From: Glutamicibacter mishrai
GTDB taxonomy: Bacteria > Actinomycetota > Actinomycetes > Actinomycetales > Micrococcaceae
Assembly (NCBI RefSeq): GCF_012221945.1
Contig: NZ_CP032549.1
Span: forward strand, 3,286,001 to 3,350,000
Direction: 5' to 3'
Length of the DNA stretch: 64,000 bases
In this document: piece by piece, positions 1-64,000 of the stretch
Numbering within the stretch: the first letter of the stretch is position 1
Layout: every line of letters begins with the position of its first letter
Notes under the pieces: model-generated
Seen by the model: only the letters and a program-made list of their open reading frames with translations
Database searches by the model: none
Told to the model about the DNA's origin: nothing
Translations under genes and position numbers: made by a program

Positions 1-87
1 TATCGGACACTTCTTATCGAATATGGTGTCGTCGCGGCTGAAAGCGTGATTTCGCGCTCTCGCACAAAAACAAACGGAAAGGGCTGA
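1..87 (+). CDS. C-terminal end of an upstream gene (partial)
   Basis: The frame starting at base 1 is open for 28 codons and ends in TGA at 85-87, two bases before the ATG of the next gene. The tail is basic and reads ...ESVISRSRTKTNGKG. The tight junction suggests the tail of a co-transcribed gene of the same surface-polymer operon. The fragment is too short to assign a family. Confidence 0.55.
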   Translation, partial: YRTLLIEYGVVAAESVISRSRTKTNGKG

Positions 88-89
88 GC

Positions 90-980
90 ATGGATAATCG
101 ACTCGCTCCAACAATCGGCGTTGTCGTATTGACCATGGGTAACCGTCCGGTGGAACTGCGACGAGCTTTGGATTCCTTACTGGCACAACGAGATGTCAGC
201 ATCAACGCTGTAGTCGTTGGCAACGGCTGGGACCCCACAGATATCCCGGCCGGGATCAAGACACATTTCTTGCCAGAAAACCTCGGCATCCCAGCGGGCA
301 GAAACGCTGGCGTTGCCCAGGTCGAGGGTGAGTACCTATGCTTCCTCGATGATGATTCCTGGTTCCTTGATGATGATTTCCTGATCACGGCTGTCCAGCG
401 TTTTAAGAAGTATCCGCGGATGGGTTTGCTCCAGCCTCGGATTACCGACCCTGAACACAGTGATCAGAATCCAACACGTTGGATTCCCCGCTTGAAGAAG
501 CGCACCGCGGAGGAGCCTAGCCGCGTCTTCCACGTAGGCGAGACGTGCCTGGTGACAACCCGTGAGCTTTTCGACTCCACCGGCGGCTGGGCTGGTGGGT
601 TCTGGTACGCCCACGAAGGCATCGAGCTTGCTTGGCGAATCTGGGACACCGGAACGTACGTTTGGTATGCAGGCGATATGCGCATCGGCCATCCCGTGGT
701 TGATCCTCGCAGGCATGAAGAGTTCTATCGATTGAACGCCCGCAACCGTGTGTGGTTGGCTCGCAGGAACTTGCCGGCACCATTCACTTGGATCTATCCA
801 ACTACCTGGATGCTGATTGAATGTCTGCGAATGCGCAAAAAACCGAACGCGGTCAACCAATATCTCGCCGGTTGGAAAGCCGGTTGGAAGGGCAGCCCTT
901 GGTACCAGGAGCCACGTTCCAAGCTTCGTTGGATCACTCTGCTGCGAATGACGCTGTCAGGTCGTCCGCCAATTATCTAG
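90..980 (+). CDS. family 2 glycosyltransferase
   Basis: This 296-residue GT-A fold enzyme should move a sugar from a nucleotide donor onto a cell-envelope acceptor at the inner face of the membrane. The N-terminus has the GT2 opening (VVVLTMGNRPVELRRALDSL, about residues 11-30), followed by NLGIPAGRNAGV and an acidic FLDDDSWFLDDD stretch near residue 90 that supplies the metal- and nucleotide-binding aspartates. A later HEGIELAWRIWDTG segment (about residue 180) fits the acceptor/catalytic region. The ATG at 90 follows a GGAAAGG ribosome site and sits two bases after the preceding stop. It lies upstream of tagD and the glycerophosphotransferases, so a role in teichoic acid or galactan assembly is likely, but the sugar is unknown. 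Confidence 0.85.
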   Translation: MDNRLAPTIGVVVLTMGNRPVELRRALDSLLAQRDVSINAVVVGNGWDPTDIPAGIKTHFLPENLGIPAGRNAGVAQVEGEYLCFLDDDSWFLDDDFLITAVQRFKKYPRMGLLQPRITDPEHSDQNPTRWIPRLKKRTAEEPSRVFHVGETCLVTTRELFDSTGGWAGGFWYAHEGIELAWRIWDTGTYVWYAGDMRIGHPVVDPRRHEEFYRLNARNRVWLARRNLPAPFTWIYPTTWMLIECLRMRKKPNAVNQYLAGWKAGWKGSPWYQEPRSKLRWITLLRMTLSGRPPII

Positions 981-1219
981 GCCGATGAATCTCACATTGG
1001 ATTGAGCGGTAAAACGTGATGGATTTGGGTGTTGGTTTACTCAACTCGGATGATGACCGCTAGGGTAATTGTTAAGTGAACTAAAGATTAACGCGAACTG
1101 ACTACTTAGCGCGATAATTGACTGGTATCAGTGAAGCAATGCAGGTTCTGGCTCTTATGCTCCATCAATCGTGATCAGGGTGCGTATGCCGGAACTCGAA
1201 TCAGCAGGAGGATTTGCAA

Positions 1220-1681
1220 ATGACTAAGACGGTTTTGACCTATGGAACTTTTGATTTGTTCCATATTGGCCACCTCAATATCTTGAAGCGACTGAAGGCG
1301 AAGGGCGATCGTCTGATCGTCGGCGTTTCCACCGATGAGTTCAACGCCATCAAGGGCAAGAAACCTGTTGTTCCATTTGAGCAGCGCCGTGAAATCGTTC
1401 AGGCCATCGAGTACGTGGACCTGGCTATTCCAGAAGAGAACTGGGAGCAGAAGCGCCTGGACATCAAGAAGTATGATGCCAAGGTCTTCGGCATTGGCGA
1501 GGACTGGAAAGGCAAGTTCGATGATCTGGGCGATGAGGTCGAGGTTGTTTACCTGCCACGCACTTCAGGTATCTCGACCACTGAGATGAAGCGTGTTCTG
1601 AGTGAATTTGACGAACGTCATGTCCAGTCGCTCAAGAGCACCCTGGACACGTTGAGCCAAATCGTGAAAGAACTGAGCTAA
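1220..1681 (+). CDS. tagD: glycerol-3-phosphate cytidylyltransferase
   Basis: TagD makes CDP-glycerol from CTP and sn-glycerol 3-phosphate. CDP-glycerol is the donor for poly(glycerol phosphate) wall teichoic acid. The protein (153 residues) opens with TYGTFDLFHIGHLNIL, the HxGH signature of nucleotidyltransferases. It also has the later RTSGISTTEMK segment matching the family's ISTT motif. AGGAGG at 1206-1211 lies eight bases before the ATG at 1220, so that start is preferred over an in-frame TTG at 1214. The next gene follows after 37 bases and encodes an enzyme that would use CDP-glycerol. Length and motifs agree with the family throughout. Confidence 0.95.
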   Translation: MTKTVLTYGTFDLFHIGHLNILKRLKAKGDRLIVGVSTDEFNAIKGKKPVVPFEQRREIVQAIEYVDLAIPEENWEQKRLDIKKYDAKVFGIGEDWKGKFDDLGDEVEVVYLPRTSGISTTEMKRVLSEFDERHVQSLKSTLDTLSQIVKELS

Positions 1682-1718
1682 GCAAAGCTCCACTCTCTAA
1701 ACCAGTCGAAACACGTCA

Positions 1719-3005
1719 TTGAAAGATCTCATGTCTAGCGAATACATCACCAGTTCGGTCAAGGCGAGTGTCAAAGGAGTTTTACGAAAGTTCGGCCAAC
1801 GTCCGGAAGCAAAACGTCTGACACGAGCAATGGGCTTCGTGAATCGACCAGCGGGCGCCAACGTTGGGGTATCCAATGTTCCGTTGCCAGGTTCTGTTGC
1901 AGTGTACTTTGGCGACGGCGCAGACAAGATCTATCAAGTGGCCCAGTGGTTGCCTGTTCTCGAAGAACTGCATGAGAAGGAAGAGGTCCTGCTGGTCTTC
2001 CGAACGCTCAGTGCTTTCAAAGCAGCAGGAAATCTCACTGACCTGCCGAAGATATTCGTACGCCGTTTCTCTGATTTGATGGATGTGTACGACGACAATG
2101 ATCTGAAACTGGTGATCTATGTCAATAATTCGCGGAGCAACTTCCAGTCTTTGGACCATCCGCGATTGGTGCATGTCCACGTAAATCATGGCGAAAGCGA
2201 CAAGCTTTCGATGGTTTCAAATAAGGCCAAAGCTTACGACAAGGTATTTGTCGCGGGGCCGGCGGCGATCAAGCGCCACGAGACCATGTTGATTGATTTC
2301 GACTTGAGCAAGCTGCTTGTCACTGGACGTCCTCAGCTGGACATCGAATTTGAGCTAGAACTCCTGCCTAGCGACAGATTGGATGTCATGTATGCGCCTA
2401 CTTGGGAAGGCGAAAATGAGGACAACAACTATACGTCGCTCGATAAGTATGGCGTAGCTATCATCGAAGCATTGCTGGCAAACCCTGCATGGCGAATCAT
2501 CTATAAACCGCATCCGCGTATTGAATCCAGCAACACTCCAGGTGTTGCGGACGCGAACGCCCGCATCAAGGAACTGCTCGAGTCCGCTAACGACGCCGGT
2601 GCAGACCATGTGATTTCGGAACAGGGCAATATCTTGGCCATGTTCGAGTCGACGGACGCGTTGATTACCGATGTTTCGAGTGTGGGTCTGGACTACCTGT
2701 ATCTTCACCCCGGTAATCCTTTGGTCATCTCCGATCGTCGAACCAACCGAGAGATTCTTCATCGCGATGCCCCGATCGCACAGGCATGCCAGGTAGTCGA
2801 CGAAGACAGTGTTGAAAACGTTGGAAGTCTGCTGGCCGATGCGTTGACTCATGACAACTACAGGGAACAACGCTTGAAGATGCGTCAGTTCTATTTTGGG
2901 GATCTTGTCCGGGGCGACTCGACTAAGCAGTTCCAGGATGTAGTTCAGGAACTAATTGCAAATCGGCAGGCGAAGCTGCAAAACTTCCGTGGTTGGCACA
3001 GCTGA
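1719..3005 (+). CDS. CDP-glycerol glycerophosphotransferase family protein, single domain
   Basis: This protein of about 428 residues belongs to the TagB/TagF-type GT-B family that adds glycerol phosphate units from CDP-glycerol. Family marks include VHVNHGESDKLSM (about residue 155), TGRPQLD, MYAPTWEGE (about 225), YKPHPR, and the C-terminal ITDVSSVGLDYL where TagF has TDYSS. It is related to the two proteins encoded on the other strand at 6915-9496, which share HGES, GRPQ and YAPTWEG. The start is uncertain: TTG at 1719 gives the longest form. ATG at 1731 has a GAAAG five bases upstream and may be the true start. Whether it acts as primase or polymerase cannot be told from sequence. Confidence 0.85.
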   Translation: MKDLMSSEYITSSVKASVKGVLRKFGQRPEAKRLTRAMGFVNRPAGANVGVSNVPLPGSVAVYFGDGADKIYQVAQWLPVLEELHEKEEVLLVFRTLSAFKAAGNLTDLPKIFVRRFSDLMDVYDDNDLKLVIYVNNSRSNFQSLDHPRLVHVHVNHGESDKLSMVSNKAKAYDKVFVAGPAAIKRHETMLIDFDLSKLLVTGRPQLDIEFELELLPSDRLDVMYAPTWEGENEDNNYTSLDKYGVAIIEALLANPAWRIIYKPHPRIESSNTPGVADANARIKELLESANDAGADHVISEQGNILAMFESTDALITDVSSVGLDYLYLHPGNPLVISDRRTNREILHRDAPIAQACQVVDEDSVENVGSLLADALTHDNYREQRLKMRQFYFGDLVRGDSTKQFQDVVQELIANRQAKLQNFRGWHS

Positions 3006-3300
3006 TTTGGCTTTGGGGCTCTGACCTACTTAGAGCTCCATTGCGGGAGTGCATTAATGAGTGCTCACGAATACATGCGCGCCTGATGCATTTTTGGCCC
3101 TCAGGATATTTGCAGTTTGCCGTCGGCGGTTCAAAACTGACTTGAATTCCCGGAAGGGGTAATCTTGTTCAGTGGATCACATGGGCTGGTATCTGTCCCA
3201 AAGTTTTGCTAGGGCCTGATCTATGTGGTTTGTACGCGAACTCTATGCTGTTTTCCGGAACTGAAGTCTGGAAGAACAGATATCTTCTGAAGGACTTTTT
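3006..3300. other. intergenic gap inside the teichoic acid locus
   Basis: This gap of about 295 bases is more AT-rich than its neighbours. I see no credible ORF or RNA gene in it. It must carry the promoter or leader for the large gene starting at 3301, but no clear -35/-10 pair is visible. Confidence 0.5.
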
Positions 3301-6300
3301 GTGGCAGTTGAAATTCGATCGATGCAAAACTTCGCGCAATCTGCAATGCAGACACTGCGTGATGAACGGTTGAAGCGCAAGAAGTACCGCTATTACGACG
3401 GTAATCAAGAGCTGAATCTCGGGATTCAAGAAGACACGTTGCAGATTGAAGCCTGCGTCGCACACGAAATCCAGTTGATTTCCATCCTCCATGGCCGCCA
3501 TATAGTCACTTCTGTCGCACCCATTTCTTCTCGAGCAGTCACGATGAAAAATGGTGTGGCGCACCGGGTGCAAGCTGAGATTTCTTTGGAATCGCTTCTC
3601 GACCAGTGGCATGAATATCGTGAGGCACTTTCCGCAAGCGCCGCAGAAGAATTTATCGAAACTGACACGGACGAAGCTGACGCAGACGGAGCCGAATCAG
3701 ACGAAGCAGACGATAACGAAGTCACGCTGGAAGATAACGTTTATTCGGGCACAGTTCGAATTGCCCAAACGTTCACCTCCAATTTCTATGAACTGCCTTC
3801 GGGTATTGCATGGGTGCAAATAACCGAAGGCGGGCAGCTGTTCCGTCGACGCGAAGTCCGGCAACTAATCGATTCTGGCGAGCTGGTCCTGGAAGGCCCA
3901 GTGATCGCTCATCGCATCATGGGGCGATTTGCTTCGACCAATCTGGAGCACAGCTCAGTCTATTCTTCTGACGAACGCAGCGTCGGCGTATACATCAACA
4001 AGAAAGCGGAAGCGGCGCTCGCGCTAAACCGCTCGATGAAGTTCAAGTACCGAATTCGCACTGACATTACTCAGGTCAGTGGAGGCAAGCTGTCGTTGGG
4101 GGGAGTGCTAGAAACTCAAAGCGACCGTGCGTCATCAGTTACGCTGCAACTCGTGGGACGTAAGTCCGAGTTCCAGGTAGAAGCTCCAGTCAAGCTTGTG
4201 CTGAATCAAAAACTGATTGCCAAGCGATTTGGTCGTGCCATCTATACGTGGTCTGCGTCAATTGATTTTGCTACTGTGGACTGGCAAAAAATAGACCGAG
4301 GCGACAACTACGATCTTTACCTGTTGGCGACTTCAGAGTCCGCTGGCGAGGCGACCCGATTGAGAGTGACCCGCACTCCGTTTGCTGTGCGCAATACGAC
4401 GCGCGCGGGTGACGTCACTGTGGGCGATAAGACCCTCGCGATTTCTCCTTATTTCACGTTCAAGGCCAAATCAACTTCTCTGATTTTGGAAGTTTTCGAC
4501 AAGGAAGCATTCGCGGTGCTCTCCGGCACTCAGCAACATAGTTTCCCGCTGAGCCGGCCTGCAGATTCAAAACCGATATGGATCGTCGGCGAATTGTCCT
4601 ACAAAGCCCAGGACAACGGGCTTCACCTGTTCAAGTACCTTCGCAAGAACCGCGCGGATATTGATGCCTATTATGTTATCGATGAAAATGCGCCCGATTT
4701 GCGTAATTTCGAGACCATGGATCACGTTGTTTTCCATGGCAGCAAAGAGCATTTTGAGCTAGCCATTCGTGCAGAGCGATTCGTTGGCACCCACCATGCC
4801 GACTATCTTTACCCTACGAGACATCAGAGTTTCTCTTCGCGTTGTCGAGCAACGCGAGTATTTTTGCAGCATGGTGTCATGGGGACTAAATGGATGGTTC
4901 CTAACTACGGCAAGAACTCACCAGGGTTTGCCACCGACCTATTCATGGTTTCGTCCGAGCGGGAAAAGCAGTACATCGTTAATGACTTCCTTTATTCACC
5001 GGAGGAAGTCAAAGTTACGGGCCTATCCCGATTTGATTCTTTGCTTGCCCAGGACCTTGCACTCAACGAGAACATGTTGCTCATCATTCCAACATGGCGC
5101 GACTGGCTGCAGAACGAAGAAGTCTTCTTAGAATCTGACTACCTTGAACAGTGGAAGAATCTGCTGAACTCTGCCGAACTTGAAGCTCTTGTGAAAGCGC
5201 ATGGCTTGGAAGTCGTTTTCTGCCTTCATCCGAACATGATGCAGTTCCGTGACCACTTCGCCGGGGCCCCGACACGGTTGATCGTCCAAGGTGAAGTCGA
5301 CGTTCAAGAACTGATCAAGACTGCTGCCATCATGATCACTGACTACTCGTCAGTGAACTTTGATTTCAGTTTCCTGCACAAGCCGGTGCACTACTACCAG
5401 TTTGACCGCGCGCGTTTCCTAGGACGAAACGGTTCGCACCTGAATTTGGATGATGAACTGCCCGGCCGCATTGCCTTCGACAGCGGAACCTTGTTGTCGG
5501 ATTTGGCGAAGACTTTGCAGCGCGGCAAGACAATGGAAGACGTCTACCGAGCCCGCGCTGACCTGTTCATGACTCATCGAGACCGGGAGAATTCGCGTCG
5601 TATTACCGAAGAAATCGAACAGGCTGAACTTCGCCGTAAACCTAATGTCGGTTGGCGCGCTGAATTGCCGGTCAAACTGAAAAACAAGTTCCGCCGCAAC
5701 AAGCGCTACTTTGATGTCATGCGCAAGCTGTTCAAGTTGTACAAGCTTGCTCCCATGGATGAAGACCTGATCGTTTTTGAGTCAGGCTTGGGGCGCCAGT
5801 ATGGGGACTCGCCACGTTACATTTACGAGGAGCTGCTGCGCCAAGGGGATACCCGACGCAAGGTGTGGGTCTACTCCGGAAAGCATCGTTTCACGGACCC
5901 GCTAACGACGACTGTCAAACGATTGTCACCAGAGTACTTCTGGTACCTGGCCCGGGCAAAGTACTGGGTCAACAACCAGAGCTTCCCGCATTATGTGAAG
6001 CGCCGCGCCAAGGGCATTTTCCTTCAAACGTGGCACGGAACTCCTTTGAAGCAGATGGCTCTCGATATTCGGGAGGTTCACGGACGTGATGAAGGTTATC
6101 TGGAACGCGTCACACGTGCGACTCGTCAGTGGTCACATCTTATTTCGCCATCCGGGTACACCAGCGAGATCATGCGATCCGCCTATGCATTCTCCGGGGA
6201 AGCCGTGGAGCTTGGGTATCCGCGAAATGACATCTTGACGGGCAGTGGTGTTGCTGAGCATGAGCAGCGCGTCAGGGAAGAATTGGCGATCCCGCCTGGT

Positions 6301-6843
6301 GTCAAAACGGTCTTGTATGCGCCGACCTTCCGAGACGACGCTGCTTCGACTCGCGGCAAATTCAGATTCGACCTGCCGATGGACTTGGAAGAATTTGACC
6401 GTCGCTTCGGGCAGGATACTGTCCTGATGCTGCGCATGCATGTCCTGGTATCAAACGCAGTATCTATTCCCGAACATCTGAGCCATCGGATCATGGATGT
6501 ATCGAGCCATCCGGATATTCAGGAACTTTATCTGGCTTCTGATGTCTTGATCACGGATTATTCGTCTGTGTTCTTCGATTATTCTCTGCTGCGTCGGCCG
6601 ATTATCTTCTATGCGTACGACCTTGAAAACTATCGAGATAATCTACGTGGATTCTATTTGGATTACGAAAGCGCCCTGCCTGGTCCGATTGTCGAAGAAG
6701 AAGGCGACCTTTGGGATACTTTGTCGGCAGCTCTAACTGGTGAAGAGTTGCCGGGAGTGGACCGTGAAGACTTCATCCAGAAATATGCTCCGCATGACGA
6801 CGGAAACGCCGCGCGGCGGGTCGTAGAGCGATTCTTCAAATAG
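3301..6843 (+). CDS. two-domain CDP-glycerol glycerophosphotransferase (teichoic acid polymerase-like)
   Basis: This 1180-residue protein carries two complete TagF-like catalytic domains in one chain. The first has QHGVMGTKW near residue 524 and TDYSSVNFDFSFL near 680. The second has WHGTPLKQM near 911 and TDYSSVFFDYSLL near 1085. Both domains keep the conserved His of the HG motif and the TDYSS donor-binding motif, so both may be active. The first 500 residues form a non-catalytic region with an acidic insert (about residues 118-145, runs of Asp/Glu). The GTG start at 3301 follows GAAGGAC at the usual spacing. Two-domain family members are known from several teichoic and capsule systems, where one domain may prime and the other extend. 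It probably builds the polymer at the inner membrane face using TagD-made CDP-glycerol. Confidence 0.88.
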   Translation: MAVEIRSMQNFAQSAMQTLRDERLKRKKYRYYDGNQELNLGIQEDTLQIEACVAHEIQLISILHGRHIVTSVAPISSRAVTMKNGVAHRVQAEISLESLLDQWHEYREALSASAAEEFIETDTDEADADGAESDEADDNEVTLEDNVYSGTVRIAQTFTSNFYELPSGIAWVQITEGGQLFRRREVRQLIDSGELVLEGPVIAHRIMGRFASTNLEHSSVYSSDERSVGVYINKKAEAALALNRSMKFKYRIRTDITQVSGGKLSLGGVLETQSDRASSVTLQLVGRKSEFQVEAPVKLVLNQKLIAKRFGRAIYTWSASIDFATVDWQKIDRGDNYDLYLLATSESAGEATRLRVTRTPFAVRNTTRAGDVTVGDKTLAISPYFTFKAKSTSLILEVFDKEAFAVLSGTQQHSFPLSRPADSKPIWIVGELSYKAQDNGLHLFKYLRKNRADIDAYYVIDENAPDLRNFETMDHVVFHGSKEHFELAIRAERFVGTHHADYLYPTRHQSFSSRCRATRVFLQHGVMGTKWMVPNYGKNSPGFATDLFMVSSEREKQYIVNDFLYSPEEVKVTGLSRFDSLLAQDLALNENMLLIIPTWRDWLQNEEVFLESDYLEQWKNLLNSAELEALVKAHGLEVVFCLHPNMMQFRDHFAGAPTRLIVQGEVDVQELIKTAAIMITDYSSVNFDFSFLHKPVHYYQFDRARFLGRNGSHLNLDDELPGRIAFDSGTLLSDLAKTLQRGKTMEDVYRARADLFMTHRDRENSRRITEEIEQAELRRKPNVGWRAELPVKLKNKFRRNKRYFDVMRKLFKLYKLAPMDEDLIVFESGLGRQYGDSPRYIYEELLRQGDTRRKVWVYSGKHRFTDPLTTTVKRLSPEYFWYLARAKYWVNNQSFPHYVKRRAKGIFLQTWHGTPLKQMALDIREVHGRDEGYLERVTRATRQWSHLISPSGYTSEIMRSAYAFSGEAVELGYPRNDILTGSGVAEHEQRVREELAIPPGVKTVLYAPTFRDDAASTRGKFRFDLPMDLEEFDRRFGQDTVLMLRMHVLVSNAVSIPEHLSHRIMDVSSHPDIQELYLASDVLITDYSSVFFDYSLLRRPIIFYAYDLENYRDNLRGFYLDYESALPGPIVEEEGDLWDTLSAALTGEELPGVDREDFIQKYAPHDDGNAARRVVERFFK

Positions 6844-6874
6844 GAACAACGCTTCGATGTTCCGATGATGTGGT

Positions 6875-6898
6875 GTCGGACCAATTTGCCGGTCCGGC
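6875..6898. terminator. possible weak terminator between convergent genes
   Basis: CGGACC (6877-6882) pairs with GGTCCG (6891-6896) around an eight-base loop, extended by one wobble and one G:C pair. There is no T run. It lies between the convergent stops at 6843 and 6915, so it may end both transcripts. The signal is weak. Confidence 0.35.
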
Positions 6899-6914
6899 GC
6901 CGCATCTCTTTCTA

Positions 6915-8129
6915 TCAGTGCTCAGCTACGCGGTTCTCGTGGACCAGAGATAGCGTTTCATTGATGAACCGTTTCATGCTGGCGCCCTTGGAGATGTCTC
7001 CAAAGTAGTAGCTGACTAGATCGCTTAGCTGCTCGTTGGTTTCATCAAGAGCTTCTCGGGCAATCTTTGCGAAGTCAGCTGCGCTCGATGCCTGCAAGGC
7101 TGGCACTTTTTCCAACGCGGGCGAGTCATTCAGTGTTGCTTTTTCTGACTCCGGTTTCGTGACGAATAGCGGTTTTCCGGTTGCCAGGAAGTCGTAGGCA
7201 ACGGCGGATATGTCGGTAACGCAAATGTCAGCAACCGACCATTGCCATCCCCAATGAGTCGACTCATCGCAGATGTACTGGGCCTCTGCAGATTCGTTGT
7301 GGGTACGCAGCTGGTCTCTGATTCGGCCAATGGCTTGGAGATAGGATTTCTTATTTTGTCCCGAGCGCGGATGCGGCCGGAAAATAATGTTAAATCCTCC
7401 GTCCCTTATCAGGGCTTCGATTAAACGCTCCCCATGCGATTGCACAGATCCATAGCTCATTGAAGGCCTATCGCCTTCCCACGTCGGAGCGTAGAGGACC
7501 GTCGGCAACTTATCATTAACTGCGACAGGCAGCGGATAGTGCACGTCGATCTGTGGTCGGCCAATCAAGCGGCAACGGGCTGAGGCGTCGAAGTTTCGTA
7601 AGTGTTGTTCCAACCGGTCTTTTGCTGCTTGGCCGGCCGAGAACACATAGTCGTAGGCCTTGAGCTGGTTTGACCACATGTAGGCTTTTTCGCTCTCACC
7701 GTGGCAGATGAATACGTGCTTGGGCGTATTGAAGCGTAAGAATTGGAAGTTCCTAATATTCTGGTTCACATAAAATACAACGCGCAGGTCCTGCGAGTGC
7801 ACGAATCGCTCAACATCTTCGATGGCGGGAGCATAGTGAATTGGAAAGGGGCACTCATTGCGCAGAAGGATCGCCGTCTCCGGGGTTCGCACCACGATCG
7901 CTACCGGAACGAACTCAGATAGGGCTAGCAGAGGGTCGTACCACTGCCTGATTTGATAAGCGTTGATAACTTCATCGGGAAAGTGAACCGCAACCTTGTA
8001 CCGTCCGGCGCCGATGGGGTAGTTGCGCAGATCCGCGGCATGCTTACGAATGAACCTCAAGTGTCGACGAGTTGCAAGACTTGCTTGCATCTTCTTGACG
8101 ACCTTGTTCAAGGCTCGTGTTGCTCGCAT
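6915..8129 (-). CDS. CDP-glycerol glycerophosphotransferase family protein (tandem copy 1)
   Basis: This 404-residue GT-B enzyme is similar over its whole length to the next gene (8261-9496). Shared motifs include NAYQIRQWY, FICHGESEKAYMWSNQLK, LIGRPQIDV, VLYAPTWEGDRPSM, IIFRPHPRSG and CVTDISAVAYDFLATGKP. The frame stays open upstream to 8591, but the paralogue's N-terminus aligns with the ATG at 8127-8129 (MRATRALNK), and anything further would overlap the neighbour. It is probably co-transcribed with that gene (gap 131 bases). It should transfer glycerol phosphate or a similar polyol phosphate to a wall polymer. The exact step is unknown. Confidence 0.85.
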   Translation of the reverse strand: MRATRALNKVVKKMQASLATRRHLRFIRKHAADLRNYPIGAGRYKVAVHFPDEVINAYQIRQWYDPLLALSEFVPVAIVVRTPETAILLRNECPFPIHYAPAIEDVERFVHSQDLRVVFYVNQNIRNFQFLRFNTPKHVFICHGESEKAYMWSNQLKAYDYVFSAGQAAKDRLEQHLRNFDASARCRLIGRPQIDVHYPLPVAVNDKLPTVLYAPTWEGDRPSMSYGSVQSHGERLIEALIRDGGFNIIFRPHPRSGQNKKSYLQAIGRIRDQLRTHNESAEAQYICDESTHWGWQWSVADICVTDISAVAYDFLATGKPLFVTKPESEKATLNDSPALEKVPALQASSAADFAKIAREALDETNEQLSDLVSYYFGDISKGASMKRFINETLSLVHENRVAEH

Positions 8130-8260
8130 AGAGAATCCTTCACCACGTAATTTGACGCATAACCAAGCACCAATTGCCGGAACCTTTTTGGCGAATGATG
8201 CGTTGGATAGGGGCAGGTGCAAGGACTTCAGCGCTACCAAACGTCGGTGTGTGCCGGGCC

Positions 8261-9496
8261 CTAGGCAGCTTTCTTTAATGGCAAACGCCTGACTTGCACC
8301 TCGCCCACAACCAGCTTCAGTGATTCGGTGAGGAATCGATGCATGCTGGCGCCGGCAGTGACGTCGCCAAAGTAATAGTCTACGACTTCGCGGAAACCAG
8401 AATCCTCTTCGGTCAGTGCGTTGCGAAGAAGCGACGGTGCATTCTCCAGATCTTCGGCAGTGAGCGAAGGCACCTTGGCCAAAGCCGGTGAACCGGTGAC
8501 CAGGGCCTCGGCCGAAACAGGTTTGGTGACAAACATCGGCTTGCCCGTTGCCAAGAAGTCGTATGCAACGGCAGAAATGTCGGTAACGCAAAGGTCTGAT
8601 TCAGCCCATTGCCATCCCCACTGCTCGCTGTCGTCAAAAAGTAACGTTGCATCAGACGATGCTTGAGCTGCTGCCAGATTGTGGCGGATCTTTTCAACGC
8701 TCTGTGCGTAAGACGCAGAAGCTTTCCCGGAGCGCGGATGCGGGCGGAAAATTATATTGAATCCGCCATCCTTGATCAGGGTGTCTATGAGGATTTCTCC
8801 GTGGGAGCTGGCTGACCCGTATTTCATCGACGGACGATCGCCTTCCCACGTTGGCGCATAGAGCACCGTAGGCAGGGAAGAGTTCAATGAAGCGGGCGCA
8901 GAATATGAAACATCTATCTGTGGCCGCCCGATGAGCCGAGTTCGCGCATCGACGTCGTAGTTGTGCAGGTTCTTGGCTAAGCGATCGCGTGCTGCTTGGC
9001 CGGCTGAAAAAACGTAGTCGTAGGCTTTGAGCTGGTTGGACCACATATAGGCTTTTTCGCTCTCGCCGTGGCAGATGAAAACATGGTCCGGCGCGTTGAA
9101 ACGCATCATCTGGAAATTGTGGATGTTTTGATTGACGTAGAAGACCAGGCGCAAATCCTGCGAATCGACTAGTTTCTCAACATCTTCAATGGTTTCTGCG
9201 TAGTGCACGGGCAACGGGCACTCTTCACGCAAGGCCAGCGCAGTGTCAGGGCGGCGAGTAATCACTACGACCGGAACGAATTCTGCCAGTTGCTTCATTG
9301 GCTCGTACCACTGACGAATTTGGTATGCGTTGGTCATGTCATCAGCGAAATACAGTGCAACTTTGTAGCGATCATCGCCTGAAGGGACGTGAAAAAGCTC
9401 CGTGGCGTTACGCGTGATGAATTGCCGCTGCCTCCTAGCAGCAAGGCGCTGGGCAGCGAAATTTGCTGCCCTGTTCAAGGTATTGAACACCTTCAT
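8261..9496 (-). CDS. CDP-glycerol glycerophosphotransferase family protein (tandem copy 2)
   Basis: This is a 411-residue paralogue of the downstream gene, probably arising by tandem duplication. The motifs HGESEKAYMW, GRPQIDV, YAPTWEGDRPSMKYG and TDISAVAYDFLATGKP are kept in order. A basic, Arg/Ala-rich N-terminus (residues 1-30) could be an amphipathic membrane-contact helix, as in peripheral TagF enzymes. The ATG at 9494-9496 aligns with the copy 1 start. The protein ends with a short unrelated tail (RRLPLKKAA). It reads away from the rpmF operon. It is expected to act in teichoic acid assembly using CDP-glycerol. Confidence 0.86.
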   Translation of the reverse strand: MKVFNTLNRAANFAAQRLAARRQRQFITRNATELFHVPSGDDRYKVALYFADDMTNAYQIRQWYEPMKQLAEFVPVVVITRRPDTALALREECPLPVHYAETIEDVEKLVDSQDLRLVFYVNQNIHNFQMMRFNAPDHVFICHGESEKAYMWSNQLKAYDYVFSAGQAARDRLAKNLHNYDVDARTRLIGRPQIDVSYSAPASLNSSLPTVLYAPTWEGDRPSMKYGSASSHGEILIDTLIKDGGFNIIFRPHPRSGKASASYAQSVEKIRHNLAAAQASSDATLLFDDSEQWGWQWAESDLCVTDISAVAYDFLATGKPMFVTKPVSAEALVTGSPALAKVPSLTAEDLENAPSLLRNALTEEDSGFREVVDYYFGDVTAGASMHRFLTESLKLVVGEVQVRRLPLKKAA

Positions 9497-9799
9497 GTCA
9501 GATCCTTTTGCTGCTAGTAACTGGCTGGTATCACAAGCATAAGGTTAAGTCCTAGCGAACCGCTGTTGACATGCCTTGAAATGCCTATGTACTAAGCTAA
9601 TTTTGAGCTTGTGACCTAAATTCACTCAGATTGGATGCGGTGGCCACGCGGATTTCCTGTAAAAGCCGCACTGGCCCTGAGGTTCCTCGGTCGTAACAGA
9701 GAGGGCAGCTGGGATATGCTGTGGTGAGTGCAACACCAACATCTGGGTTCTTTGGCTGGTTTCAGTTTGGGAACTTGGGTGGCGGCAAGCTAAGATGAA
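9497..9799. other. divergent intergenic region
   Basis: About 300 bases separate the leftward transferase pair from the rightward DUF177-rpmF operon. It holds one plausible rightward -35 (TTGACA at 9566-9571) and a further TATGCT at 9715-9720 with no matching -35. No ORF or RNA gene was recognised. Confidence 0.5.
9566..9595 (+). promoter_or_regulatory. possible promoter for the DUF177-rpmF-rnc-mutM operon
   Basis: A perfect TTGACA (9566-9571) is followed after 18 bases by TACTAA (9590-9595), a weak -10. It lies about 205 bases before the first start codon of the operon. The -35 match is good, but the -10 matches only half the consensus. Confidence 0.35.
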
Positions 9800-10423
9800 A
9801 TGTCGGACTATGTTTTAGTAGGAGTCATCATTAGCGATAAGCGTTCTGATCGATCGTCACATGGCGCACTCGATCGCAACTCGCCTCTGGTTTTTTCAAC
9901 CAGGGATCTCGGCCGTTCGCCGGGCTCAATGGAGACTCTTAACGAGCAGGTTCCGGCACCCGCAGATGTGGGAAATGCACTCATCGGTATTCGTGGAGGA
10001 TCTGAGCTTGAATTAGATCTTCGCCTTGAAGCCGTGCATGAAGGAATTTTGGTATCGGGTACCGCTACAGCGCAAATTGCTGGGGAATGTGGACGATGCC
10101 TGGATCCTATCGAGTACGACTACGAGGCTGATATTCAGGAACTCTTCTACTATGAGGAGAGCGAAGAATTCGAAGACGATGATGATGTGGATCAGTATTG
10201 GGTAGTCGGTGACTTGATTGACATCGATCCGGTATTGCGGAGCGCAGTGGTTACCGCCCTGCCGTTCCAGCCGGTTTGCAAGGAAGATTGCTTGGGGCTC
10301 TGCAATGAATGCGGAATCAACCTCAACGATGAACCCGAGCATCACCATGAGGTACTTGATCCACGTTGGGCGGCGCTAGCGCAGCTGTCCGACAATGTCA
10401 CTGAAGATAGTGACAAAAACTAA
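9800..10423 (+). CDS. DUF177 (YceD-like) protein
   Basis: This 207-residue member of the DUF177/YceD family is usually encoded just before rpmF, as here; YceD-like proteins have been linked to 23S rRNA or ribosome biogenesis. The conserved core is LVFSTRDLGRSPGSM (about residues 30-44), a CGRCLDPIEYDYEADIQELF segment, and a C-terminal CKEDCLGLCNECGINLN with paired cysteines that may bind zinc. The start is uncertain. ATG at 9800 has a poor ribosome site, while AGGAG at 9820-9824 could serve a later unusual start near 9830. The first 30 residues are therefore doubtful. It lies 30 bases before rpmF and is clearly co-transcribed with it. Confidence 0.85.
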   Translation: MSDYVLVGVIISDKRSDRSSHGALDRNSPLVFSTRDLGRSPGSMETLNEQVPAPADVGNALIGIRGGSELELDLRLEAVHEGILVSGTATAQIAGECGRCLDPIEYDYEADIQELFYYEESEEFEDDDDVDQYWVVGDLIDIDPVLRSAVVTALPFQPVCKEDCLGLCNECGINLNDEPEHHHEVLDPRWAALAQLSDNVTEDSDKN

Positions 10424-10453
10424 AACGTTAGACTAGAGAGAAGAGAAGTAGTC

Positions 10454-10657
10454 GTGGCTGTTCCAAAGCGGAAGATGTCCCGTGCGAATACTCGTGCCCG
10501 CCGTTCTCAGTGGAAGGCCACCGCGCCGAACCTGGTGAAGACCGTTGAAAACGGTCGCGTAACTTACAGCCTGCCTCACCAGGCTAAGGTTGTCACCGAC
10601 TCGGCCGGTACCGAACTGTTCCTTGAGTACAAGGGTCGCAAGGTCGCTGACGTCTAA
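10454..10657 (+). CDS. rpmF: 50S ribosomal protein L32
   Basis: This 67-residue basic protein begins [20 protein letters not shown], the typical L32 start. It is a structural component of the large ribosomal subunit. It uses GTG at 10454 after a purine-rich GAGAAGAGAAG site. It has no cysteines, so it is the zinc-independent type. It is placed between the DUF177 gene and rnc, the usual actinobacterial order, with three bases to rnc. Confidence 0.97.
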
Positions 10658-10660
10658 GAC

Positions 10661-11359
10661 ATGTCTTCTAAAGAAGAACTAATGAAGCGTCTCGGAATCG
10701 ATATCGATTCCGAGACGTTTCGTCTTGCATTCACCCACCGCTCGTATTCATACGAGAACGGCGGCATACCAACGAACGAGCGCCTTGAATTCCTAGGCGA
10801 CTCAATCCTTGGCTTCTGCGTTGCAGAATACCTATACGCAAAATTCCCGGATCTGCCTGAAGGCGACCTTGCCAAACGCCGTGCTGCCATTGTCAGTACC
10901 CGTGCATTGGCCATGATCGCTCGCGACCTGGAGGTCGGAGAACACCTTCTCCTTGGGCGCGGCGAGGCCCAGTCCAACGGCGCCAACAAGTCATCTATTC
11001 TGGCTGACACCATGGAATCCATCCTCGGGGCAACCTATCTGGTTCAGGGAATGGACGCGGCGCGAGCTTTTGTGCTTCGCTTCGTCACTCCGCTGCTGGA
11101 AGATCCTCGCCTGCTCGGCGCCACTACCGACTGGAAGACAGTTATCCAGGAAGTCGTTGCCTCTCGCAAATTAGGCGAACTTCGTTATCAGGTCAGCGGA
11201 TCCGGCCCTGACCATGCGCGCACTTACGTGGCCGTGCTGCACATTGGCGATGGCGGTTACGGCGAAGGCCATGGACCGTCGAAAAAAGAAGCCGAGCAGG
11301 AAGCAGCCCACCAGACGTGGCTGCAGCTTAATCCTGGCGAGCAGATCCCCAAGAGCTAA
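10661..11359 (+). CDS. rnc: ribonuclease III
   Basis: RNase III cuts double-stranded RNA in rRNA and mRNA processing. The 232-residue protein has the catalytic signature [13 protein letters not shown] at about residues 39-51 and a second acidic cluster near [12 protein letters not shown] (about 112) that completes the two-metal site. A C-terminal double-stranded RNA-binding domain ends in [16 protein letters not shown]. The ATG at 10661 lies three bases after the rpmF stop, so translation is probably coupled. mutM follows after 11 bases. Confidence 0.97.
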
Positions 11360-11370
11360 GCACCACGCAG

Positions 11371-12297
11371 ATGCCTGAACTGCCAGAAGTGGAAGTAGTC
11401 CGTCGGGGCTTGGACAAATGGGTGCGCACTCGAACAATCGAATCTGTTCAAGTGCTGGACCCTCGTTCAGTCAGACGCCACCTCGACGGTGCGCTGGACT
11501 TCGAACAATCCCTGACCGGCTGCACCGTTTCCTCCGTCGTACGCCGCGGGAAATTCCTCTGGCTCGGGCTTGATGGGTTGGAAATTCCAGCGGTCCTCAT
11601 GGCGCACCTAGGTATGAGCGGTCAGCTGCTCGTGGAGCAACCAGAAGCACCAGACGAAAAACATCTCAAGGTCAGGATCTCTCTGACTGAACGCCTGGAT
11701 TATCCAGGTGAGCTCAGGTTCGTTGATCAACGGATTTTCGGCGGGATGTTCCTATCCCCGCTGGTTCCGAGTCCCGACGGACTGCCTGCTGGCCAGGGCT
11801 CTAGCGAGTCAGCCATCCCACAGGCCGCGGCGCATATTGCCAGAGATGTCCTTGATCCGCACCGCACCGCAGAAGACCTGTATCTGGCCTTGCGGAAGCG
11901 AAGCACCGACCTCAAGCGCGCCATCTTGGATCAAGGCGTTATTTCTGGAGTCGGCAATATCTACGCTGACGAAGCACTATGGCAGGCAAAGCTTTCGGGA
12001 CACCGGAAAACTGCAACGATCCGACGCCCGGAAGTGCAACGTCTCAACGACGCCCTGATCGATGTCATGACTCGCGCACTGGCGGCCGGGGGAACGAGTT
12101 TCGACTCGCTGTACGTAAACGTCAATGGCGCCAGTGGCTACTTTGCCCGCTCACTGAACGCCTATGGGCGCGAGGGCAAAGAATGCCTACGATGTGCGCA
12201 GGACGGCAAGGTAACTCTGATTCGCCGAGACCCATTTATGGGGCGTTCGTCGTACTCATGCCCGGTGTGCCAGCCGAGGCCACGAACTTCCCGTTAG
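11371..12297 (+). CDS. mutM: formamidopyrimidine-DNA glycosylase
   Basis: MutM (Fpg) removes 8-oxoguanine and ring-opened purines and nicks the DNA by beta/delta elimination. The 308-residue protein starts [14 protein letters not shown], with the catalytic Pro2 and Glu3. It has [11 protein letters not shown] with the conserved lysine region, [14 protein letters not shown] (about residue 190), and a C-terminal four-cysteine zinc finger (CLRC...CPVC) ending the DNA-binding region. It is slightly longer than typical because of an insert near residues 130-150. It is the last gene of the DUF177-rpmF-rnc-mutM operon, closed by the terminator at 12305-12348. Confidence 0.97.
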
Positions 12298-12304
12298 ATT
12301 TTGC

Positions 12305-12348
12305 AAGCAGCTGCCCACCCGCCTCATGCGGGTTGGCAGCTGCTTTTT
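12305..12348. terminator. bidirectional intrinsic terminator
   Basis: AAGCAGCTGCC pairs with GGCAGCTGCTT around an inner CCGC/GCGG stem. It is followed by TTTTT on the plus strand. It lies eight bases after mutM and directly after the leftward gene's stop, so it probably ends both. Confidence 0.85.
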
Positions 12349-12801
12349 CTAGGAGAGCTCGTCGAGCAATTCGCCGAAGCGACGCAGAACATGGCGGCGC
12401 CATCCGCCATTCATGATGTTGCGTGCCATGGCCTGGTGTGGATCATCCAGATCAAAGCCGGCGTGGACGAGGAACAGACGAGTGCCGTTCCCCTCCGGCT
12501 GAAAGGTCCAGGACACCGTGGTCGCCATGGCATTGGAGCTGTCCGCATCGGCCCAGCTGATCGTCAATAGCTTTTCGGGTTCAAGCTCCAGCACCGCGCA
12601 ATCGATCAGACCAGAAAAGTTGGTCTGTTCGATGGGCTGGGTTTGGAAGTTGAACTTGTGCCAGACGCGTGGTTCGAAGTTGTTGGGCATCAGACATTGC
12701 TCCATGATTTCCGGAGTGGTCAGCGCCTTCCATAATTTGGCCGGCGGATGCGGGAAAAACTGTTCAACCTCGATGCGGGTCAAGTCTTCTTGCTCGGTCA
12801 T
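12349..12801 (-). CDS. SRPBCC/AHSA1-domain protein
   Basis: This 150-residue protein has the START-like AHSA1 fold: an opening IEVEQFFPHPPAKLWKALTT and a C-terminal helix with GGWRRHVLRRFGELL. Such proteins form a hydrophobic pocket, and their ligands are mostly unknown. Its start overlaps by one base the stop of the ArsR-type regulator upstream. ArsR-AHSA1 pairs are a common two-gene unit in bacteria, and the regulator probably controls both. The specific ligand or function cannot be inferred. Confidence 0.85.
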   Translation of the reverse strand: MTEQEDLTRIEVEQFFPHPPAKLWKALTTPEIMEQCLMPNNFEPRVWHKFNFQTQPIEQTNFSGLIDCAVLELEPEKLLTISWADADSSNAMATTVSWTFQPEGNGTRLFLVHAGFDLDDPHQAMARNIMNGGWRRHVLRRFGELLDELS

Positions 12802-13136
12802 CAGTCTTCCATTCTGTCCAGGACATCGTTGAGGGCATTAAAGCGTTCGCGCCAGAAGCGTTCGTAGGGGGAGAGCCAATCGAAGAGCGTCGCCAACGGA
12901 TCGGCGCTCATTGAGTAGTACCGGAACCGCCCGTCTTGGCGTTCCTCTATCAGCCCGGTCTCGCGCAGGGCACGCAAGTGTTCCGAGACGCTGGCGCGGG
13001 CCATATCGAACTTGGCTGCGAGGTCTCCGGCGCTGAGTTCCTGCTTCAGGAGTGCGTCGAGAATATCGCGTCGAGTCGGATTAGCGAGCGCCGCAAAGAC
13101 TTCATCCAGGGGACTGGATTTAGTGCGTCGTGGCAT
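12801..13136 (-). CDS. ArsR-family winged-helix repressor
   Basis: This 111-residue DNA-binding protein has the ArsR opening VFAALANPTRRDILDALL (about residues 10-27), a recognition helix around FDMARASVSEHLRALRETGLI, and a winged segment EERQDGRFRYYSM. No obvious metal-binding cysteines are present, so it is not a typical metal sensor. This matches the ArsR subgroup paired with AHSA1 proteins. The leftward promoter at 13210-13239 carries a palindrome between -35 and -10, which suggests autorepression. Confidence 0.9.
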   Translation of the reverse strand: MPRRTKSSPLDEVFAALANPTRRDILDALLKQELSAGDLAAKFDMARASVSEHLRALRETGLIEERQDGRFRYYSMSADPLATLFDWLSPYERFWRERFNALNDVLDRMED

Positions 13137-13209
13137 TTGACGTTCCTATCTGCTGATTCAAGATCACTGCAGTGCCGCAGGTGTTCGCCAGCAAAGCAAA
13201 GACGCTTTG

Positions 13210-13239
13210 AGTATATGTAGGAAATCTCCTACGCGTCAA
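13210..13239 (-). promoter_or_regulatory. promoter of the ArsR-AHSA1 operon with embedded operator
   Basis: On the minus strand TTGACG (13239-13234) and TATACT (13215-13210) are spaced by 18 bases. Inside the spacer lies a perfect inverted repeat GTAGGA-AATC-TCCTAC (13217-13232). It sits 74 bases before the regulator's ATG. Repressor bound there would block polymerase. Confidence 0.6.
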
Positions 13240-13352
13240 TCATGAGCATCCGAGATCATGACTGCGGGACTCTTTTTCCTGTAGCAACATTGGCGCGCTG
13301 CCGTGGACGGCTTGAGGACGCGCAGAGTCTGCGCCTCGGCACGGCTTAGGTC

Positions 13353-14219
13353 TTAGAGGTTTGGGGAAGGCCGCTTCGCAGTTGATCCTGTCTCAATCGG
13401 TAGCGCCGCAGTGCGGCTCCAAGCGCTCCAGCTCCCGGGATAGAGCTTGCCACGTCTGAGCCCTGCGTATTCCATGGACAAGAGATTGTGGCAAGCAGTA
13501 ACGCCCGCACCGCAGTAGCTGACTACATCTGCGGCTTGCAGAACGCCCGCGGCGGCAAAAGTCTCGCGAACCACTTCAGGTGGCGCCATCGTTGAATCCG
13601 CTTGAAGATGCTGCCGGCAGGGGACATTCATTGCACCAGGGATGTGTCCACGGCGAGGATCAGCTTCCGGCACCTTGCCCAAGTTTCTATCGACCTCGGG
13701 CTCTTCGCCGCGGAATCTATTCGCCGGCCTGGCATCAACAATCAGAGACGACTCATCTGCAGCCAGTTCCTCAGTAGATAGCAGGGATCCAGCTGGCCAC
13801 GGGCGCGGAAGGAGCGTGGCCTCGCGCGATTGAGGCACTGTGGTTTCAAGCTTGCCGGTGAATGCCTGGATACCACCTGAAACTACCGACGCGGGCACTT
13901 CGAGCAGCCGTAACATCCAAACAAGCCGTGCCGCAATGACACCGCCAGCATCGTCGTATGCCACTACCGGAACAGTGCCGTCAATACCGGCGCGTGACAT
14001 GGCCGCGGCGAAATCCTCCGGCGTGGGGAATGGGCCACGGCCAGAGTTCTCGGTGATTTCCCCGGTGAGCGCCGTATCGAGATCGACAAAAACAGCACCG
14101 GGAACATGGCCCTGACGATAGGCAGCAAACCCAGAACGGTCCCAAAACCAGCGGCTATCAACGAGTACAAAGTCCTCGACTTGGCTTTCGCACCATTGCC
14201 AGGTGACAAACGGTTCCAT
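13353..14219 (-). CDS. sulfurtransferase (thiosulfate/3-mercaptopyruvate type)
   Basis: This 288-residue protein has two rhodanese domains. The N-terminal domain (about residues 1-140) has the structural DSRWFWDRSGFAAYRQGHVPGA segment and lacks a catalytic Cys. The C-terminal domain has the active-site loop YCGAGVTACHN near residue 240, where Cys takes the persulfide. The CGAGVT loop resembles the mercaptopyruvate/thiosulfate group, but the loop alone does not fix the donor. A GAGGG site precedes the ATG at 14217-14219. It is not closely linked to sulfur-assimilation genes here. Confidence 0.88.
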   Translation of the reverse strand: MEPFVTWQWCESQVEDFVLVDSRWFWDRSGFAAYRQGHVPGAVFVDLDTALTGEITENSGRGPFPTPEDFAAAMSRAGIDGTVPVVAYDDAGGVIAARLVWMLRLLEVPASVVSGGIQAFTGKLETTVPQSREATLLPRPWPAGSLLSTEELAADESSLIVDARPANRFRGEEPEVDRNLGKVPEADPRRGHIPGAMNVPCRQHLQADSTMAPPEVVRETFAAAGVLQAADVVSYCGAGVTACHNLLSMEYAGLRRGKLYPGSWSAWSRTAALPIETGSTAKRPSPNL

Positions 14220-14363
14220 GCGCCCTCACAAATGAAGATACAACTGAAGAAAAATTGGTAATTCCAATATTTGGCCAGCTGGCTGCCGCTTGCCAAGTTG
14301 TGTCCAGCATGTGGTGCCGTGGGTGCCGGCGCCAAGATTCGCAATCTTGGGCGCAGGGAAAAA

Positions 14364-15179
14364 TCAGGCTAGCTGCGACGCCAGAACCTGCTCGTTGAAT
14401 GGTGCCCAAGCGTCAACAGCCCACTGGCCAAAATTCTTGTCGGTCAGGGTGACACACGCCAGGCGGTGCTCAGGATCTACCCACAAGAAGGTGCCCGACT
14501 GGCCAAAATGCCCGAAGGTGCTTTCTGGGTGGCTAGCGCCGGTCCAGTGTGGATTCTTGGTGGAACGAATTTCAAAGCCCAATCCCCAGTCGTTGGGATT
14601 CTGTCGCCCGTAGCCTGGCAGGATTCCGGCCAGATTCTCGAAATGGACTCGGGTGGCATCATCCAGAGTTTGCTTCGCAACGATGGTTGGGTTGAGCAAC
14701 TCGGCAGCGAACTTCGCCAGGTCATCGGCGGTGGACCGGCCGTCTTTGGCGCAGCTTCCGGCAATTTCAGTCTGGGTCATTCCCAGGGGCGCGAAAACCG
14801 CCTCGTGAGCGTATTCGGCCATGCTGATACCGGTCTGCTGCTCCAGGTGCTCGGCTAGCTTCTCGAATCCGGTATTCGAGTAGCCGCGCTTGGTGCCTAC
14901 GGCAAAGCGAATAGTTTCGGAGTCGAAGTCATAGCCAGCGGTATGTGCCAGCAAATGGTGAACCGTTGATCCTTCAGGCCCAGCCGCGTCCTCCAGAGTG
15001 ATTGCTTCTTCTTCCAGAGCTACCAGGAAGGTGTAGGCGCTGAGCAGTTTGGTCACCGACGCAAGTGAATAAACCCGGTTCATATCGCCGTGCTGATCAA
15101 CCACGTCACCGCGGCTGTCCACAAAAACGGAAACTGCGTTCTCGGAAGGCCACTGGTCAATCTGGCTCAGAATGCTCAT
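14364..15179 (-). CDS. beta-lactamase-fold serine hydrolase
   Basis: This 271-residue protein belongs to the class C beta-lactamase/esterase-like family. It has SLASVTKLLSAY (SxxK motif, nucleophile near residue 41), GYSNTGFEKL (YxN-type motif, about residue 130) and a C-terminal FGHFGQSGTFLWVDPEHRL that supplies the third motif. No signal peptide is seen, so it is probably cytoplasmic and more likely an esterase or peptidase than an antibiotic-resistance enzyme. It lies alone between the sulfurtransferase and smc. Confidence 0.85.
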   Translation of the reverse strand: MSILSQIDQWPSENAVSVFVDSRGDVVDQHGDMNRVYSLASVTKLLSAYTFLVALEEEAITLEDAAGPEGSTVHHLLAHTAGYDFDSETIRFAVGTKRGYSNTGFEKLAEHLEQQTGISMAEYAHEAVFAPLGMTQTEIAGSCAKDGRSTADDLAKFAAELLNPTIVAKQTLDDATRVHFENLAGILPGYGRQNPNDWGLGFEIRSTKNPHWTGASHPESTFGHFGQSGTFLWVDPEHRLACVTLTDKNFGQWAVDAWAPFNEQVLASQLA

Positions 15180-15328
15180 GGAATGATCTATCCCTCGATA
15201 TTTCTTGATGGTATTTGCGAGCAGAATCAGAAAAACCCAAGCACGCTTCGCTAGAATTGCGTGAAGGATTGAGTGTTACTGCCCAAACCAACCATAGCGA
15301 TCTGACCCAAACTTAGGAACTTCACGCC

Positions 15329-18300
15329 GTGCATCTAAAGACTCTTACCGTTCGCGGATTCAAGTCTTTCGCGTCGGCAACAACCTTTGAGTTTGAACCC
15401 GGTGTCACCGCAGTAGTCGGACCCAACGGGTCGGGAAAGTCCAACGTCGTAGATGCCCTGGCCTGGGTCATGGGGGAGCAGGGCGCGAAAACCCTTCGCG
15501 GCGGCAAGATGGAAGACGTGATCTTCGCCGGTACTTCCGGACGACCGCCACTAGGCCGCGCCCACGTTTCACTGACTATCGATAACGCTGATGGCCAACT
15601 CCCCATCGACTATGCAGAAGTCACCATTTCCCGCACGCTGTTCCGCGCCGGTGGCTCGGAATATGCCATCAATGGCAACTCCTGCCGATTGCTGGATATC
15701 CAAGAGCTGCTCTCGGATTCAGGCCTCGGGCGGGAAATGCACGTCATTGTCGGCCAGGGCCAGCTGGATCGAATCCTTCACGCCACCGCTGAAGATCGCC
15801 GCGGCTTTATCGAAGAAGCAGCCGGCGTACTCAAGCATCGACGCAGGAAAGAAAAGACCCTGCGCAAACTTCAGGCGATGCAGGGCAACCTGGATCGCCT
15901 CGAAGACCTCAACTCTGAGGTGCGACGACAGCTGGCGCCACTGGGCAGGCAGGCAAAAATCGCCCGCCGCGCTCAGACCGTGCAGCACGACGTCCGCGAC
16001 GCCAAGTCACGCCTTCTTGCCGATGACCTGGTGACGATGAACAACCGTCTGGCCCAAGACATCGATGATGAATCAAAGGTCCAGGCGCAACAACAGGAAG
16101 CCACCGACCGGCTTGAGCGAGTCAAAAGGCATATCGCAGAACTCAGTGCCCAGATCGAAAGTGTGACCCCGCGCCTGGGGCAAATGCAAGATACCTGGGT
16201 AGCGTTGAGCACCCAGGCAGAACGGTTCCGTTCACTGGCGGCGTTGGCCCGGGAACGCAGCAAACTGCTCGAGAGCAATGAAACCCATTTTGATTCCAGC
16301 AGGGATCCTGAACGACTTGAATCCCAAGCGGAACGGCTGAGCGAAGAACTTGAAGAGCTTGAAGAAGCCGTCGAGGACCGCCATGAAATTCTCGCCGAAG
16401 CGGTAGAAGCCAAAGAGCACGCCGAAGAAGAATCGCGGGCCGAACAACAGCGCATGGCCGCGATGCTCCGTGCAGCCGCAGATCGGCGCGAAGGAATCTC
16501 CCGTTTGGCTTCGCAGGTGGCATCGGCACGAAGCCGCGTTGATGTCACCCGGGCCGAGATTGTTCGTTTGCAGGAGAGCGTTCAATCCTTTGATTCTGAT
16601 CTTGAACTTGATCAGCGTTCCCATGACGACGTCTCCGCTGATTTGGAAACCCAACTTGCCGGGGAAACCGATCTAAATGAAGCTTTCGAGATAGCGGATC
16701 ACGAATTCTCTACCTTGGCCCAGGCCCAGCAGGCTGATGTCCAACGCGAACGCGAACTCTCGGTGCGGGTCTCCGGGCTGCGCTCCCGGTTGGAAGCTCT
16801 GAAGCTGAATACCAAGCCCGATGACCAGTCCTCGAAGCTGCTGCAGTCTGCCTCGACTGAGTTGCTTGGACGCCTCGGCGAGCTGATGACCGTCAACCCA
16901 GGCTATGAACAAGCAGTGGCAGCGATCCTGCGGGATAACGCGGAAGCGCTTGTAGCTCTTGATGCCTCCTCGGCAGCGAGGTTGCTTGAACAGCTCCAGG
17001 CTGATGAAGCCAGCGCTGTCTTCCTGCACGCCAGCGGCAATGCAGATCAACCATCAACGCCAAGCCTTCACAGCGCTATCAGCGCTCGCGACGTAGTCGG
17101 TTCCGAGGACAAGATCTCTGCGCTGCTGGACCAGCTATTCGCCGGACACTACGTGGTTGAAGAGCTTAGCCAGGCCCAGGCGGTCGTCGCGGAATATCCA
17201 GCGGCCAAGGTGACTACCCTGGAAGGGACAACCTTCTCAGACTTGCGCAGCTCTGTTGGTGATGCAGCCGGCGCTTCGCTCATTGCCCAGCAGGCCATGG
17301 TTGAACAAACAGAAACGGAACTCAACGAGTGCCAGAGGGAGCTCTCACTGGTTGAAGAACGCATCGCCGAACGTTCCCCGCAACTCTCAGTCGCCCAGCA
17401 GCAACGGGACGATGCGCTCTCGGCGCTGACCGAATCCGATGCAGCCATCGACGAGCTCAGCTCCTATCTAGCCCGCTTGGGTCAAAAGCTGCGCAGTGCC
17501 CAAGCCGACAAGCTCAAACTCATCGAGCGCCTTGAAGCGTCGAATGAGAAGCTGGAGATCGAACAGGAATCCCTGGAAGAGATCACCGAGCGCATGGAGA
17601 TGGCCTCCACGGATCAAGAAGAAGAGACCATCGACGACGCAGCGCGTGCCGCGCTGGCCGATGCAGCCGCGGCCGCCCGCCAGCAAGAACTTGAAGCCCG
17701 TCTCGCATTGCGCAGCAGCGAAGAGCGCGTTTCCGGCTTGCGCTCTCGCATCGAAGGGCTTCGCCGCACCGCAGTTGCTGAACGCAATCATCGTGAAGTT
17801 GCTGCCCGTCGCGCTGAACAGCGCAAAGCACAGGCTGCCAACGCCAGCAGGGTAGAGCAAGCAGCCGAACGCGTCTTGCGTTTCATCGAAGTTTCGGTTT
17901 CGATGGCAGGCCAAGAGCGCGAAGAGCTCGCCTCAAAGAAGGCAGAACTCGACCAGATGCTCAGCAACCAGCGCACCGAGGCAGAACAGCTGTCCGCCGA
18001 ATTGGCCAGATTGGCTGACGCAGTACACCGCGATGAGATGGCGCGTGCCGAGTTGCGCCTGCGGATCGAGAACTTGGAAACCAAGGCATTGGAAGAGTTG
18101 GGGTTCACCCCCGATCACCTGATTGCCAACTACGGCCCTGACCAGCTGATCCCCGAAGCCATCGATGAAGACGACAAGTGGGGCAGCCTGCGCCAGAATG
18201 TCGATGAAGAAGGCAACCCTCTCGGAACGAAGCCTTTCGACCGGGTGGAGCAGGAAAAGCGCCTCAAGAAGGCCGAACGGGACCTGTCCGCCTTGGGCAA

Positions 18301-18901
18301 GGTCAACCCGCTGGCTTTGGAAGAATTCGCGGCCCTGGAAGAACGGCACAAATTCCTCTCCGGCCAGCTGGAGGACCTGAAGAAGTCCCGCGGCGACCTG
18401 GAACAGATCATTGCTGACGTGGACGCGCACGTGGAACGGGTCTTCACCGAGGCGTATAACGACACTGCAGTTCAATTCAAGCGGATCTTCGATCGCCTGT
18501 TCCCGGGCGGTGAAGGCCAGCTGGTGCTTACCGACCCCGAGCATATGCTCACCACCGGCATCGAGGTGGAGGCGCGCCCCGCAGGCAAGAAGATCAAGCG
18601 CCTTTCCCTGCTCTCAGGCGGCGAACGCTCGTTGACCGCAGTGGCGCTGCTGGTCGCGATCTTCAAGGCCCGGCCGTCGCCTTTCTACGTCATGGATGAG
18701 GTTGAAGCCGCCCTGGACGATATGAACTTGGGCCGCCTCATCACCATTTTTGAAGAGCTTCGCGAGTCCTCGCAGCTGATCGTGATCACTCACCAGAAGA
18801 AAACCATGGAAGTCGCGGACGCGCTCTACGGCGTCACCATGCGCGGCGACGGTGTGACGACGGTGATCAGCCAGAAAATGGAACGAGCTGGCTCCCAGTA
18901 G
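15329..18901 (+). CDS. smc: chromosome segregation protein SMC
   Basis: SMC is the ATPase of the bacterial condensin that compacts and segregates chromosomes with ScpA and ScpB. The 1190-residue protein has the Walker A GPNGSGKSNVVDAL at about residues 31-44, long coiled coils on either side of a hinge (about residues 510-650), the ABC signature LSGGERSLTAVALL near 1094, and Walker B FYVMDEVEAALDD near 1120. The GTG at 15329 gives the usual HLKTLTVRGFKSFA start. In related genomes it is often followed closely by ftsY. Here about 7 kb of surface-polymer genes separates them. Confidence 0.98.
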   Translation: MHLKTLTVRGFKSFASATTFEFEPGVTAVVGPNGSGKSNVVDALAWVMGEQGAKTLRGGKMEDVIFAGTSGRPPLGRAHVSLTIDNADGQLPIDYAEVTISRTLFRAGGSEYAINGNSCRLLDIQELLSDSGLGREMHVIVGQGQLDRILHATAEDRRGFIEEAAGVLKHRRRKEKTLRKLQAMQGNLDRLEDLNSEVRRQLAPLGRQAKIARRAQTVQHDVRDAKSRLLADDLVTMNNRLAQDIDDESKVQAQQQEATDRLERVKRHIAELSAQIESVTPRLGQMQDTWVALSTQAERFRSLAALARERSKLLESNETHFDSSRDPERLESQAERLSEELEELEEAVEDRHEILAEAVEAKEHAEEESRAEQQRMAAMLRAAADRREGISRLASQVASARSRVDVTRAEIVRLQESVQSFDSDLELDQRSHDDVSADLETQLAGETDLNEAFEIADHEFSTLAQAQQADVQRERELSVRVSGLRSRLEALKLNTKPDDQSSKLLQSASTELLGRLGELMTVNPGYEQAVAAILRDNAEALVALDASSAARLLEQLQADEASAVFLHASGNADQPSTPSLHSAISARDVVGSEDKISALLDQLFAGHYVVEELSQAQAVVAEYPAAKVTTLEGTTFSDLRSSVGDAAGASLIAQQAMVEQTETELNECQRELSLVEERIAERSPQLSVAQQQRDDALSALTESDAAIDELSSYLARLGQKLRSAQADKLKLIERLEASNEKLEIEQESLEEITERMEMASTDQEEETIDDAARAALADAAAAARQQELEARLALRSSEERVSGLRSRIEGLRRTAVAERNHREVAARRAEQRKAQAANASRVEQAAERVLRFIEVSVSMAGQEREELASKKAELDQMLSNQRTEAEQLSAELARLADAVHRDEMARAELRLRIENLETKALEELGFTPDHLIANYGPDQLIPEAIDEDDKWGSLRQNVDEEGNPLGTKPFDRVEQEKRLKKAERDLSALGKVNPLALEEFAALEERHKFLSGQLEDLKKSRGDLEQIIADVDAHVERVFTEAYNDTAVQFKRIFDRLFPGGEGQLVLTDPEHMLTTGIEVEARPAGKKIKRLSLLSGGERSLTAVALLVAIFKARPSPFYVMDEVEAALDDMNLGRLITIFEELRESSQLIVITHQKKTMEVADALYGVTMRGDGVTTVISQKMERAGSQ

Positions 18902-18936
18902 TCGTCAGCCCGCCCGTCATCGCTTCGTCCGCGAGG

Positions 18937-20535
18937 TTACGCTGAAGCCTTGCTTCGCTGTCTGCCAATGGCCGCCCGTACTGCACGCAGCCGGTCCTTT
19001 GGGCGCTGTGCATCTGGAGCCAGTCTGACGGCCTGCCGCATGGACGTCTCCGCGGCTTCAAGTTCTCCGGCCTTAATAAGGCATTCGCCATGACGAAGAT
19101 GATAAGCCGAGCGATCGGGACTGATCGCTAAAGCCTTCTGCATGGCGCTCGCCGACCGCGCATAGTCTTTGCCAGCGGCAAAAACGTAGCTCAAGCGCAC
19201 CAAATAATGAGAATTACCTGGTGACATTTCGATTGCTTTTGCCATGGACTCTTCGGCGTCGAGTAATTCACCGGCCATGAGCTGCCATTCTCCCAACCGA
19301 AGCTGGTACTCCGGCTTATCGGGCGAGAGGGAAATGGCCTGCTTCATTGCGGCTATAGCGTCATTCCAACGCTCAAGCTCAGCGTATACGTAGCTCAATC
19401 GGACATGGGCATTCGAGGATTCTGGCTTTAATTGGATTGCTTTGGAAATCGACGATTCCGCCTCAGGCAGGCGGTTAGCCAGGCGCAACAGGTCTCCCAA
19501 TCGGAGATGGAATTCAGGCTTGGACGGAGCAAGCTTGAGTGCTCGTCTCGTGGCTCGGATAGCGTCCGGAATCTTCTGCTGCCGTTCATGGATAACGCTC
19601 AAGCGAAGATGCGCGCGGGCCATCGTCCGGTCGGTCTCAAGTGCCTGAAGGAATGCCCCTTCCGCTTCTTGCAGCCGTCCGACTTTTAGCAGTAATTCAC
19701 CGAGACGGAATGGAAGTCGCGCTATTTTGGGGTTCATGGAAGACGCAGTTCTCATGCTGATAATTGCATCATCATAATCTCCAATTCTGGATAACTCTGA
19801 CGCCTTCTTTTCATGAGGATAATGAGTTAATTCAGTATTGGTTTTAACCACGTTATGGAAATTATTCAGATCAAATTCACCGTGCGCTATTTCGCTCACT
19901 AGGCGCTTGAGTTTATAGGTGTCGTTCAAGAAGAATGAAACGGGGTGCCCGCCGTATTCGAGCGGAACGACCGTTGCATTGGTCATGCGTTTGATGCAAC
20001 GGGCGTGTTCGACATCTACGGTGTCAGGGCAGTAGAACACGTAGCCCTGGGAATCCTTGCAGTCGCCATTGCGGATGTAGTTGTGCTTGAAATCGATTAT
20101 CTTTCCTTCATCACCCCAGCGATCATCCTGAACTTCTCCGCCTTCTTCGATGTCATAGAGAGGGGAGAGCGCGATAAAGGTCTTGGCGTTGAGCTTGGAT
20201 GCAAGGCTGATCGCAGCCATGCCACCCATGCTTCCGCCATAGGTGACGATCGAAGTGCCTTGCGCACGTTCCTTGATGATGTCAATGACTTTTTCGATTT
20301 CATCGGTCTGGTACCAATGATTTCTACTGCGCTTAACCAAAAATTCATTTAAACCTAGTTGCGCAAAGATGCCTCGACCGTATCCGTTTTCAAATGGGCT
20401 CGGTTCAGTAGTGCTGATGTATTTGTTTCTCGCCTCAAAAGTGACTATTGATATGGGGAAACCGCCATCATGATAGTCGAGCGCTAGGTCGCGTCCGACA
20501 AAAAGTTCTTCATGGATAATCTCATTCTTTTGCAC
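18937..20535 (-). CDS. alpha/beta-hydrolase-like domain fused to TPR repeats
   Basis: This 532-residue protein has two parts. Residues 1 to about 230 look like an alpha/beta hydrolase: TYGGSMGGMAAISLAS (nucleophile elbow GxSxG) near residue 100, the Asp-bearing FIALSPLYDIEEGG, and a late YGGHPVSFF that could carry the His. Residues about 245-525 form at least seven tetratricopeptide repeats with recurring LGELLL.GRL.EAE and LRLS.....W.DAI patterns. There is no signal peptide. It reads leftward, convergent with smc (gap 35 bases), and neighbours teichoic-acid-like glycosyltransferases. It may deacylate or assemble a surface polymer, but that is guesswork. Confidence 0.75.
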   Translation of the reverse strand: MQKNEIIHEELFVGRDLALDYHDGGFPISIVTFEARNKYISTTEPSPFENGYGRGIFAQLGLNEFLVKRSRNHWYQTDEIEKVIDIIKERAQGTSIVTYGGSMGGMAAISLASKLNAKTFIALSPLYDIEEGGEVQDDRWGDEGKIIDFKHNYIRNGDCKDSQGYVFYCPDTVDVEHARCIKRMTNATVVPLEYGGHPVSFFLNDTYKLKRLVSEIAHGEFDLNNFHNVVKTNTELTHYPHEKKASELSRIGDYDDAIISMRTASSMNPKIARLPFRLGELLLKVGRLQEAEGAFLQALETDRTMARAHLRLSVIHERQQKIPDAIRATRRALKLAPSKPEFHLRLGDLLRLANRLPEAESSISKAIQLKPESSNAHVRLSYVYAELERWNDAIAAMKQAISLSPDKPEYQLRLGEWQLMAGELLDAEESMAKAIEMSPGNSHYLVRLSYVFAAGKDYARSASAMQKALAISPDRSAYHLRHGECLIKAGELEAAETSMRQAVRLAPDAQRPKDRLRAVRAAIGRQRSKASA

Positions 20536-21111
20536 CTGTAAACCCTAACCTTTAGCTGGCAAAACGTTCAATAGATTAAGGCGGGTGGCGTGATTCATTT
20601 TGCTGGTGTGCCAGCTTCGTCACCGTGAGCGTAAGGCAAGTAGTCACCGGAACCGTTATCGACGATCGCGGTCAAACCACCCTTGGTGGGCGCGCAACCT
20701 TCTATGGGCCGCAGGTTCGGTTGGCAGATGGAGGGGACACAGCGGTTCCATCAACTACGGTGTTCGAGTTCAATGCGGATTGAATGAGCAGCCCTGAAAA
20801 CTACGCTGCAGAACACATATCGGGCAAAGCTCAAAGGCGGGGCCGAATATTGATTACTGCGCTGTTGTCGGATCACCACTTCAGATGGCACGGTCCTGGG
20901 GATTCGAGTTCTGTCATTCATTTCGCCGGTCGGACTGCCAGAGGACACGGTGATAGCAGATGACTGTAATCAGTCTCACGCGTGTTTCTTGAATTCATGC
21001 TGATATAAACACCACTACTCAGCTCTGAATGCGAGCCAATCATCTATGATATGAAAAGAATAGGAATCTATTTCTGTATTAGTTCTTCTGCAGCAGAGGT
21101 TGGTTGGCTGA
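20536..21111. other. long intergenic region in the smc-ftsY interval
   Basis: About 575 bases lie between a leftward and a rightward gene. The left half has one possible 52-codon reading frame (20625-20783). The right half is AT-rich before the glycosyltransferase and probably carries its promoter. No clear -35/-10 pair, RNA gene or repeat was seen. Confidence 0.5.
20625..20783 (+). CDS. possible small ORF or gene remnant
   Basis: A GTG-started frame of 52 codons reads VSVRQVVTGTVIDDRGQTTL and continues with protein-like composition to FEFNAD and TGA at 20781-20783. The frame is open further upstream without a start. It lacks a good ribosome site. The beta-rich look (alternating Val/Thr, Gly-rich turns) would fit the end of a secreted domain. 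It could be a remnant or chance. Confidence 0.22.
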   Translation: MSVRQVVTGTVIDDRGQTTLGGRATFYGPQVRLADGGDTAVPSTTVFEFNAD

Positions 21112-22500
21112 ATGTCACGCCGTTCGTTCATGATCACTTGGATAATTGACGAAAAATTCGGGGGATTGACGACTGCGTGCTTGCAACGTGCTAGTAGCTT
21201 CGCAAAGAAATATGGCAAGTCGAATGTTGTAACATTCGCTTATACGCAACACCTCAATTCTACGGTTGAGCGATTGCGCGGAATCGGGCTAATTGCTTCT
21301 GGTGTGAAGGTTCATAACTTGTATTCCGACTATGCCTCCAGAGTCTCGCACCCGCCGGTGAAGAAGCTGGCCGTAAAGGCGGAAGGCATGAAATGGTCTG
21401 TGGAGCCAGTAGAGTCCCAGGTTAATGATGCCGGGATCTTCAAGCATGTGTATGCGCACACGGACGATTCCGCTTCTTCGAGGATCATCTATTCTCGACC
21501 GGATGGCTCCAAGTTCATGTCTGATGCGAAATTCGTGGCTGATGGTGAATCAAAACGAGAAATCGCGATATTCAACGGGGCAGGTGAGGTCCTCAAGAAA
21601 TTCTCATCTGCCTCATCGCTGTACCGTCATTGGCTGACTGAAATTGTCGGATATGAAGAGTCGATCGCTGTATTCGACAGCAGCTTTGTAGCCTCAATGA
21701 TGGGACCATGGCGTGCGCCGAAGACAACCAAAATGTTTGTCTTTCATTCGTCACATGTTGTGGCCGGTGCTGAACCGGAAACGGGTCCAGTGGTACCAAA
21801 GCATCAAAAAATTGCAGCAAACGCCGATAATTGGGATGTTTTCGTATTCCTCACTCGGCAACAGGCTGATGATTTCAACGCGCGCTTTGGCCACGAATCT
21901 AAGTCTGTAGTTATCCCGAACATCATCAAGAGTTCCTCGCTCAAGAAATTCTCTCGTCGTAATGACCCTAGGCAAATCATTTCAGTGGGAAGCCTCGACA
22001 GCAGAAAACAAGTAGATCATGCTATTCGCGCAGTCCATGAATTAAAAGAATTGGGAGTCGACTGCAAGCTCGCAATCGTTGGAAAGGGCCAAAAGCAGCA
22101 CGAGTTGCAATCCTTGGCAAAGGAACTCGGATTATCTGACCGTATTGAGTTTGCAGGGCACGTAGATGACGTACCGCGGCGACTTGCAAATAGTGGGATC
22201 TTGTTATTCACAAGCAAGCTGGAGGGCCAGGGGTTGGTTCTCTTGGAGGCGCAATTCCATGGCTGTGTGCCTATTTCGTATGACGTTCGATATGGCCCAG
22301 CGTCTGTGATCGATAGCGGTGTTAACGGGATGCTCGTTGGACCCAACGATATTCACGCATTGTCGTCGCACGTTGCGTCACTGATTGATAATCCGAAGGA
22401 ATACAAGCGGCTTTCCAAGCAGGCCCACTCATCGGCCAAGCGTTACGCTCGGCAAGACTTGACCAATCTTTGGATCAAGGCGGCAAAAAACGCAAGGTAG
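21112..22500 (+). CDS. GT4-type glycosyltransferase, TagE/TarM-like
   Basis: This 462-residue GT-B protein has the retaining family 4 features: SVGSLDSRKQVDHAIRAV (about residue 285), FAGHVDDVPRRLA, EGQGLVLLEAQFHGC with the ExxxxxxxE motif (about 370-385), and RYGPASVIDSGVNGMLV. That last pattern is typical of poly(glycerol-phosphate) alpha-glucosyltransferases such as TagE and of TarM. It would decorate wall teichoic acid with a sugar from a UDP donor. ATG at 21112 has AGAGGT about 12 bases upstream; ATG at 21130 is an alternative. Confidence 0.8.
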   Translation: MSRRSFMITWIIDEKFGGLTTACLQRASSFAKKYGKSNVVTFAYTQHLNSTVERLRGIGLIASGVKVHNLYSDYASRVSHPPVKKLAVKAEGMKWSVEPVESQVNDAGIFKHVYAHTDDSASSRIIYSRPDGSKFMSDAKFVADGESKREIAIFNGAGEVLKKFSSASSLYRHWLTEIVGYEESIAVFDSSFVASMMGPWRAPKTTKMFVFHSSHVVAGAEPETGPVVPKHQKIAANADNWDVFVFLTRQQADDFNARFGHESKSVVIPNIIKSSSLKKFSRRNDPRQIISVGSLDSRKQVDHAIRAVHELKELGVDCKLAIVGKGQKQHELQSLAKELGLSDRIEFAGHVDDVPRRLANSGILLFTSKLEGQGLVLLEAQFHGCVPISYDVRYGPASVIDSGVNGMLVGPNDIHALSSHVASLIDNPKEYKRLSKQAHSSAKRYARQDLTNLWIKAAKNAR

Positions 22501-22969
22501 CCGACAGTTCGTGAGCTTAACAGCGACGGATAGCTAATTTCGCTGAGAATACCTCTCGCGCCACTTTACCTTTGGCCATTGACTGCGGGACGAATCTCAC
22601 TGGAGATCGGTTGGATTGAGTACCGCACGCGTTGTAGCCGAAGAAACGCATTCCTTCAGTTATGACACCCCTTTTCCCTCCCGAAATATCACCGCGGGAA
22701 CGAAGGCGGGAAGGATTCCGTCGCGTTGCCGCGAAGAGAAGAACCGAAGCTCAAATCAAGGCCGACCTGCGCCTCTCTGAAGCAAGGTGTTTATCTAACC
22801 ACCTAAGTTGAGCACCTAAATAACTCTGGGAAAGTGTTATCAAATTGTAACAACACTAATCAGAGCGCATTTACCTTCCCGTTGGTGCGCAGGTTGTTGT
22901 TTCCTTGGGAATATAATTAAGTTTGAAATTCATTGAAGCCTAGAAGGTTTCACTATCAACGGGAATCAA
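22501..22969. other. intergenic region before the GT2 gene
   Basis: About 470 bases without a credible gene. A TATAAT at 22912-22917, 52 bases before the next ATG, could be a -10, but no -35 lies at the right distance. The rest shows no repeat or RNA structure I could recognise. Confidence 0.45.
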
Positions 22970-24466
22970 ATGGCACTGTTTAAACGACGCTCTAGATCGC
23001 AAAAGCACGAAGTTTCTAAGGCAGTTCTGACTCCGACGCCCGTAGGATCTGAAACTCGAAAATTAACTCTGCCGACTACAACGCCGGTTGCAGAGCGTGA
23101 ATCTCAGGTACAGCCAATCTCCTCTGATTCGAAGGGCATTCTGGTCAGTGTAATTATCCCTGTCTACAATTCGATGCCGTACCTAACTGAGATGCTTAAC
23201 TCACTCGAAGGCCAAGACCTATCGAAAGGGAAATTCGAGGTCATTGCGGTTGATGATGGATCAACCGACTTCGGCGGCGAGATTTTGGACATTTATGCCA
23301 AACGAAACCGAAATTTCACCGTTATCCATCAGGCGAACAGTGGCTGGCCTGGCAAACCGCGCAACGTAGGAATGAAACATGCGCGAGGAAAGTATGTTTT
23401 CTTCGTTGATGGGGATGATCGTCTTGGGCCACAGGCGTTGCGCCGAATGACAAGCTTCGCTGAGGAACATGATGTGGACGTTCTCGTTCCAAAAATGGTG
23501 GGTATTGACGGGCGCCGTTCGCCGGTGAAGTTATTTGAACGTACGATCAAAGACGTTCCATATGACTTCATTTTGCACACGCTGTCGCCACAAAAAATGA
23601 TCCGAAAGTCACTGCTGGATATCCATGGAATTCGTTTCGTGGAAGAAAAAGTGAGACTCGAAGATGGTCTGGTGATGGTCGAGTGCTATTCCGTCGCCAA
23701 ACGCACCAGCATCTTGGCTGATTACAACTACTACGAAATTCGCCTGCGATCAGACGGCCAAAATATCAGCACCGGTCACATTGAGCCCAAGGGCTACGTT
23801 GCTTCACTGAGCAAGATCGCGCAAACGGTATGGGATTACGCCAACGATGACCAGGAAACGAGCAAGAAGCGAATTGCTGGGCTGTTCAGGCGCAAGGGAC
23901 TCACGTTCTACATGGGACAACGGTTCCTTCGGCTACCTGAACGGGAACAGCGCGAGTGGGTGGCCCACCACAAGGTCTTTCTTGAACGTTTCGGGCTCAC
24001 TGACGTTAACGAGTTTTTTGCTCAATCCGAGGCCCGTCGAGTTTCAGCCATCCTAGAAGAGAACGTGCCTGAATTAGAGCGTATGGCGCAACGCGAAGCA
24101 GAAGCTCAACGGCCGCCGGAAGTGACCCAAATCAGCGTGAAGCAGGACTTGGTGGAACTTATCGTTGAAGTTCCGGATGCTGGTCCTCGTCCGACCGGCG
24201 CGCTTATTACAGATCGCGAAACCGGAGAAATAACGGTCGGGACCATCTCCTTCGTCGGTAGCACATCAAGCACTGTGGTGTTTTTTGATCGCCGAGCCAT
24301 CCTGCAAAACGTGAAGCGACTCGGAAACCTATTCCTTGAATACCAGAATGCTTCTGTGAAGCGAATCAAGATGGGGAAAGGTTGCCAGGACACTGCGCAC
24401 GCCGGCTTGCGAGTTTATGCCACAGAGAACGGATTCTTGAGCATCGACCGAAGGAAAGCACAGTAA
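22970..24466 (+). CDS. GT2 glycosyltransferase, TarS/TarP-like
   Basis: This 498-residue protein has a GT-A domain from about residue 58: VSVIIPVYNSMPYLTEML, VDDGSTDFGGEILD and VFFVDGDDRLGPQALRRM, which give the nucleotide- and metal-binding aspartates. EDGLVMVECY fits the catalytic base region. The last 120 residues look like a beta-rich accessory domain, as in polyribitol-phosphate glycosyltransferases such as TarS. The basic N-terminus (KRRSRSQKHE) may contact the membrane. It probably glycosylates teichoic acid together with the preceding GT4 enzyme. The sugar is not predictable. Confidence 0.82.
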   Translation: MALFKRRSRSQKHEVSKAVLTPTPVGSETRKLTLPTTTPVAERESQVQPISSDSKGILVSVIIPVYNSMPYLTEMLNSLEGQDLSKGKFEVIAVDDGSTDFGGEILDIYAKRNRNFTVIHQANSGWPGKPRNVGMKHARGKYVFFVDGDDRLGPQALRRMTSFAEEHDVDVLVPKMVGIDGRRSPVKLFERTIKDVPYDFILHTLSPQKMIRKSLLDIHGIRFVEEKVRLEDGLVMVECYSVAKRTSILADYNYYEIRLRSDGQNISTGHIEPKGYVASLSKIAQTVWDYANDDQETSKKRIAGLFRRKGLTFYMGQRFLRLPEREQREWVAHHKVFLERFGLTDVNEFFAQSEARRVSAILEENVPELERMAQREAEAQRPPEVTQISVKQDLVELIVEVPDAGPRPTGALITDRETGEITVGTISFVGSTSSTVVFFDRRAILQNVKRLGNLFLEYQNASVKRIKMGKGCQDTAHAGLRVYATENGFLSIDRRKAQ

Positions 24467-24639
24467 ACAGAAGGCGTCAGCCGCTGCGTCCAAACCGCGA
24501 TGCGAGCCTTAGCCATTCTTCGGTTCGGACGGAAGAAGCGATCATCCTACGGGATGCGGCCGCCATTGTTTCCGCAGTCGCATCTTCATGAGTGTCGCAG
24601 AGGGGAGAGCGCTGCATGCACTCGACGTTCGCGTGGGTT

Positions 24640-25875
24640 TTATTCAGCTAGGCGCACCGGGCGGATGGTCTTCGGCACGAGCAACCATGCGATAACTCCT
24701 ACGAGACCTACGATCGCTGAGATGCTAAAGGCCATTTGGAAGCTAATGGCATCGGCTACAGCACCGGCCAGCAATGGGCCGATAATTGAACCAAGGTCCG
24801 TGCACATTTGGAATCCGGCAAGTGCCTTTCCGCCATTGCGGCCAGACCCAATAACATCGGCAACTGCCGCCTGTTGCGCTGGACCGAGCATGCCGCCGCC
24901 AAAACCAGCCAGGACTGAAAAGACGATAAAGCCAACGAGCGTGGTGGAAAAGCCCATGGATCCGATGGAAACCAGCAATAGGCTCATGCCGAGTATCACC
25001 GGGATTTTGCGCCCGATGGTATCTGTCAGGCGACCGGAGAAAATCAATGCGCAGCCATTGCCAATGGCGAAAGCGGTCATCGAAACCCCGGCAGCTTGGG
25101 CCGCCATGTCGTTGCCAAAAATCATGAGCGCAAAGAGTGGGATCATACTGTTGCGCACGCCCAGAGCAAGCCAGCCATAGCTGAAGCCGGAGAACATGGC
25201 TGCGCGATAAGTAGGGGAGCTCAGGGCTTCTTTGGTCGTAACCACCGGAATAGCAGCCTGGTGCTGCTTTAGCGTGCTCGTCGCTTCATCTAGCTCTCTG
25301 CGGCGGCCTAATGCCCTGTAGACCAGAGCCGCCGCTATGACCAGGGCCGAACCATAGATGACGAATGGAGCACGAATTCCCAAGGGCGCGAGCAAGGAAC
25401 CGAGCACCGGTCCGAAAACATTTCCGAGCAAAAAAGAACCGGCATAAAGCCCTGAAATTCGACCCCGCGACTTTTCAGGCGCCAAGCGTGAAATCAGTGC
25501 CATCGCCGAGATGGTGAACATGGTGGATCCGAAACCGCCGAGCCCGCGAGCAATCAGCAGTTGCGTGTAATTCTGCACGACAGCGCAAAGCAGGGTGGAC
25601 ACTGCCACCAGGAGCACGCCCGTCACATAGATCCTGGGTTCTCCGAGTTTCCCAACCAATGCACCCGCTGCGGGAGCAAAAATAAGGCGAGTGAATGCAA
25701 AGATGCTCACGATGATCGTGGCTGCCGCATTACTCACGTGGAAGCTCACTGCGTACTGCGGAAGAATCGGGGCAATGAGGCCGAAGCCGAGCGCGATGAT
25801 GAATGCGGCGACCAGGAGCACACGAATTTCGGCTGGGATTGGCGCCAGAGCAACTCGGTTTCGATTCAGTGCCAT
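24640..25875 (-). CDS. MFS transporter (DHA1-type drug exporter-like)
   Basis: This 411-residue protein has about 12 hydrophobic segments. The first, VLLVAAFIIALGFGLIAPIL, continues into PQYAVSF, typical of DHA1 drug:proton antiporters. The loop between segments 2 and 3 has GALVGKLGEPRIYVTG, matching MFS motif A. It should sit in the cytoplasmic membrane and export a small hydrophobic compound by proton antiport. It is divergent from ftsY and convergent with the GT2 gene. The substrate is unknown. Confidence 0.85.
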   Translation of the reverse strand: MALNRNRVALAPIPAEIRVLLVAAFIIALGFGLIAPILPQYAVSFHVSNAAATIIVSIFAFTRLIFAPAAGALVGKLGEPRIYVTGVLLVAVSTLLCAVVQNYTQLLIARGLGGFGSTMFTISAMALISRLAPEKSRGRISGLYAGSFLLGNVFGPVLGSLLAPLGIRAPFVIYGSALVIAAALVYRALGRRRELDEATSTLKQHQAAIPVVTTKEALSSPTYRAAMFSGFSYGWLALGVRNSMIPLFALMIFGNDMAAQAAGVSMTAFAIGNGCALIFSGRLTDTIGRKIPVILGMSLLLVSIGSMGFSTTLVGFIVFSVLAGFGGGMLGPAQQAAVADVIGSGRNGGKALAGFQMCTDLGSIIGPLLAGAVADAISFQMAFSISAIVGLVGVIAWLLVPKTIRPVRLAE

Positions 25876-26048
25876 GTCTTTGAGAAATCGATCATGCCAA
25901 GACTTGGCAGATCTCGTGCCTTTCTTCCAACGGTGATCGGGCCGGCAGGCCCACCTAGCAGTCTATCGTTGAATTCAACGTGTATTTCTTCCGAAAGCCC
26001 AATGGTGCTGGATCCCCAGAACCAACTTCGTGTGAGACGATTTAACAC

Positions 26049-27230
26049 GTGTCTGATTCGCTTATATTAACCATCATCATTGTCGCGGTTGTTGCCGTGG
26101 TGGGCATCGGCGTCATCGCCTTTGTCACCAAGGGCCGCAAGCCCAAGACTCCATATACTTCTGAACGCGATGCTGACGACCTGCCGGCCGGCCAGGGCGC
26201 GGACGGCACTACCGATGTCGCCTCCGACACCGCAGGTGCCACCGATACTGCCATTGCAGTCGAGGAACCTGTCTCCCCTGCAGCTCCGCAGCTCGACGTT
26301 CCTGAACCGGTCCAGGGCCGTTTGGCACGTCTGCGTGCTCGCCTGACCAAATCGAATAACATGTTCTCCAAGGGCCTGCTGGCACTGCTCAGCCAGGACT
26401 CCATTGATGAGGACGTCTGGGACGAAATCGAAGAGAATCTGCTGATGGCAGACCTCGGTACCGAACCAGCCATGGAACTTGTTGATGCCTTGCGCGAACG
26501 TGTGAAGATCGAAGGCAGCAAGGATCCAGCACGCGTGAAGGCCATGCTCCGGGAGGAGCTGCTGAAGCTTGTTGATCCAAGCCTGGACCGCAGCTACCTG
26601 CCGGAACCGCATACAGACCGTCCAAGCATCATCATGGTCGTAGGTGTTAATGGTGTTGGCAAGACCACCACCATCGGCAAGATGGCTCGCGTGCTTGTTG
26701 CTGAAGACAAGGACGTTTTGCTCGGTGCGGCTGATACTTTCCGCGCTGCTGCTGCCGAGCAACTGGCAACCTGGGGCGACCGCGTTGGTGTGCCTACCGT
26801 CCGCTCGGATATCGACGGCGCTGATCCAGCCTCGGTCGCATTCGAAGCGGTTTCGGCTGGCATCGATCAAGAGGTCGACATCGTCATGATCGATACCGCA
26901 GGGCGACTGCAGAACAAGGTCGGCCTGATGGACGAACTTGGCAAGATCAAGCGCGTGGTTGAAAAGAAGGCCACCATTGACGAGGTGCTCCTCGTTTTGG
27001 ACGCAACTACCGGACAGAACGGCCTGCAGCAGGCCAAGGTGTTCTCTGAGGTCGTCAATGTTACCGGCATTGTGCTGACCAAGCTGGATGGCACCGCTAA
27101 GGGCGGCATCGTGGTGGCGATCCAGCGTCAGTTGGGTGTCCCAGTGAAGCTGGTTGGCTTGGGCGAAGGCCCGGACGATCTGGCACCGTTCAACCCGGAG
27201 GATTTTGTGGACGCGTTGCTCGAAGGCTAA
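26049..27230 (+). CDS. ftsY: signal recognition particle receptor FtsY
   Basis: FtsY docks the SRP-ribosome complex at the membrane and pairs its GTPase with Ffh. The 393-residue protein has an N-terminal membrane helix (residues 4-26, SLILTIIIVAVVAVVGIGVI) as in other actinobacteria. An acidic linker follows, then the NG domain: GVNGVGKTTTIGKMA (about 198-212), DTFRAAAAEQLATW, IDTAGRLQNKVGLMDELGK, and LTKLDGTAKGG. The start is GTG at 26049 with a weak ribosome site. A strong terminator follows at 27253-27280. Its partner ffh is at 50531-52093. Confidence 0.97.
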   Translation: MSDSLILTIIIVAVVAVVGIGVIAFVTKGRKPKTPYTSERDADDLPAGQGADGTTDVASDTAGATDTAIAVEEPVSPAAPQLDVPEPVQGRLARLRARLTKSNNMFSKGLLALLSQDSIDEDVWDEIEENLLMADLGTEPAMELVDALRERVKIEGSKDPARVKAMLREELLKLVDPSLDRSYLPEPHTDRPSIIMVVGVNGVGKTTTIGKMARVLVAEDKDVLLGAADTFRAAAAEQLATWGDRVGVPTVRSDIDGADPASVAFEAVSAGIDQEVDIVMIDTAGRLQNKVGLMDELGKIKRVVEKKATIDEVLLVLDATTGQNGLQQAKVFSEVVNVTGIVLTKLDGTAKGGIVVAIQRQLGVPVKLVGLGEGPDDLAPFNPEDFVDALLEG

Positions 27231-27252
27231 CCTGCCGTCACCCAGCAGCCTC

Positions 27253-27280
27253 GGCCCCGCCATTCGGCGGGGCCTTTGTT
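27253..27280 (+). terminator. intrinsic terminator of ftsY
   Basis: GGCCCCGCC (27253-27261) pairs with GGCGGGGCC (27266-27274) around ATTC and is followed by TTTGTT. It starts 22 bases after the ftsY stop. Confidence 0.92.
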
Positions 27281-27632
27281 CTGCCCGGGGTTGCCTATTA
27301 GTAACGAAATCACCTGCACTTCACCGAAGACGCGGGAAATTTCCCTATGGTTTCCATCCTTCCAGGACAGGGGTCGCCGCGGCAGCTGCACTGAGAAAGT
27401 TGAAAACGACTAGTGGCACTTGTTTCCTCAGCGCCCATCGTCCGGCGCGCGACAAGGCAACCAGATCATCCCTGTTGCTGGCATTGAATGCAGCATCACT
27501 TTAAAATATAAATGTTTGATAAAATTCTTGCTGGTAGGGAAGTAATGCCATAAGCTTCAACTGGGTTAGCCTTCTGCGGTCTGGAACCCGGGATCACCAC
27601 TAGCAGTCTTGGTTGGAACGTGGGGAAGTTAT
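27281..27632. other. intergenic region between ftsY and the SH3-repeat pseudogene
   Basis: About 350 bases without a credible gene. The right half turns AT-rich and holds a strong promoter-like pair (27484-27512). Confidence 0.55.
27484..27512 (+). promoter_or_regulatory. probable promoter of the SH3-repeat gene
   Basis: TTGAAT (27484-27489) and TATAAA (27507-27512) are spaced by 17 bases in an AT-rich stretch, about 120 bases before the downstream start codon. This is the clearest housekeeping-type promoter in the window. Confidence 0.6.
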
Positions 27633-29214
27633 TTGACGCTCAGGTCAAAATTGCACTACAAGCGAGCTGCCATGGCGGCTCTAAGTACCCTTGCCCTATT
27701 CATCCCCCTGCTGATGACAGCGCCATCAAGCTCTGCGCTGGTGCAACGAGGGATTCAAGTGCAACTTCTCTCTTATGATCCGGAGAACGCTCCGCCGTCA
27801 AAGTTCATCAAAGAAGGTCACTGAGACGCGCACAACCGAGAATCTCAACCTTCGCGCCTCGGCGTCGACTGGCAGCCGCTCGCTGGGTGTGATGCCTAAG
27901 GGAACGGTCGTGCAGCCCACGGGGAAGAAGCAAGATGCGTGGTGGCAAGTCAAGTGGGGAGGCAAAACTGGATGGTCTTCGAGCAAGTATCTGAGCACAC
28001 GGACGTATATCAAAGACGACTCCATACGATACATGACTCGGTACACGCCGATTCACGCAACGAGCTCGCTAAGCAGCCGCATAGGCTCGGTTAATCTGCG
28101 CACACAAGTCAGTCTGCTGGAAATCAGCGGCGGTAGTGCCCATATCAAAACCGTTTACTACCACGGTTGGGTGGAAGCCAAAAACATAGTGCGTACCCGG
28201 CCAGCCAAGCAATATCGGTATGTGCAGAAAAGCGGTGGCATCTACTCGCACCAAGATCCAAACAAAGACTCGTATCTGGGGAGGATTCACCATGGCGACA
28301 AGTATGAGTACCGCCGATGGGATGGAACTCATCGTTGCGACGAAATCTATGTCAACGGACGCTGGGTTTGGGCCCAAACCACCAACCGGGACCCGGTAGC
28401 TTTCCAGTACCGGTATGCGCAGCGCGATGGCTCGGTGTACAGCTCTGCGAGCAAGAGCAGCTCCAAAGTGGTAGGCAGCATCAAGCTCGGCGCAAAGGTG
28501 CGCTGGGGTTCCTGGGATGCTGCGAATCGTCGCGACGAGATCAATTTGAATAGCAAGTGCGTTTGGTCTGCTGTCACCGATCTCGGAAAGCCAGCAGGCT
28601 ATATTCCTCCTGCCGTTGATGTGAAGAACTACTCGAGGTTCAGCACCACCGGCCTATCTCTTAAAAAGAATCCGGTCTCCGGGGCGGCTTCGGTTGGAAG
28701 CATCAAAAAAGGATGGAAAGTCACCGTCACGCACAAGGCTGACGGGGGATGGGTGCGGATTGATGCTGGCTCGTTGTCCGGGTGGATCAAAGAAGCCGAG
28801 AATCTCAGAAGCCACGGTCTTTACTCCGTGGCAGTCTACAGAACACTGCGCAGCGGGCAATCCGCGTACAACGTGATGGGAGGCTTCCAGCAAAAGGTCA
28901 AGGACCAAAGGCTTGCCAATCCTTCGCTTTATCAATTGTGGAATGCCAATTGGACGTTCCTGACCAACGGGCCGAAGACTGTCGTGGCTGAGCAATTCCA
29001 GTACTCGGACTCCGCAGGTCCGGCCATGCTCAAGAAGGTGGATATCTATGAAGGCCAGCTGAAGTACCAAGGGTAGCCCATGTACACACGGCAGAACTTC
29101 AACCTGACCGATGGATCTCAGTCGTGGACATATAAAACCACGTCGTTCTCGGAGAAAGTGGTCAAGAATTGCGGCCGCTTTATTTCATCCGGGGACTTCT
29201 TGAAGCACTCATAG
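27633..29214 (+). pseudogene. secreted SH3-repeat protein, broken by a frameshift and a stop
   Basis: The 5' part has a TTG start (27633 after GGGGAAG; ATG 27672 is an alternative) and a signal peptide ending near APSSSALVQ. That frame stops at 27822-27824. The next frame overlaps it from 27775 and continues with SH3-like repeats: NLRASASTGSRSLGVMPKG, then KSGGIYSHQDPNKDSYLGRI, YSSASKSSSKVVGSIKLGAK and TGLSLKKNPVSGAASVGSI. One base shift in the overlap joins them. A TAG at 29074-29076 then interrupts, and the same frame stays open for another 45 codons (PMYTRQNFNL... to TAG at 29212-29214). Two lesions argue for a decaying wall-binding protein rather than a sequencing slip, though an error at either site is possible. 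Confidence 0.72.
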
Positions 29215-29230
29215 GGCAAGGGACAGAATC

Positions 29231-29917
29231 ATGGATAAGTCATTTGAAAGCGCAGAGCTGAAATCCATCAAGGACCGCCGACGCAAGATCGCCGTGTGCG
29301 CTGGAGCAACTGTTGCCGTAGTTGCCGTGACAAGCGCACTGATAATAGGCAGTCACAGTTTCTCGGCTCAGGCTGGGCCCACGTCGGATAAGTTGCAGGA
29401 TAGCCTGGCCAATGACGCCGAAACCGATGCTGAGACAGGTGAGGAAGTCAAAGTGGACACCGAGGCCCAAGTCATCAAGGACCTCGGCGAACCGGGCAAG
29501 CTCACAATGGACGGATCAACGAAGCCCTCGTTCGAAGTAACGGTCCACAGCGTGCAGGTCGAGAAATCATGTATCCTGCGTGGATTCGATGAAACAATCA
29601 CACCCGAAAATGGAGTTTTTCTCGTCCTGGATGTCAGTGCTTCGCTCGCGGCTTCCGCGGCCAAGGTGGTTGACGAAGAGATTGCTCTCATGCCATTGGA
29701 TGCGTCGTCGTTCGGAGCTTCCCCAGGGAAGAATAAAAACGTTGTCTACGACTTGAACACTGTGGCGGCATTCTACTGCGAGGTAGACAACCCATTGGAT
29801 ATCGCTGTTGGAGCAGGCGACGATATTCGAGGCAAAGTGGTGTTGGATTCGCCGTATTCCACCGGTCAAATCGTTTATGACCCGGACCAGAGTGGCGGTT
29901 GGACCTGGAGCTACTGA
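29231..29917 (+). CDS. membrane-anchored protein with Ig-like (DUF4352-type) domain
   Basis: This 228-residue protein has a basic KDRRRK start, one membrane helix (about residues 20-42, IAVCAGATVAVVAVTSALII), an acidic linker and an extracellular beta domain. That domain resembles the DUF4352/Ig-like family: FEVTVHSVQVEKSC near residue 98, VFLVLDVSASLA, and a C-terminal GGWTWSY. Two cysteines could pair outside the cell. It begins 17 bases after the SH3-repeat pseudogene and may have shared its transcript. The role is unknown. Confidence 0.7.
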   Translation: MDKSFESAELKSIKDRRRKIAVCAGATVAVVAVTSALIIGSHSFSAQAGPTSDKLQDSLANDAETDAETGEEVKVDTEAQVIKDLGEPGKLTMDGSTKPSFEVTVHSVQVEKSCILRGFDETITPENGVFLVLDVSASLAASAAKVVDEEIALMPLDASSFGASPGKNKNVVYDLNTVAAFYCEVDNPLDIAVGAGDDIRGKVVLDSPYSTGQIVYDPDQSGGWTWSY

Positions 29918-30242
29918 TCTCGGCCGGGGATTTCCATGCACTAGGCCATGCGAAACGACACCCCACGTAGGCGTGGGGTGCGACACGCCCAAGGATCAGA
30001 TGTGAAACTCCTCTAGCTGAAGTGGATTCCCTCTCGAATGTCGTCTTCGTAACGACACAAGTCAACTGACATTTGAACGAGAATGGCGCTAGTTGTGAAC
30101 AGAGCATGGCCAGTTTAGCTCGGGCAGATTTTCAGAAACCCGTCAGTTTTTCCGGTAAATATTGACTGCGAGCGATGGCGTCTCACTAATTGGGTGGCCG
30201 GCTCTACGCAGACAACTCAGACGGTAAAGGATCCATCCAGCA
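29918..30242. other. intergenic region with one hairpin
   Basis: About 325 bases without a gene. It holds the hairpin at 29959-29980 and otherwise nothing I can name. The promoter of the following acyltransferase must lie here but is not obvious. Confidence 0.5.
29959..29980. terminator. strong hairpin after the Ig-like gene
   Basis: CACCCCACG pairs perfectly with CGTGGGGTG around TAGG. It starts about 40 bases after the upstream stop. There is no T run, so it may be a weak or Rho-assisted terminator. Confidence 0.5.
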
Positions 30243-32375
30243 GTGTCGTCCAATCAAGACTTGCCCTTGCCCGCAAAGCCGGACTCGAAGCCCCGTGGAT
30301 TCCGTGCGGATATCCAAGGGTTGCGTGCCATTGCCGTAGGCATCGTAGTTTTGTATCACTTCTGGGGACATTACTTACCAGGCGGATTCGTCGGCGTAGA
30401 TGTATTCTTCGTTATCTCCGGCTTTCTGATTACATCGCATTTGATTTCCAATCCGCCGAAGAACATGGCCGACATCGGCCGTTTCTGGATGCGCCGCGTC
30501 AAGCGTCTTATCCCGGCCTCGTTCCTCGTTATCCTTTGCAGTGTCGCCGGTATCTGGATCTTCGCGCCACAAACCGTCTGGCAAGACTGGGGTCTGCAGG
30601 CCATTGCGGCGACCTTCTACTTCCAGAACTGGTTCTTGGCTTTGACGAAAGTCGACTATCTCGCAGAAGGCGACGCGCCTAGTCCGTTCCAGCATTTCTG
30701 GTCCCTATCCGCCGAAGAACAGTTCTACTTCGTGTGGCCAATCCTCATCGGACTCCTCATTTTTGCTGCGTTGAAGTACAAGAAGGCACCGAGGAATCTC
30801 CTGCTAGGCGGCATCGGGCTGGTATTCATACTTTCCGCCGGGTATTCGCTCTACGCCACCGCTACGGATCCTGGCGCAGCTTACTTCTCGACGTTCACTC
30901 GTGTGTGGGAATTCGCCGTCGGAGCTTTGGTCGCCGCGCTGGGGACTGCCGCGCACGCAGCGAAGAACGATATCGTCAGCTTGATTGGTTCTTGGGGCGG
31001 CCTATTCGCCATTGCCTTCGGTGCCCTGGCATTCACCGGAGAAATGCCATTCCCCGGCTTCATCGCGGCTATTCCGGTATTTGGCACCGCTCTGCTTCTG
31101 CTCTGCAATTCCACGCATAAGTACTCGCCAAACTTCTTGTTGAATACCAAGCTGTTCCGATTCTTCGGTGACAACTCCTATGCCATCTACCTTTGGCACT
31201 GGCCATTGCTGGTCCTGGTGCCATTCATGGTCGACGATTTCAAGTGGCCGCAGAAATTAGTGGCCCTGGCATTCACCTTGATTTTTGCAGTCTTGACGCA
31301 AAAGCTGGTGGAAGTTCGGTTCAGGAAGTTCATCGACGCCTCAGCGTTGCTGTCTGCTCCCCGATTCCTGGCTGCCGGCAGCTTGGTCCTGGCATTATTC
31401 GCAGGTGCCTTTTACCTCACCAGCGTTCGCGTTGCTGATGACGCGCGAGATATCAACATGGCTCTTGCGCAGGTGGAAAAGGCAGTGGGCGAAGACTGTT
31501 TCGGGGCTTCGGCGTTGACTGCAGTATGTGGCAATCCGGCTGCTGTGCAAAGCACCAACCAACTGGTGGCCCCAGCCCCCGTTGCCGCAAAAACCGACAA
31601 GCCAGAAGTCTACAAGGACGATTGCTTTGCAAGTTCCTCTACTGACTTTCAAGATCGACCCGTTTGCCACTACGGCCAAGGGGATATCAAGGTGGCATTG
31701 GTCGGGAACTCACACGCAGGACAATGGTTTCCGGCGTTGGATAGCCTTGCCAAGGAGAACGGTTGGCAGATCGATACCTACTTGGCCAGCCGTTGTTCCG
31801 TCATGGGCGAGAAACAAAAATTCGAAGATCGCGCAAGCATCGATGGTTGCAGCGATTATGGAGTCTGGGTGACCGACCAGTTCAAAAAAGAGAACTACGA
31901 TTTGATTGTCAGCTCTAACCGGCAATCAGTGGCGGTAAGCGGTCACAGCATGAAAACGTCCGAAGCCCCGGCCACTGAAGCCTTCAAAGAGATTCTGAAA
32001 GACTGGTCAGAAACCGGAGCAGAGGTTGTGGTCATCCGTGACACTTCGTTCCCTGGGACTTCAATTGATAGCGCCCCGGATTGCGTTGCGGAAAATGCAG
32101 AGCAGCCGAGCAAATGCAGTGGCGAGGCCAAAGATTGGATCCCGATGGATCCTCAGGTTGATGCAGTGAAAGAACTTGCTGATCCGGATGTTGTATCAGT
32201 TGACATGAATGATCAGCTTTGTGAGGACGGGCAATGCTACACGGTCATCGGGGGAATCTTGGCCTATTGGGATCATTCGCATCTGACGGCAACGTACTCC
32301 CAATCGCTTGCCGAAACACTGGGATTGCGTATCGAAAAGGCGTTGGGTTCAAAGAGATTGTTCCCGACCTCGTAG
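30243..32375 (+). CDS. OafA/YrhL-type acyltransferase with SGNH domain
   Basis: This 710-residue protein has an N-terminal acyltransferase-3 domain of about 10 membrane helices (residues about 20-400). It opens RADIQGLRAIAVGIVVLYHF and has FFVISGFLITSHL and FWSLSAEEQFYFVWP, both family signatures. A C-terminal extracytoplasmic SGNH domain has ALVGNSHAGQW (about residue 490) and YWDHSHLTATYS (about 685). Such proteins O-acetylate peptidoglycan, teichoic acid or other surface glycans. The SGNH block I reads GNSHA rather than the more usual GDSHA. The start is GTG at 30243 after AAAGGA. Terminator at 32408-32443. Confidence 0.9.
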   Translation: MSSNQDLPLPAKPDSKPRGFRADIQGLRAIAVGIVVLYHFWGHYLPGGFVGVDVFFVISGFLITSHLISNPPKNMADIGRFWMRRVKRLIPASFLVILCSVAGIWIFAPQTVWQDWGLQAIAATFYFQNWFLALTKVDYLAEGDAPSPFQHFWSLSAEEQFYFVWPILIGLLIFAALKYKKAPRNLLLGGIGLVFILSAGYSLYATATDPGAAYFSTFTRVWEFAVGALVAALGTAAHAAKNDIVSLIGSWGGLFAIAFGALAFTGEMPFPGFIAAIPVFGTALLLLCNSTHKYSPNFLLNTKLFRFFGDNSYAIYLWHWPLLVLVPFMVDDFKWPQKLVALAFTLIFAVLTQKLVEVRFRKFIDASALLSAPRFLAAGSLVLALFAGAFYLTSVRVADDARDINMALAQVEKAVGEDCFGASALTAVCGNPAAVQSTNQLVAPAPVAAKTDKPEVYKDDCFASSSTDFQDRPVCHYGQGDIKVALVGNSHAGQWFPALDSLAKENGWQIDTYLASRCSVMGEKQKFEDRASIDGCSDYGVWVTDQFKKENYDLIVSSNRQSVAVSGHSMKTSEAPATEAFKEILKDWSETGAEVVVIRDTSFPGTSIDSAPDCVAENAEQPSKCSGEAKDWIPMDPQVDAVKELADPDVVSVDMNDQLCEDGQCYTVIGGILAYWDHSHLTATYSQSLAETLGLRIEKALGSKRLFPTS

Positions 32376-32407
32376 TTACAGAGCAAATTCCCCGTTGAGG
32401 AGTAGAG

Positions 32408-32443
32408 GCTGCTGCTGGATTTAGTTCCGGCAGCAGCTTTCGC
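32408..32443 (+). terminator. intrinsic terminator of the acyltransferase gene
   Basis: GCTGCTGCTGG (32408-32418) pairs with CCGGCAGCAGC (32427-32437) with one G:T pair, followed by TTT and an AT-rich run. Confidence 0.8.
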
Positions 32444-32554
32444 ATTTATTTCTGCTTTGCGGCGCTATATTGTCCGCCTGCCCTGCCATGATCAGCAGTA
32501 CTCGGATGCACTTGGGGGATCCGGGAACTCGCACCCATGAAATGGAGCAGAACC

Positions 32555-33214
32555 ATGAAAAGGTTCATTTGGCTGGCATCAGCCGTAGCCATGGCCCTGT
32601 CGCTGACCGGCTGTGGCGTTTCGACTGAGGACTTCGAGAAAGCTCGAGCCTCGGCCTCGGCGCTGGACACCGAAAAACAAGCACTGGCGGCGCAACTGGA
32701 GCAGGCGCAAGCCTCGTTGGAATCAGTCCAGGATGAAGCGGATGAGCTGCGTGCCGCTGAAGAAGAACGTCGGGCAGAAGAAGAAGCGGCGGCATCCCGA
32801 AAAGCTGAAGAGCAAGCGGCCAAGGAAGCAGAAGAGAAGGCCAAAAAGGAGAATGCGAACCGGGCCAAGAAAGTCAGCCAACGGGAGCTGGCCCAAATCG
32901 TCAAGAAACCAGATGCCCACATTGATGAAAACGTCATCCTATACGCCAGGATCACGCAGTTCGATTCAGGGACCGGTCCATGCGCATTCAGGGCAGATCT
33001 GAGCCACGCCCATGTGGGCAAATACGACTACGAACACAATTCGATGTTCACAGCTGGCGATCGATTGCTCGACTGCGAAATTCTCGATGACTTCGTCGCT
33101 GATGACATTGTTCAGGTCACTGCCACTGTTCTTGGATCCTTGACCTATGACACCACCATTGGTGGATCAACCACGGTACCGAAGTTCCAGGTGGTCAAGA
33201 TCAAGCAGGCCTAG
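32555..33214 (+). CDS. coiled-coil lipoprotein
   Basis: The 219-residue product starts MKRFIWLASAVAMALSLTGC, a lipoprotein signal with LTGC lipobox and Cys20. GGAG at 32544-32547 lies seven bases before the ATG at 32555, which is preferred over an in-frame ATG at 32537. Residues about 25-110 are a long charged coiled coil rich in Glu, Ala and Lys. Residues about 115-219 form a compact beta-rich domain (VILYARITQFDSGTGPC... VQVTATVLGSLTYDTT) that looks OB-like. It should be anchored to the outer face of the membrane. The function is unknown. Confidence 0.75.
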   Translation: MKRFIWLASAVAMALSLTGCGVSTEDFEKARASASALDTEKQALAAQLEQAQASLESVQDEADELRAAEEERRAEEEAAASRKAEEQAAKEAEEKAKKENANRAKKVSQRELAQIVKKPDAHIDENVILYARITQFDSGTGPCAFRADLSHAHVGKYDYEHNSMFTAGDRLLDCEILDDFVADDIVQVTATVLGSLTYDTTIGGSTTVPKFQVVKIKQA

Positions 33215-33224
33215 GCAGTTCCAA

Positions 33225-33285
33225 TGATTGTGGGCTGTGCGCCGTTGCAAGGCAGTTTTGGCAACGAGCGCCAGACCCACAATCA
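33225..33285. terminator. long two-part hairpin after the lipoprotein gene
   Basis: TGATTGTGGG (33225-33234) pairs with CCCACAATCA (33276-33285). Inside, CGTTGC (33243-33248) pairs with GCAACG (33261-33266). There is no T run. It may act as a terminator or stabilise the transcript end. Confidence 0.5.
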
Positions 33286-33314
33286 CAGCCAGCCATCCCG
33301 AGAGTGAATCAGGC

Positions 33315-33352
33315 GAAACAACGTCGAAACATCCGCGAGAACCAAACGTTAC
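33315..33352. promoter_or_regulatory. GlnR-like box 1 upstream of amt
   Basis: Four five-base half-sites are spaced by exactly six bases: GAAAC (33315), GAAAC (33326), GAGAA (33337) and GTTAC (33348). The actinobacterial GlnR site is a repeat of GTnAC and GAAAC with six-base spacing. The match to spacing is exact and the match to half-sites is partial. Confidence 0.45.
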
Positions 33353-33367
33353 GCAGGGACGTGTCTT

Positions 33368-33405
33368 GATACACAGTTGAAACGAATCGGCGAGTGTATC
33401 GAAAC
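33368..33405. promoter_or_regulatory. GlnR-like box 2 upstream of amt
   Basis: GATAC (33368), GAAAC (33379), GCGAG (33390) and GAAAC (33401) follow each other with six-base gaps, the layout of a GlnR a1-b1-a2-b2 box. It lies about 110 bases before the amt start. Nitrogen control of amt by GlnR is established in Streptomyces; here it is inferred from the pattern. Confidence 0.5.
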
Positions 33406-33512
33406 ATCCATCGCGAAGAATGGACTCAACACCGGGCCAAGGACACCGTAATCCTGCAGTAGGGCCCGACTCGCCACCGATACACCGAACACCTTGAGGG
33501 GATGTGATCCTG

Positions 33513-34733
33513 ATGGAGTTGGACGTAGCCAGCTTATGGATCCTGATAGCAGCCGCACTTGTCTTGATGATGACACCTGCACTTGGAATTTTCTACGGCG
33601 GTATGACTCGCTCTACCGGCGTGGTCAACATGATGCTGATGAGCTTCTCCGCCGCGGCAATTACCGCCGTGGTCTGGGTACTGTGGGGGTACTCGTTCTC
33701 CGCAGGTGAACCAACCATCGCAGGTATCGTCGGAAACCCGATCAGTGATTTCGCGATGCACAATACCGAACAGGCAGACCTGCTTTCTGCAGGCTTCTCC
33801 GGCACCTTCGCCATGATCTCGGTAGCGATCATTTCCGGCGCCATCGCCGACCGCGCTCGTTTCGCTCCTTGGCTGTTCTTCATCCCACTGTGGGTCACCC
33901 TGGTCTACGCACCGGTTGCCTTCTGGGTCTGGGGTGGCGGCCTGCTTTCAGCAGATGGCTTCCTCGGCAAGATCTTCGGCGAAGCAATTGACTTCGCAGG
34001 TGGCGCAGTAGTCCACACCAACGCAGGTATCGCAGCTCTTGTACTCGCACTCAAGCTCGGCCAGCGTCACAACTTCCACGATCGCCCACAGCCTCACAAC
34101 ACTCCGCTGGTCATGCTCGGCGCTGGCCTTCTGTGGTTCGGTTGGTTCGGCTTCAACGCCGGTGCCGCCACCACCATCGAGCAGGCTGGCTTGATCTGGA
34201 TCAATACTTTCGCAGCACCAGGTGCAGCAATTCTCGGTTGGATCCTCATTGAGAAGTTGCGCGGAGAGCGCGCTAGCTCGGTAGGCGTTGCTTCCGGTCT
34301 GGTTGCCGGTCTGGTTGCTATTACTCCTTCCTGCGCAGACCTGGCCCCATGGGCAGCACTGCTTCTCGGCCTCCTGGCTGGTGCCGGTTCGGCTTGGGCA
34401 GTCAACCTGAAGTGGAAGCTCGGCTACGATGACTCCCTCGACGTGGTCGGTGTCCACCTGGTGGCCGGTATCATCGGTACCTTGTTCCTTGGCTTCTTCG
34501 CACTGCCAACCGAGGAAAGCGCTGGCGGCCTGTTCTACGGCGGCGGCCTGTCGCAGCTTGTTGCACAGTTCATGACGCTTCTCGTAGTAATGGTCTTCTC
34601 CGCAGTAATGACCTGGGCTATCGCCACCATCATCGGCAAGTTCAGCCCATGGCGAGTATCGGCCGATATTGAAATCGCCGGTATCGACGCAGCCGAGCAC
34701 AACGATGCTGGCTACCAGTTGGCCTCTAAGTAA
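33513..34733 (+). CDS. amt: ammonium transporter
   Basis: Amt trimers conduct ammonium into the cell. The 406-residue protein has 11 membrane helices. It has LVLMMTPALGIFYGGMTR in helix 1, and the pore histidine pair in HTNAGIAALVLALKLG (about residue 165) and VVGVHLVAGIIGTLF (about 310). ATG at 33513 with GAGGGG 11 bases upstream is preferred; GTG at 33504 is too close to that site. No glnK follows, unlike many loci, so this may be a second Amt of the genome. GlnR-like boxes lie upstream and a terminator follows at 34801-34834. Confidence 0.95.
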   Translation: MELDVASLWILIAAALVLMMTPALGIFYGGMTRSTGVVNMMLMSFSAAAITAVVWVLWGYSFSAGEPTIAGIVGNPISDFAMHNTEQADLLSAGFSGTFAMISVAIISGAIADRARFAPWLFFIPLWVTLVYAPVAFWVWGGGLLSADGFLGKIFGEAIDFAGGAVVHTNAGIAALVLALKLGQRHNFHDRPQPHNTPLVMLGAGLLWFGWFGFNAGAATTIEQAGLIWINTFAAPGAAILGWILIEKLRGERASSVGVASGLVAGLVAITPSCADLAPWAALLLGLLAGAGSAWAVNLKWKLGYDDSLDVVGVHLVAGIIGTLFLGFFALPTEESAGGLFYGGGLSQLVAQFMTLLVVMVFSAVMTWAIATIIGKFSPWRVSADIEIAGIDAAEHNDAGYQLASK

Positions 34734-34800
34734 AGGGGTGGGACCTGAAAAATAACAAATACATAATCAAGGGGTAGGACGCCATCACGGTGTCCGGGAG

Positions 34801-34834
34801 ACCGCCGGTGGGCCATGCAGCCACCGGCGGTTTC
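34801..34834 (+). terminator. intrinsic terminator of amt
   Basis: ACCGCCGGTGG (34801-34811) pairs perfectly with CCACCGGCGGT (34821-34831), followed by TTT. Confidence 0.85.
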
Positions 34835-34965
34835 CGCACTTAACGGCCTATTCCGGGCTAGATGTGTAAACCATGGGAATCGCTGGACCCGCTGGAGAGC
34901 ACGAGTCGGTGGCCTCTAGCGTGGAGAATATCCAGCCGGATTTCCCGAGAAACAAGGAGAACGCC

Positions 34966-37065
34966 ATGGCCAATGAACCGAAGCATCCAACTGACCCAGG
35001 GCAGCAGCCGGAATCGGTGCCGGGCCAGGACAGCGAATACCTCACCACCGCGCAGGGCGCACCGGTCAGCGATACCGACCATTCGCTCAAAGCAGGCGAA
35101 CGCGGTCCGACCTTGCTGCAGGACCACCACCTGCGTGAAAAAATCATGCACTTCGACCATGAGCGCATTCCTGAACGCGTGGTCCACGCCCGCGGGGCCG
35201 GGGCCCATGGCCTTTTCACCAGTTACGGCAATGCCGAGGAGCTGACCCGGGCCGACTTCTTGAAGCCCGGACGTACCACCCGCGTTTTCGTGCGTTTCTC
35301 CACCGTGGTCGGTTCCCGCGGCTCGATGGACACGGCCCGCGATACCCGCGGCTTTGCCACGAAATTCTATACCGAAGAAGGCATTTTCGACCTGGTGGGC
35401 AACAACATCCCGGTGTTCTTCATCCAGGACGGCATCAAGTTCCCGGATCTGGTCCATGCCGCGAAGCCGCACCCGGATACCGAGATCCCGCAGGCGCAAT
35501 CGGCCCACGATACCTTCTGGGATTTCGTCTCCCTGCATACCCCTGCCCAGGCCCACGTGATGTGGCAGATGAGCGACCGTGCGATACCCCGCTCGCTGCG
35601 CATGATGGAAGGCTTCGGCGTGCACACCTTCCGCATGGTCAACGAGGCGGGCAAAGCGTCACTGGTGAAGTTCCATTGGAAGCCCAGGCTCGGCGTGCAC
35701 TCGCTGGCCTGGGAAGAGTCGCAGCTGGCCGCCGGCGCGGATCCGGACTTCCACCGCCGCGATCTGGCCGAAGCCATTGATGCCGGAGCCTACCCCGAAT
35801 GGGAACTGGGCGTGCAGATTTTCCCCGACGACGGTTCGGGGGTCTTCGAGGGCATCGACCTGCTGGATCCGACGAAATTCGTGCCAGAAGAACTGGCCCC
35901 GGTCCAGCCGCTGGGCAAGATGGTGCTGGACCGCAACCCGGAGAACTACTTCGCGCAGACTGAACAGGTCGCCTTCCACCCCGGGCATCTGGTTCCGGGC
36001 ATCGATATCAGCGACGACCCGCTGCTGCAGGCGCGGCTCTTCTCCTACCTGGACACCCAGCTGACCCGGTTGGGCGGACCGAACTTCGCGCAGATCCCGA
36101 TCAACTCGCCGGACTCTCCGGTCAACGACATGTTCCGCGACGGCTTCCACCAGCACCGGGTGCCCAAGGGCATCGCGCCGTACAAGCCGAACTCGCTGGA
36201 TGGCGGCTGCCCATACATGGCGCAGGTGGTTTCTGGCCAGCAGCCTCCGCTGGACTTCCCGCAGCCTGTGGCCTCCGGGAAGAAGATGCGTTCCGAGCCG
36301 GCCAGCTTCTCGGACCACTACAGCCAGGCGCGCCTGTTCTACATCAGCCTCTCGGCCGTGGAGCGCGCCCACGTGCAGCAGGCCTACTCCTTTGAACTGG
36401 GCAAGTGCACCGATACCGCGATCCGCCAGCGGCAGGTGGAATGCCTGGCGAAGATCGATACCCAGCTGGCCGCCGGGGTCGCCCAGGCACTGGGCCTGCC
36501 GGCACCGGCCGCAGTGCAGCTGGATGACCCGGTGGCCAGCCCCGCGCTGTCCCAGATCGGAAAAGCCTGGCCAGTGGACGGGCGCAAGGTCGGGGTGGTG
36601 TTCAACAGCGGAAACCACCAGCACGTGCCGGCAATAGCCCAGGCGCTGGCCGAACGGGGCATGTCCCCGCTGCTCGTTTCGGCCTCCGGCGGCGAGGTGG
36701 CCCCGGACCTGCCCATTGACCGCACCTACCTGACGGCGCGCTCCATCGAATTCGATGCGCTGGTGCTCATCGGCCCGTTGCCGCCGGCCCCGGACGCCGC
36801 GGTTGCGCTGGATGCCAAGGCCGGCGCCTTGGGGGCAGGCGGGGTTCCCATCGACCCGCGCGTGGCGTTGCTGGTAGCGGAGGCCTACCGGCACAACAAG
36901 GCCATCATCACCCTGGACGGGCTCTCCGATGGCCTGCTGCAAGCGGTGGGCCTGGAAGATGACGCGCCGGGCATCGCCCTGGTCGAGCTGTCGGCGGTGG
37001 CCGAGAGCGCGGAGCAGCTGCTTTCCACCCACCGCGCGTGGGAGCGCTTCCCGGTCGCCGAGTAG
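34966..37065 (+). CDS. katE: large-subunit catalase (KatE/HPII type)
   Basis: This 699-residue heme catalase splits hydrogen peroxide into water and oxygen. RVVHARGAGAHG holds the distal His (about residue 74). FYTEEGIFDLVGNNIPVFF holds the distal Asn (about 147). RLFSYLDTQLTRLG holds the proximal heme Tyr (about 360). Residues about 540-699 form the DJ-1/class I amidotransferase-like domain found only in large catalases. The frame is open 31 codons upstream to 34873, but AAGGAGA before the ATG at 34966 fixes the start. It heads a run of stress genes (BrkB, PPOX, CsbD). A 16-bp hairpin follows at 37093. Confidence 0.95.
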   Translation: MANEPKHPTDPGQQPESVPGQDSEYLTTAQGAPVSDTDHSLKAGERGPTLLQDHHLREKIMHFDHERIPERVVHARGAGAHGLFTSYGNAEELTRADFLKPGRTTRVFVRFSTVVGSRGSMDTARDTRGFATKFYTEEGIFDLVGNNIPVFFIQDGIKFPDLVHAAKPHPDTEIPQAQSAHDTFWDFVSLHTPAQAHVMWQMSDRAIPRSLRMMEGFGVHTFRMVNEAGKASLVKFHWKPRLGVHSLAWEESQLAAGADPDFHRRDLAEAIDAGAYPEWELGVQIFPDDGSGVFEGIDLLDPTKFVPEELAPVQPLGKMVLDRNPENYFAQTEQVAFHPGHLVPGIDISDDPLLQARLFSYLDTQLTRLGGPNFAQIPINSPDSPVNDMFRDGFHQHRVPKGIAPYKPNSLDGGCPYMAQVVSGQQPPLDFPQPVASGKKMRSEPASFSDHYSQARLFYISLSAVERAHVQQAYSFELGKCTDTAIRQRQVECLAKIDTQLAAGVAQALGLPAPAAVQLDDPVASPALSQIGKAWPVDGRKVGVVFNSGNHQHVPAIAQALAERGMSPLLVSASGGEVAPDLPIDRTYLTARSIEFDALVLIGPLPPAPDAAVALDAKAGALGAGGVPIDPRVALLVAEAYRHNKAIITLDGLSDGLLQAVGLEDDAPGIALVELSAVAESAEQLLSTHRAWERFPVAE

Positions 37066-37092
37066 CAGCACGGCCAAGCTGGAACGGCGTGC

Positions 37093-37130
37093 GGCGCGGC
37101 AGGCGCAGAGTTCGCTGCGCCTGCCGCGCC
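37093..37130. terminator. strong hairpin after katE
   Basis: A perfect 16-bp stem (37093-37108 with 37115-37130) encloses a six-base loop. No T run follows. It probably ends or stabilises the katE transcript. Confidence 0.6.
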
Positions 37131-37197
37131 TGCCTTCTCCTGGCCGCCTGGCCGGAGGCAACGAACTGGCACAGAGATCTTTGAGGAGAGTCGCAAG

Positions 37198-38328
37198 ATG
37201 CCTTCAGGAACCGATAGCAATGACGCGAAAGGGCACGTGGCCGATACCGCTGCCAAAGCCCGGCACGCACCTGGACCGGATGCCGAGTCCAAGCCCGAAT
37301 CCCCGCCGGACATGCACGCGCAGTCGTGGAAATACGCGGCCAAGCGCGCCATCAGCGAATTCTCCCGGAAGAACTGCACGGATATGGCAGCGTCCCTGAC
37401 CTACTTCGCGATGCTCTCCCTATTCCCGGCACTGCTCGCGGTGGTCTCCCTGCTCGGAGTCGCCGGCCAAGCGGAAAACATGACCCGCAACATTCTCTCG
37501 CTGCTTGAGGAACTGGCGAGCCCGGAAGTTGTGGAAACCCTGAGGCAACCCATCGAGCAGCTGGCTTCAGCCCCGTCGGCAGGCCTCGCCCTGTTTGCCG
37601 GCCTGCTCGGTGCGTTGTGGAGCGCCTCCGGGTACGTCGGGGCCTTCGGCCGGGCCATGAACCAGATCTACGAGGTGGCCGAAGGCCGGCCGTTCTACAA
37701 GCTGCGCCCGCTGATGCTGCTGCTGACACTGGTACTTCTTGTTGCGGCCAGCGTGCTGGGGCTGCTGCTGATAGTCTCCGGCCCGCTGGCGCAGGCCATT
37801 GGCGACGTCATGGGGCTCGGCGAGCGCGCAGTGGCGGTCTGGAACATCGCCAAATGGCCGGTGATCGTGCTGTGCGCGATTGTGCTGGTTGCCGTGCTGT
37901 ACTACGGGGCTCCCAATGTGAAGCAGCCGAAGTTCCGCTGGATCAGCCTCGGCTCGGCCATTGCGCTGTTCGTGCTGGCGGTGGCGACCGTGGGCTTCTT
38001 CTTCTACGTTTCGAATTTCGGGAACTACAACAAGACCTACGGCGCTATTGGCGGGGTCATCGTGCTGCTGCTGTGGCTGTGGATTGCCAACCTCGCACTG
38101 CTGTTCGGCGCGGTTTTCGACGCGGAAGCAGAGCGCGGGCGCCAGCTGCAAGCGGGGATTTCCGCCGAGCGCTCGGTGCAGCTCCCGCCACGGGATACCA
38201 AGGCCAGCGTGAAGCAGGAGGAGAAAGAAGAGCAGGACATCAGCGACGGACGGCAATTGCGTTTCGCCAGCGAGTTGCGCGCCGAAGAGCGACCGGATCC
38301 TCAGTCCAGGCGGAACCCGGACAGCTGA
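37198..38328 (+). CDS. YihY/BrkB family membrane protein
   Basis: This 376-residue protein has six predicted membrane helices from about residue 65. Family marks are DMAASLTYFAMLSLFPALLAVVS at the start and GAIGGVIVLLLWLWIANLALLFGAVFDAE near residue 300. The cytoplasmic N-terminus (about 40 residues) and C-terminus are charged. The family was once called ribonuclease BN in error; its true role is unknown. GAGGAGAG lies just before the ATG. It sits between katE and a PPOX gene, which fits a stress-related set. Confidence 0.88.
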   Translation: MPSGTDSNDAKGHVADTAAKARHAPGPDAESKPESPPDMHAQSWKYAAKRAISEFSRKNCTDMAASLTYFAMLSLFPALLAVVSLLGVAGQAENMTRNILSLLEELASPEVVETLRQPIEQLASAPSAGLALFAGLLGALWSASGYVGAFGRAMNQIYEVAEGRPFYKLRPLMLLLTLVLLVAASVLGLLLIVSGPLAQAIGDVMGLGERAVAVWNIAKWPVIVLCAIVLVAVLYYGAPNVKQPKFRWISLGSAIALFVLAVATVGFFFYVSNFGNYNKTYGAIGGVIVLLLWLWIANLALLFGAVFDAEAERGRQLQAGISAERSVQLPPRDTKASVKQEEKEEQDISDGRQLRFASELRAEERPDPQSRRNPDS

Positions 38329-38430
38329 GCAACTACCGAAGCTGGCAACCACCTGGGCGCGAGTTGGCCCAGGCCGGCAAATCAGTAGCGTGTAAGAGGA
38401 CCGGATCATCCCGATGCAAAGGAGTTCATC

Positions 38431-38907
38431 ATGGCCAGCGAAGAGGCAAGCAAGGTTATCGACATCATCAAGGATCTGCGGATCGCCATGGTCACAACCC
38501 ACAGCGCTGGACGGTTGGCCAGCCGCCCCTTGGCGCTGGTTGAAGCCACCGACCAGGGGGAGCTCTGGTTCTTCTCCGCCGCCGACGCGGGGATTGTCCA
38601 GGAAATCCGCGCTCAGGGGCTGGTCAATGCCGCGTTCAGCGGATCCAAGCAGTGGGTGTCGGTCAGCGGGCACGCCGAGGTGGTGCTCGACGTCGCTAAG
38701 AAGAAGGAACTGTGGAACGCCGCTGTAGAGACCTTCGCCGGCGAAGGTCCGGAATCCGCGCAGACAGTGCTGCTGCGCATCAATGCAGTCTCCGCCGAAT
38801 ACTGGGAGAACCCCGGCGGGGCGGCAAGCCTGGTGGCCGGTTGGGTCAAGCAGAAGCTCACCGGAAAGCCGGCGGAGCCCGGCGAATCGAACAGCGTCGA
38901 ACTGTAG
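38431..38907 (+). CDS. PPOX-fold general stress protein
   Basis: This 158-residue protein has the pyridoxamine-5-phosphate-oxidase split-barrel fold of the general stress protein 26 group. IAMVTTHSAGRLASRPLALV near residue 16, LWFFSAADAGIVQEI and WVSVSGHAEVVLD are typical. It probably binds a flavin or F420 cofactor; members respond to oxidative and nitrosative stress. AAAGGAG lies before the ATG. A terminator hairpin follows at 38921-38970. Confidence 0.88.
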   Translation: MASEEASKVIDIIKDLRIAMVTTHSAGRLASRPLALVEATDQGELWFFSAADAGIVQEIRAQGLVNAAFSGSKQWVSVSGHAEVVLDVAKKKELWNAAVETFAGEGPESAQTVLLRINAVSAEYWENPGGAASLVAGWVKQKLTGKPAEPGESNSVEL

Positions 38908-38920
38908 TACTCGATGCTTT

Positions 38921-38970
38921 GGCGCTACGGCCACCGCTCCTTGACTGCGGAGCGGCGGCCATAGCGCTTT
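38921..38970 (+). terminator. terminator of the PPOX gene
   Basis: GGCGCTAcGGCCaCCGCTCC pairs with the matching arm at 38949-38967 (one mismatch), followed by TTT. Confidence 0.7.
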
Positions 38971-38981
38971 CCAAGTTGCCG

Positions 38982-39025
38982 GAAAAGAGCTGTGCCCCAT
39001 GAATCTGCATCCATGGGGCACAGCT
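38982..39025 (-). terminator. terminator of the CsbD gene
   Basis: On the minus strand AGCTGTGCCCCATG pairs with CATGGGGCACAGCT (39025-38988), followed by CTTTTC. It starts 12 bases after the csbD-like stop. Confidence 0.85.
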
Positions 39026-39036
39026 GGTTGCGCTGC

Positions 39037-39228
39037 TTAGGACAGGTCGTCCTTGACATCCTTGGCGGCGTCTTTGACGTGTTCGCCTGCCTGCTTGGCC
39101 TTGGCAGCGGCCTGGTCCTTCACGCCTTCGGCCTGCAGCTGCTCATTGTTGGTGGCATCGCCGATGGTTTCCTTGGCCTTGCCAGATGCTTCCTGGGCCT
39201 TGTTCTGGATCTTGTCTCCAATTCCCAT
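39037..39228 (-). CDS. CsbD-family stress protein
   Basis: This 63-residue, highly charged, Ala/Lys-rich protein starts MGIGDKIQNKAQEASGKAKE and matches the CsbD family throughout. CsbD proteins are strongly induced by general stress (SigB in Bacillus); their biochemical role is unknown. A clear AGGAGG lies before the ATG. It is convergent with the PPOX gene, which supports a stress island here. Confidence 0.92.
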   Translation of the reverse strand: MGIGDKIQNKAQEASGKAKETIGDATNNEQLQAEGVKDQAAAKAKQAGEHVKDAAKDVKDDLS

Positions 39229-39609
39229 GATTCTTACCTCCTGTGTGGATCTGGTGTACTGACAATTTGAACTCTAGGGCAGATTGCAAATTGGGGACCT
39301 GAAGCTGGGAATTTCCTTGTGGCGTACCTTGCAGATCATCACAGAGCGGTCTTCAGCGCGGCGAATTCCGCAAGCTCTCTCGAAGTTGTGCCTTGGGCCC
39401 TCGGTGCGGTTGACGGTGCGTCCCTGAACCATGCGCGTTGCGTTGCCAGGTTGGCCAGCTGCTCCACAGCATCCCCGGATTCTTCCCGCGGGACACTTCA
39501 GGGGTGGGTCTGTGGCTATTTGCGGTTTTCAGGTGCCATTCAGCTGGGCGAGCCACGAACTGCCCGGAACCTAGACTGGTCATGAGTTCCGACCAGGGAA
39601 AGAGGGCTG
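39229..39609. other. intergenic region between csbD-like gene and the unknown operon
   Basis: About 380 bases. Short open frames on both strands have no ribosome sites or family resemblance. It should hold the divergent promoters of the CsbD gene and of the operon starting at 39610. I saw no clear SigB-like GTTT/GGGTAT pair. Confidence 0.5.
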
Positions 39610-40671
39610 ATGGACCAGAAGCCTGTGACGTTCAGTACGGGCGAACCACGATTTGCAACCCGCAATGGCGAGCCGTGGTGGGGTGCCGAGCAAGCGGTGC
39701 GTGATGCCGCCGTGCGCTGCGAGGGCAACCCGGAAGCGATGCTGCGCGTGCTGGAAGGCTCCGGGGAGGATCCTCCGGTCCCTGCCGCTGGCCAGACGCA
39801 GCGGCTCTGGGAGCTGCTGGCGTCCGTGGCCGCCACCGACCTGGTTGCGGCCAGGACGCTGGAACCGCATTTGGATGCAGCCGGAATCCTTAGCCAGGCG
39901 GGCATGCCGTGGCAAGCAGGCACCTCCTGGGGCGTTTTCGCCGCGCAGTCGCCCACCACCGCTCTGGAAGCTGTCCGCGAGTCCGGCGGAGGCTGGGTGC
40001 TGAACGGCACCAAGCCCTGGTGCTCCTTGGCCGCCGCGCTGACGCATGCATTGGTCACCGCCCGAACACCGGAGGGGAACCGGTTGTTCATGGTTTCCCT
40101 CCGCCACCCCGGCGTTGAACCGGCAACAGGTGGCTGGATCAGCCGAGGAATGGCCCAGCTGCCCAGCGGTTCCGTGGACTTCACGGGAGTGCCGAGCCAA
40201 CCGGTGCAAGACGCTGGCTGGTACCTGTCCCGCCCGGGGTTCGCGGTTGGCGGCGTCGGTGTTGCCGCCTGCTGGTTCGGGGGAGCGGTGGGAATCTACC
40301 GTCATCTGCAGCGCAGCGCCCAAGCGCGTACCCCGGATCAGCTGGCCCTCGCCTGGCTCGGCGAAGCTGACCGCTTGCTGGCCGGCTCCGCCGCGCTGTT
40401 GGAACATGCCGCCCGGCTGGCGGATGCCGGAGAATTGGATGCCATTGCCGCCTATCGGATCCGCGGCCAGGTGGCCTGGGCATGCAACCGCATCTTGCAG
40501 CTCAGCGGCGAGTCCACCGGACCGGGACCGCTAACCGCCGATGAGGAGCATGCGCGGCGCGCAGCAGACCTGGGCATCTATCTTCGCCAGCATCACGCTG
40601 CCCGCGATGACGCGGCCCTGGGCCAGCTGCTTGCCGACCGCGCCGGCCGGGAAGGCGGGAGCGCATGGTGA
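39610..40671 (+). CDS. acyl-CoA-dehydrogenase-fold flavoprotein
   Basis: This 353-residue protein has the acyl-CoA dehydrogenase fold: a helical N-domain, a beta domain with GTSWGVFAAQSPTTALEAV and GGWVLNGTKPWCSLAAALTHAL (FAD-binding, about 115-150), and a helical C-domain. The usual catalytic glutamate motif is not visible; the C-terminus instead reads YLRQHHAARDDAALGQLL. This ending resembles flavin monooxygenases and N-oxygenases of the same fold. So it may oxygenate a substrate rather than dehydrogenate an acyl-CoA. The stop overlaps the next gene's start by seven bases, so the pair is translationally coupled. Confidence 0.75.
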   Translation: MDQKPVTFSTGEPRFATRNGEPWWGAEQAVRDAAVRCEGNPEAMLRVLEGSGEDPPVPAAGQTQRLWELLASVAATDLVAARTLEPHLDAAGILSQAGMPWQAGTSWGVFAAQSPTTALEAVRESGGGWVLNGTKPWCSLAAALTHALVTARTPEGNRLFMVSLRHPGVEPATGGWISRGMAQLPSGSVDFTGVPSQPVQDAGWYLSRPGFAVGGVGVAACWFGGAVGIYRHLQRSAQARTPDQLALAWLGEADRLLAGSAALLEHAARLADAGELDAIAAYRIRGQVAWACNRILQLSGESTGPGPLTADEEHARRAADLGIYLRQHHAARDDAALGQLLADRAGREGGSAW

Positions 40672-42035
40672 ATTTCACGCATCAGGACCAGGGAACATCT
40701 GCAAGCTGCTGGCAGCAGGCTGGGCTTGGGCGAATCGCAGCATTGGATCCGGAGAAGCTTTTCCACGCACTCTCATCGGTAATCGTCCTGGCCGCCCACC
40801 CGGATGACGAGACGCTGGGCGCCGGAGGACTGATCCGCATGGCGCTATGCCGGGGGATCGACGTCCACGTGATTGTCTGCAGCTTCGGTGAAGCATCGCA
40901 CCCGCACTCCGCAACGCACACCGCCGCCCAGCTGGCCTCGCTGCGCAAGGCGGAGCTGGACGAGGCGATGAGCACGCTGCGCGTACAGGGACCGCAGGCC
41001 GGGACGCTGCACCTGCACTGCCTGGGGTTGGGCGACGGGAAACTTGAAACTCAGCAAGCACGGATCCGCGCGGCCCTAAAGCAGCACGCCAGCCGAGACT
41101 GCCTGATCGCCAGCACCTACCGCGCCGACGGGCACCCGGACCACGAAATCCTGTCCCTTATCGCCGCTGACTGCGCCCTGGCGCGCGATGCATGCCACCT
41201 GGAATTCCCCATCTGGTTCTGGCATTGGGGGCATCCGGACAGCCAGCGCAGCTGGAAGCACTGGCACCGGTTGGACCTGGATGAATCCAGCGCGCAGGCC
41301 AAGGCCCGCGCCCTGGACGCCCACCGTTCCCAAACCCGGCCGCTGTCCGCACTGCCAGGAGACGAAGTCATCCTTAGCGAAGCCTTCCTGCAGCATTTTT
41401 CCCGCGGTGCCGAGATCTTCCGCGCCACCTGGCCTGGCCACAAGGATGCAGAGTCGGCTCCGGCGGTGTTCGACGAGCTCTACGGGCAGCGCGAGGATCC
41501 GTGGGAATACCGCAGCAGCCGCTATGAGCGGCGCAAGCAGCAGATCCTGCTCGCCTCCCTGCCCCAGGAACGGTACTCGGCGGTGCTGGAGCTGGGCTGC
41601 TCCATCGGAGTGCAGAGCGCCGAACTGGCCCGCCGCAGCACGCGCCTGCTGGCGGTCGACGCCAGCGCCACCGCATTGGCCCAAGCAAGGCGTGCCGTGG
41701 CAGGAATGGACCACGTCGACTTGCTGCAGGCCACGGTGCCCCGACAATTTCCGCAGCTGGAGCCGGGCAGCTTGCAACTGGTGGTGCTCAGCGAGATGGG
41801 CTACTTCCTAGCAGCCGACGAACTGGAGCAGGTGCTCGCCGCCAGCGCGGCCGCACTCCATGCCGGCGGCGAGCTGGTGCTCTGCCATTGGCTGCATCCC
41901 ATTGAAGGCTGGCCGCTGGACGGGGAAGAAGTGCACCGCATGGCGGGCCAGCTGGGGTGGGAGCGCATCGTGGAGCATCGCGAAGCCGATTTCCTGCTTG
42001 AAATACTGCGCAAGCCAGCTGGTGCCCGTGGGTAG
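40665..42035 (+). CDS. PIG-L deacetylase fused to NodS-like methyltransferase
   Basis: This 456-residue protein has two enzymes. Residues about 35-240 are a PIG-L (LmbE) deacetylase: VIVLAAHPDDETLGAGGLI (zinc-binding AHPDDE) and TYRADGHPDHE (HPDH). Residues about 265-450 are a SAM-dependent methyltransferase: VLELGCSIGVQSAELARR (motif I, about 310) and LLAVDASATALAQARR. The surrounding FDELYGQREDPWEYRSS..YE is the NodS-type pattern. PIG-L enzymes remove N-acetyl groups from GlcNAc derivatives. NodS N-methylates a deacetylated chitooligosaccharide in rhizobia. A combined deacetylation and N-methylation of an amino sugar is therefore plausible. It is coupled to both neighbours. Confidence 0.85.
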   Translation: MVNFTHQDQGTSASCWQQAGLGRIAALDPEKLFHALSSVIVLAAHPDDETLGAGGLIRMALCRGIDVHVIVCSFGEASHPHSATHTAAQLASLRKAELDEAMSTLRVQGPQAGTLHLHCLGLGDGKLETQQARIRAALKQHASRDCLIASTYRADGHPDHEILSLIAADCALARDACHLEFPIWFWHWGHPDSQRSWKHWHRLDLDESSAQAKARALDAHRSQTRPLSALPGDEVILSEAFLQHFSRGAEIFRATWPGHKDAESAPAVFDELYGQREDPWEYRSSRYERRKQQILLASLPQERYSAVLELGCSIGVQSAELARRSTRLLAVDASATALAQARRAVAGMDHVDLLQATVPRQFPQLEPGSLQLVVLSEMGYFLAADELEQVLAASAAALHAGGELVLCHWLHPIEGWPLDGEEVHRMAGQLGWERIVEHREADFLLEILRKPAGARG

Positions 42036-42762
42036 GCAGCTGGCGGCCATGGCGGTGATCATCCCGGCCCGCGACGAGGAAGAACGCCTGGGCCGTTGCC
42101 TGGATTCGGTGCGCGCGGCCATGGACCGTCTTGCCCATGCCCGCCCGCAGATCCAGGCCAGGGCCATCGTGGTTGCCGACAGCTGTACGGACGGTACAGC
42201 GCAGATCGCCGGGAGGCATGCCAGCGAGGATTGGCGGATCAGCGTGCAGCAGGTCGGCTTCGGCAATGTCGGTGCGAGCCGTGCCGCAGGAGCACGCCAT
42301 GCCCTTGGCCTCCTCGCAGCGGCCGGCGACCCGGGCGCCATCTGGCTGGCCAGCACCGACGCGGATACCTGCGTCCCCGAGCATTGGCTTCAGGGCTTTG
42401 CCCGCCTGCATAGCCGCGGGGCAGATGCGGTAGCGGGAACCGTGGAACCGGACCGCAGCGAACTCGAAGAGCACATCTTCGCCCTCTGGCAGCAGGAATA
42501 CCAGCCGGTGGAGGGGCATGGCCATATCCATGGCGCGAACTTCGGCGTGTGCGCCGCTGCCTATCTGGCTGTCGGAGGCTTCGAGCCGCTGGCGGCCCGG
42601 GAGGATGTGGCACTGGTGGAAGCCTTGCGCCATGCCGGCTACCGGGTCCAGGCCACGGCCCGGCTGCAGGCAACCACCTCTGGGCGCTTGCGCGGCCGGC
42701 TGGACGAAGGCTTCGCGGACTATCTGGCGGCGCTGGATCACCGGATGCTCAACACCGGCTAG
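42022..42762 (+). CDS. GT2 glycosyltransferase
   Basis: This protein of about 246 residues has AVIIPARDEEERLGRCLDSV at its start, VVADSCTDGTAQIAG (about residue 55), LASTDADTCVPEHWL (DxD-like, about 115) and a C-terminal GFEPLAAREDVALVEALR that fits the ED acceptor motif. It is short and soluble-looking, with no membrane helices. Candidate starts are GTG 42022, GTG 42028 and ATG 42049; the first two overlap the upstream gene. It is likely to transfer a sugar to the product of the deacetylase/methyltransferase, or to make its substrate. A terminator follows at 42797. Confidence 0.82.
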   Translation: MPVGRQLAAMAVIIPARDEEERLGRCLDSVRAAMDRLAHARPQIQARAIVVADSCTDGTAQIAGRHASEDWRISVQQVGFGNVGASRAAGARHALGLLAAAGDPGAIWLASTDADTCVPEHWLQGFARLHSRGADAVAGTVEPDRSELEEHIFALWQQEYQPVEGHGHIHGANFGVCAAAYLAVGGFEPLAAREDVALVEALRHAGYRVQATARLQATTSGRLRGRLDEGFADYLAALDHRMLNTG

Positions 42763-42796
42763 CATCCAGCAAGCAGACCTGGTCGCGGGCATGGAA

Positions 42797-42842
42797 ACAG
42801 CCCCCTGGTGAACTGCGCGGTGCGCAGATTACAGGGGGCTGT
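42797..42842. terminator. bidirectional terminator
   Basis: ACAGCCCCCTG (42797-42807) pairs with CAGGGGGCTGT (42832-42842), with a second stem CTGCGC/GCGCAG inside. It lies between convergent genes. There is no long T run. Confidence 0.6.
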
Positions 42843-42865
42843 GCCAGTGGCAGCGTTGCTAGCTG

Positions 42866-43309
42866 TTATAAGCTGCTGCCGGACTCCTGGGCGGCGTACC
42901 TGTGTCCTGGCGCATTCGCGTCGAAATGGGGCACCGCGTGGGCGACCGCACTGTACTGCCAGTACTTTACGCGGAATGCGGCCATGCCGCTGTGCTCGGC
43001 CTGCGCGAACAAATCCTTGATCGTGCTGCGCGGCGCACTGGCCGGAACCACTTCCAAGACTGGAGAAGGCTCGGAAATGTGCAAGAATTTCAGCTCCTCG
43101 GTCTGCTTTTCAAGCATCGCGACCAGCACCGGCCGCTTATGCACCGAAACCAGGCCCATGACATCGTCGAGCGATTCCTCAGGCTGTGTCATGACCACTG
43201 GCATTCCCTGGGTCCAGCCATAATTGCCCAAATGTCTTCTGCCCTCGCGTGATCCCAGCAACTCAGCAACGCGCTCCGCGGTCCGGGATCTGACTAGCCT
43301 TCCTGGCAT
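42866..43309 (-). CDS. unrecognised 147-residue protein
   Basis: I do not recognise this protein. GGAGGGTAG precedes the ATG at 43307-43309, and coding character looks good. The middle reads GWTQGMPVVMTQPEESLDDV and RPVLVAMLEKQTEELKFLHI, which suggests an alpha/beta fold. There are no membrane helices. It is convergent with the GT2 gene and downstream of no other gene on its strand. It could be a stress or regulatory protein, but nothing in the sequence says which. Confidence 0.6.
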   Translation of the reverse strand: MPGRLVRSRTAERVAELLGSREGRRHLGNYGWTQGMPVVMTQPEESLDDVMGLVSVHKRPVLVAMLEKQTEELKFLHISEPSPVLEVVPASAPRSTIKDLFAQAEHSGMAAFRVKYWQYSAVAHAVPHFDANAPGHRYAAQESGSSL

Positions 43310-43618
43310 GTGAACTACCCTCCACTTCTAGACGATACTTCTCACTTCAACTATGCAGTTTTCCGGCCCCTGAGGCGGCGGCATGGCCTGCAGTGACGCT
43401 GTCGACCATACGCCAAGCGGTGGGGACTTGGTATGAAATTATCATTGGCCCACCAAGTTCTTGTGCACCCGTCCCGATTCTAAGGGAATTCCCAGACTAT
43501 ATTTTTACTAGTCAAAAGCCTTATTGCAGGAATTGGCTTGGGCTGCGGGGGCTCGGTTCGCCTATGTAGTTGCATGCCGCTGATCCATCGCCGGCAACTA
43601 ATGGCGCTGATTATCGGC
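43310..43618. other. intergenic region between two leftward genes
   Basis: About 310 bases, lower in GC on the left. It should hold the promoter of the 147-residue protein. No clear promoter, terminator or RNA gene was identified. Confidence 0.45.
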
Positions 43619-45046
43619 TCAGGTGCGCGCAAGCTCGCGCAGTGCCCGATGCGCCGCATGCCAGCCGGCCATGCCATGCACCCCGCCGCCAGGCGGCGTG
43701 GAAGAGGAGCACAGGTACAGTCCCGGAACGCCGAGGGAATACGGATTGAGCGAAGCGGAGGGGCGGAAGAATTGCTGGGTGCCGGACAGCGATCCGCCGC
43801 CGATATCGCCGCCGACCAGGTTGGGATCCCAGGCCTGCAGCTGCGCCGGGGAAGTGTCCACCCGCTGCACGATCCGGTCCCTGAAGCCCGGCGCGAACCG
43901 CTCGATCTGCGCATCGATGAGCGCACCGGCATCCCCGGCATAGCCCTGGGGCACGTGGGCGTAGGACCAGATGACGTGGCGGCCGGCCGGGGCGCGCGAG
44001 GCATCGACGCTCGAAGGCTGGACCACCATAACGAAGGGGCGGTCGGGCATTTTCCCGGAGGCGACCTGGTGCTCGGCAGCGGCCAGCTCGGCGGCATCGC
44101 CGATCACATGCACCGTGCCAGCCCGCGCGGTGCGCGCATCCTGCCAGGGGATCGGGCCATCGAGCAGGTAGTCCACCTTGAAGGCAGCGGTGCCGTAGCG
44201 CCAGCGTTCGAACCGGCGGCGCAGGCGTGGCGGAAGCTGACCGCCGGCGATCTGCACCACCTGGCGGGGCGTGGTATCCAGGAAAGTGAGTTCGGCATCG
44301 GGAAGCTGGGCGAGGCTGGTGATCTGGTGCCCGGTGTGGATCTGCACCCTGAGCCCATCGAGCACCCGCAGCAGCGCGTCGATAATGCTGCCGGTGCCGC
44401 CGCGCGCCACCGGCCACCCCCAGGACTGGCCCAGGGACCCGAAAAGCACGCCGAATCCCGAGGTGAACGGGTGGGCGAGCGGCAGCATGGAATGCGCGCT
44501 GGAGCCGGCGAAGAGCGCCGCGGCCTGCCGGGTGCGGAAGGCCGCGGTGGCCAAGAGCTTCGCCGGCGGCAGCGAGCGCAGCCCGAAGCGCGCCATCAGC
44601 ACCGGATGCGGCGGGATGCCCAGCAGCGGGCTGGTGGCGTTCTCCAGGATCGCCTGCGGATGGCGCACCAGCGGCCCATGCAGCAGCCGCCAGATCTTCC
44701 GGTCGGCGGGGAACTGCCTGCTGGTGGCGTCCATGCTCTGGTGCAGGAAGACCGAGGGGCCGTCGTCCAGCGGGTGGGCCAGCGGGTAATCGTGGAAATC
44801 CCATTGCAGGCCATGGCCGGCCAGGTCGAAATGCGCGAATGCCGGGCTGCCATAGGCGAAGGGGTGGGCGGCAGCTCCCAAATCCACAATGGTGCCCTCG
44901 CCCAGCGTGCTGCCGGAAGCCGCGGCGCCGCCCGGATGGGCATTGCGCTCGAAGACCTGGACATCGAAACCATTCTGCGCAAGCACCGCCGCGGCGACCA
45001 GCCCATTGGGGCCGGCCCCGACGACATTCGCCTTCCCATTGCTCAT
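43619..45046 (-). CDS. phytoene-dehydrogenase-like FAD oxidoreductase
   Basis: This 475-residue flavoprotein has the dinucleotide-binding NVVGAGPNGLVAAAVLAQNG at its start, then NAHPGGAAAS and GAAAHPFAYGSPAF. A C-terminal GLYLCSSSTPPGGGVHGMAG closes the FAD site. The family includes carotenoid desaturases and PYROXD2-like proteins. No carotenoid genes are nearby, so a different substrate is likely. Its ATG overlaps the preceding gene's TGA (ATGA), so translation is coupled. It is the last gene of the leftward operon. Confidence 0.87.
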   Translation of the reverse strand: MSNGKANVVGAGPNGLVAAAVLAQNGFDVQVFERNAHPGGAAASGSTLGEGTIVDLGAAAHPFAYGSPAFAHFDLAGHGLQWDFHDYPLAHPLDDGPSVFLHQSMDATSRQFPADRKIWRLLHGPLVRHPQAILENATSPLLGIPPHPVLMARFGLRSLPPAKLLATAAFRTRQAAALFAGSSAHSMLPLAHPFTSGFGVLFGSLGQSWGWPVARGGTGSIIDALLRVLDGLRVQIHTGHQITSLAQLPDAELTFLDTTPRQVVQIAGGQLPPRLRRRFERWRYGTAAFKVDYLLDGPIPWQDARTARAGTVHVIGDAAELAAAEHQVASGKMPDRPFVMVVQPSSVDASRAPAGRHVIWSYAHVPQGYAGDAGALIDAQIERFAPGFRDRIVQRVDTSPAQLQAWDPNLVGGDIGGGSLSGTQQFFRPSASLNPYSLGVPGLYLCSSSTPPGGGVHGMAGWHAAHRALRELART

Positions 45047-45573
45047 CGGCGGCGTTCCTCCTGGTTCTCGTGTTCTTGCGGGGCGAAGCGCTCGGGCCAG
45101 GTCTCATCGCTGAGCGCCTTGAGCTGGCTGATCTGCGACTCGGCGCGGTGCGACAGGTCCTGCAGCAGCGCCTGGTCCAGGCGCGGATCGTGGGGCAGCA
45201 TCAGCAGCAGCGTCTGCCACATGCGCAATTTGGCATTGAGCAGTCCGGTGAGCACATCGAGCTGCACCTGCGCGGCGGCCAGCGTGCGCATCCGCAACGG
45301 ATTGAACGGGTTGACATGACCGGCGAGCTTGGCCACCGGTGCCAGGAGGCGGGCCAGCGGACGCTGCCTGCATCCCAGCCGGTCCATGATCCGCTTCAGA
45401 TCCGCTTGGTCGTCCTTCACCTGCTGGTGCAGCGACTCGAAGCGGTCGGAGTACGCAGTGCCCGCCCAGGTGTGGTGCGCCGCTTTGAAATGGTTCAGCC
45501 CCGATTCGGAACCCAGAAGGTGCTCGCCCAAGTACCTGTGCAGGGTCATCTGGTCGATGGTGTTGTTCGGCAT
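45043..45573 (-). CDS. all-helical protein, possibly ferritin-like
   Basis: The 176-residue product starts MPNNTIDQMTLHRYLGEHLL and is predicted to be almost entirely helical. GLNHFKAAHHTWAG and a Leu-rich helical C-terminal half suggest a four-helix bundle. I recall actinobacterial hypothetical proteins with a similar LHxYLxxHL opening, but cannot name a function. AAGGAC lies before the ATG at 45571-45573. The frame is open further upstream to 45876 without a good start. It is coupled to the FAD oxidoreductase gene. Confidence 0.65.
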   Translation of the reverse strand: MPNNTIDQMTLHRYLGEHLLGSESGLNHFKAAHHTWAGTAYSDRFESLHQQVKDDQADLKRIMDRLGCRQRPLARLLAPVAKLAGHVNPFNPLRMRTLAAAQVQLDVLTGLLNAKLRMWQTLLLMLPHDPRLDQALLQDLSHRAESQISQLKALSDETWPERFAPQEHENQEERRR

Positions 45574-45694
45574 CGTGCCCGTCCTTAGTTCTCGAAAGCG
45601 GTTGCAGTCTTCTGCTGGGTCGAACGCTAGGGCACCGGCCGCCGCTGGCCAATGGCGCACCGCTGATCTGCAGGCTGCACCCAGCTTTCGGCGG

Positions 45695-46119
45695 CTAGCA
45701 GGCAGGGTAGGGGCTGGCCTTGAGCAGCCGCGCCAGATGGGCCGCGTTGCGGATGGCAATGCCCGTGGCATTGGCCGTGACCTCCGGGGTCTGCTGCAGG
45801 TCCTGGTAGTCGGTGGTGTGCATGGCCTGCCCCACCCAGTAGGTCGAGCCCTGGGCCGCCAAGGTGAACCCGACATCGGACAGGCCCTGGCCCAGATCCG
45901 CGATCACCTTGTGCGCGCCGTCCTCATTGCCCACCACTGCTACCAGGCCTACCTTGCCGAAGAAGATCGGGCGGCCCTGCTCGTCGGTTTCCGACAGCTC
46001 GGCATCCAGCCGCTCCAGCACCTGCCGGGCCAGCAAATCGCTGCTGGAGGCCTTGGGCGAGGGGAAAGGGTGCATACCAGGATCAATGCATTGATCGGTG
46101 TCCGGGTCATGGTCATCAT
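45695..46119 (-). pseudogene. NADPH-dependent FMN reductase/flavodoxin-like, decayed
   Basis: The start region reads MTRTPINALILVCTLSP, the usual opening of this flavodoxin-like family. After a C-run (G-run at 46061-46064 on the plus strand) the frame is lost by one base; the next frame continues SPKASSSDLLARQVLERLDA. In the family, the RQVL segment should be followed by the central FMN-binding region before QRVLERLDAELSETD. Here RQVL runs straight into ERLDAELSETD, so an internal piece is gone. The C-terminal third (GKVGLVAVVGNEDGAHKV... TTDYQDL) is intact. The gene therefore has one frameshift and one deletion and is not functional. Confidence 0.72.
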
Positions 46120-46164
46120 TCCTTGTCATCGATGCCTTTGCCATCGGCCGTGCTGGCAGCCGGA

Positions 46165-46800
46165 TCAGCGCTTGATGCGCGCATCGATGCGCGCGGCCAG
46201 CTGTCCTGCATTTTTCATCGCCCGGTCCAGAGATGCTGCGGTATCCCATAACCCAGCGTGCTTGACCTGCGCCGTGCCGGAAGCCAACTGGGAAAGGTCA
46301 TAGCGCAGATTGCTGCTGGCAGCCTTCAGCACTGCGCTCAGCATGCCCAGGGCCGTGGCGACATCGGCCACCAGTTGCGGTTTGGCTTGCTGAGAGAGCC
46401 AGCGCAGGTCATTCAGGGCGGTCATGGCCAGCGCACCGAGTGCGGCAGAGGATTTCGCGGCCTGCAAGCAGGCCTGTGCAAGGCGGCGGTCGCGCTGCTC
46501 CGAGGCCGGTTGCGCGTAGGCTACCCCGAACTCCGCGGAAGCCCGCGCATCACGGTCTGCCATGGCCAGCGCGTCGAGCCGCAGCTGCTTGGCCCGTGCC
46601 AGCAGGCCGGTGAGTTCGGACTGTGCGGTCCCCGAAGCTGATACGTAGCCGCCGGACATTGACATCAGCGCGGCGGCAGCTGCGAGCATCAGCGCCGCCG
46701 CGGCTCCGCCGCCCGGGTTCCCGTCCGATTCAGCCAGCTCCTCCAGCCAGCGTCCAATGCGTGCATCGCTGATTGGACGCTGCGCCAGGCTATTCGCCAT
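46165..46800 (-). CDS. cyclodeaminase/cyclohydrolase-family protein
   Basis: This 211-residue helical protein matches the formiminotransferase-cyclodeaminase C-terminal family. It has NPGGGAAAALMLAAAAALMSM near residue 28, DRDARASAEFGVAYAQPAS, and long Ala-rich helices. Members convert 5-formimino- or methenyl-tetrahydrofolate, but several stand-alone forms are uncharacterised. Its start overlaps the DUF6480 gene by 11 bases. No formiminotransferase domain is linked, so folate activity is uncertain. Confidence 0.8.
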   Translation of the reverse strand: MANSLAQRPISDARIGRWLEELAESDGNPGGGAAAALMLAAAAALMSMSGGYVSASGTAQSELTGLLARAKQLRLDALAMADRDARASAEFGVAYAQPASEQRDRRLAQACLQAAKSSAALGALAMTALNDLRWLSQQAKPQLVADVATALGMLSAVLKAASSNLRYDLSQLASGTAQVKHAGLWDTAASLDRAMKNAGQLAARIDARIKR

Positions 46801-47005
46801 GGCCCTGGTCTTGGCTCATCGATCCCTCGCCCGGCGGGGTTTCACCCGGCGGTACCGAACCGCCCGGTTCCAGCCCGGTAATCAGTTGCTCTTCTGGATC
46901 GGGGTTGGACGCGGCTGCGGCCTCGCGGTTGGCTGATTGCGCATCGTCGTGTGCATCGTCGCGTTCGCCATCATCCTGCGGCGCGGAGAATTCCTGCGGG
47001 TTCAT
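46790..47005 (-). CDS. DUF6480-like small protein
   Basis: This 71-residue acidic protein ends with NPDPEEQLITGLEPGGSVPP followed by GETPPGEGS, the Pro/Gly-rich pattern I associate with DUF6480 proteins of actinobacteria. There is no membrane helix or known activity. AGGAG lies before the ATG at 47003-47005. It overlaps the cyclodeaminase-like gene. Confidence 0.72.
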   Translation of the reverse strand: MNPQEFSAPQDDGERDDAHDDAQSANREAAAASNPDPEEQLITGLEPGGSVPPGETPPGEGSMSQDQGHGE

Positions 47006-47146
47006 CGGCTGCTCCTATCTGCATGATTGCTGTGGCCGAGAGTCCAGCCCTTGTCCGCCCACGCTAGACAGCGCTCAGCAGCCGGTTCAACAGCAAGGAG
47101 CAATTCACACCGAACGCTCGGATTGAGGTGCGCTGCCTGCCGGGGA

Positions 47147-47932
47147 TCAAGCGGCCGAGGGCGATTCATGCCCCAGGTGCTTGAGCACTGCTGCATGCAG
47201 GCGCGCATCGGACAGCAACCGGAAATGCCCCAGCGTGGGCAGCTTGATATTGGTGGCTCCGGCCAAGTCGCAGCCGCCGGGGATGTGCGGGTCGAAGCTG
47301 CTGTAGATGGAGATGATCCGCGAATTCACGCTCAAGTTGGCCGAGAGCTTGAGCAGCCCTTGGTCATTGGGGGACAGGGCCCGCAAGGAGCGGATCGGAG
47401 CATAGCGCGCATAGCGCGAACCGGAGAAAGGAGTGCCGATGGCGATCATCCGATTGATCCGGTAACCCTGCAGCGAGGCGGCCATGAGGTACTTGCCGAT
47501 CAGGCCGCCCTTGCTGTGCGCCACCAGCACCGCACCGTCCAGCTGCTCCTTGGCCAGGTAGCGGGAAACTGTCTCGGACATCTCCGGTACGGTGCCGTGG
47601 TTGAAGCCGAGCTGGGGGATCACATGCACTGGGTGGCCGAATTGGTGCAGCGCCTTGGCCAGCGGGAGCATGAATTTCCAGGATTCCCAGATTCCCGGAA
47701 TCAGGACCACCGGTTCGGCCGCCGGGTCGCTGCCCGTGCGCAGCTGGTCGGCCGGCGTGCCTGGCAGCAGTGAACGCAGCTGCCAGGCGCCAGCATAGAG
47801 ATAATCTTGCAGCCATGCGCAGGACAGCACTGCCCACCGGGAAAGCCTGCCGGCCAGGGTGCTGGTCTCCACCGTGGATCCTCCGTTTTTCACCGCGCTG
47901 CGGGGACCAGTTGCCCCGCGGTCCCTCCTCAC
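47147..47932 (-). CDS. alpha/beta hydrolase, lipase-like
   Basis: This 261-residue hydrolase has VVLIPGIWESWKFMLPLAKAL (oxyanion region, about residue 70), VLVAHSKGGLIGKYLM (nucleophile elbow with Ser, about 137), a possible Asp in SSFDPHIPGG and a C-terminal GHFRLL that supplies the His. The N-terminal 50 residues have a hydrophobic stretch but no clear signal peptide. It probably cleaves a lipid or carboxyl ester. It lies 141 bases upstream of the DUF6480 gene on the same strand. Confidence 0.82.
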   Translation of the reverse strand: MRRDRGATGPRSAVKNGGSTVETSTLAGRLSRWAVLSCAWLQDYLYAGAWQLRSLLPGTPADQLRTGSDPAAEPVVLIPGIWESWKFMLPLAKALHQFGHPVHVIPQLGFNHGTVPEMSETVSRYLAKEQLDGAVLVAHSKGGLIGKYLMAASLQGYRINRMIAIGTPFSGSRYARYAPIRSLRALSPNDQGLLKLSANLSVNSRIISIYSSFDPHIPGGCDLAGATNIKLPTLGHFRLLSDARLHAAVLKHLGHESPSAA

Positions 47933-48277
47933 AGCATTATCAGCACATCAGCACGGTTCAGGCAGGAAGCGACATTGCCCGCCCAGGGAATTCCGGGTTT
48001 CCGGCGGCCGGCCAGTTGTCGGCAACGCGCCGAATCGAGGCGGGAATCCCGGGTGGAATCGGCGCTCGCCGGAACTCGGGCAGGCGTCGAAATTGCAACG
48101 ATTTGATGCCGGATTTCCGGGGTCTCGCCACGACTGGAATGGTGCCGCGGGAGAACGGTGTTCCGCAGAATCATCCTTGCCGTTACAAAAGCCCTCAACT
48201 AGCCATGGATTATTCTTCGGGCTAGGACTATTCTGAGGTTCTGTTGAGTAATTGCAGTTTTGGGGGACTGGCAAGTT
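47933..48277. other. divergent region upstream of the M23 peptidase
   Basis: About 345 bases between a leftward hydrolase and a rightward M23 peptidase. I looked for a c-di-AMP riboswitch, often found before wall hydrolases in actinobacteria, and did not see its conserved elements. No ORF is credible. Confidence 0.5.
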
Positions 48278-50335
48278 ATGAAACGACAACATCATGGTTT
48301 AAACAGTTCTATGCCGCGCGGAATCTTGGGGACCAGGCGCCGGCTGCCTGATGGCGCACTGGCTATTGCTGCGGCATTTGTCCTGAGTAGTGCATTGGCG
48401 TGGCCCGGTGCGGCCGGTGCAATGCCTGCCATGGCCGAATCAAGCGCCGTGGCCTTCAGCGCGGAATCCCAGCCACTGATCGGGAGCGACGTCGTCACCG
48501 TACCGGACATGTCCGAAGTGGCCGGCATAGAAATCACCGGCCTGAAATCTGGCACTGAGAGGCTCGGCGGGTCCGAGCCTGGCCCGGTGGCACAGGTGGC
48601 CGAGCATCGAGCGGCTATGACGGCAACATCGAGTTCGGGGGTAACCGTGCCGCCCGCACCGATTGCCGCGTCCCAGGAGATCCGGCCGGCCATGCTGCGC
48701 ACCGGCCTGCTGCTGGAGCACTCGGTGGCCACCCGGCAAATCTCCAGTGCGTTCGGCTGGAGAACCAACCCGACAGGTGCCGGGCACCAAATCCACATCG
48801 GCCAGGATTATCCCATTGCCTGCGGCTCGCCCGTTCGTGCCAGCGAGACCGGCAGGGTGATTGTGGCTGGCTGGGCGGGCCATTCCGGCCAACGGGTCAC
48901 CATTGACCACGGGAATCGGGTGCAGACCGGATACAGCCACAATTCGCTGCTGCTGGTGAGCGTTGGCGAATTCGTGGTCCAAGGCCAAGTCATTGCGTTG
49001 TCCGGGACAACAGGCAATTCCACTGGCTGCCATGTGCATTTCGAAGTCATCGTCAATGGGCAGTGGCAGAATCCGAGCAACTACCTGCCGATGGCCGGCG
49101 GGCAACGGCGAGCGGTACTTGCAGCCGGGCCATTTGCGGTGGACGCAGGCAGTGCCCTGCGCCAACAATTGGTTGCTGGAGCATTTGGGCATTCCTCCGG
49201 GCCCTCAAGCAACCGCGGCTCAGCAGGCGAAGAACGCCCAACCCGTGCGAAGCATTACCAGGCTGACCCGGTGAAGCCATCTGCCGACGGCAACCATAAA
49301 AAGGCCAAGGCGGCCAAGCCTAAGACCCAGCCGAAAAAGGATCACTCGAAAACCAGCCCGTCTCCACGAACCACGCAGCCGGCACCGCAGCCGAGCAAGG
49401 TGCCCAAGCCGCCGAAGAAGCTGGAAGCCGAACGACCGAAGGCCCAGCCAACGCCTTCGCCAACGCAAACTCCTGTTCCAGCTGAGCCAAGTGTGCCGAC
49501 TCCAAGCGTGCCAACTGCAGTACCGATTCCAAGTGCGCCGACTGCAGCGCCAACGCCAAGCACTGGACCAGTGGAGCAACCCAGCGTTTCCGCATCACCT
49601 ACCGCGTCACCCACCGAGTCGACGATGCCTTCGGCATCACCGAGCGCCGTGGAGACTCCAGCCCCGGAGAAACCAACAAAGGAAACGGAATCCTCCCAGA
49701 CACCTCCATCGGCCGCACCAACCCTAGCTCCTGAACCGAGCCCGGACTCGGGTATCGAACCGCAGCAGGAGAAAGAAACGGGAAACCCGGACACCTCGGA
49801 CCATGAGGAGGAAACCGAGCCCACGGCCGGGACAGAAAAGATCATCGGTGTAGCCCAGCCGAAGATCGTGGACATGCAGGCCAAGAAGGACCAGAAGGCT
49901 CCACCTGTAGCCAAGGAGCTGGCCCCGGACAAGCCTACTGCTCCAGAGAAGAAGAGCGCAAAGAAGCCAGTGGTTGAAAAGCCCAAGCCGGCAGTCGCGG
50001 ACAAGCCGAAGGCGGCTGTTCCGGCGAAGAAGAAGCCGCTAGCACCGGCTAAGCCAAAGCCGGCATTCCCGGCCAAACCCAAGCCGGCAGCTCCGTCCAA
50101 GGCGGCTGCGCCTGCAGCGAAGAAGGTCGCGAAGGCGCCGGACGCAACGGTTCCGCAACCTCAGCCGAAGCCAAAGCCGCCAGTTGCGGCGCCGGCCGTG
50201 CAGAAAGCTGCCCCGGCAGCGGCCAAGCCGAAGCCGAAGGCCACTGTTTCTGCACCGGCTGAAGCTGCCGCAGCAGCCAAGGTGCCGCAGCCGTCGGCAG
50301 GCACCGCGCCTGCTGCCAGCGAGGCCAAGCCGTAG
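48278..50335 (+). CDS. secreted M23 peptidase with long low-complexity tail
   Basis: The 685-residue protein has a twin-Arg-like basic start and a hydrophobic helix (ALAIAAAFVLSSALAWPGAA, about residues 27-46) ending near AGAMPAMA. The M23 domain (about residues 150-275) has HIGQDYP with the HxxxD zinc ligands and GCHVHFEV with HxH. From about residue 330 to the end the protein is a Pro/Ala/Lys/Thr/Ser-rich tail with repeated KPKPA/PAKKK units. The ATG at 48278 follows GGGGGA by ten bases. It probably cuts peptidoglycan cross-links. The tail may span the wall or bind its anionic polymers. Confidence 0.88.
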   Translation: MKRQHHGLNSSMPRGILGTRRRLPDGALAIAAAFVLSSALAWPGAAGAMPAMAESSAVAFSAESQPLIGSDVVTVPDMSEVAGIEITGLKSGTERLGGSEPGPVAQVAEHRAAMTATSSSGVTVPPAPIAASQEIRPAMLRTGLLLEHSVATRQISSAFGWRTNPTGAGHQIHIGQDYPIACGSPVRASETGRVIVAGWAGHSGQRVTIDHGNRVQTGYSHNSLLLVSVGEFVVQGQVIALSGTTGNSTGCHVHFEVIVNGQWQNPSNYLPMAGGQRRAVLAAGPFAVDAGSALRQQLVAGAFGHSSGPSSNRGSAGEERPTRAKHYQADPVKPSADGNHKKAKAAKPKTQPKKDHSKTSPSPRTTQPAPQPSKVPKPPKKLEAERPKAQPTPSPTQTPVPAEPSVPTPSVPTAVPIPSAPTAAPTPSTGPVEQPSVSASPTASPTESTMPSASPSAVETPAPEKPTKETESSQTPPSAAPTLAPEPSPDSGIEPQQEKETGNPDTSDHEEETEPTAGTEKIIGVAQPKIVDMQAKKDQKAPPVAKELAPDKPTAPEKKSAKKPVVEKPKPAVADKPKAAVPAKKKPLAPAKPKPAFPAKPKPAAPSKAAAPAAKKVAKAPDATVPQPQPKPKPPVAAPAVQKAAPAAAKPKPKATVSAPAEAAAAAKVPQPSAGTAPAASEAKP

Positions 50336-50355
50336 CCCTTGGCTGCCGGTACCCC

Positions 50356-50393
50356 AAAAGCTGCTCCCTTCCTTCAGGAGGGCAGCAGCTTTT
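50356..50393 (+). terminator. intrinsic terminator of the M23 gene
   Basis: AAAAGCTGCT (50356-50365) pairs with AGCAGCTTTT (50384-50393), with inner CCCT/AGGG pairing. Confidence 0.85.
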
Positions 50394-50530
50394 GCATTGC
50401 GCACCAGTCAACGGGTGAAACGCTGCACAGCTGGTTAGTTCGGCGCCCGATTATTGATATTCTTGGGAGTTGAGTCCTGTGCGATTTTCCAATGCGCACC
50501 ACAAGACCTATCGAAAGAAGTGCCCGGCAC

Positions 50531-52093
50531 GTGTTTAATTCACTTTCCGATCGCCTGACAGCAACCTTCAAGAACCTGCGCGGCAAGGGCCGCCTGACTG
50601 AAGCAGACATCGACGGTACCGTCCGCGAAATCCGCCGCGCCCTGCTCGACGCTGACGTTGCCGTCTCGGTGGTCCGCGCCTTCGTGGCCCAGGTGAAGGA
50701 ACGCGCACTGGGTGCCGAGGTTTCCGAGTCCCTGAACCCGGGGCAGCAGGTCGTCAAGATCGTCAACGAGGAACTCGTAGGCATCCTTGGAGGCGAGACC
50801 CGCCGCCTGAATCTGGCCAAGAACCCTCCAACGGTGATCATGCTCGCCGGTCTGCAGGGTGCAGGTAAGACCACCCTGGCCGGCAAGCTGGCCAAGCACC
50901 TGAAGTCCGAGGGCCACACCCCGATGTTGGTGGCCTGTGACCTCCAGCGTCCCAACGCCGTCAAGCAGCTGCAGATCAACGGCGAACGCGCCGGCGTGCC
51001 GGTCTACGCACCGCACCCGGGCGTCTCCTCGGAGTTCGATACGCCTACCGGTGACCCGGTAGCAGTAGCCCGCGACGGCATCGCCGAAGCCAAGTCCAAG
51101 CTGCATGACGTGGTCATCGTTGATACCGCCGGCCGCTTGGGTGTCGACACCGAGATGATGGCCCAGGCAGCGAACATCCGCGCCGCCATCAACCCGGATG
51201 AAGTCCTGTTCGTCATCGATGCGATGATCGGCCAGGACGCGGTGAACACCGCACAGGCCTTCCACGAAGGCGTGGACTTCACCGGTGTTGTCCTTTCCAA
51301 GCTTGATGGCGATGCCCGTGGTGGCGCCGCCCTGTCGGTGGCTTCGGTGACCGGCAAGCCAGTGATGTTCGCATCCACCGGCGAGAACCTGGATGACTTC
51401 GAGATCTTCCACCCGGACCGCATGGCTTCGCGCATCCTGGACATGGGCGACGTCATGACGCTCATCGAGCAGGCTGAGAAGAACTGGGACAAGGGCGAAG
51501 CCGAGCGCATGGCGAAGAAGTTCGCCGACCAGGAAGACTTCACCCTGGACGACTTCCTCGCCCAGATGGCCCAGATCAAGAAGATGGGCTCGATGAAGAA
51601 GCTGCTGGGCATGATGCCCGGTGCGCAGATCTCCCGCCAGCAGCTTGAGCAGTTCGACGAGCGCCAGATCGACCGTGTGGAAGCCATCGTTCGCTCGATG
51701 ACCCCGCACGAACGCGTGGCACCGAAGATCATCAACGGCTCGCGCCGTGCACGTATCGCCAAGGGTTCCGGTGTTGCGGTTTCCGAGGTGAACCAGATGC
51801 TGGAGCGCTTCACCGAAGCGCAGAAGATGATGAAGAAGATGGCTGCCGGTGGCGGCATCCCGGGCATGCCAGGTGCAGGCCGTGGCGCTGCCCGCAAGGC
51901 GAAGGCCAAGGGCAAAGGCAAGAAGCAGCAGAAGTTCGGCAACCCGGCCAAGGCCGCACAGGCCCAGCTGGAAGCCCAGAACAAGAAGTCTTCGGCACCC
52001 AGCGGAGCATCCTTCGGCGCCGGCGCCAACCAGGACTTCGATCCATCAAGCCTGAACCTGCCAGCAGGTTTCGAGAAGTACTTGGGCAAGTAA
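50531..52093 (+). CDS. ffh: signal recognition particle protein Ffh
   Basis: Ffh binds signal sequences and 4.5S RNA and docks with FtsY. The 520-residue protein starts VFNSLSDRLTATFKNLRGKG from GTG at 50531; the frame is open to 50492, but the N-domain alignment fixes this start. The G domain has GLQGAGKTTLAGKLA (about residue 107), DLQRPNAVKQLQ, VDTAGRLGVD and LSKLDGDARGG. The M domain has the Met-rich MGSMKKLLGMMPGA and SRRARIAKGSG RNA-binding region, ending in a basic tail. A strong terminator follows. Confidence 0.97.
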   Translation: MFNSLSDRLTATFKNLRGKGRLTEADIDGTVREIRRALLDADVAVSVVRAFVAQVKERALGAEVSESLNPGQQVVKIVNEELVGILGGETRRLNLAKNPPTVIMLAGLQGAGKTTLAGKLAKHLKSEGHTPMLVACDLQRPNAVKQLQINGERAGVPVYAPHPGVSSEFDTPTGDPVAVARDGIAEAKSKLHDVVIVDTAGRLGVDTEMMAQAANIRAAINPDEVLFVIDAMIGQDAVNTAQAFHEGVDFTGVVLSKLDGDARGGAALSVASVTGKPVMFASTGENLDDFEIFHPDRMASRILDMGDVMTLIEQAEKNWDKGEAERMAKKFADQEDFTLDDFLAQMAQIKKMGSMKKLLGMMPGAQISRQQLEQFDERQIDRVEAIVRSMTPHERVAPKIINGSRRARIAKGSGVAVSEVNQMLERFTEAQKMMKKMAAGGGIPGMPGAGRGAARKAKAKGKGKKQQKFGNPAKAAQAQLEAQNKKSSAPSGASFGAGANQDFDPSSLNLPAGFEKYLGK

Positions 52094-52119
52094 CAAGCCC
52101 GCCAGCTGCATAGGCCGAG

Positions 52120-52160
52120 AACGCGCCATGGGAACTGACATAGTTTTCCCATGGCGCGTT
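52120..52160 (+). terminator. intrinsic terminator of ffh
   Basis: AACGCGCCATGGGAA (52120-52134) pairs perfectly with TTCCCATGGCGCGTT (52146-52160), followed by TTGT. Confidence 0.9.
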
Positions 52161-52234
52161 TTGTCTGTGTGTCCCAGACCCAAACTATGATTGACAGTAG
52201 CCAGCTACTTCACCAGTGAAAGGAATCTGCCTTC

Positions 52235-53428
52235 GTGGATTCGTCTGAGTTCAACTACCTCAACCTAGAGTTCATCTTCATGGGCGACAAGCCAGACGCC
52301 GCAGAAGTTGTCCGCACCGCATTGGCTGATCGCCGCCTGCTGGGGTTCATCGGGGGAGCCGTCGAACGAGAGAGATCCACCGAAGTCCTGGCCGAAGTGG
52401 CGACCGTCAGCGAAGCCCGGGACGCGGTGCTCTACCGTATTGATGCCAAGGGCAAGCTGCGTGAAGGATCCCGTGTCACCAAGCTGGTGCACGAATTGAA
52501 GAACTCGACCGGTGCCAACTATGTGCTGGTGGACGGCGATGAGATCGACGGCCCGACTCCGGACGACGACATCCTCGGGGATCTTGGGGCAACCAACGAG
52601 CTGCTGCACGGAGCCACCCTGAAAGCCTCGGAACTGGTGCTGGCCGCCGGTTTTGACGACAACCAGATCACCGTCTGGGACACCGAATCCGGGCTCATGG
52701 CCATGCCGACCCAGCCGGTTTTCTCCCCAGGGATTTCCCGATCCAACCGCCCCTTCCTGTCGCTGACCCGCACCGGCAACGTCATCATGGCAACTGTTGA
52801 GGCCAAGCGCCCGCGCGGCGATCTCTTCGGCCCGGCGCTGAGCATGGTGCTGGATCTGGAACGCCAGCCCATTTTGGAACCGGAAGCGGACTCTCCTGCG
52901 GCTTCGCGCCTCAAGGAACTGGACGGGCTGCTGCTGGGCATCGGCGAGGAAACAGTTGAACTGCTGGACGCCCTGATCTCTGACCCGAAGGCCCGCGAGG
53001 AAGCCCTGGCCCTGATGCAAGGACCAGTTGATCTGGCCAGCATGAAACGATTTGTCGCGTTGCTGGGCTTCGATGCTCGCAGCGTCGACTACCTCACCGG
53101 CCGTCCCATCCCTGAGGACCGCCGCGTTATTTCCACCGGTGGCCCCTTTAGAAGCCTGCGCGCGGCACTGAACGAGCAGGAGCGCGAAGCCACTGGGCTG
53201 AAGCGGGTGCTCTTCCGTGCCGGATGGAATCCACAGGCGCTGATCGGTTCTGGCGCTCTGGTGCTGGCCTCGGGCATCGGCGTACATGCGCTGCTGGCCA
53301 AGAGCCGGAAGTTCGCTTGGCTGCCAAAGCCCGCGCGCCAGCTGCTGATGTTCGCCTGGTACGCCGACGGCGCGTTTTATTTGGGCAAGGGCATTATCGA
53401 TGCGGCCAGAGCCAAACGGGACTTCTAG
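52235..53428 (+). CDS. unrecognised 397-residue protein
   Basis: I do not recognise this protein. GTG at 52235 follows GAAAGGA at about 12 bases, and coding character is clear. It is acidic in the first half (NSTGANYVLVDGDEIDGPTP) and has LGFDARSVDYLTGRPIPEDRR near residue 273. A possible single hydrophobic helix lies near the end (ALIGSGALVLASGIGVHALL, about residue 331). It sits between the ffh terminator and its own strong terminator, so it is a single-gene unit. Confidence 0.72.
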   Translation: MDSSEFNYLNLEFIFMGDKPDAAEVVRTALADRRLLGFIGGAVERERSTEVLAEVATVSEARDAVLYRIDAKGKLREGSRVTKLVHELKNSTGANYVLVDGDEIDGPTPDDDILGDLGATNELLHGATLKASELVLAAGFDDNQITVWDTESGLMAMPTQPVFSPGISRSNRPFLSLTRTGNVIMATVEAKRPRGDLFGPALSMVLDLERQPILEPEADSPAASRLKELDGLLLGIGEETVELLDALISDPKAREEALALMQGPVDLASMKRFVALLGFDARSVDYLTGRPIPEDRRVISTGGPFRSLRAALNEQEREATGLKRVLFRAGWNPQALIGSGALVLASGIGVHALLAKSRKFAWLPKPARQLLMFAWYADGAFYLGKGIIDAARAKRDF

Positions 53429-53449
53429 ATCCTAGTCAACCGGAATGCC

Positions 53450-53496
53450 AACAGCGCGGGTGCGCAGCAAGCTAATTGCTGCGCACCCGCGCTGTT
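53450..53496. terminator. very strong bidirectional terminator
   Basis: A perfect 20-bp stem (53450-53469 with 53477-53496) encloses a seven-base loop and is followed by CTTG. It lies between convergent genes. Confidence 0.88.
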
Positions 53497-53520
53497 CTTG
53501 ATGGTTCGCGAGGGTGGCCT

Positions 53521-55233
53521 CTAGCCTCGATTTTTCAGTGCAGGAAAATCGGTATCCCGGAACTCCTTGGGCGGAACCTTCCCGGCGGCATGCTGTTCTT
53601 CCTCGGCCAGGCGCAATTCCACCCGGCGGATCTTCCCGGAGATCGTCTTCGGCAAATCCGAGAATTCCAGCCGGCGAATGCGCTTGTAGGGTGCCAGATG
53701 CTCGCGGCAGAACCCCAGGATGTCTTCCGCGGTGCCCGCGTTCGCCTCGTAACCGGCAGCCAGGATGACAAAGGCCTTGGGCACCGAAAGCTTGAGCGGA
53801 TCCGGGGAGGGGACCACCGCGACTTCGGCCACCGCCGGATGCTCCAGCACCACCGATTCAAGTTCGAATGGACTGAGCTTGTAGTCGCTGGATTTGAAGA
53901 CATCGTCCGCCCTGCCGATGTAGGTCAAGATCCCTTCTTCGTCGCGTTCGGCGATATCCCCGGTGTGATAGACCCCGTCACGCAGTGCCTCGTCGGTTTT
54001 CGCCTGGTCATCGAAGTAGCCCTTCATCAGACCCACCGGGCGGGGATCGATGCGCAGGCAGATTTCTCCCACTTCGGCCACGTGGCCGGTGGTGGGGTTG
54101 CGCAATTCAATATCGTAGCCAGGCATCGGGCGGCCCATGGCGCCTACCTTAACCGTTTCGCCGGGGGAATTGGCGATTTGGACCGTGGTTTCCGTTTGGC
54201 CGTAGCCGTCACGGATCACCTGGCCCCATGCTGTGCGCACCTGGTCAATGACTTCGGCGTTCAACGGCTCGCCGGCCGACACCAGTTTGCGTGGAGGGGT
54301 TTTCAGCGTGGTCAGATCGGCCTGGATCAGGTAGCGCCATACCGTGGGAGGCGCGCAGAAGCTGGTGACGTTTTCCTTGGCCATCTGCTCCATCAGCGCC
54401 AGGGGATCGAAGCGATCATAGTTGAAGACGAAGACGGTGGCTTCAGCGATCCACGGCCCGAAGAAGTTGGACCACGCGTGCTTGCCCCAGCCGGGGGAGG
54501 CAACGTTCAAATGCACGTCGCCGGGCTCGACGCCAATCCAGAACATGGTCGCCAGATGGCCCACCGGATACGAGGTGTGGGTGTGCTGCACGAGCTTCGG
54601 CTGGGAGGTGGTTCCGGAGGTGAAGTACAGCAGCAGGTTCTCATCGGCGCGGGTCGGGGTCTCCAATGCGAACTCGGCTGGCGCCTGATGGGAGTCGTCA
54701 AAGTGCAGGGTTCCGGGGTAGCGGGCGCCGCCGACCTGGACGATGGCGTAGGCGCCGGGAACCTCGGTGAGCTTTTCCAGATGATCGTGGCTGGTGATCA
54801 CCCAGGTGGCCTTGCCTCGCTCGATGCGATCGGCGAGATCCTCGCTGGTGACCTGCGTGGTCGTTGGAATGATGACCGCTCCGAGTTTCATGCCGGCCAG
54901 CATGGTTTCCCACAGGGCCACCTCGTTGCCGAGCATCACGATGATCGCATCCCCGCGTTGCAGGCCCTCGTCGGAGAGCCAGCGAGCTACCTGGGTGGAA
55001 CGCGTGGAGAGCTCAGACCAACTGTAACGGGCAGATGTGCCATCCGGCTCGGTGAGAATCAGGGCTGGCTCATCGGCCCGCTGCGGGTCCTTTGCGACGG
55101 CATCGAACCAGTCGTAGGCGAAGTTGAAGTCGGTGAATTCTGGCCACGTGAACTCGTCCCGAGCTCTTTGGTAGTCATCGCGCGCGGCCAAAAGCAGGTC
55201 GCGGGCGGCTCGGAACTTCTCGGTATTGCTCAT
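53521..55233 (-). CDS. acyl-CoA synthetase (AMP-forming), copy 1
   Basis: This 570-residue ANL enzyme activates a carboxylic acid to its CoA thioester through an acyl-adenylate. It has YFTSGTTSQPKLVQHTH (P-loop, about 180), DGYGQTETTVQIA and a C-terminal KTISGKIRRVELR with the catalytic Lys. Overall it resembles medium-chain acyl-CoA synthetases. The ATG at 55231-55233 after AAAGGA is preferred over the longer frame to 55260. It is closely similar to copy 2 at 60122-61828. It is divergent from the IclR gene and is probably its target. Confidence 0.9.
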   Translation of the reverse strand: MSNTEKFRAARDLLLAARDDYQRARDEFTWPEFTDFNFAYDWFDAVAKDPQRADEPALILTEPDGTSARYSWSELSTRSTQVARWLSDEGLQRGDAIIVMLGNEVALWETMLAGMKLGAVIIPTTTQVTSEDLADRIERGKATWVITSHDHLEKLTEVPGAYAIVQVGGARYPGTLHFDDSHQAPAEFALETPTRADENLLLYFTSGTTSQPKLVQHTHTSYPVGHLATMFWIGVEPGDVHLNVASPGWGKHAWSNFFGPWIAEATVFVFNYDRFDPLALMEQMAKENVTSFCAPPTVWRYLIQADLTTLKTPPRKLVSAGEPLNAEVIDQVRTAWGQVIRDGYGQTETTVQIANSPGETVKVGAMGRPMPGYDIELRNPTTGHVAEVGEICLRIDPRPVGLMKGYFDDQAKTDEALRDGVYHTGDIAERDEEGILTYIGRADDVFKSSDYKLSPFELESVVLEHPAVAEVAVVPSPDPLKLSVPKAFVILAAGYEANAGTAEDILGFCREHLAPYKRIRRLEFSDLPKTISGKIRRVELRLAEEEQHAAGKVPPKEFRDTDFPALKNRG

Positions 55234-55312
55234 CGCAGTCCTTTGCATTTCGGGCGACAATGCCCGTAGCTATCATCCTTCGTTTCCACTCAATATACGG
55301 GAGTGACCAGTT

Positions 55313-55371
55313 TGGACGAATTGTTGCGCCATCATGCGTAGTCGTGTTGCCGTTATACGCAATTTTGTCCA
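55313..55371. promoter_or_regulatory. possible IclR operator, imperfect inverted repeat
   Basis: TGGACGAATTG (55313-55323) followed by TTGCG is repeated in inverse as CGCAATTTTGTCCA (55358-55371), with small spacing differences. It lies in the intergenic region shared by the IclR gene and copy 1 of the acyl-CoA synthetase. Confidence 0.35.
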
Positions 55372-55463
55372 CTGATTCATGGATTAGGCGAGCAATGTGG
55401 CCTCCGTGCAGGAGCTGAAGAACAATTGGACGGCAACCGCTCGGATGGTCTAGCGTCTGAAAT

Positions 55464-56264
55464 ATGCCAAAGGAACAAGTTCCCGCCAAGAAACAGAACC
55501 CGCTTCTTGTGCTGGGAAAAATCAGCGCGATACTTGATTCCTTTTCCTTGCGGCAGCCCGTGCTCACCCTGGCCGATTTGCGTGAAGCCACGTCCATGCC
55601 GGCCTCTACGGTCCAGCGATTGGTGGCGAACCTCGTGGAACAAGGATTCCTGGATCGTGAGGGTGATGGCTATCGAATCGGCATGAAAATGGCGTACTGG
55701 GCCGCCCCTGCCACCCGTGGCAAGGAAGTCCTCGACGTGATCAGCCCGCTATTGGCCGAGCTGCGCGATACGACCGGCGAGACGGCGTGCCTATTCCGGG
55801 CCGAAGCCGTTTACCGCGTCTGTGTTGGCATCGCCGAAACTCGCCATGTATTGCGCCGCGAAATGCATTTGGGGGAGTTGGCGCCGCTGCATGCGGGTTC
55901 CGCCGGCCGGGTCCTCTTGGCCTGGAAGCCGGAGCTGATGCAGCGCCTGGTGGAAGGGTCCTTGGAATCACTGACCTCATCGACCATTACCGGTCTTGAT
56001 GATTTGCAGACGGCCGTGGAAGCGACCCGCGCCGATGGCTTTGCGATCACCACCGGCGAACGGGAAAGCGGCGCGTCCGGGCTCTCGGCCCCGGTCTTCG
56101 ACTCGGCGGCCCGGCTGGTGGCCGCGGTGACCATCAGCGGACCGACGATGCGCATGCCGCAAGCGGTCTGCGAAGGCTGGGTGGAACCGCTGCTGGAAAC
56201 CGCCGAGCGCATGACCCGGCTGATCGGCGGCCGTTTCCCCGGCGAGACCCACCGTCCGGCCTAG
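55464..56264 (+). CDS. IclR-family transcriptional regulator
   Basis: This 266-residue regulator has a winged helix (about residues 18-80, with LADLREATSMPASTVQRLVA) and a C-terminal effector-binding domain (HLGELAPLHAGSAGRVLLAW and ITTGERESGASGLSAPVFD are typical). It should control the neighbouring catabolic genes in response to a small organic acid. Its stop shares four bases (CTAG) with the stop of the convergent lyase gene, so the two transcripts overlap. Confidence 0.93.
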   Translation: MPKEQVPAKKQNPLLVLGKISAILDSFSLRQPVLTLADLREATSMPASTVQRLVANLVEQGFLDREGDGYRIGMKMAYWAAPATRGKEVLDVISPLLAELRDTTGETACLFRAEAVYRVCVGIAETRHVLRREMHLGELAPLHAGSAGRVLLAWKPELMQRLVEGSLESLTSSTITGLDDLQTAVEATRADGFAITTGERESGASGLSAPVFDSAARLVAAVTISGPTMRMPQAVCEGWVEPLLETAERMTRLIGGRFPGETHRPA

Positions 56265-57217
56265 CCAGCGGCGGATGGCTCCGTGTCCGTAGTGATGACC
56301 CACTCGAATGCCTTGGCCTTGGACCGCGCTCCCTGCGCGGACTTCGAGCGGTTCGGCTCGCCCAGCTGCGCCAGGAGCCTCTCGGAGAGCTGGACCAGTT
56401 CGCCGAAGCGTTCAGGAGTCAGCCAGTCGGGCCGGGTTGCGAAGAGGATGTCCTCGCTGGAGGTGTTGCCGCTGGCTCCCGGCGCGAAGGGGCAACCGCC
56501 CAAGCCGCCCAAAGCTCCATCAACCACTTCGGCTCCGGCGGCAATCGCGGCCAGCGTATTGGCCACTCCCAGCCCCCAGGTGTCGTGGCCGTGGAAGACG
56601 ATGCGCCGTTGCGGCGAATTCTCCCGGACATTGGCGATCAGCGACGCCACCTGGGCGGGAACCGCCTGGCCAAGGGTGTCGCAGATGACGATGTCGCAGG
56701 TTCCTTCTGCGCGCGGATCATTGGCGATCTGAAGAACCTTCGACTCCGGGACCTGGCCGTCGAAGGGGCAGGTGAAGGAGGTCGCCAAGCAGAGCTGGAT
56801 GCTCCCGTTGACGGCCTGGGCGTAGCTGACCGCTTCGGGCAGGGCCGCCATGCTTTCTTCGGTGCTTCGCGAGATATTGGCTTGGTTATGCGCGTCGGAG
56901 ACCGAGAGGCAGTACTGGAAATTGGTGATGCCCGCCTTCGCGGCCTTAGCCACATGTCCCGGGGTTGCCACCCAGATCCAGCAGTGAGCCAGTTCCTGCG
57001 GAGTCAACGCTTCGGCGACCTCCAGGGTGTTGGCCATCGGGGGCACCAAGTCGGCGCGGGCCATGGAGCCGAGCTCGATTTCCTGGACTCCCAGGCGCAA
57101 CAGTTCCCGGACGGTCGCGATTTTCTCTTCGGTGCTCAAAAGCTTTCCGGTCAGTTGCAGTCCGTCGCGCAGGGTGACGTCGCGCAGGGTGGCTGCTGGT
57201 GTGAAGTTGTAGCTCAT
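56261..57217 (-). CDS. HMG-CoA lyase-like enzyme
   Basis: This 318-residue TIM-barrel enzyme belongs to the hydroxymethylglutaryl-CoA lyase family, which splits HMG-CoA into acetyl-CoA and acetoacetate. It has LRDVTLRDGLQL (RDG metal/substrate motif), VFHGHDTWGLG (HxH-type ligands), and GGLGGCPFAPGASGN, the family's catalytic Cys loop. Related citramalyl-CoA or other beta-hydroxyacyl-CoA lyases cannot be excluded. Its start overlaps by four bases (ATGA) the upstream CoA-transferase gene, so both are translated together. Confidence 0.88.
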   Translation of the reverse strand: MSYNFTPAATLRDVTLRDGLQLTGKLLSTEEKIATVRELLRLGVQEIELGSMARADLVPPMANTLEVAEALTPQELAHCWIWVATPGHVAKAAKAGITNFQYCLSVSDAHNQANISRSTEESMAALPEAVSYAQAVNGSIQLCLATSFTCPFDGQVPESKVLQIANDPRAEGTCDIVICDTLGQAVPAQVASLIANVRENSPQRRIVFHGHDTWGLGVANTLAAIAAGAEVVDGALGGLGGCPFAPGASGNTSSEDILFATRPDWLTPERFGELVQLSERLLAQLGEPNRSKSAQGARSKAKAFEWVITTDTEPSAAG

Positions 57218-58473
57218 GCTTGGCTCGTTTCGCTGCTGATGGCTTTCATGATTTCTTCCGGGCTGTAGCCCAGGAGTGTGCCGAGGACGTCATTGGTATG
57301 CTCGCCGAGGTCCGGGCCGAGGTTCCGGATCGGCAGGGAGGCTGTGCCCATCACCGGGACGATCCCGGGGAATCCGACCCCGGGGAGCACCTCCTCGCCG
57401 GTGGATACGTCGAAGTTCTGGATCATATTGCGGGCCTGGTACTGGGGCTCGTTGACGATATCCTCGGCCGTGTAAATGGGGCCGGCCGGAACGCCTGCGG
57501 CATCCAGTACGGCTAATGCATCTGCGGAGTCCAGGGTGCCGCTCCAGGCGCCGATGGCCTGGTCGAGCATTTCGCGCTGTTCCCATCGCTGGGCGTTGGA
57601 TTGCAGGTTCTCGTCGTTGGCCAAATCGGGGCGGCCGATGGCTTCCATGTACCTGCGGTAGATCCCATCGCCGTTGCCGGCCACCACGATGCTTGCCCCG
57701 TCGGCGCACAGATAGGCGTTGGACGGGGCGATGCCTTCCATCCGTCCTCCGGTGCGGGTCCGGGATTCGCCGTAGGCGCCCTGGTCGGGGATCAGCGATT
57801 CCATCATGGAGAACATGGCCTCGTGCAAGGCGACGTCGATGATCCGGTGGTCCAGTGGCAGGGGATTATCGCCTGTGCTCTTGCGGTCGCGTTCGAAGAG
57901 GGCCATCACGGCTCCGAATGCGGCGTAGAGCCCGGCGATGGAGTCGCCGATGGAGACGCCCACGCGGACCGGGGCGCGGTCGGGGTCGCCGACCAGGTTG
58001 CGGAAACCGCTGAAGGCTTCGGCCACGGCGGCGAATCCCGGGCGTTCGGATAGCGGGCCGGTTTGGCCGAAGGCCGAGATCCGGGTGATCACCAGGTTCG
58101 GGTTCGCCGCGCTGAGCTCCTCTGGTCCGAGCCCCCATTTCTCCAGGGTTCCGGGCCGGAAGTTTTCCAGCAGCACGTCGCATTCGCGCACCAGATCGAG
58201 GACCGCGGCCCGCCCGGCGTCGCTGCGCAGGTCGAGCACCACGGATTTCTTGTTCCGGTTGATCGTGCGATAGAGCATGGAGACGCTGCCCTTTTTCAGG
58301 CGCCAGTTGCGCAGTTCGTCGCCGGTTTTGGGGCGTTCGACCTTGATGACTTCGGCTCCGAAGTCCGCCAGCAGGCGTCCGGCGGTGGGCGCTGCGATGT
58401 AGTTGCCCAGCTCCAGAACTCGGATGCCTTCCAGCGGGGCGATGGCCTTGGCGGCTCGATCTTGGTGGCTCAT
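57214..58473 (-). CDS. family III CoA-transferase
   Basis: This 419-residue CaiB/BaiF enzyme moves CoA from a donor acyl-CoA to a carboxylate. It has VLELGNYIAAPTAGRLLADF, then FGAEVIKVERP, and GVSIGDSIAGLYAAFG with the likely catalytic Asp (about 173). Family members include succinyl-CoA:3-hydroxy-3-methylglutarate/glutarate transferases. Placed directly upstream of an HMG-CoA-lyase-like gene, it would make the lyase's CoA ester. It follows the permease gene after 27 bases. Confidence 0.9.
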   Translation of the reverse strand: MSHQDRAAKAIAPLEGIRVLELGNYIAAPTAGRLLADFGAEVIKVERPKTGDELRNWRLKKGSVSMLYRTINRNKKSVVLDLRSDAGRAAVLDLVRECDVLLENFRPGTLEKWGLGPEELSAANPNLVITRISAFGQTGPLSERPGFAAVAEAFSGFRNLVGDPDRAPVRVGVSIGDSIAGLYAAFGAVMALFERDRKSTGDNPLPLDHRIIDVALHEAMFSMMESLIPDQGAYGESRTRTGGRMEGIAPSNAYLCADGASIVVAGNGDGIYRRYMEAIGRPDLANDENLQSNAQRWEQREMLDQAIGAWSGTLDSADALAVLDAAGVPAGPIYTAEDIVNEPQYQARNMIQNFDVSTGEEVLPGVGFPGIVPVMGTASLPIRNLGPDLGEHTNDVLGTLLGYSPEEIMKAISSETSQA

Positions 58474-58500
58474 ATGTAGCTCCTTGTCAGGTGGCTGGGA

Positions 58501-59925
58501 TCAGATGAAGATGCTCATGACCAGAACGAGCCCCAGAGCGATCACCGAGGCGACAGAAACGCCGACGGTCACCGACTTCAGGGCGCCTCGAACGGTTTGG
58601 CCCAGCAGGGATTGCAGCAGCCAGAATGTATTGGAGGTTACGTGGATCATGAACAGCGAGCCGGCGCCGGCGGCCAGCGCGATGAGCACCGGGTCCAGTC
58701 CCAGTGCCGGGGCGATCGGTGCGAGCATGCCGGCGGCGGTGATCGCCGAGAGCGTCACCGAGCCCACGGCGATGTGCAGCACCGCGGCAATCACCCAGAC
58801 GACCACCAGTGGTGCCACTGCGCTGGCACTGAAGAATCCGCCGAGGATATCTCCCAGTCCGGCGGCGGCCACGGTAGCTGCCAGCGAACCGCCAGCGCCG
58901 GTGAGCAACAGGATCTGTCCGCTTTCCTTGAAGCCGGTGCTGATCGCGTCCTCCACGCCCTTTTGGCCGATGGCACCGCGTGCCACGATGGTGGTGCCGA
59001 TCAGGCCGATGAGCAGGGCGACCACGGGGTTGCCCAGCAGTTCCAGCACGCCGTTCTGGAACTTGGCGATTTCGGCGATCGCGCCGGCGGCAATGAGGAT
59101 TAGCGAAAGCAGCAGGGGAGCGAAGAGCAGCAGCAGCGAGGTTTCGCGCTTGCCTTCGGGGCCAACGGCCAGCTTCACCGCACCGGGATCGGCCTGTGGC
59201 TGCTGGCCCTCGTCAATGCCAACGCTGCCACGGGCGGGCTCGTTCGGGGTGCTCTGCGGGTAGTCATCTTCCTCGAAGACATTCTGCTCGTCGCGCGCTG
59301 GCTTCCAGAACCCGCGGCGGAACAAGAAGGACATGATCAGCACCGCCAGCAGGACCGTTGGCACCACCAGGAGCAGGCCGCAGATCAGCATCTTGCCCAG
59401 CGATACGCCCAGCACGCCGGCTACCGCCAAGGCGCCGACGCCGGGAACCATGAAGATGATGCCGCACTCCAGAGAAATGGCCATGGCCGTGGCCAGCCGG
59501 GCGGTGCCCATCGGACCGATCTTGGTGGCCATGCGACGTGCCAGCGGGGCCGAGATGACGATCAGGACGTCAACGAAAATCGACTGCAGCACGGTGCTCA
59601 TGGCTACCGCCATGGAGTACGGCAGGGCCTTGGGTCCGAACACCGAGAGCAGGCGTTCGACCAGGCGGCGGATGGCGCCGACCTCGTTGAGGATGGATCC
59701 CATCAGCACGCCGAAGGCGATGAGCAGGCCGACCTCCATCATGATGTCGCCGAAGCCCTTGGTGATGGTCTCGATGGTCTTGCTGATGCCAAGTTGCGTG
59801 CTCAGTCCCAGATACAGGGAGCCGAGGATCAGCCCGATGACGGGGTTGACCTTGAATTTGACGATCAGCAGCACCGTGGCGAGCACGGCCACGGCGGTGT
59901 TTATCAGAATCGCTGTATCTGACAT
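58501..59925 (-). CDS. GntP-family permease
   Basis: This 474-residue membrane protein has about 12 to 14 helices and the GntP pattern: VIGLILGSLYLGLS, GLLIAFGVLMGSILNEVGA and VFVDVLIVISAPLARRMA-like segments. A charged cytoplasmic loop lies near residues 210-260. The family carries gluconate and related organic acids by proton symport. It heads the permease-transferase-lyase operon, so it should import the acid that the transferase activates. Confidence 0.88.
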   Translation of the reverse strand: MSDTAILINTAVAVLATVLLIVKFKVNPVIGLILGSLYLGLSTQLGISKTIETITKGFGDIMMEVGLLIAFGVLMGSILNEVGAIRRLVERLLSVFGPKALPYSMAVAMSTVLQSIFVDVLIVISAPLARRMATKIGPMGTARLATAMAISLECGIIFMVPGVGALAVAGVLGVSLGKMLICGLLLVVPTVLLAVLIMSFLFRRGFWKPARDEQNVFEEDDYPQSTPNEPARGSVGIDEGQQPQADPGAVKLAVGPEGKRETSLLLLFAPLLLSLILIAAGAIAEIAKFQNGVLELLGNPVVALLIGLIGTTIVARGAIGQKGVEDAISTGFKESGQILLLTGAGGSLAATVAAAGLGDILGGFFSASAVAPLVVVWVIAAVLHIAVGSVTLSAITAAGMLAPIAPALGLDPVLIALAAGAGSLFMIHVTSNTFWLLQSLLGQTVRGALKSVTVGVSVASVIALGLVLVMSIFI

Positions 59926-60067
59926 GGGGATCCGATCTTCGTTGATAACGGGTAGACGTGAGCTGGGTCACGAAACTCTGATTCATAGTATGAGTTGCAA
60001 CCCACGATGTAAACTTCATGTCGCTATTAAGTCATTGGCGATCGGCAGGCGTTTGCGCTTAACCGCA

Positions 60068-60100
60068 GCGGGCCCCGCAGCAACAAGCTGCGGGGCCCGC
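60068..60100 (-). terminator. hairpin after acyl-CoA synthetase copy 2
   Basis: GCGGGCCCCGCAGC (60068-60081) pairs perfectly with GCTGCGGGGCCCGC (60087-60100). It starts about 22 bases after the stop of the leftward gene. No T run, so termination efficiency is uncertain. Confidence 0.65.
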
Positions 60101-60121
60101 CGGGGCGCGTGTTCAGAGTGG

Positions 60122-61828
60122 TTATGATTTCAGCGAAGGGAAGTCCGTATCCCGGTATTCCTTGCCCGCTGGTTCGCCGCCATTAAAACGGCGCTCCTCG
60201 GCCTGGCGCAATTCCACGCGGCGGATCTTGCCCGAAATGGTTTTGGGCAACTGGGCGAACTCGATGCGCCGCACCCGCTTGAAGGCCGAGAGGTGCTCGC
60301 GGCAATGCGCCAAAATCGACTCCGCGAGTTCGGGGCCGGGCTGCGCGTTGGTCGTGGGAACGATATAGGCCTTCGGCACGCTCAAGCGCAATTCATCCGG
60401 GGCTGGCACCACTGCTGCCTCGGCCACCCCGGGATGCTCGATCAACACGGATTCCAGCTCGAAGGGGCTGATCTTGTAGTCGCTGGACTTGAATACGTCA
60501 TCGGCGCGGCCCACGTAGGTCAAGACAGCGCGTTCGTCCCGTTCGGCGATATCCCCGGTGTGGTAGACCCCGTCACGGAAGACCTCTGCGGTCTTCTCCG
60601 GATTCTCGAAGTAGCCCTTCATCAGCCCCAGCGGGCGGGGATCGGTCACCAGGCAGATTTCGCCCAGATCCCCAACCTCGCCGGTAGCCGGGTCGCGCAG
60701 CACGATGTTGTAGCCGGGCATCTCGCGTCCCATGGCGCCGATGGTGATCGGCACTCCCGGCGGATTGGCGATCTGCACCGTGGTTTCGGTCTGGCCAAAG
60801 CCGTCGCGGATGACCTGGCCCCAGGATTTCTGCACCTGGTCGATGACTTCGGCATTCAGCGGTTCGCCGGCGGAGACCAGCTTCTTCGGCGGATTCTTCA
60901 AAGCGCTCAGATCCGCCTGGATCAGCAGGCGCCACACGGTCGGCGGAGCGCAGAAGCTGGTGACCTTTTCGGTGTCCATCTGGTTCATCAGCGCGATCGG
61001 ATCGAAGCGGTCATAGTTGTAGAGGAATACGGTGGCTTCGGCGATCCACGGCGCGAACAGATTCGACCACGCGTGCTTGGCCCAGCCCGGGGAAGCGACA
61101 TTCAGATGCACATCGCCTGGTTCCAGCCCGATCCAGAACATCGTGCTCAAATGCCCCACCGGGTACGAAGTGTGGGTGTGCTCCACCAGCTTCGCCTTGG
61201 AAGTGGTTCCGGAAGTGAAATAGCGCAGCAGCGTTTCGTCGGCGCGCGTGGGGGAGTCCAGCTGGAATTCGGCTTCGGCGTTGTAGGACTGCGCGAAGTC
61301 GAGGATCCCATCCGCGGTGCTGCCACCGATCTGGATCAGCGTGTAGTCGCCGGGCACCGTCTCGAATTTCTGGATCTCGCCCTGGTTGGTGATCACCCAC
61401 TGGATATGCCCGCGCTCGATGCGATCGGCCAGGTCCGTGGGGGTCAGCTGCGTGGTGCAGGGGATCAGGATCGCCCCGAGCTTGATGCCGGCCAGCATCG
61501 ATTCCCAGAGCTCGACCTGGTTGCCGAGCATCACTGCGATCGTATGGCCTCGGGCCACGCCCTGATCACTGAGCCAGCGCGCGAGCTGCGTGGAGCGCTG
61601 TGAGAGCTCGGCCCAACTGTGGCGTGTGGAGCTGCCGTCGCGTTCGGTGATGATCAGTGCCGGCGTATCGGCTCGTTGCGGATCCTTGGCCACTTGGTCG
61701 AACCAGTCGAAGCCGAAGTTGAACTCGCTGAACTCGGGCCAGCGGAATTCTTCCCGCGCCGCCTCGTAGTCCTCGCGCAATTCCAGGAGCCGATCTCGGG
61801 CTGCTCTGAATTCATCGGTAACGCTCAC
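60122..61828 (-). CDS. acyl-CoA synthetase (AMP-forming), copy 2
   Basis: This 568-residue enzyme is a close paralogue of copy 1. It keeps YFTSGTTSKAKLVEHTH, DGFGQTETTVQIA and KTISGKIRRVELR in the same order. The frame is open to 61957, but the start GTG at 61826-61828 (VSVTDEFRAARDRLL) with GGAAGG six bases upstream aligns with copy 1. A strong hairpin separates it from the permease operon. The two copies on either side of that operon suggest duplication or different acid substrates. Confidence 0.9.
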   Translation of the reverse strand: MSVTDEFRAARDRLLELREDYEAAREEFRWPEFSEFNFGFDWFDQVAKDPQRADTPALIITERDGSSTRHSWAELSQRSTQLARWLSDQGVARGHTIAVMLGNQVELWESMLAGIKLGAILIPCTTQLTPTDLADRIERGHIQWVITNQGEIQKFETVPGDYTLIQIGGSTADGILDFAQSYNAEAEFQLDSPTRADETLLRYFTSGTTSKAKLVEHTHTSYPVGHLSTMFWIGLEPGDVHLNVASPGWAKHAWSNLFAPWIAEATVFLYNYDRFDPIALMNQMDTEKVTSFCAPPTVWRLLIQADLSALKNPPKKLVSAGEPLNAEVIDQVQKSWGQVIRDGFGQTETTVQIANPPGVPITIGAMGREMPGYNIVLRDPATGEVGDLGEICLVTDPRPLGLMKGYFENPEKTAEVFRDGVYHTGDIAERDERAVLTYVGRADDVFKSSDYKISPFELESVLIEHPGVAEAAVVPAPDELRLSVPKAYIVPTTNAQPGPELAESILAHCREHLSAFKRVRRIEFAQLPKTISGKIRRVELRQAEERRFNGGEPAGKEYRDTDFPSLKS

Positions 61829-61938
61829 AACTAACCTTCCGTCGCTGGGACTAGGGCACCCCACATCATCGTGAGGCAGATCACTTGCCAATATACTTTG
61901 AAGTCCAAGGGTTTGAAAGTGCAATTGGCGCCAAACTG

Positions 61939-61968
61939 TTGAATCGGATGATGCCACGCGTATTTAAT
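61939..61968 (+). promoter_or_regulatory. possible promoter for a leaderless PfkB transcript
   Basis: TTGAAT (61939-61944) is followed by TTTAAT (61963-61968) after 18 bases, or TATTTA (61961-61966) after 16. The ATG at 61975 lies six bases after the -10, where transcription would start. Confidence 0.45.
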
Positions 61969-61974
61969 AAGTGC

Positions 61975-62835
61975 ATGACTCAAATGCCCAAGGTGCTCGT
62001 CTGTGGTCCATCCAGCTGGAATCAGCTCGTTGAGCTCGACCGCTTGCCCGACCCTCGGCCTCAGCAGCTATCCGCCCGCAACGATTGGTACACCGTGGGT
62101 GGAACCTCCGCGGGCAAAGCGCTGCACTTGAGTTCCTTGGGTGTTGCGACGACGCTCTTCACGCCGCTGGCCAACGATGAGCCGGGGCGCCTGCTGCGAC
62201 AGGTGCTCGGTGGCGCGGGCGTCAACCTGCAAGCGATTTCCAGCGTGAGCACCGAGCGGCATATTAACCTCATGGCTGGCGGGCAACGCGTATCCATCTA
62301 TCTGGCAACGCCCTCAGCTGTCGAGGACGCGGATGCTGATGCCCTCTGCGCGGCCATTGGGGAAGCTGACCTGGCAGTGGTTGACCTGAGCGAGTTGGGG
62401 TTGCGGATTATCAGGCAACTCGCCGAGCCGCCTGTACCGCTATGGGTCGACCTGCATGACTTCGATGGCGCGGCCCAATTTCATCTGCCATTCCTGAGGG
62501 CGGCCTCGGTGGTCTTCATGAACGATGATGCAACCAGCGATCCGTGGGAGCTGATGGCCACCTGCCTGCGCCATGGCCCGGAAATGGCCATTTGCACGCG
62601 TGGAGCGCGGGGTGCGGTGGCAATGGATCGTCAGGGGCGGCGCTGGGAAGTGGCTGCGCCAAAGGTCGAGGTGATCGACACCAATGGTGCCGGCGATGCC
62701 TTCATGGCCGGTTTTCTCGCGGCTTACCAGCGGGGATCATCGGTGCAAGCGGCTTTGGAGGCAGCTGCCGGAGCGGCGGCTGTGGCGCTATCGAGCCGGC
62801 ATCTGCATCCAGATCTCGCCCGGTTGCTCTCCTAG
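61975..62835 (+). CDS. PfkB-family sugar/nucleoside kinase
   Basis: This 286-residue ribokinase-like enzyme has YTVGGTSAGKALHLSSLG (N-terminal substrate GG motif, about residue 38) and IDTNGAGDAFMAGFLAAY, the C-terminal signature with the catalytic Asp (about 235). It phosphorylates a sugar or nucleoside with ATP; the substrate is unknown. An in-frame upstream start at 61885 is unlikely, as the family begins near PKVLVCGPSSW. No ribosome site precedes ATG 61975, which suggests a leaderless mRNA. Confidence 0.87.
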   Translation: MTQMPKVLVCGPSSWNQLVELDRLPDPRPQQLSARNDWYTVGGTSAGKALHLSSLGVATTLFTPLANDEPGRLLRQVLGGAGVNLQAISSVSTERHINLMAGGQRVSIYLATPSAVEDADADALCAAIGEADLAVVDLSELGLRIIRQLAEPPVPLWVDLHDFDGAAQFHLPFLRAASVVFMNDDATSDPWELMATCLRHGPEMAICTRGARGAVAMDRQGRRWEVAAPKVEVIDTNGAGDAFMAGFLAAYQRGSSVQAALEAAAGAAAVALSSRHLHPDLARLLS

Positions 62836-62961
62836 TGCCGATGGCGCGTGCCGCGATCGCGAGCGTGATGACCGGAACATTCCAATTTACTTGAAGCCTC
62901 AACTAAATTGGCGTATGGTTGGAGGTAACAAGAAGTCCTGATTGGAAAGAAGGCACTGGCC

Positions 62962-63831
62962 ATGACCATGCTCAAAGAAGACAAGCTCGCCGCAGCCACT
63001 CATATGAACGCCGTGCAGCTCAAAGTCGGCGACATGAAGGTCATGAGCGAGTACTACCAAAAAGCGCTGGGGCTGACGGTACTGGATGAAACTGCCGACG
63101 GCACCCGCTTGGGCCGCGGTGCCCAGGAGCTGGTCAACCTGCAAAATGCCCCGGGCCTTCAGCTTCCTGCGCGCAGCGAAGCGGGGCTGTTCCACACCGC
63201 ATTGCTCTTCAATAGCCAAGCAGACCTGGCAGCCACCGTGCTCTCGGCCGCGCAATTCGACCAGAGCAAATTTGTCGGCAGTTCAGATCACCTGGTCTCC
63301 GAAGCCTTCTACTTCACCGACCCCGAAGGCAACGGCATCGAGCTGTACTTCGACCGGCCGCGCGAGACCTGGACCTGGAACAACGGCGAAGTGCGCATGG
63401 ACACCATCTACCTGGACCCCAACAACTACCTCAACACCCACCTGAGCGAACAGGCCGTGGCCTCCTTGCAATCGGCGAGCGCCGATATCGGCCACGTCCA
63501 CCTGCAGGTCGGCGATGTGGCCACCGCGCGCCGGTTCTATGTGGACACCCTGGGTTTTGACGAGACCACCGCGCTGGGCAACCAGGCATTATTCGTCTCC
63601 GCTGGCGGCTACCACCACCACATGGCGATGAACGTGTGGAATTCCCGCGGCGCAGGTCCCCGCAAGGACACCTTGGGGCTTGGCGAGGTGCTGATCAACG
63701 TGCCTACCGCCGATGAGGTCGGCAAGCTGGCGCAGCGATTGAGTTTCGCTGGCGTCACCCATCATCACACCGGTGCCGAATTGCGCTTCAACGATCCCTG
63801 GAACAACCAGCTGCGCGTGGCCGTCGCCTAG
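62962..63831 (+). CDS. VOC-family ring-cleavage dioxygenase, CatE-like
   Basis: This 289-residue protein has two vicinal-oxygen-chelate domains. The first has THMNAVQLKVGDMKVMSEYY (His ligand), LFHTALLF and GNGIELYFDRP. The second has IGHVHLQVGDVATARRFY and a late HHHTGAELRFNDPWNNQLR. The layout matches catechol 2,3-dioxygenase CatE-type and stress-related glyoxalase/bleomycin-resistance proteins. The substrate is not predictable. GGAAAGAAGG lies upstream of the ATG. Confidence 0.85.
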   Translation: MTMLKEDKLAAATHMNAVQLKVGDMKVMSEYYQKALGLTVLDETADGTRLGRGAQELVNLQNAPGLQLPARSEAGLFHTALLFNSQADLAATVLSAAQFDQSKFVGSSDHLVSEAFYFTDPEGNGIELYFDRPRETWTWNNGEVRMDTIYLDPNNYLNTHLSEQAVASLQSASADIGHVHLQVGDVATARRFYVDTLGFDETTALGNQALFVSAGGYHHHMAMNVWNSRGAGPRKDTLGLGEVLINVPTADEVGKLAQRLSFAGVTHHHTGAELRFNDPWNNQLRVAVA

Positions 63832-63852
63832 CCGCAGACCGCGGGCGACGGA

Positions 63853-64000
63853 TCAGGCGGTGGCTTGCAGGTGTTCGGTGATCACCTCGGCGGTCAAGGG
63901 CTTCGTTGCCAGCGGCTGGAAATCGCCATGCTCGCGGCCGCGCAGCACCTGCGCCGCAAAGAGATCCGGGGATCTGACATCGCAGTGCGTCAGATCCTCG
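63853..64000 (-). CDS. C-terminal fragment of a gene running off the window
   Basis: On the minus strand the frame from 63853 (TGA) stays open to the window end for 48 codons. It reads CDVRSPDLFAAQVLRGREHG, continues, and ends VITEHLQATA. The gene starts beyond 64000. It is too short for a family call. Confidence 0.5.
   Translation of the reverse strand, partial: EDLTHCDVRSPDLFAAQVLRGREHGDFQPLATKPLTAEVITEHLQATA

Follow-up and report, generated by a model that had tools for sequence, protein, structure and literature searches.

A widespread four-enzyme cassette and a candidate amino-sugar stress product in Glutamicibacter mishrai

Background

Overlapping genes for a flavoprotein, a deacetylase-methyltransferase and a glycosyltransferase, found in Glutamicibacter mishrai, raise the question of what these enzymes might make together and whether the set is peculiar to this organism. 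The unit occupies positions 39610-42762 of the window, i.e. the whole stretch of 64,000 nucleotides that was analysed. A first-pass annotation had proposed that it builds an N-deacetylated, N-methylated and perhaps oxidised amino-sugar glycoside in a non-symbiotic actinobacterium, possibly linked to stress, and knew of no assigned product. The last statement still holds, since searches of an open-access library yielded no paper assigning a product to the cassette. The sole paper found there to list all four genes together is PMC5660220; the cassette is not described in the passages of PMC6599016, PMC10325922, PMC12029717, PMC11348943 and PMC5731063, and among the title matches listed there is no biosynthesis paper for TMG-chitotriomycin, a known N-methylated amino-sugar product.

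We hereby describe the organization, distribution and genomic context of these genes. The resulting reading, to which we give an even chance of being right, is that the unit is one copy of a widespread four-enzyme set and a stress-regulon cassette making a small, de-N-acetylated, N-methylated and flavin-oxidised amino-sugar glycoside.

Gene organization

The three genes were confirmed as an overlapping unit with all frames on the + strand. Gene A (39610-40671) encodes an acyl-CoA dehydrogenase (ACAD)-superfamily flavoprotein of 353 aa, assigned through Pfam PF02770, an AF2 model and fold matches; gene B (40665-42035) encodes a protein of 456 aa that joins a PIG-L deacetylase to a NodS-like SAM methyltransferase, assigned through Pfam and motifs; gene C (42022-42762) encodes a GT2/GT-A glycosyltransferase of 246 aa when read from GTG 42022, assigned through PF00535, an AF2 model and start codons. 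Overlaps of seven and about fourteen bases had been described. The former was read directly from the bases, ATGGTGA at 40665-40671 (+) containing both the stop of A and the start of B. The latter is conditional, because C has three possible starts: only GTG 42022 gives a 14-base overlap with the stop of B (42033-42035), while GTG 42028 gives 8 bases and ATG 42049 none. Among 80 named loci the stop of A lies in ATGGTGA in 35, in another 7-base start/stop overlap in 28, in a 4-base ATGA or GTGA in 12 and in something else in 5. The view of the genes as one coupled unit is supported.

Distribution of the cassette

The four domains occur together in 80/80 named Actinomycetota loci (a set that keeps the best 80 out of 219 confirmed) and in 20/20 chosen genome windows, a count that is not a frequency because these windows were chosen among the 66 genomes with a match out of 296. 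They are also together in 20 of 26 plasmid loci from Proteobacteria, Nostoc and Kitasatospora, the remaining 6 missing a part. These 26 were selected by eye among 79 records so as to cover a broad range of bacteria, leaving out L132, a different trifunctional protein, and L192, where PIG-L stands without the rest. In Deinococcus the cassette is incomplete, and A is absent from the examined stretch in 7 of 30 loci of the class search.

The way in which the domains are joined varies. B is represented by two separate genes in the plasmid loci, and in Micrococcus and Citricoccus it is fused to C; B and C share one frame in 3 of the 80 named loci (L018, L039, L059) and also in P0067 and P0091. The search for co-occurrence across genomes that the first-pass annotation had suggested thus shows that the genes travel together in far relatives, and its restriction of the unit to a non-symbiotic actinobacterium was too narrow, as the cassette spans several phyla. 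Chance adjacency was considered and rejected, because the four-part linkage persists in distant relatives.

Predicted functions of the three proteins

The composite nature of B, as first annotated, is borne out by Pfam scores above the cut-offs: 78.9 bits for PIG-L (PF02585; gathering cut-off 28.2), 38.4 for NodS (cut-off 24) and 45.8 for Methyltransf_25 (cut-off 27). The PIG-L domain covers residues 41-169 (40785-41171, +), with HPDD at 45 and HPDH at 157, and is the sole Pfam match in the deacetylase half. The NodS-like stretch, delimited by profiles and a structure match, covers residues about 277-405 (41493-41879, +), with DPW at its start (278) and ELGCSIG at 309. HPDD[EV] is retained in 80/80 named loci, 20/20 chosen windows and 21/23 plasmid copies found, HxDH in 80/80, 20/20 and 23/23, respectively, and the E/DxGxxxG motif, to which ELGCSIG belongs, in 80/80, 20/20 and 24/26; judging from the sequences, the predicted zinc and SAM motifs of B are therefore intact across relatives. 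The nearest solved relative of the methyltransferase half is 4isc, presumably from Pseudomonas syringae, which matches over 161 residues (E 4e-35); its 164-residue chain lacks a deacetylase and is titled just 'Methyltransferase', and it is probably the same enzyme in split form.

The product of C, annotated as a GT2 enzyme following B, does score above the cut-off for Glycos_transf_2 (PF00535; 56.4 bits, cut-off 23.3). Its AF2 model (pLDDT 96.4) has GT-A structure matches, and TD[AG]D is present in 79/80 named, 19/20 chosen-window and 23/23 plasmid copies. QxxRW, the motif of NodC and processive GT2 enzymes, was found in 0/24 aligned rows of C. The highest 19-residue hydropathy is 1.75 in A, 1.49 in B and 1.44 in C, with no clear membrane segment; exceptions among the relatives of C are L105 (2.31) and L123 (2.0).

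A scores 39.2 bits against Acyl-CoA_dh_M (PF02770; cut-off 33.3), and its AF2 model (pLDDT 92.9, pTM 0.92), compared with PDB structures, carries the ACAD fold, which it shares with the amino-sugar N-oxygenases KijD3 and DnmZ. Of the proposed likeness to KijD3, the fold and the top Foldseek E-value stand (KijD3 3.2e-12, DnmZ rank 6), but KijD3 is lower by two other measures: structural Z places isovaleryl-CoA dehydrogenases first (31.6-31.1), with TdsC level with them to within 1 (30.9) and KijD3 about 2 lower (29.5), and the sequence profile of A also ranks dehydrogenases first (2dvl 1.5e-10 versus KijD3 5e-6). The flavin monooxygenases TdsC and DszC differ from A in having 17-20% identity to it and dibenzothiophene as substrate.

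A likely lacks the catalytic Glu of acyl-CoA dehydrogenases, a residue of the loop that links their final two helices, although the position that corresponds to it depends on the alignment. In joint alignments by three MAFFT modes the Glu aligns to Q327, which is Gln in 34/34 sequences; by ungapped count it faces residue 328, with Glu or Asp in 0 of 34 but Asp in L150; in a global hhalign profile alignment with a 4-residue gap it faces R332, with Glu there in 1/34. Acids are found close by, at 331 (E/D in 21/34) and 333 (D in 29/34). Loss of the base would favour an oxygenase of the TdsC/KijD3 type over an acyl-CoA dehydrogenase.

Genomic context and regulation

In the window the unit adjoins a gene for a CsbD-like stress protein of 63 aa (39037-39228, - strand), named by eye from its translation, and its other neighbours, all on the + strand, encode a pyridoxamine-oxidase-like protein (PF16242; 38431-38907), a YihY/BrkB-family membrane protein assigned through Pfam (37198-38328) and a long catalase of the HPII/KatE type (34873-37065). 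Across loci the neighbours of the cassette include catalase, trehalose genes, ferritin, Ku/LigD and CsbD. Of the 24 plasmid loci that carry annotation (L121 and L122 have none), 15 have annotated stress genes next to them, including catalase in 7 and trehalose genes in 5; none of the genes counted lies beside the other 9, the PLSDB gene table being incomplete. In searches with stress-marker seeds, which were derived from cassette loci and bias the plasmid and 80-locus counts, the contrast in actinobacterial windows is weak, 5/20 against 1/20 controls, taken from 16 of the genomes supplying the cassette windows. A Pfam tally, made without a control tally, covered 120 of 159 neighbour genes and the 25 commonest of 146 families. 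Single cases near the cassette are a thioesterase in L120 and an acyl-CoA synthetase in L184.

Trehalose genes can be intimately arranged with the cassette. In two Comamonas the order is otsA-A-DAC-MT-GT-otsB, one tight run, and in Legionella lytica it is otsB-GH65-DAC-MT-GT-A, where A is annotated as 'hypothetical protein' (E 1e-68); otsBA adjoins the cassette in Acinetobacter ursingii and treZ in Paracoccus AK26. Moreover, Table 2 of an Acinetobacter baumannii RNA-seq study (PMC5660220) marks ACICU_02432-02435 (GT, SAM-MT, LmbE, ACAD) as a single operon whose expression fell 31-62-fold; otsA/otsB (12-50-fold) and catalase (22-31-fold) fell as well. We identify this operon with the cassette from the names and order of its genes, and its four genes share their expression in that table. 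With the annotated neighbours, this table turns the stress link that had been raised as possible into a supported one.

Promoter searches upstream of A covered 75 loci. SigB-type promoters were found in 0/75 (shuffle mean 0.7); GGAA[CT]-N15-19-GTT was found in 14/75 (mean 2.1 in mononucleotide shuffles) and was not counted as evidence because it is mostly in closely related loci.

A proposed pathway and its alternatives

In the order of reactions that we propose, (i) C would move an N-acetylhexosamine from a nucleotide sugar onto a small acceptor; (ii) the PIG-L domain would strip the acetyl group, with zinc held by HPDD/HxDH; (iii) the NodS-like domain would N-methylate the freed amine with SAM, a step that the domain fusion may help; (iv) A would carry out an oxidation, either of the amine or of the sugar. 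Cells under stress would thereby obtain a small amino-sugar glycoside that is N-methylated and possibly N-oxidised, and that perhaps serves survival. The joint occurrence of the four domains in several phyla, their fusions, the retained motifs of deacetylase, methyltransferase and glycosyltransferase, the stress genes nearby and the joint expression in A. baumannii speak for this pathway. Against it count the first rank of dehydrogenases in Z and profile, the dependence of the Glu position on the alignment, the weak stress contrast in actinobacterial windows and the loci that lack a part; further, the flavin-reductase family FMN_red is found in only 2/120 neighbour proteins, and PIG-L and SAM families also use other substrates.

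The acceptor may be trehalose or trehalose-6-phosphate, part of the stress pool, and the product an aminoglycosyl-trehalose or a modified trehalosamine-like solute. The gene runs of Comamonas and Legionella, the adjoining genes of Acinetobacter and Paracoccus and the joint fall of otsA/otsB with the cassette in the A. baumannii table point this way; we nevertheless consider it unlikely, as the five plasmid loci with such genes include two of one genus, OtsA/OtsB seeds match 1/80 named loci and 0/20 chosen windows, and co-regulation by itself would explain the same pattern. An envelope glycan or glycolipid, with C glycosylating a lipid or polymer, B de-acetylating and methylating it and A acting on the lipid part, also seems improbable to us. 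By structure-match titles, the fold relatives of C include WrtF, RmlT and TarS, which act on wall or surface polymers, and three extra glycosyltransferase genes lie upstream of the cassette in Novosphingobium and Sphingobium; the low hydropathy of A, B and C in the window speaks against it, and transporters are not constant (MFS_1 in 3/120 neighbour proteins, MFS beside L115 and L117).

That A is a true acyl-CoA or ACP dehydrogenase with a displaced base, leading to an acylated amino sugar, would agree with the first rank of dehydrogenases in Z and profile and with the acids near the expected Glu. The Gln column of the MAFFT alignments argues against such an enzyme, and acyl-CoA ligase, ACP and thioesterase are missing from the 25 commonest neighbour families, so that we judge it quite improbable. 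A detoxification or thiol pathway, in which the PIG-L domain would be an Mca-like amidase on thiol conjugates, draws on weak matches to the MshB, BshB and Mca models and on catalase neighbours that hint at oxidative stress; these scores are far under the curated cut-offs, no MshC/BshC-type gene is annotated in any of the 24 annotated plasmid loci, and this reading is very unlikely.

Beyond the amino-sugar glycoside pathway, which we prefer, the constant composition across phyla, the multiple fusions and the joint fall with trehalose and catalase genes suggest one shared metabolite. Tentatively, and with more doubt than belief, we propose that many unrelated bacteria use the cassette, as a routine element of their response to stress, to make an undescribed, zwitterionic, N-methylated and possibly N-oxidised amino-sugar stress solute, perhaps based on trehalose. 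If so, soil Actinomycetota, Acinetobacter, Comamonas, Bradyrhizobium and others would share a novel type of stress metabolite. Its identification would close a gap in the general physiology of stress, be it desiccation, oxidation or starvation, and would assign roles to four families that at present bear only the names 'acyl-CoA dehydrogenase', 'PIG-L deacetylase', 'methyltransferase' and 'glycosyltransferase'.

Comparison with known systems

Several known enzymes offer points of comparison. MshB and BshB belong, as B does, to the PIG-L family and carry HPDD/HxDH motifs; B scores far under the NCBIfam equivalog cut-offs (MshB 38.5 of 224, BshB 38.4 of 195, Mca 18.3 of 277 bits), so that its identity as a mycothiol or bacillithiol deacetylase was rejected. 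In Sulfitobacter L132 a glycosyltransferase, a SAM methyltransferase and a polysaccharide deacetylase are annotated in one chain; with that type of deacetylase, a length of about 1026 aa and no adjacent ACAD gene, it may be regarded as a parallel to the cassette.

A counterpart to the logic of the cassette is the Nod set, to which the first-pass annotation had likened it. NodC, NodB and NodS likewise combine a GT2 enzyme, an N-deacetylase and a NodS-like methyltransferase acting in series, and the NodS structure 3ofj matches residues 276-405 of B, DPW included. Shared membership, in contrast, did not stand: the methyltransferase scores 45.5 bits against a NodS equivalog cut-off of 300, the deacetylase is of the PIG-L type whereas NodB is CE4, the glycosyltransferase is small, soluble and without QxxRW, and the cassette adds a flavoprotein. 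The Nod-factor pathway proper was rejected on the first three of these grounds, and the Nod enzymes are analogues of the cassette enzymes in logic only.

Results

The unit of the window

Gene A, which encodes an ACAD-fold flavoprotein (39610-40671, + strand; Pfam Acyl-CoA_dh_M), is followed by gene B (40665-42035, +), in which a PIG-L deacetylase is fused to a NodS-like SAM methyltransferase (PIG-L plus NodS/Methyltransf_25), and by gene C, a GT2 glycosyltransferase that ends at 42762 (+; Glycos_transf_2). ATGGTGA is common to the end of A and the start of B, in agreement with the overlap reported by the first-pass annotation. The overlap of about 14 bases also reported between B and C is likely but short of proof, because C has three candidate starts (GTG 42022, GTG 42028 and ATG 42049), on which its extent depends. 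At E 1e-30 the B profile matches the genome, one contig of 3.57 Mb, only once, although two more PIG-L genes lie elsewhere in it; the nearest relatives are in Glutamicibacter (protein match P0001 at 92% identity; L004, a G. nicotianae locus, at 88%).

Adjoining the unit, 43619-45046 (-) encodes a FAD oxidoreductase resembling the CrtO/phytoene-desaturase group, scoring under the cut-offs of those models. Elsewhere in the window, 46165-46800 (-), next to uncharacterised genes, encodes a stand-alone formiminotransferase-cyclodeaminase domain (PF04961) protein.

Linkage and fusion of the four parts

The B profile, built from 14 rows, found 219 named actinobacterial loci, and in all of the best 80, which were retained, the four parts (A, the two halves of B, C) are adjacent. 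In these 80 loci the stop of A lies in a 7-base start/stop overlap in 63 (exactly ATGGTGA in 35 of them) and in a 4-base overlap in 12. In three Micrococcus and Citricoccus loci (L018, L039, L059) B and C form a single reading frame; PIG-L, methyltransferase and GT2 domains are all present in the L059 product, and the same triple fusion occurs in the proteins P0067 (772 aa) and P0091 (712 aa).

A class-wide search at E 1e-30 matched the B profile in 66 of 296 genomes, some with one frame spanning both halves and others with separate deacetylase and methyltransferase matches. A is nearby in 23 of the 30 short loci retained; among the seven others, L101 is interrupted by a contig end. Six actinobacterial genomes (L106-L110, L113) have a PIG-L match with no A, methyltransferase or C within 1.5 kb either side, and in three of them a methyltransferase match lies on a different contig.

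The search was extended beyond Actinomycetota to plasmid records, 79 of which had a protein match, and 26 loci were chosen from these for spread. Profiles found all four parts in 20, which come from Nostoc, Kitasatospora and the alpha, beta and gamma classes of proteobacteria. The glycosyltransferase is the one part not found in three loci (L118, L124, L128); two (L185, L186) gave methyltransferase and glycosyltransferase; and A, methyltransferase and glycosyltransferase were found in L126, where a PIG-L gene beyond the profile calls is annotated next to the neighbouring catalase. The three Deinococcus loci are all incomplete. In plasmid loci with annotation of these parts, the deacetylase and the methyltransferase are encoded by separate genes.

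Several variant arrangements were observed. A carries about 400 extra N-terminal residues in D. wulumuqiensis (L118:2158-4527) and D. radiodurans (L124:181-2517); by eye this stretch looks like a glycoside-hydrolase barrel, and that of the L118 protein had no Pfam match at 1e-3. In D. radiodurans an opposite-strand DEAD/DEAH helicase gene (L124:3237-5849) separates the deacetylase and methyltransferase genes.

Stress-related neighbours

Directly upstream of the window unit lie the gene for a long catalase and those for YihY, PF16242 and CsbD-like proteins. In 24 annotated plasmid loci we counted catalase, trehalose enzyme, ferritin-like, CsbD/general stress/universal stress, Ku/LigD and photoproduct lyase genes within 5-6 kb. 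At least one is present in 15 (L114-L117, L119, L120, L123, L126, L127, L129, L184, L185, L187, L188, L191) and none in nine (L118, L124, L125, L128, L130, L131, L186, L189, L190); YihY is encoded in L128 and L190. Two Comamonas loci are arranged otsA-A-deacetylase-methyltransferase-GT-otsB, their genes overlapping or almost touching. The Legionella lytica run begins with otsB and a GH65 gene and continues through the deacetylase and methyltransferase to GT and A.

Among the best 80 of the 219 named actinobacterial loci, 44 have a stress marker (Dps 30, YihY 28), a count with no control set; likewise without a control set, a Pfam tally of 120 neighbouring proteins gave SpoIIE 5, GAF 5, catalase 2 and ferritin 2. 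Selected actinobacterial genome windows had a marker in 5/20 cases against 1/20 control windows, and the stress link is therefore weaker there. A GGAACTTT...CGTT motif, reminiscent of a stress ECF-type promoter, lies 79-211 bases upstream of A in L023, L026, L032, L033, L037, L045, L046 and L052, closely related Arthrobacter/Paenarthrobacter whose kinship may account for the sharing.

The strongest independent support for a stress link is an Acinetobacter baumannii RNA-seq table (PMC5660220), in which four genes bearing the cassette's names (ACICU_02432-02435: GT, SAM-MT, LmbE and ACAD), marked as one operon, fall 31-62-fold, together with otsA/otsB (by 12- to 50-fold) and catalase (by 22- to 31-fold); the falling genes number 33 by that paper's count, and the section holding the table does not discuss the cassette. 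From names, order and the A. baumannii locus L121, which carries the same four parts, we infer that these genes are the same cassette.

Discussion

The simplest reading is that the cassette is a stress-regulon pathway. The GT2 enzyme would form an N-acetylhexosaminide, the PIG-L domain would release its amine, the NodS-like domain would methylate the freed amine and A would oxidise the methylated product; the deacetylase-methyltransferase fusion fits a direct hand-over between two of these steps. Trehalose is a fair candidate for the acceptor because the cassette is embedded among trehalose genes, an arrangement seen in a minority of loci only. In Novosphingobium/Sphingobium (L127:1087-4215, L191:120-3200) catalase is followed by three more glycosyltransferase genes and then the cassette, which suggests a longer saccharide there.

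In Sulfitobacter, a plasmid gene (L132:2444-5524) bears the annotation trifunctional glycosyltransferase/SAM methyltransferase/polysaccharide deacetylase and is possibly a parallel answer to the same chemistry. A literature search confined to an open-access library turned up no paper assigning a product to the cassette. With the Nod-factor enzymes the cassette shares a logic, but it is not a member of the Nod pathway.
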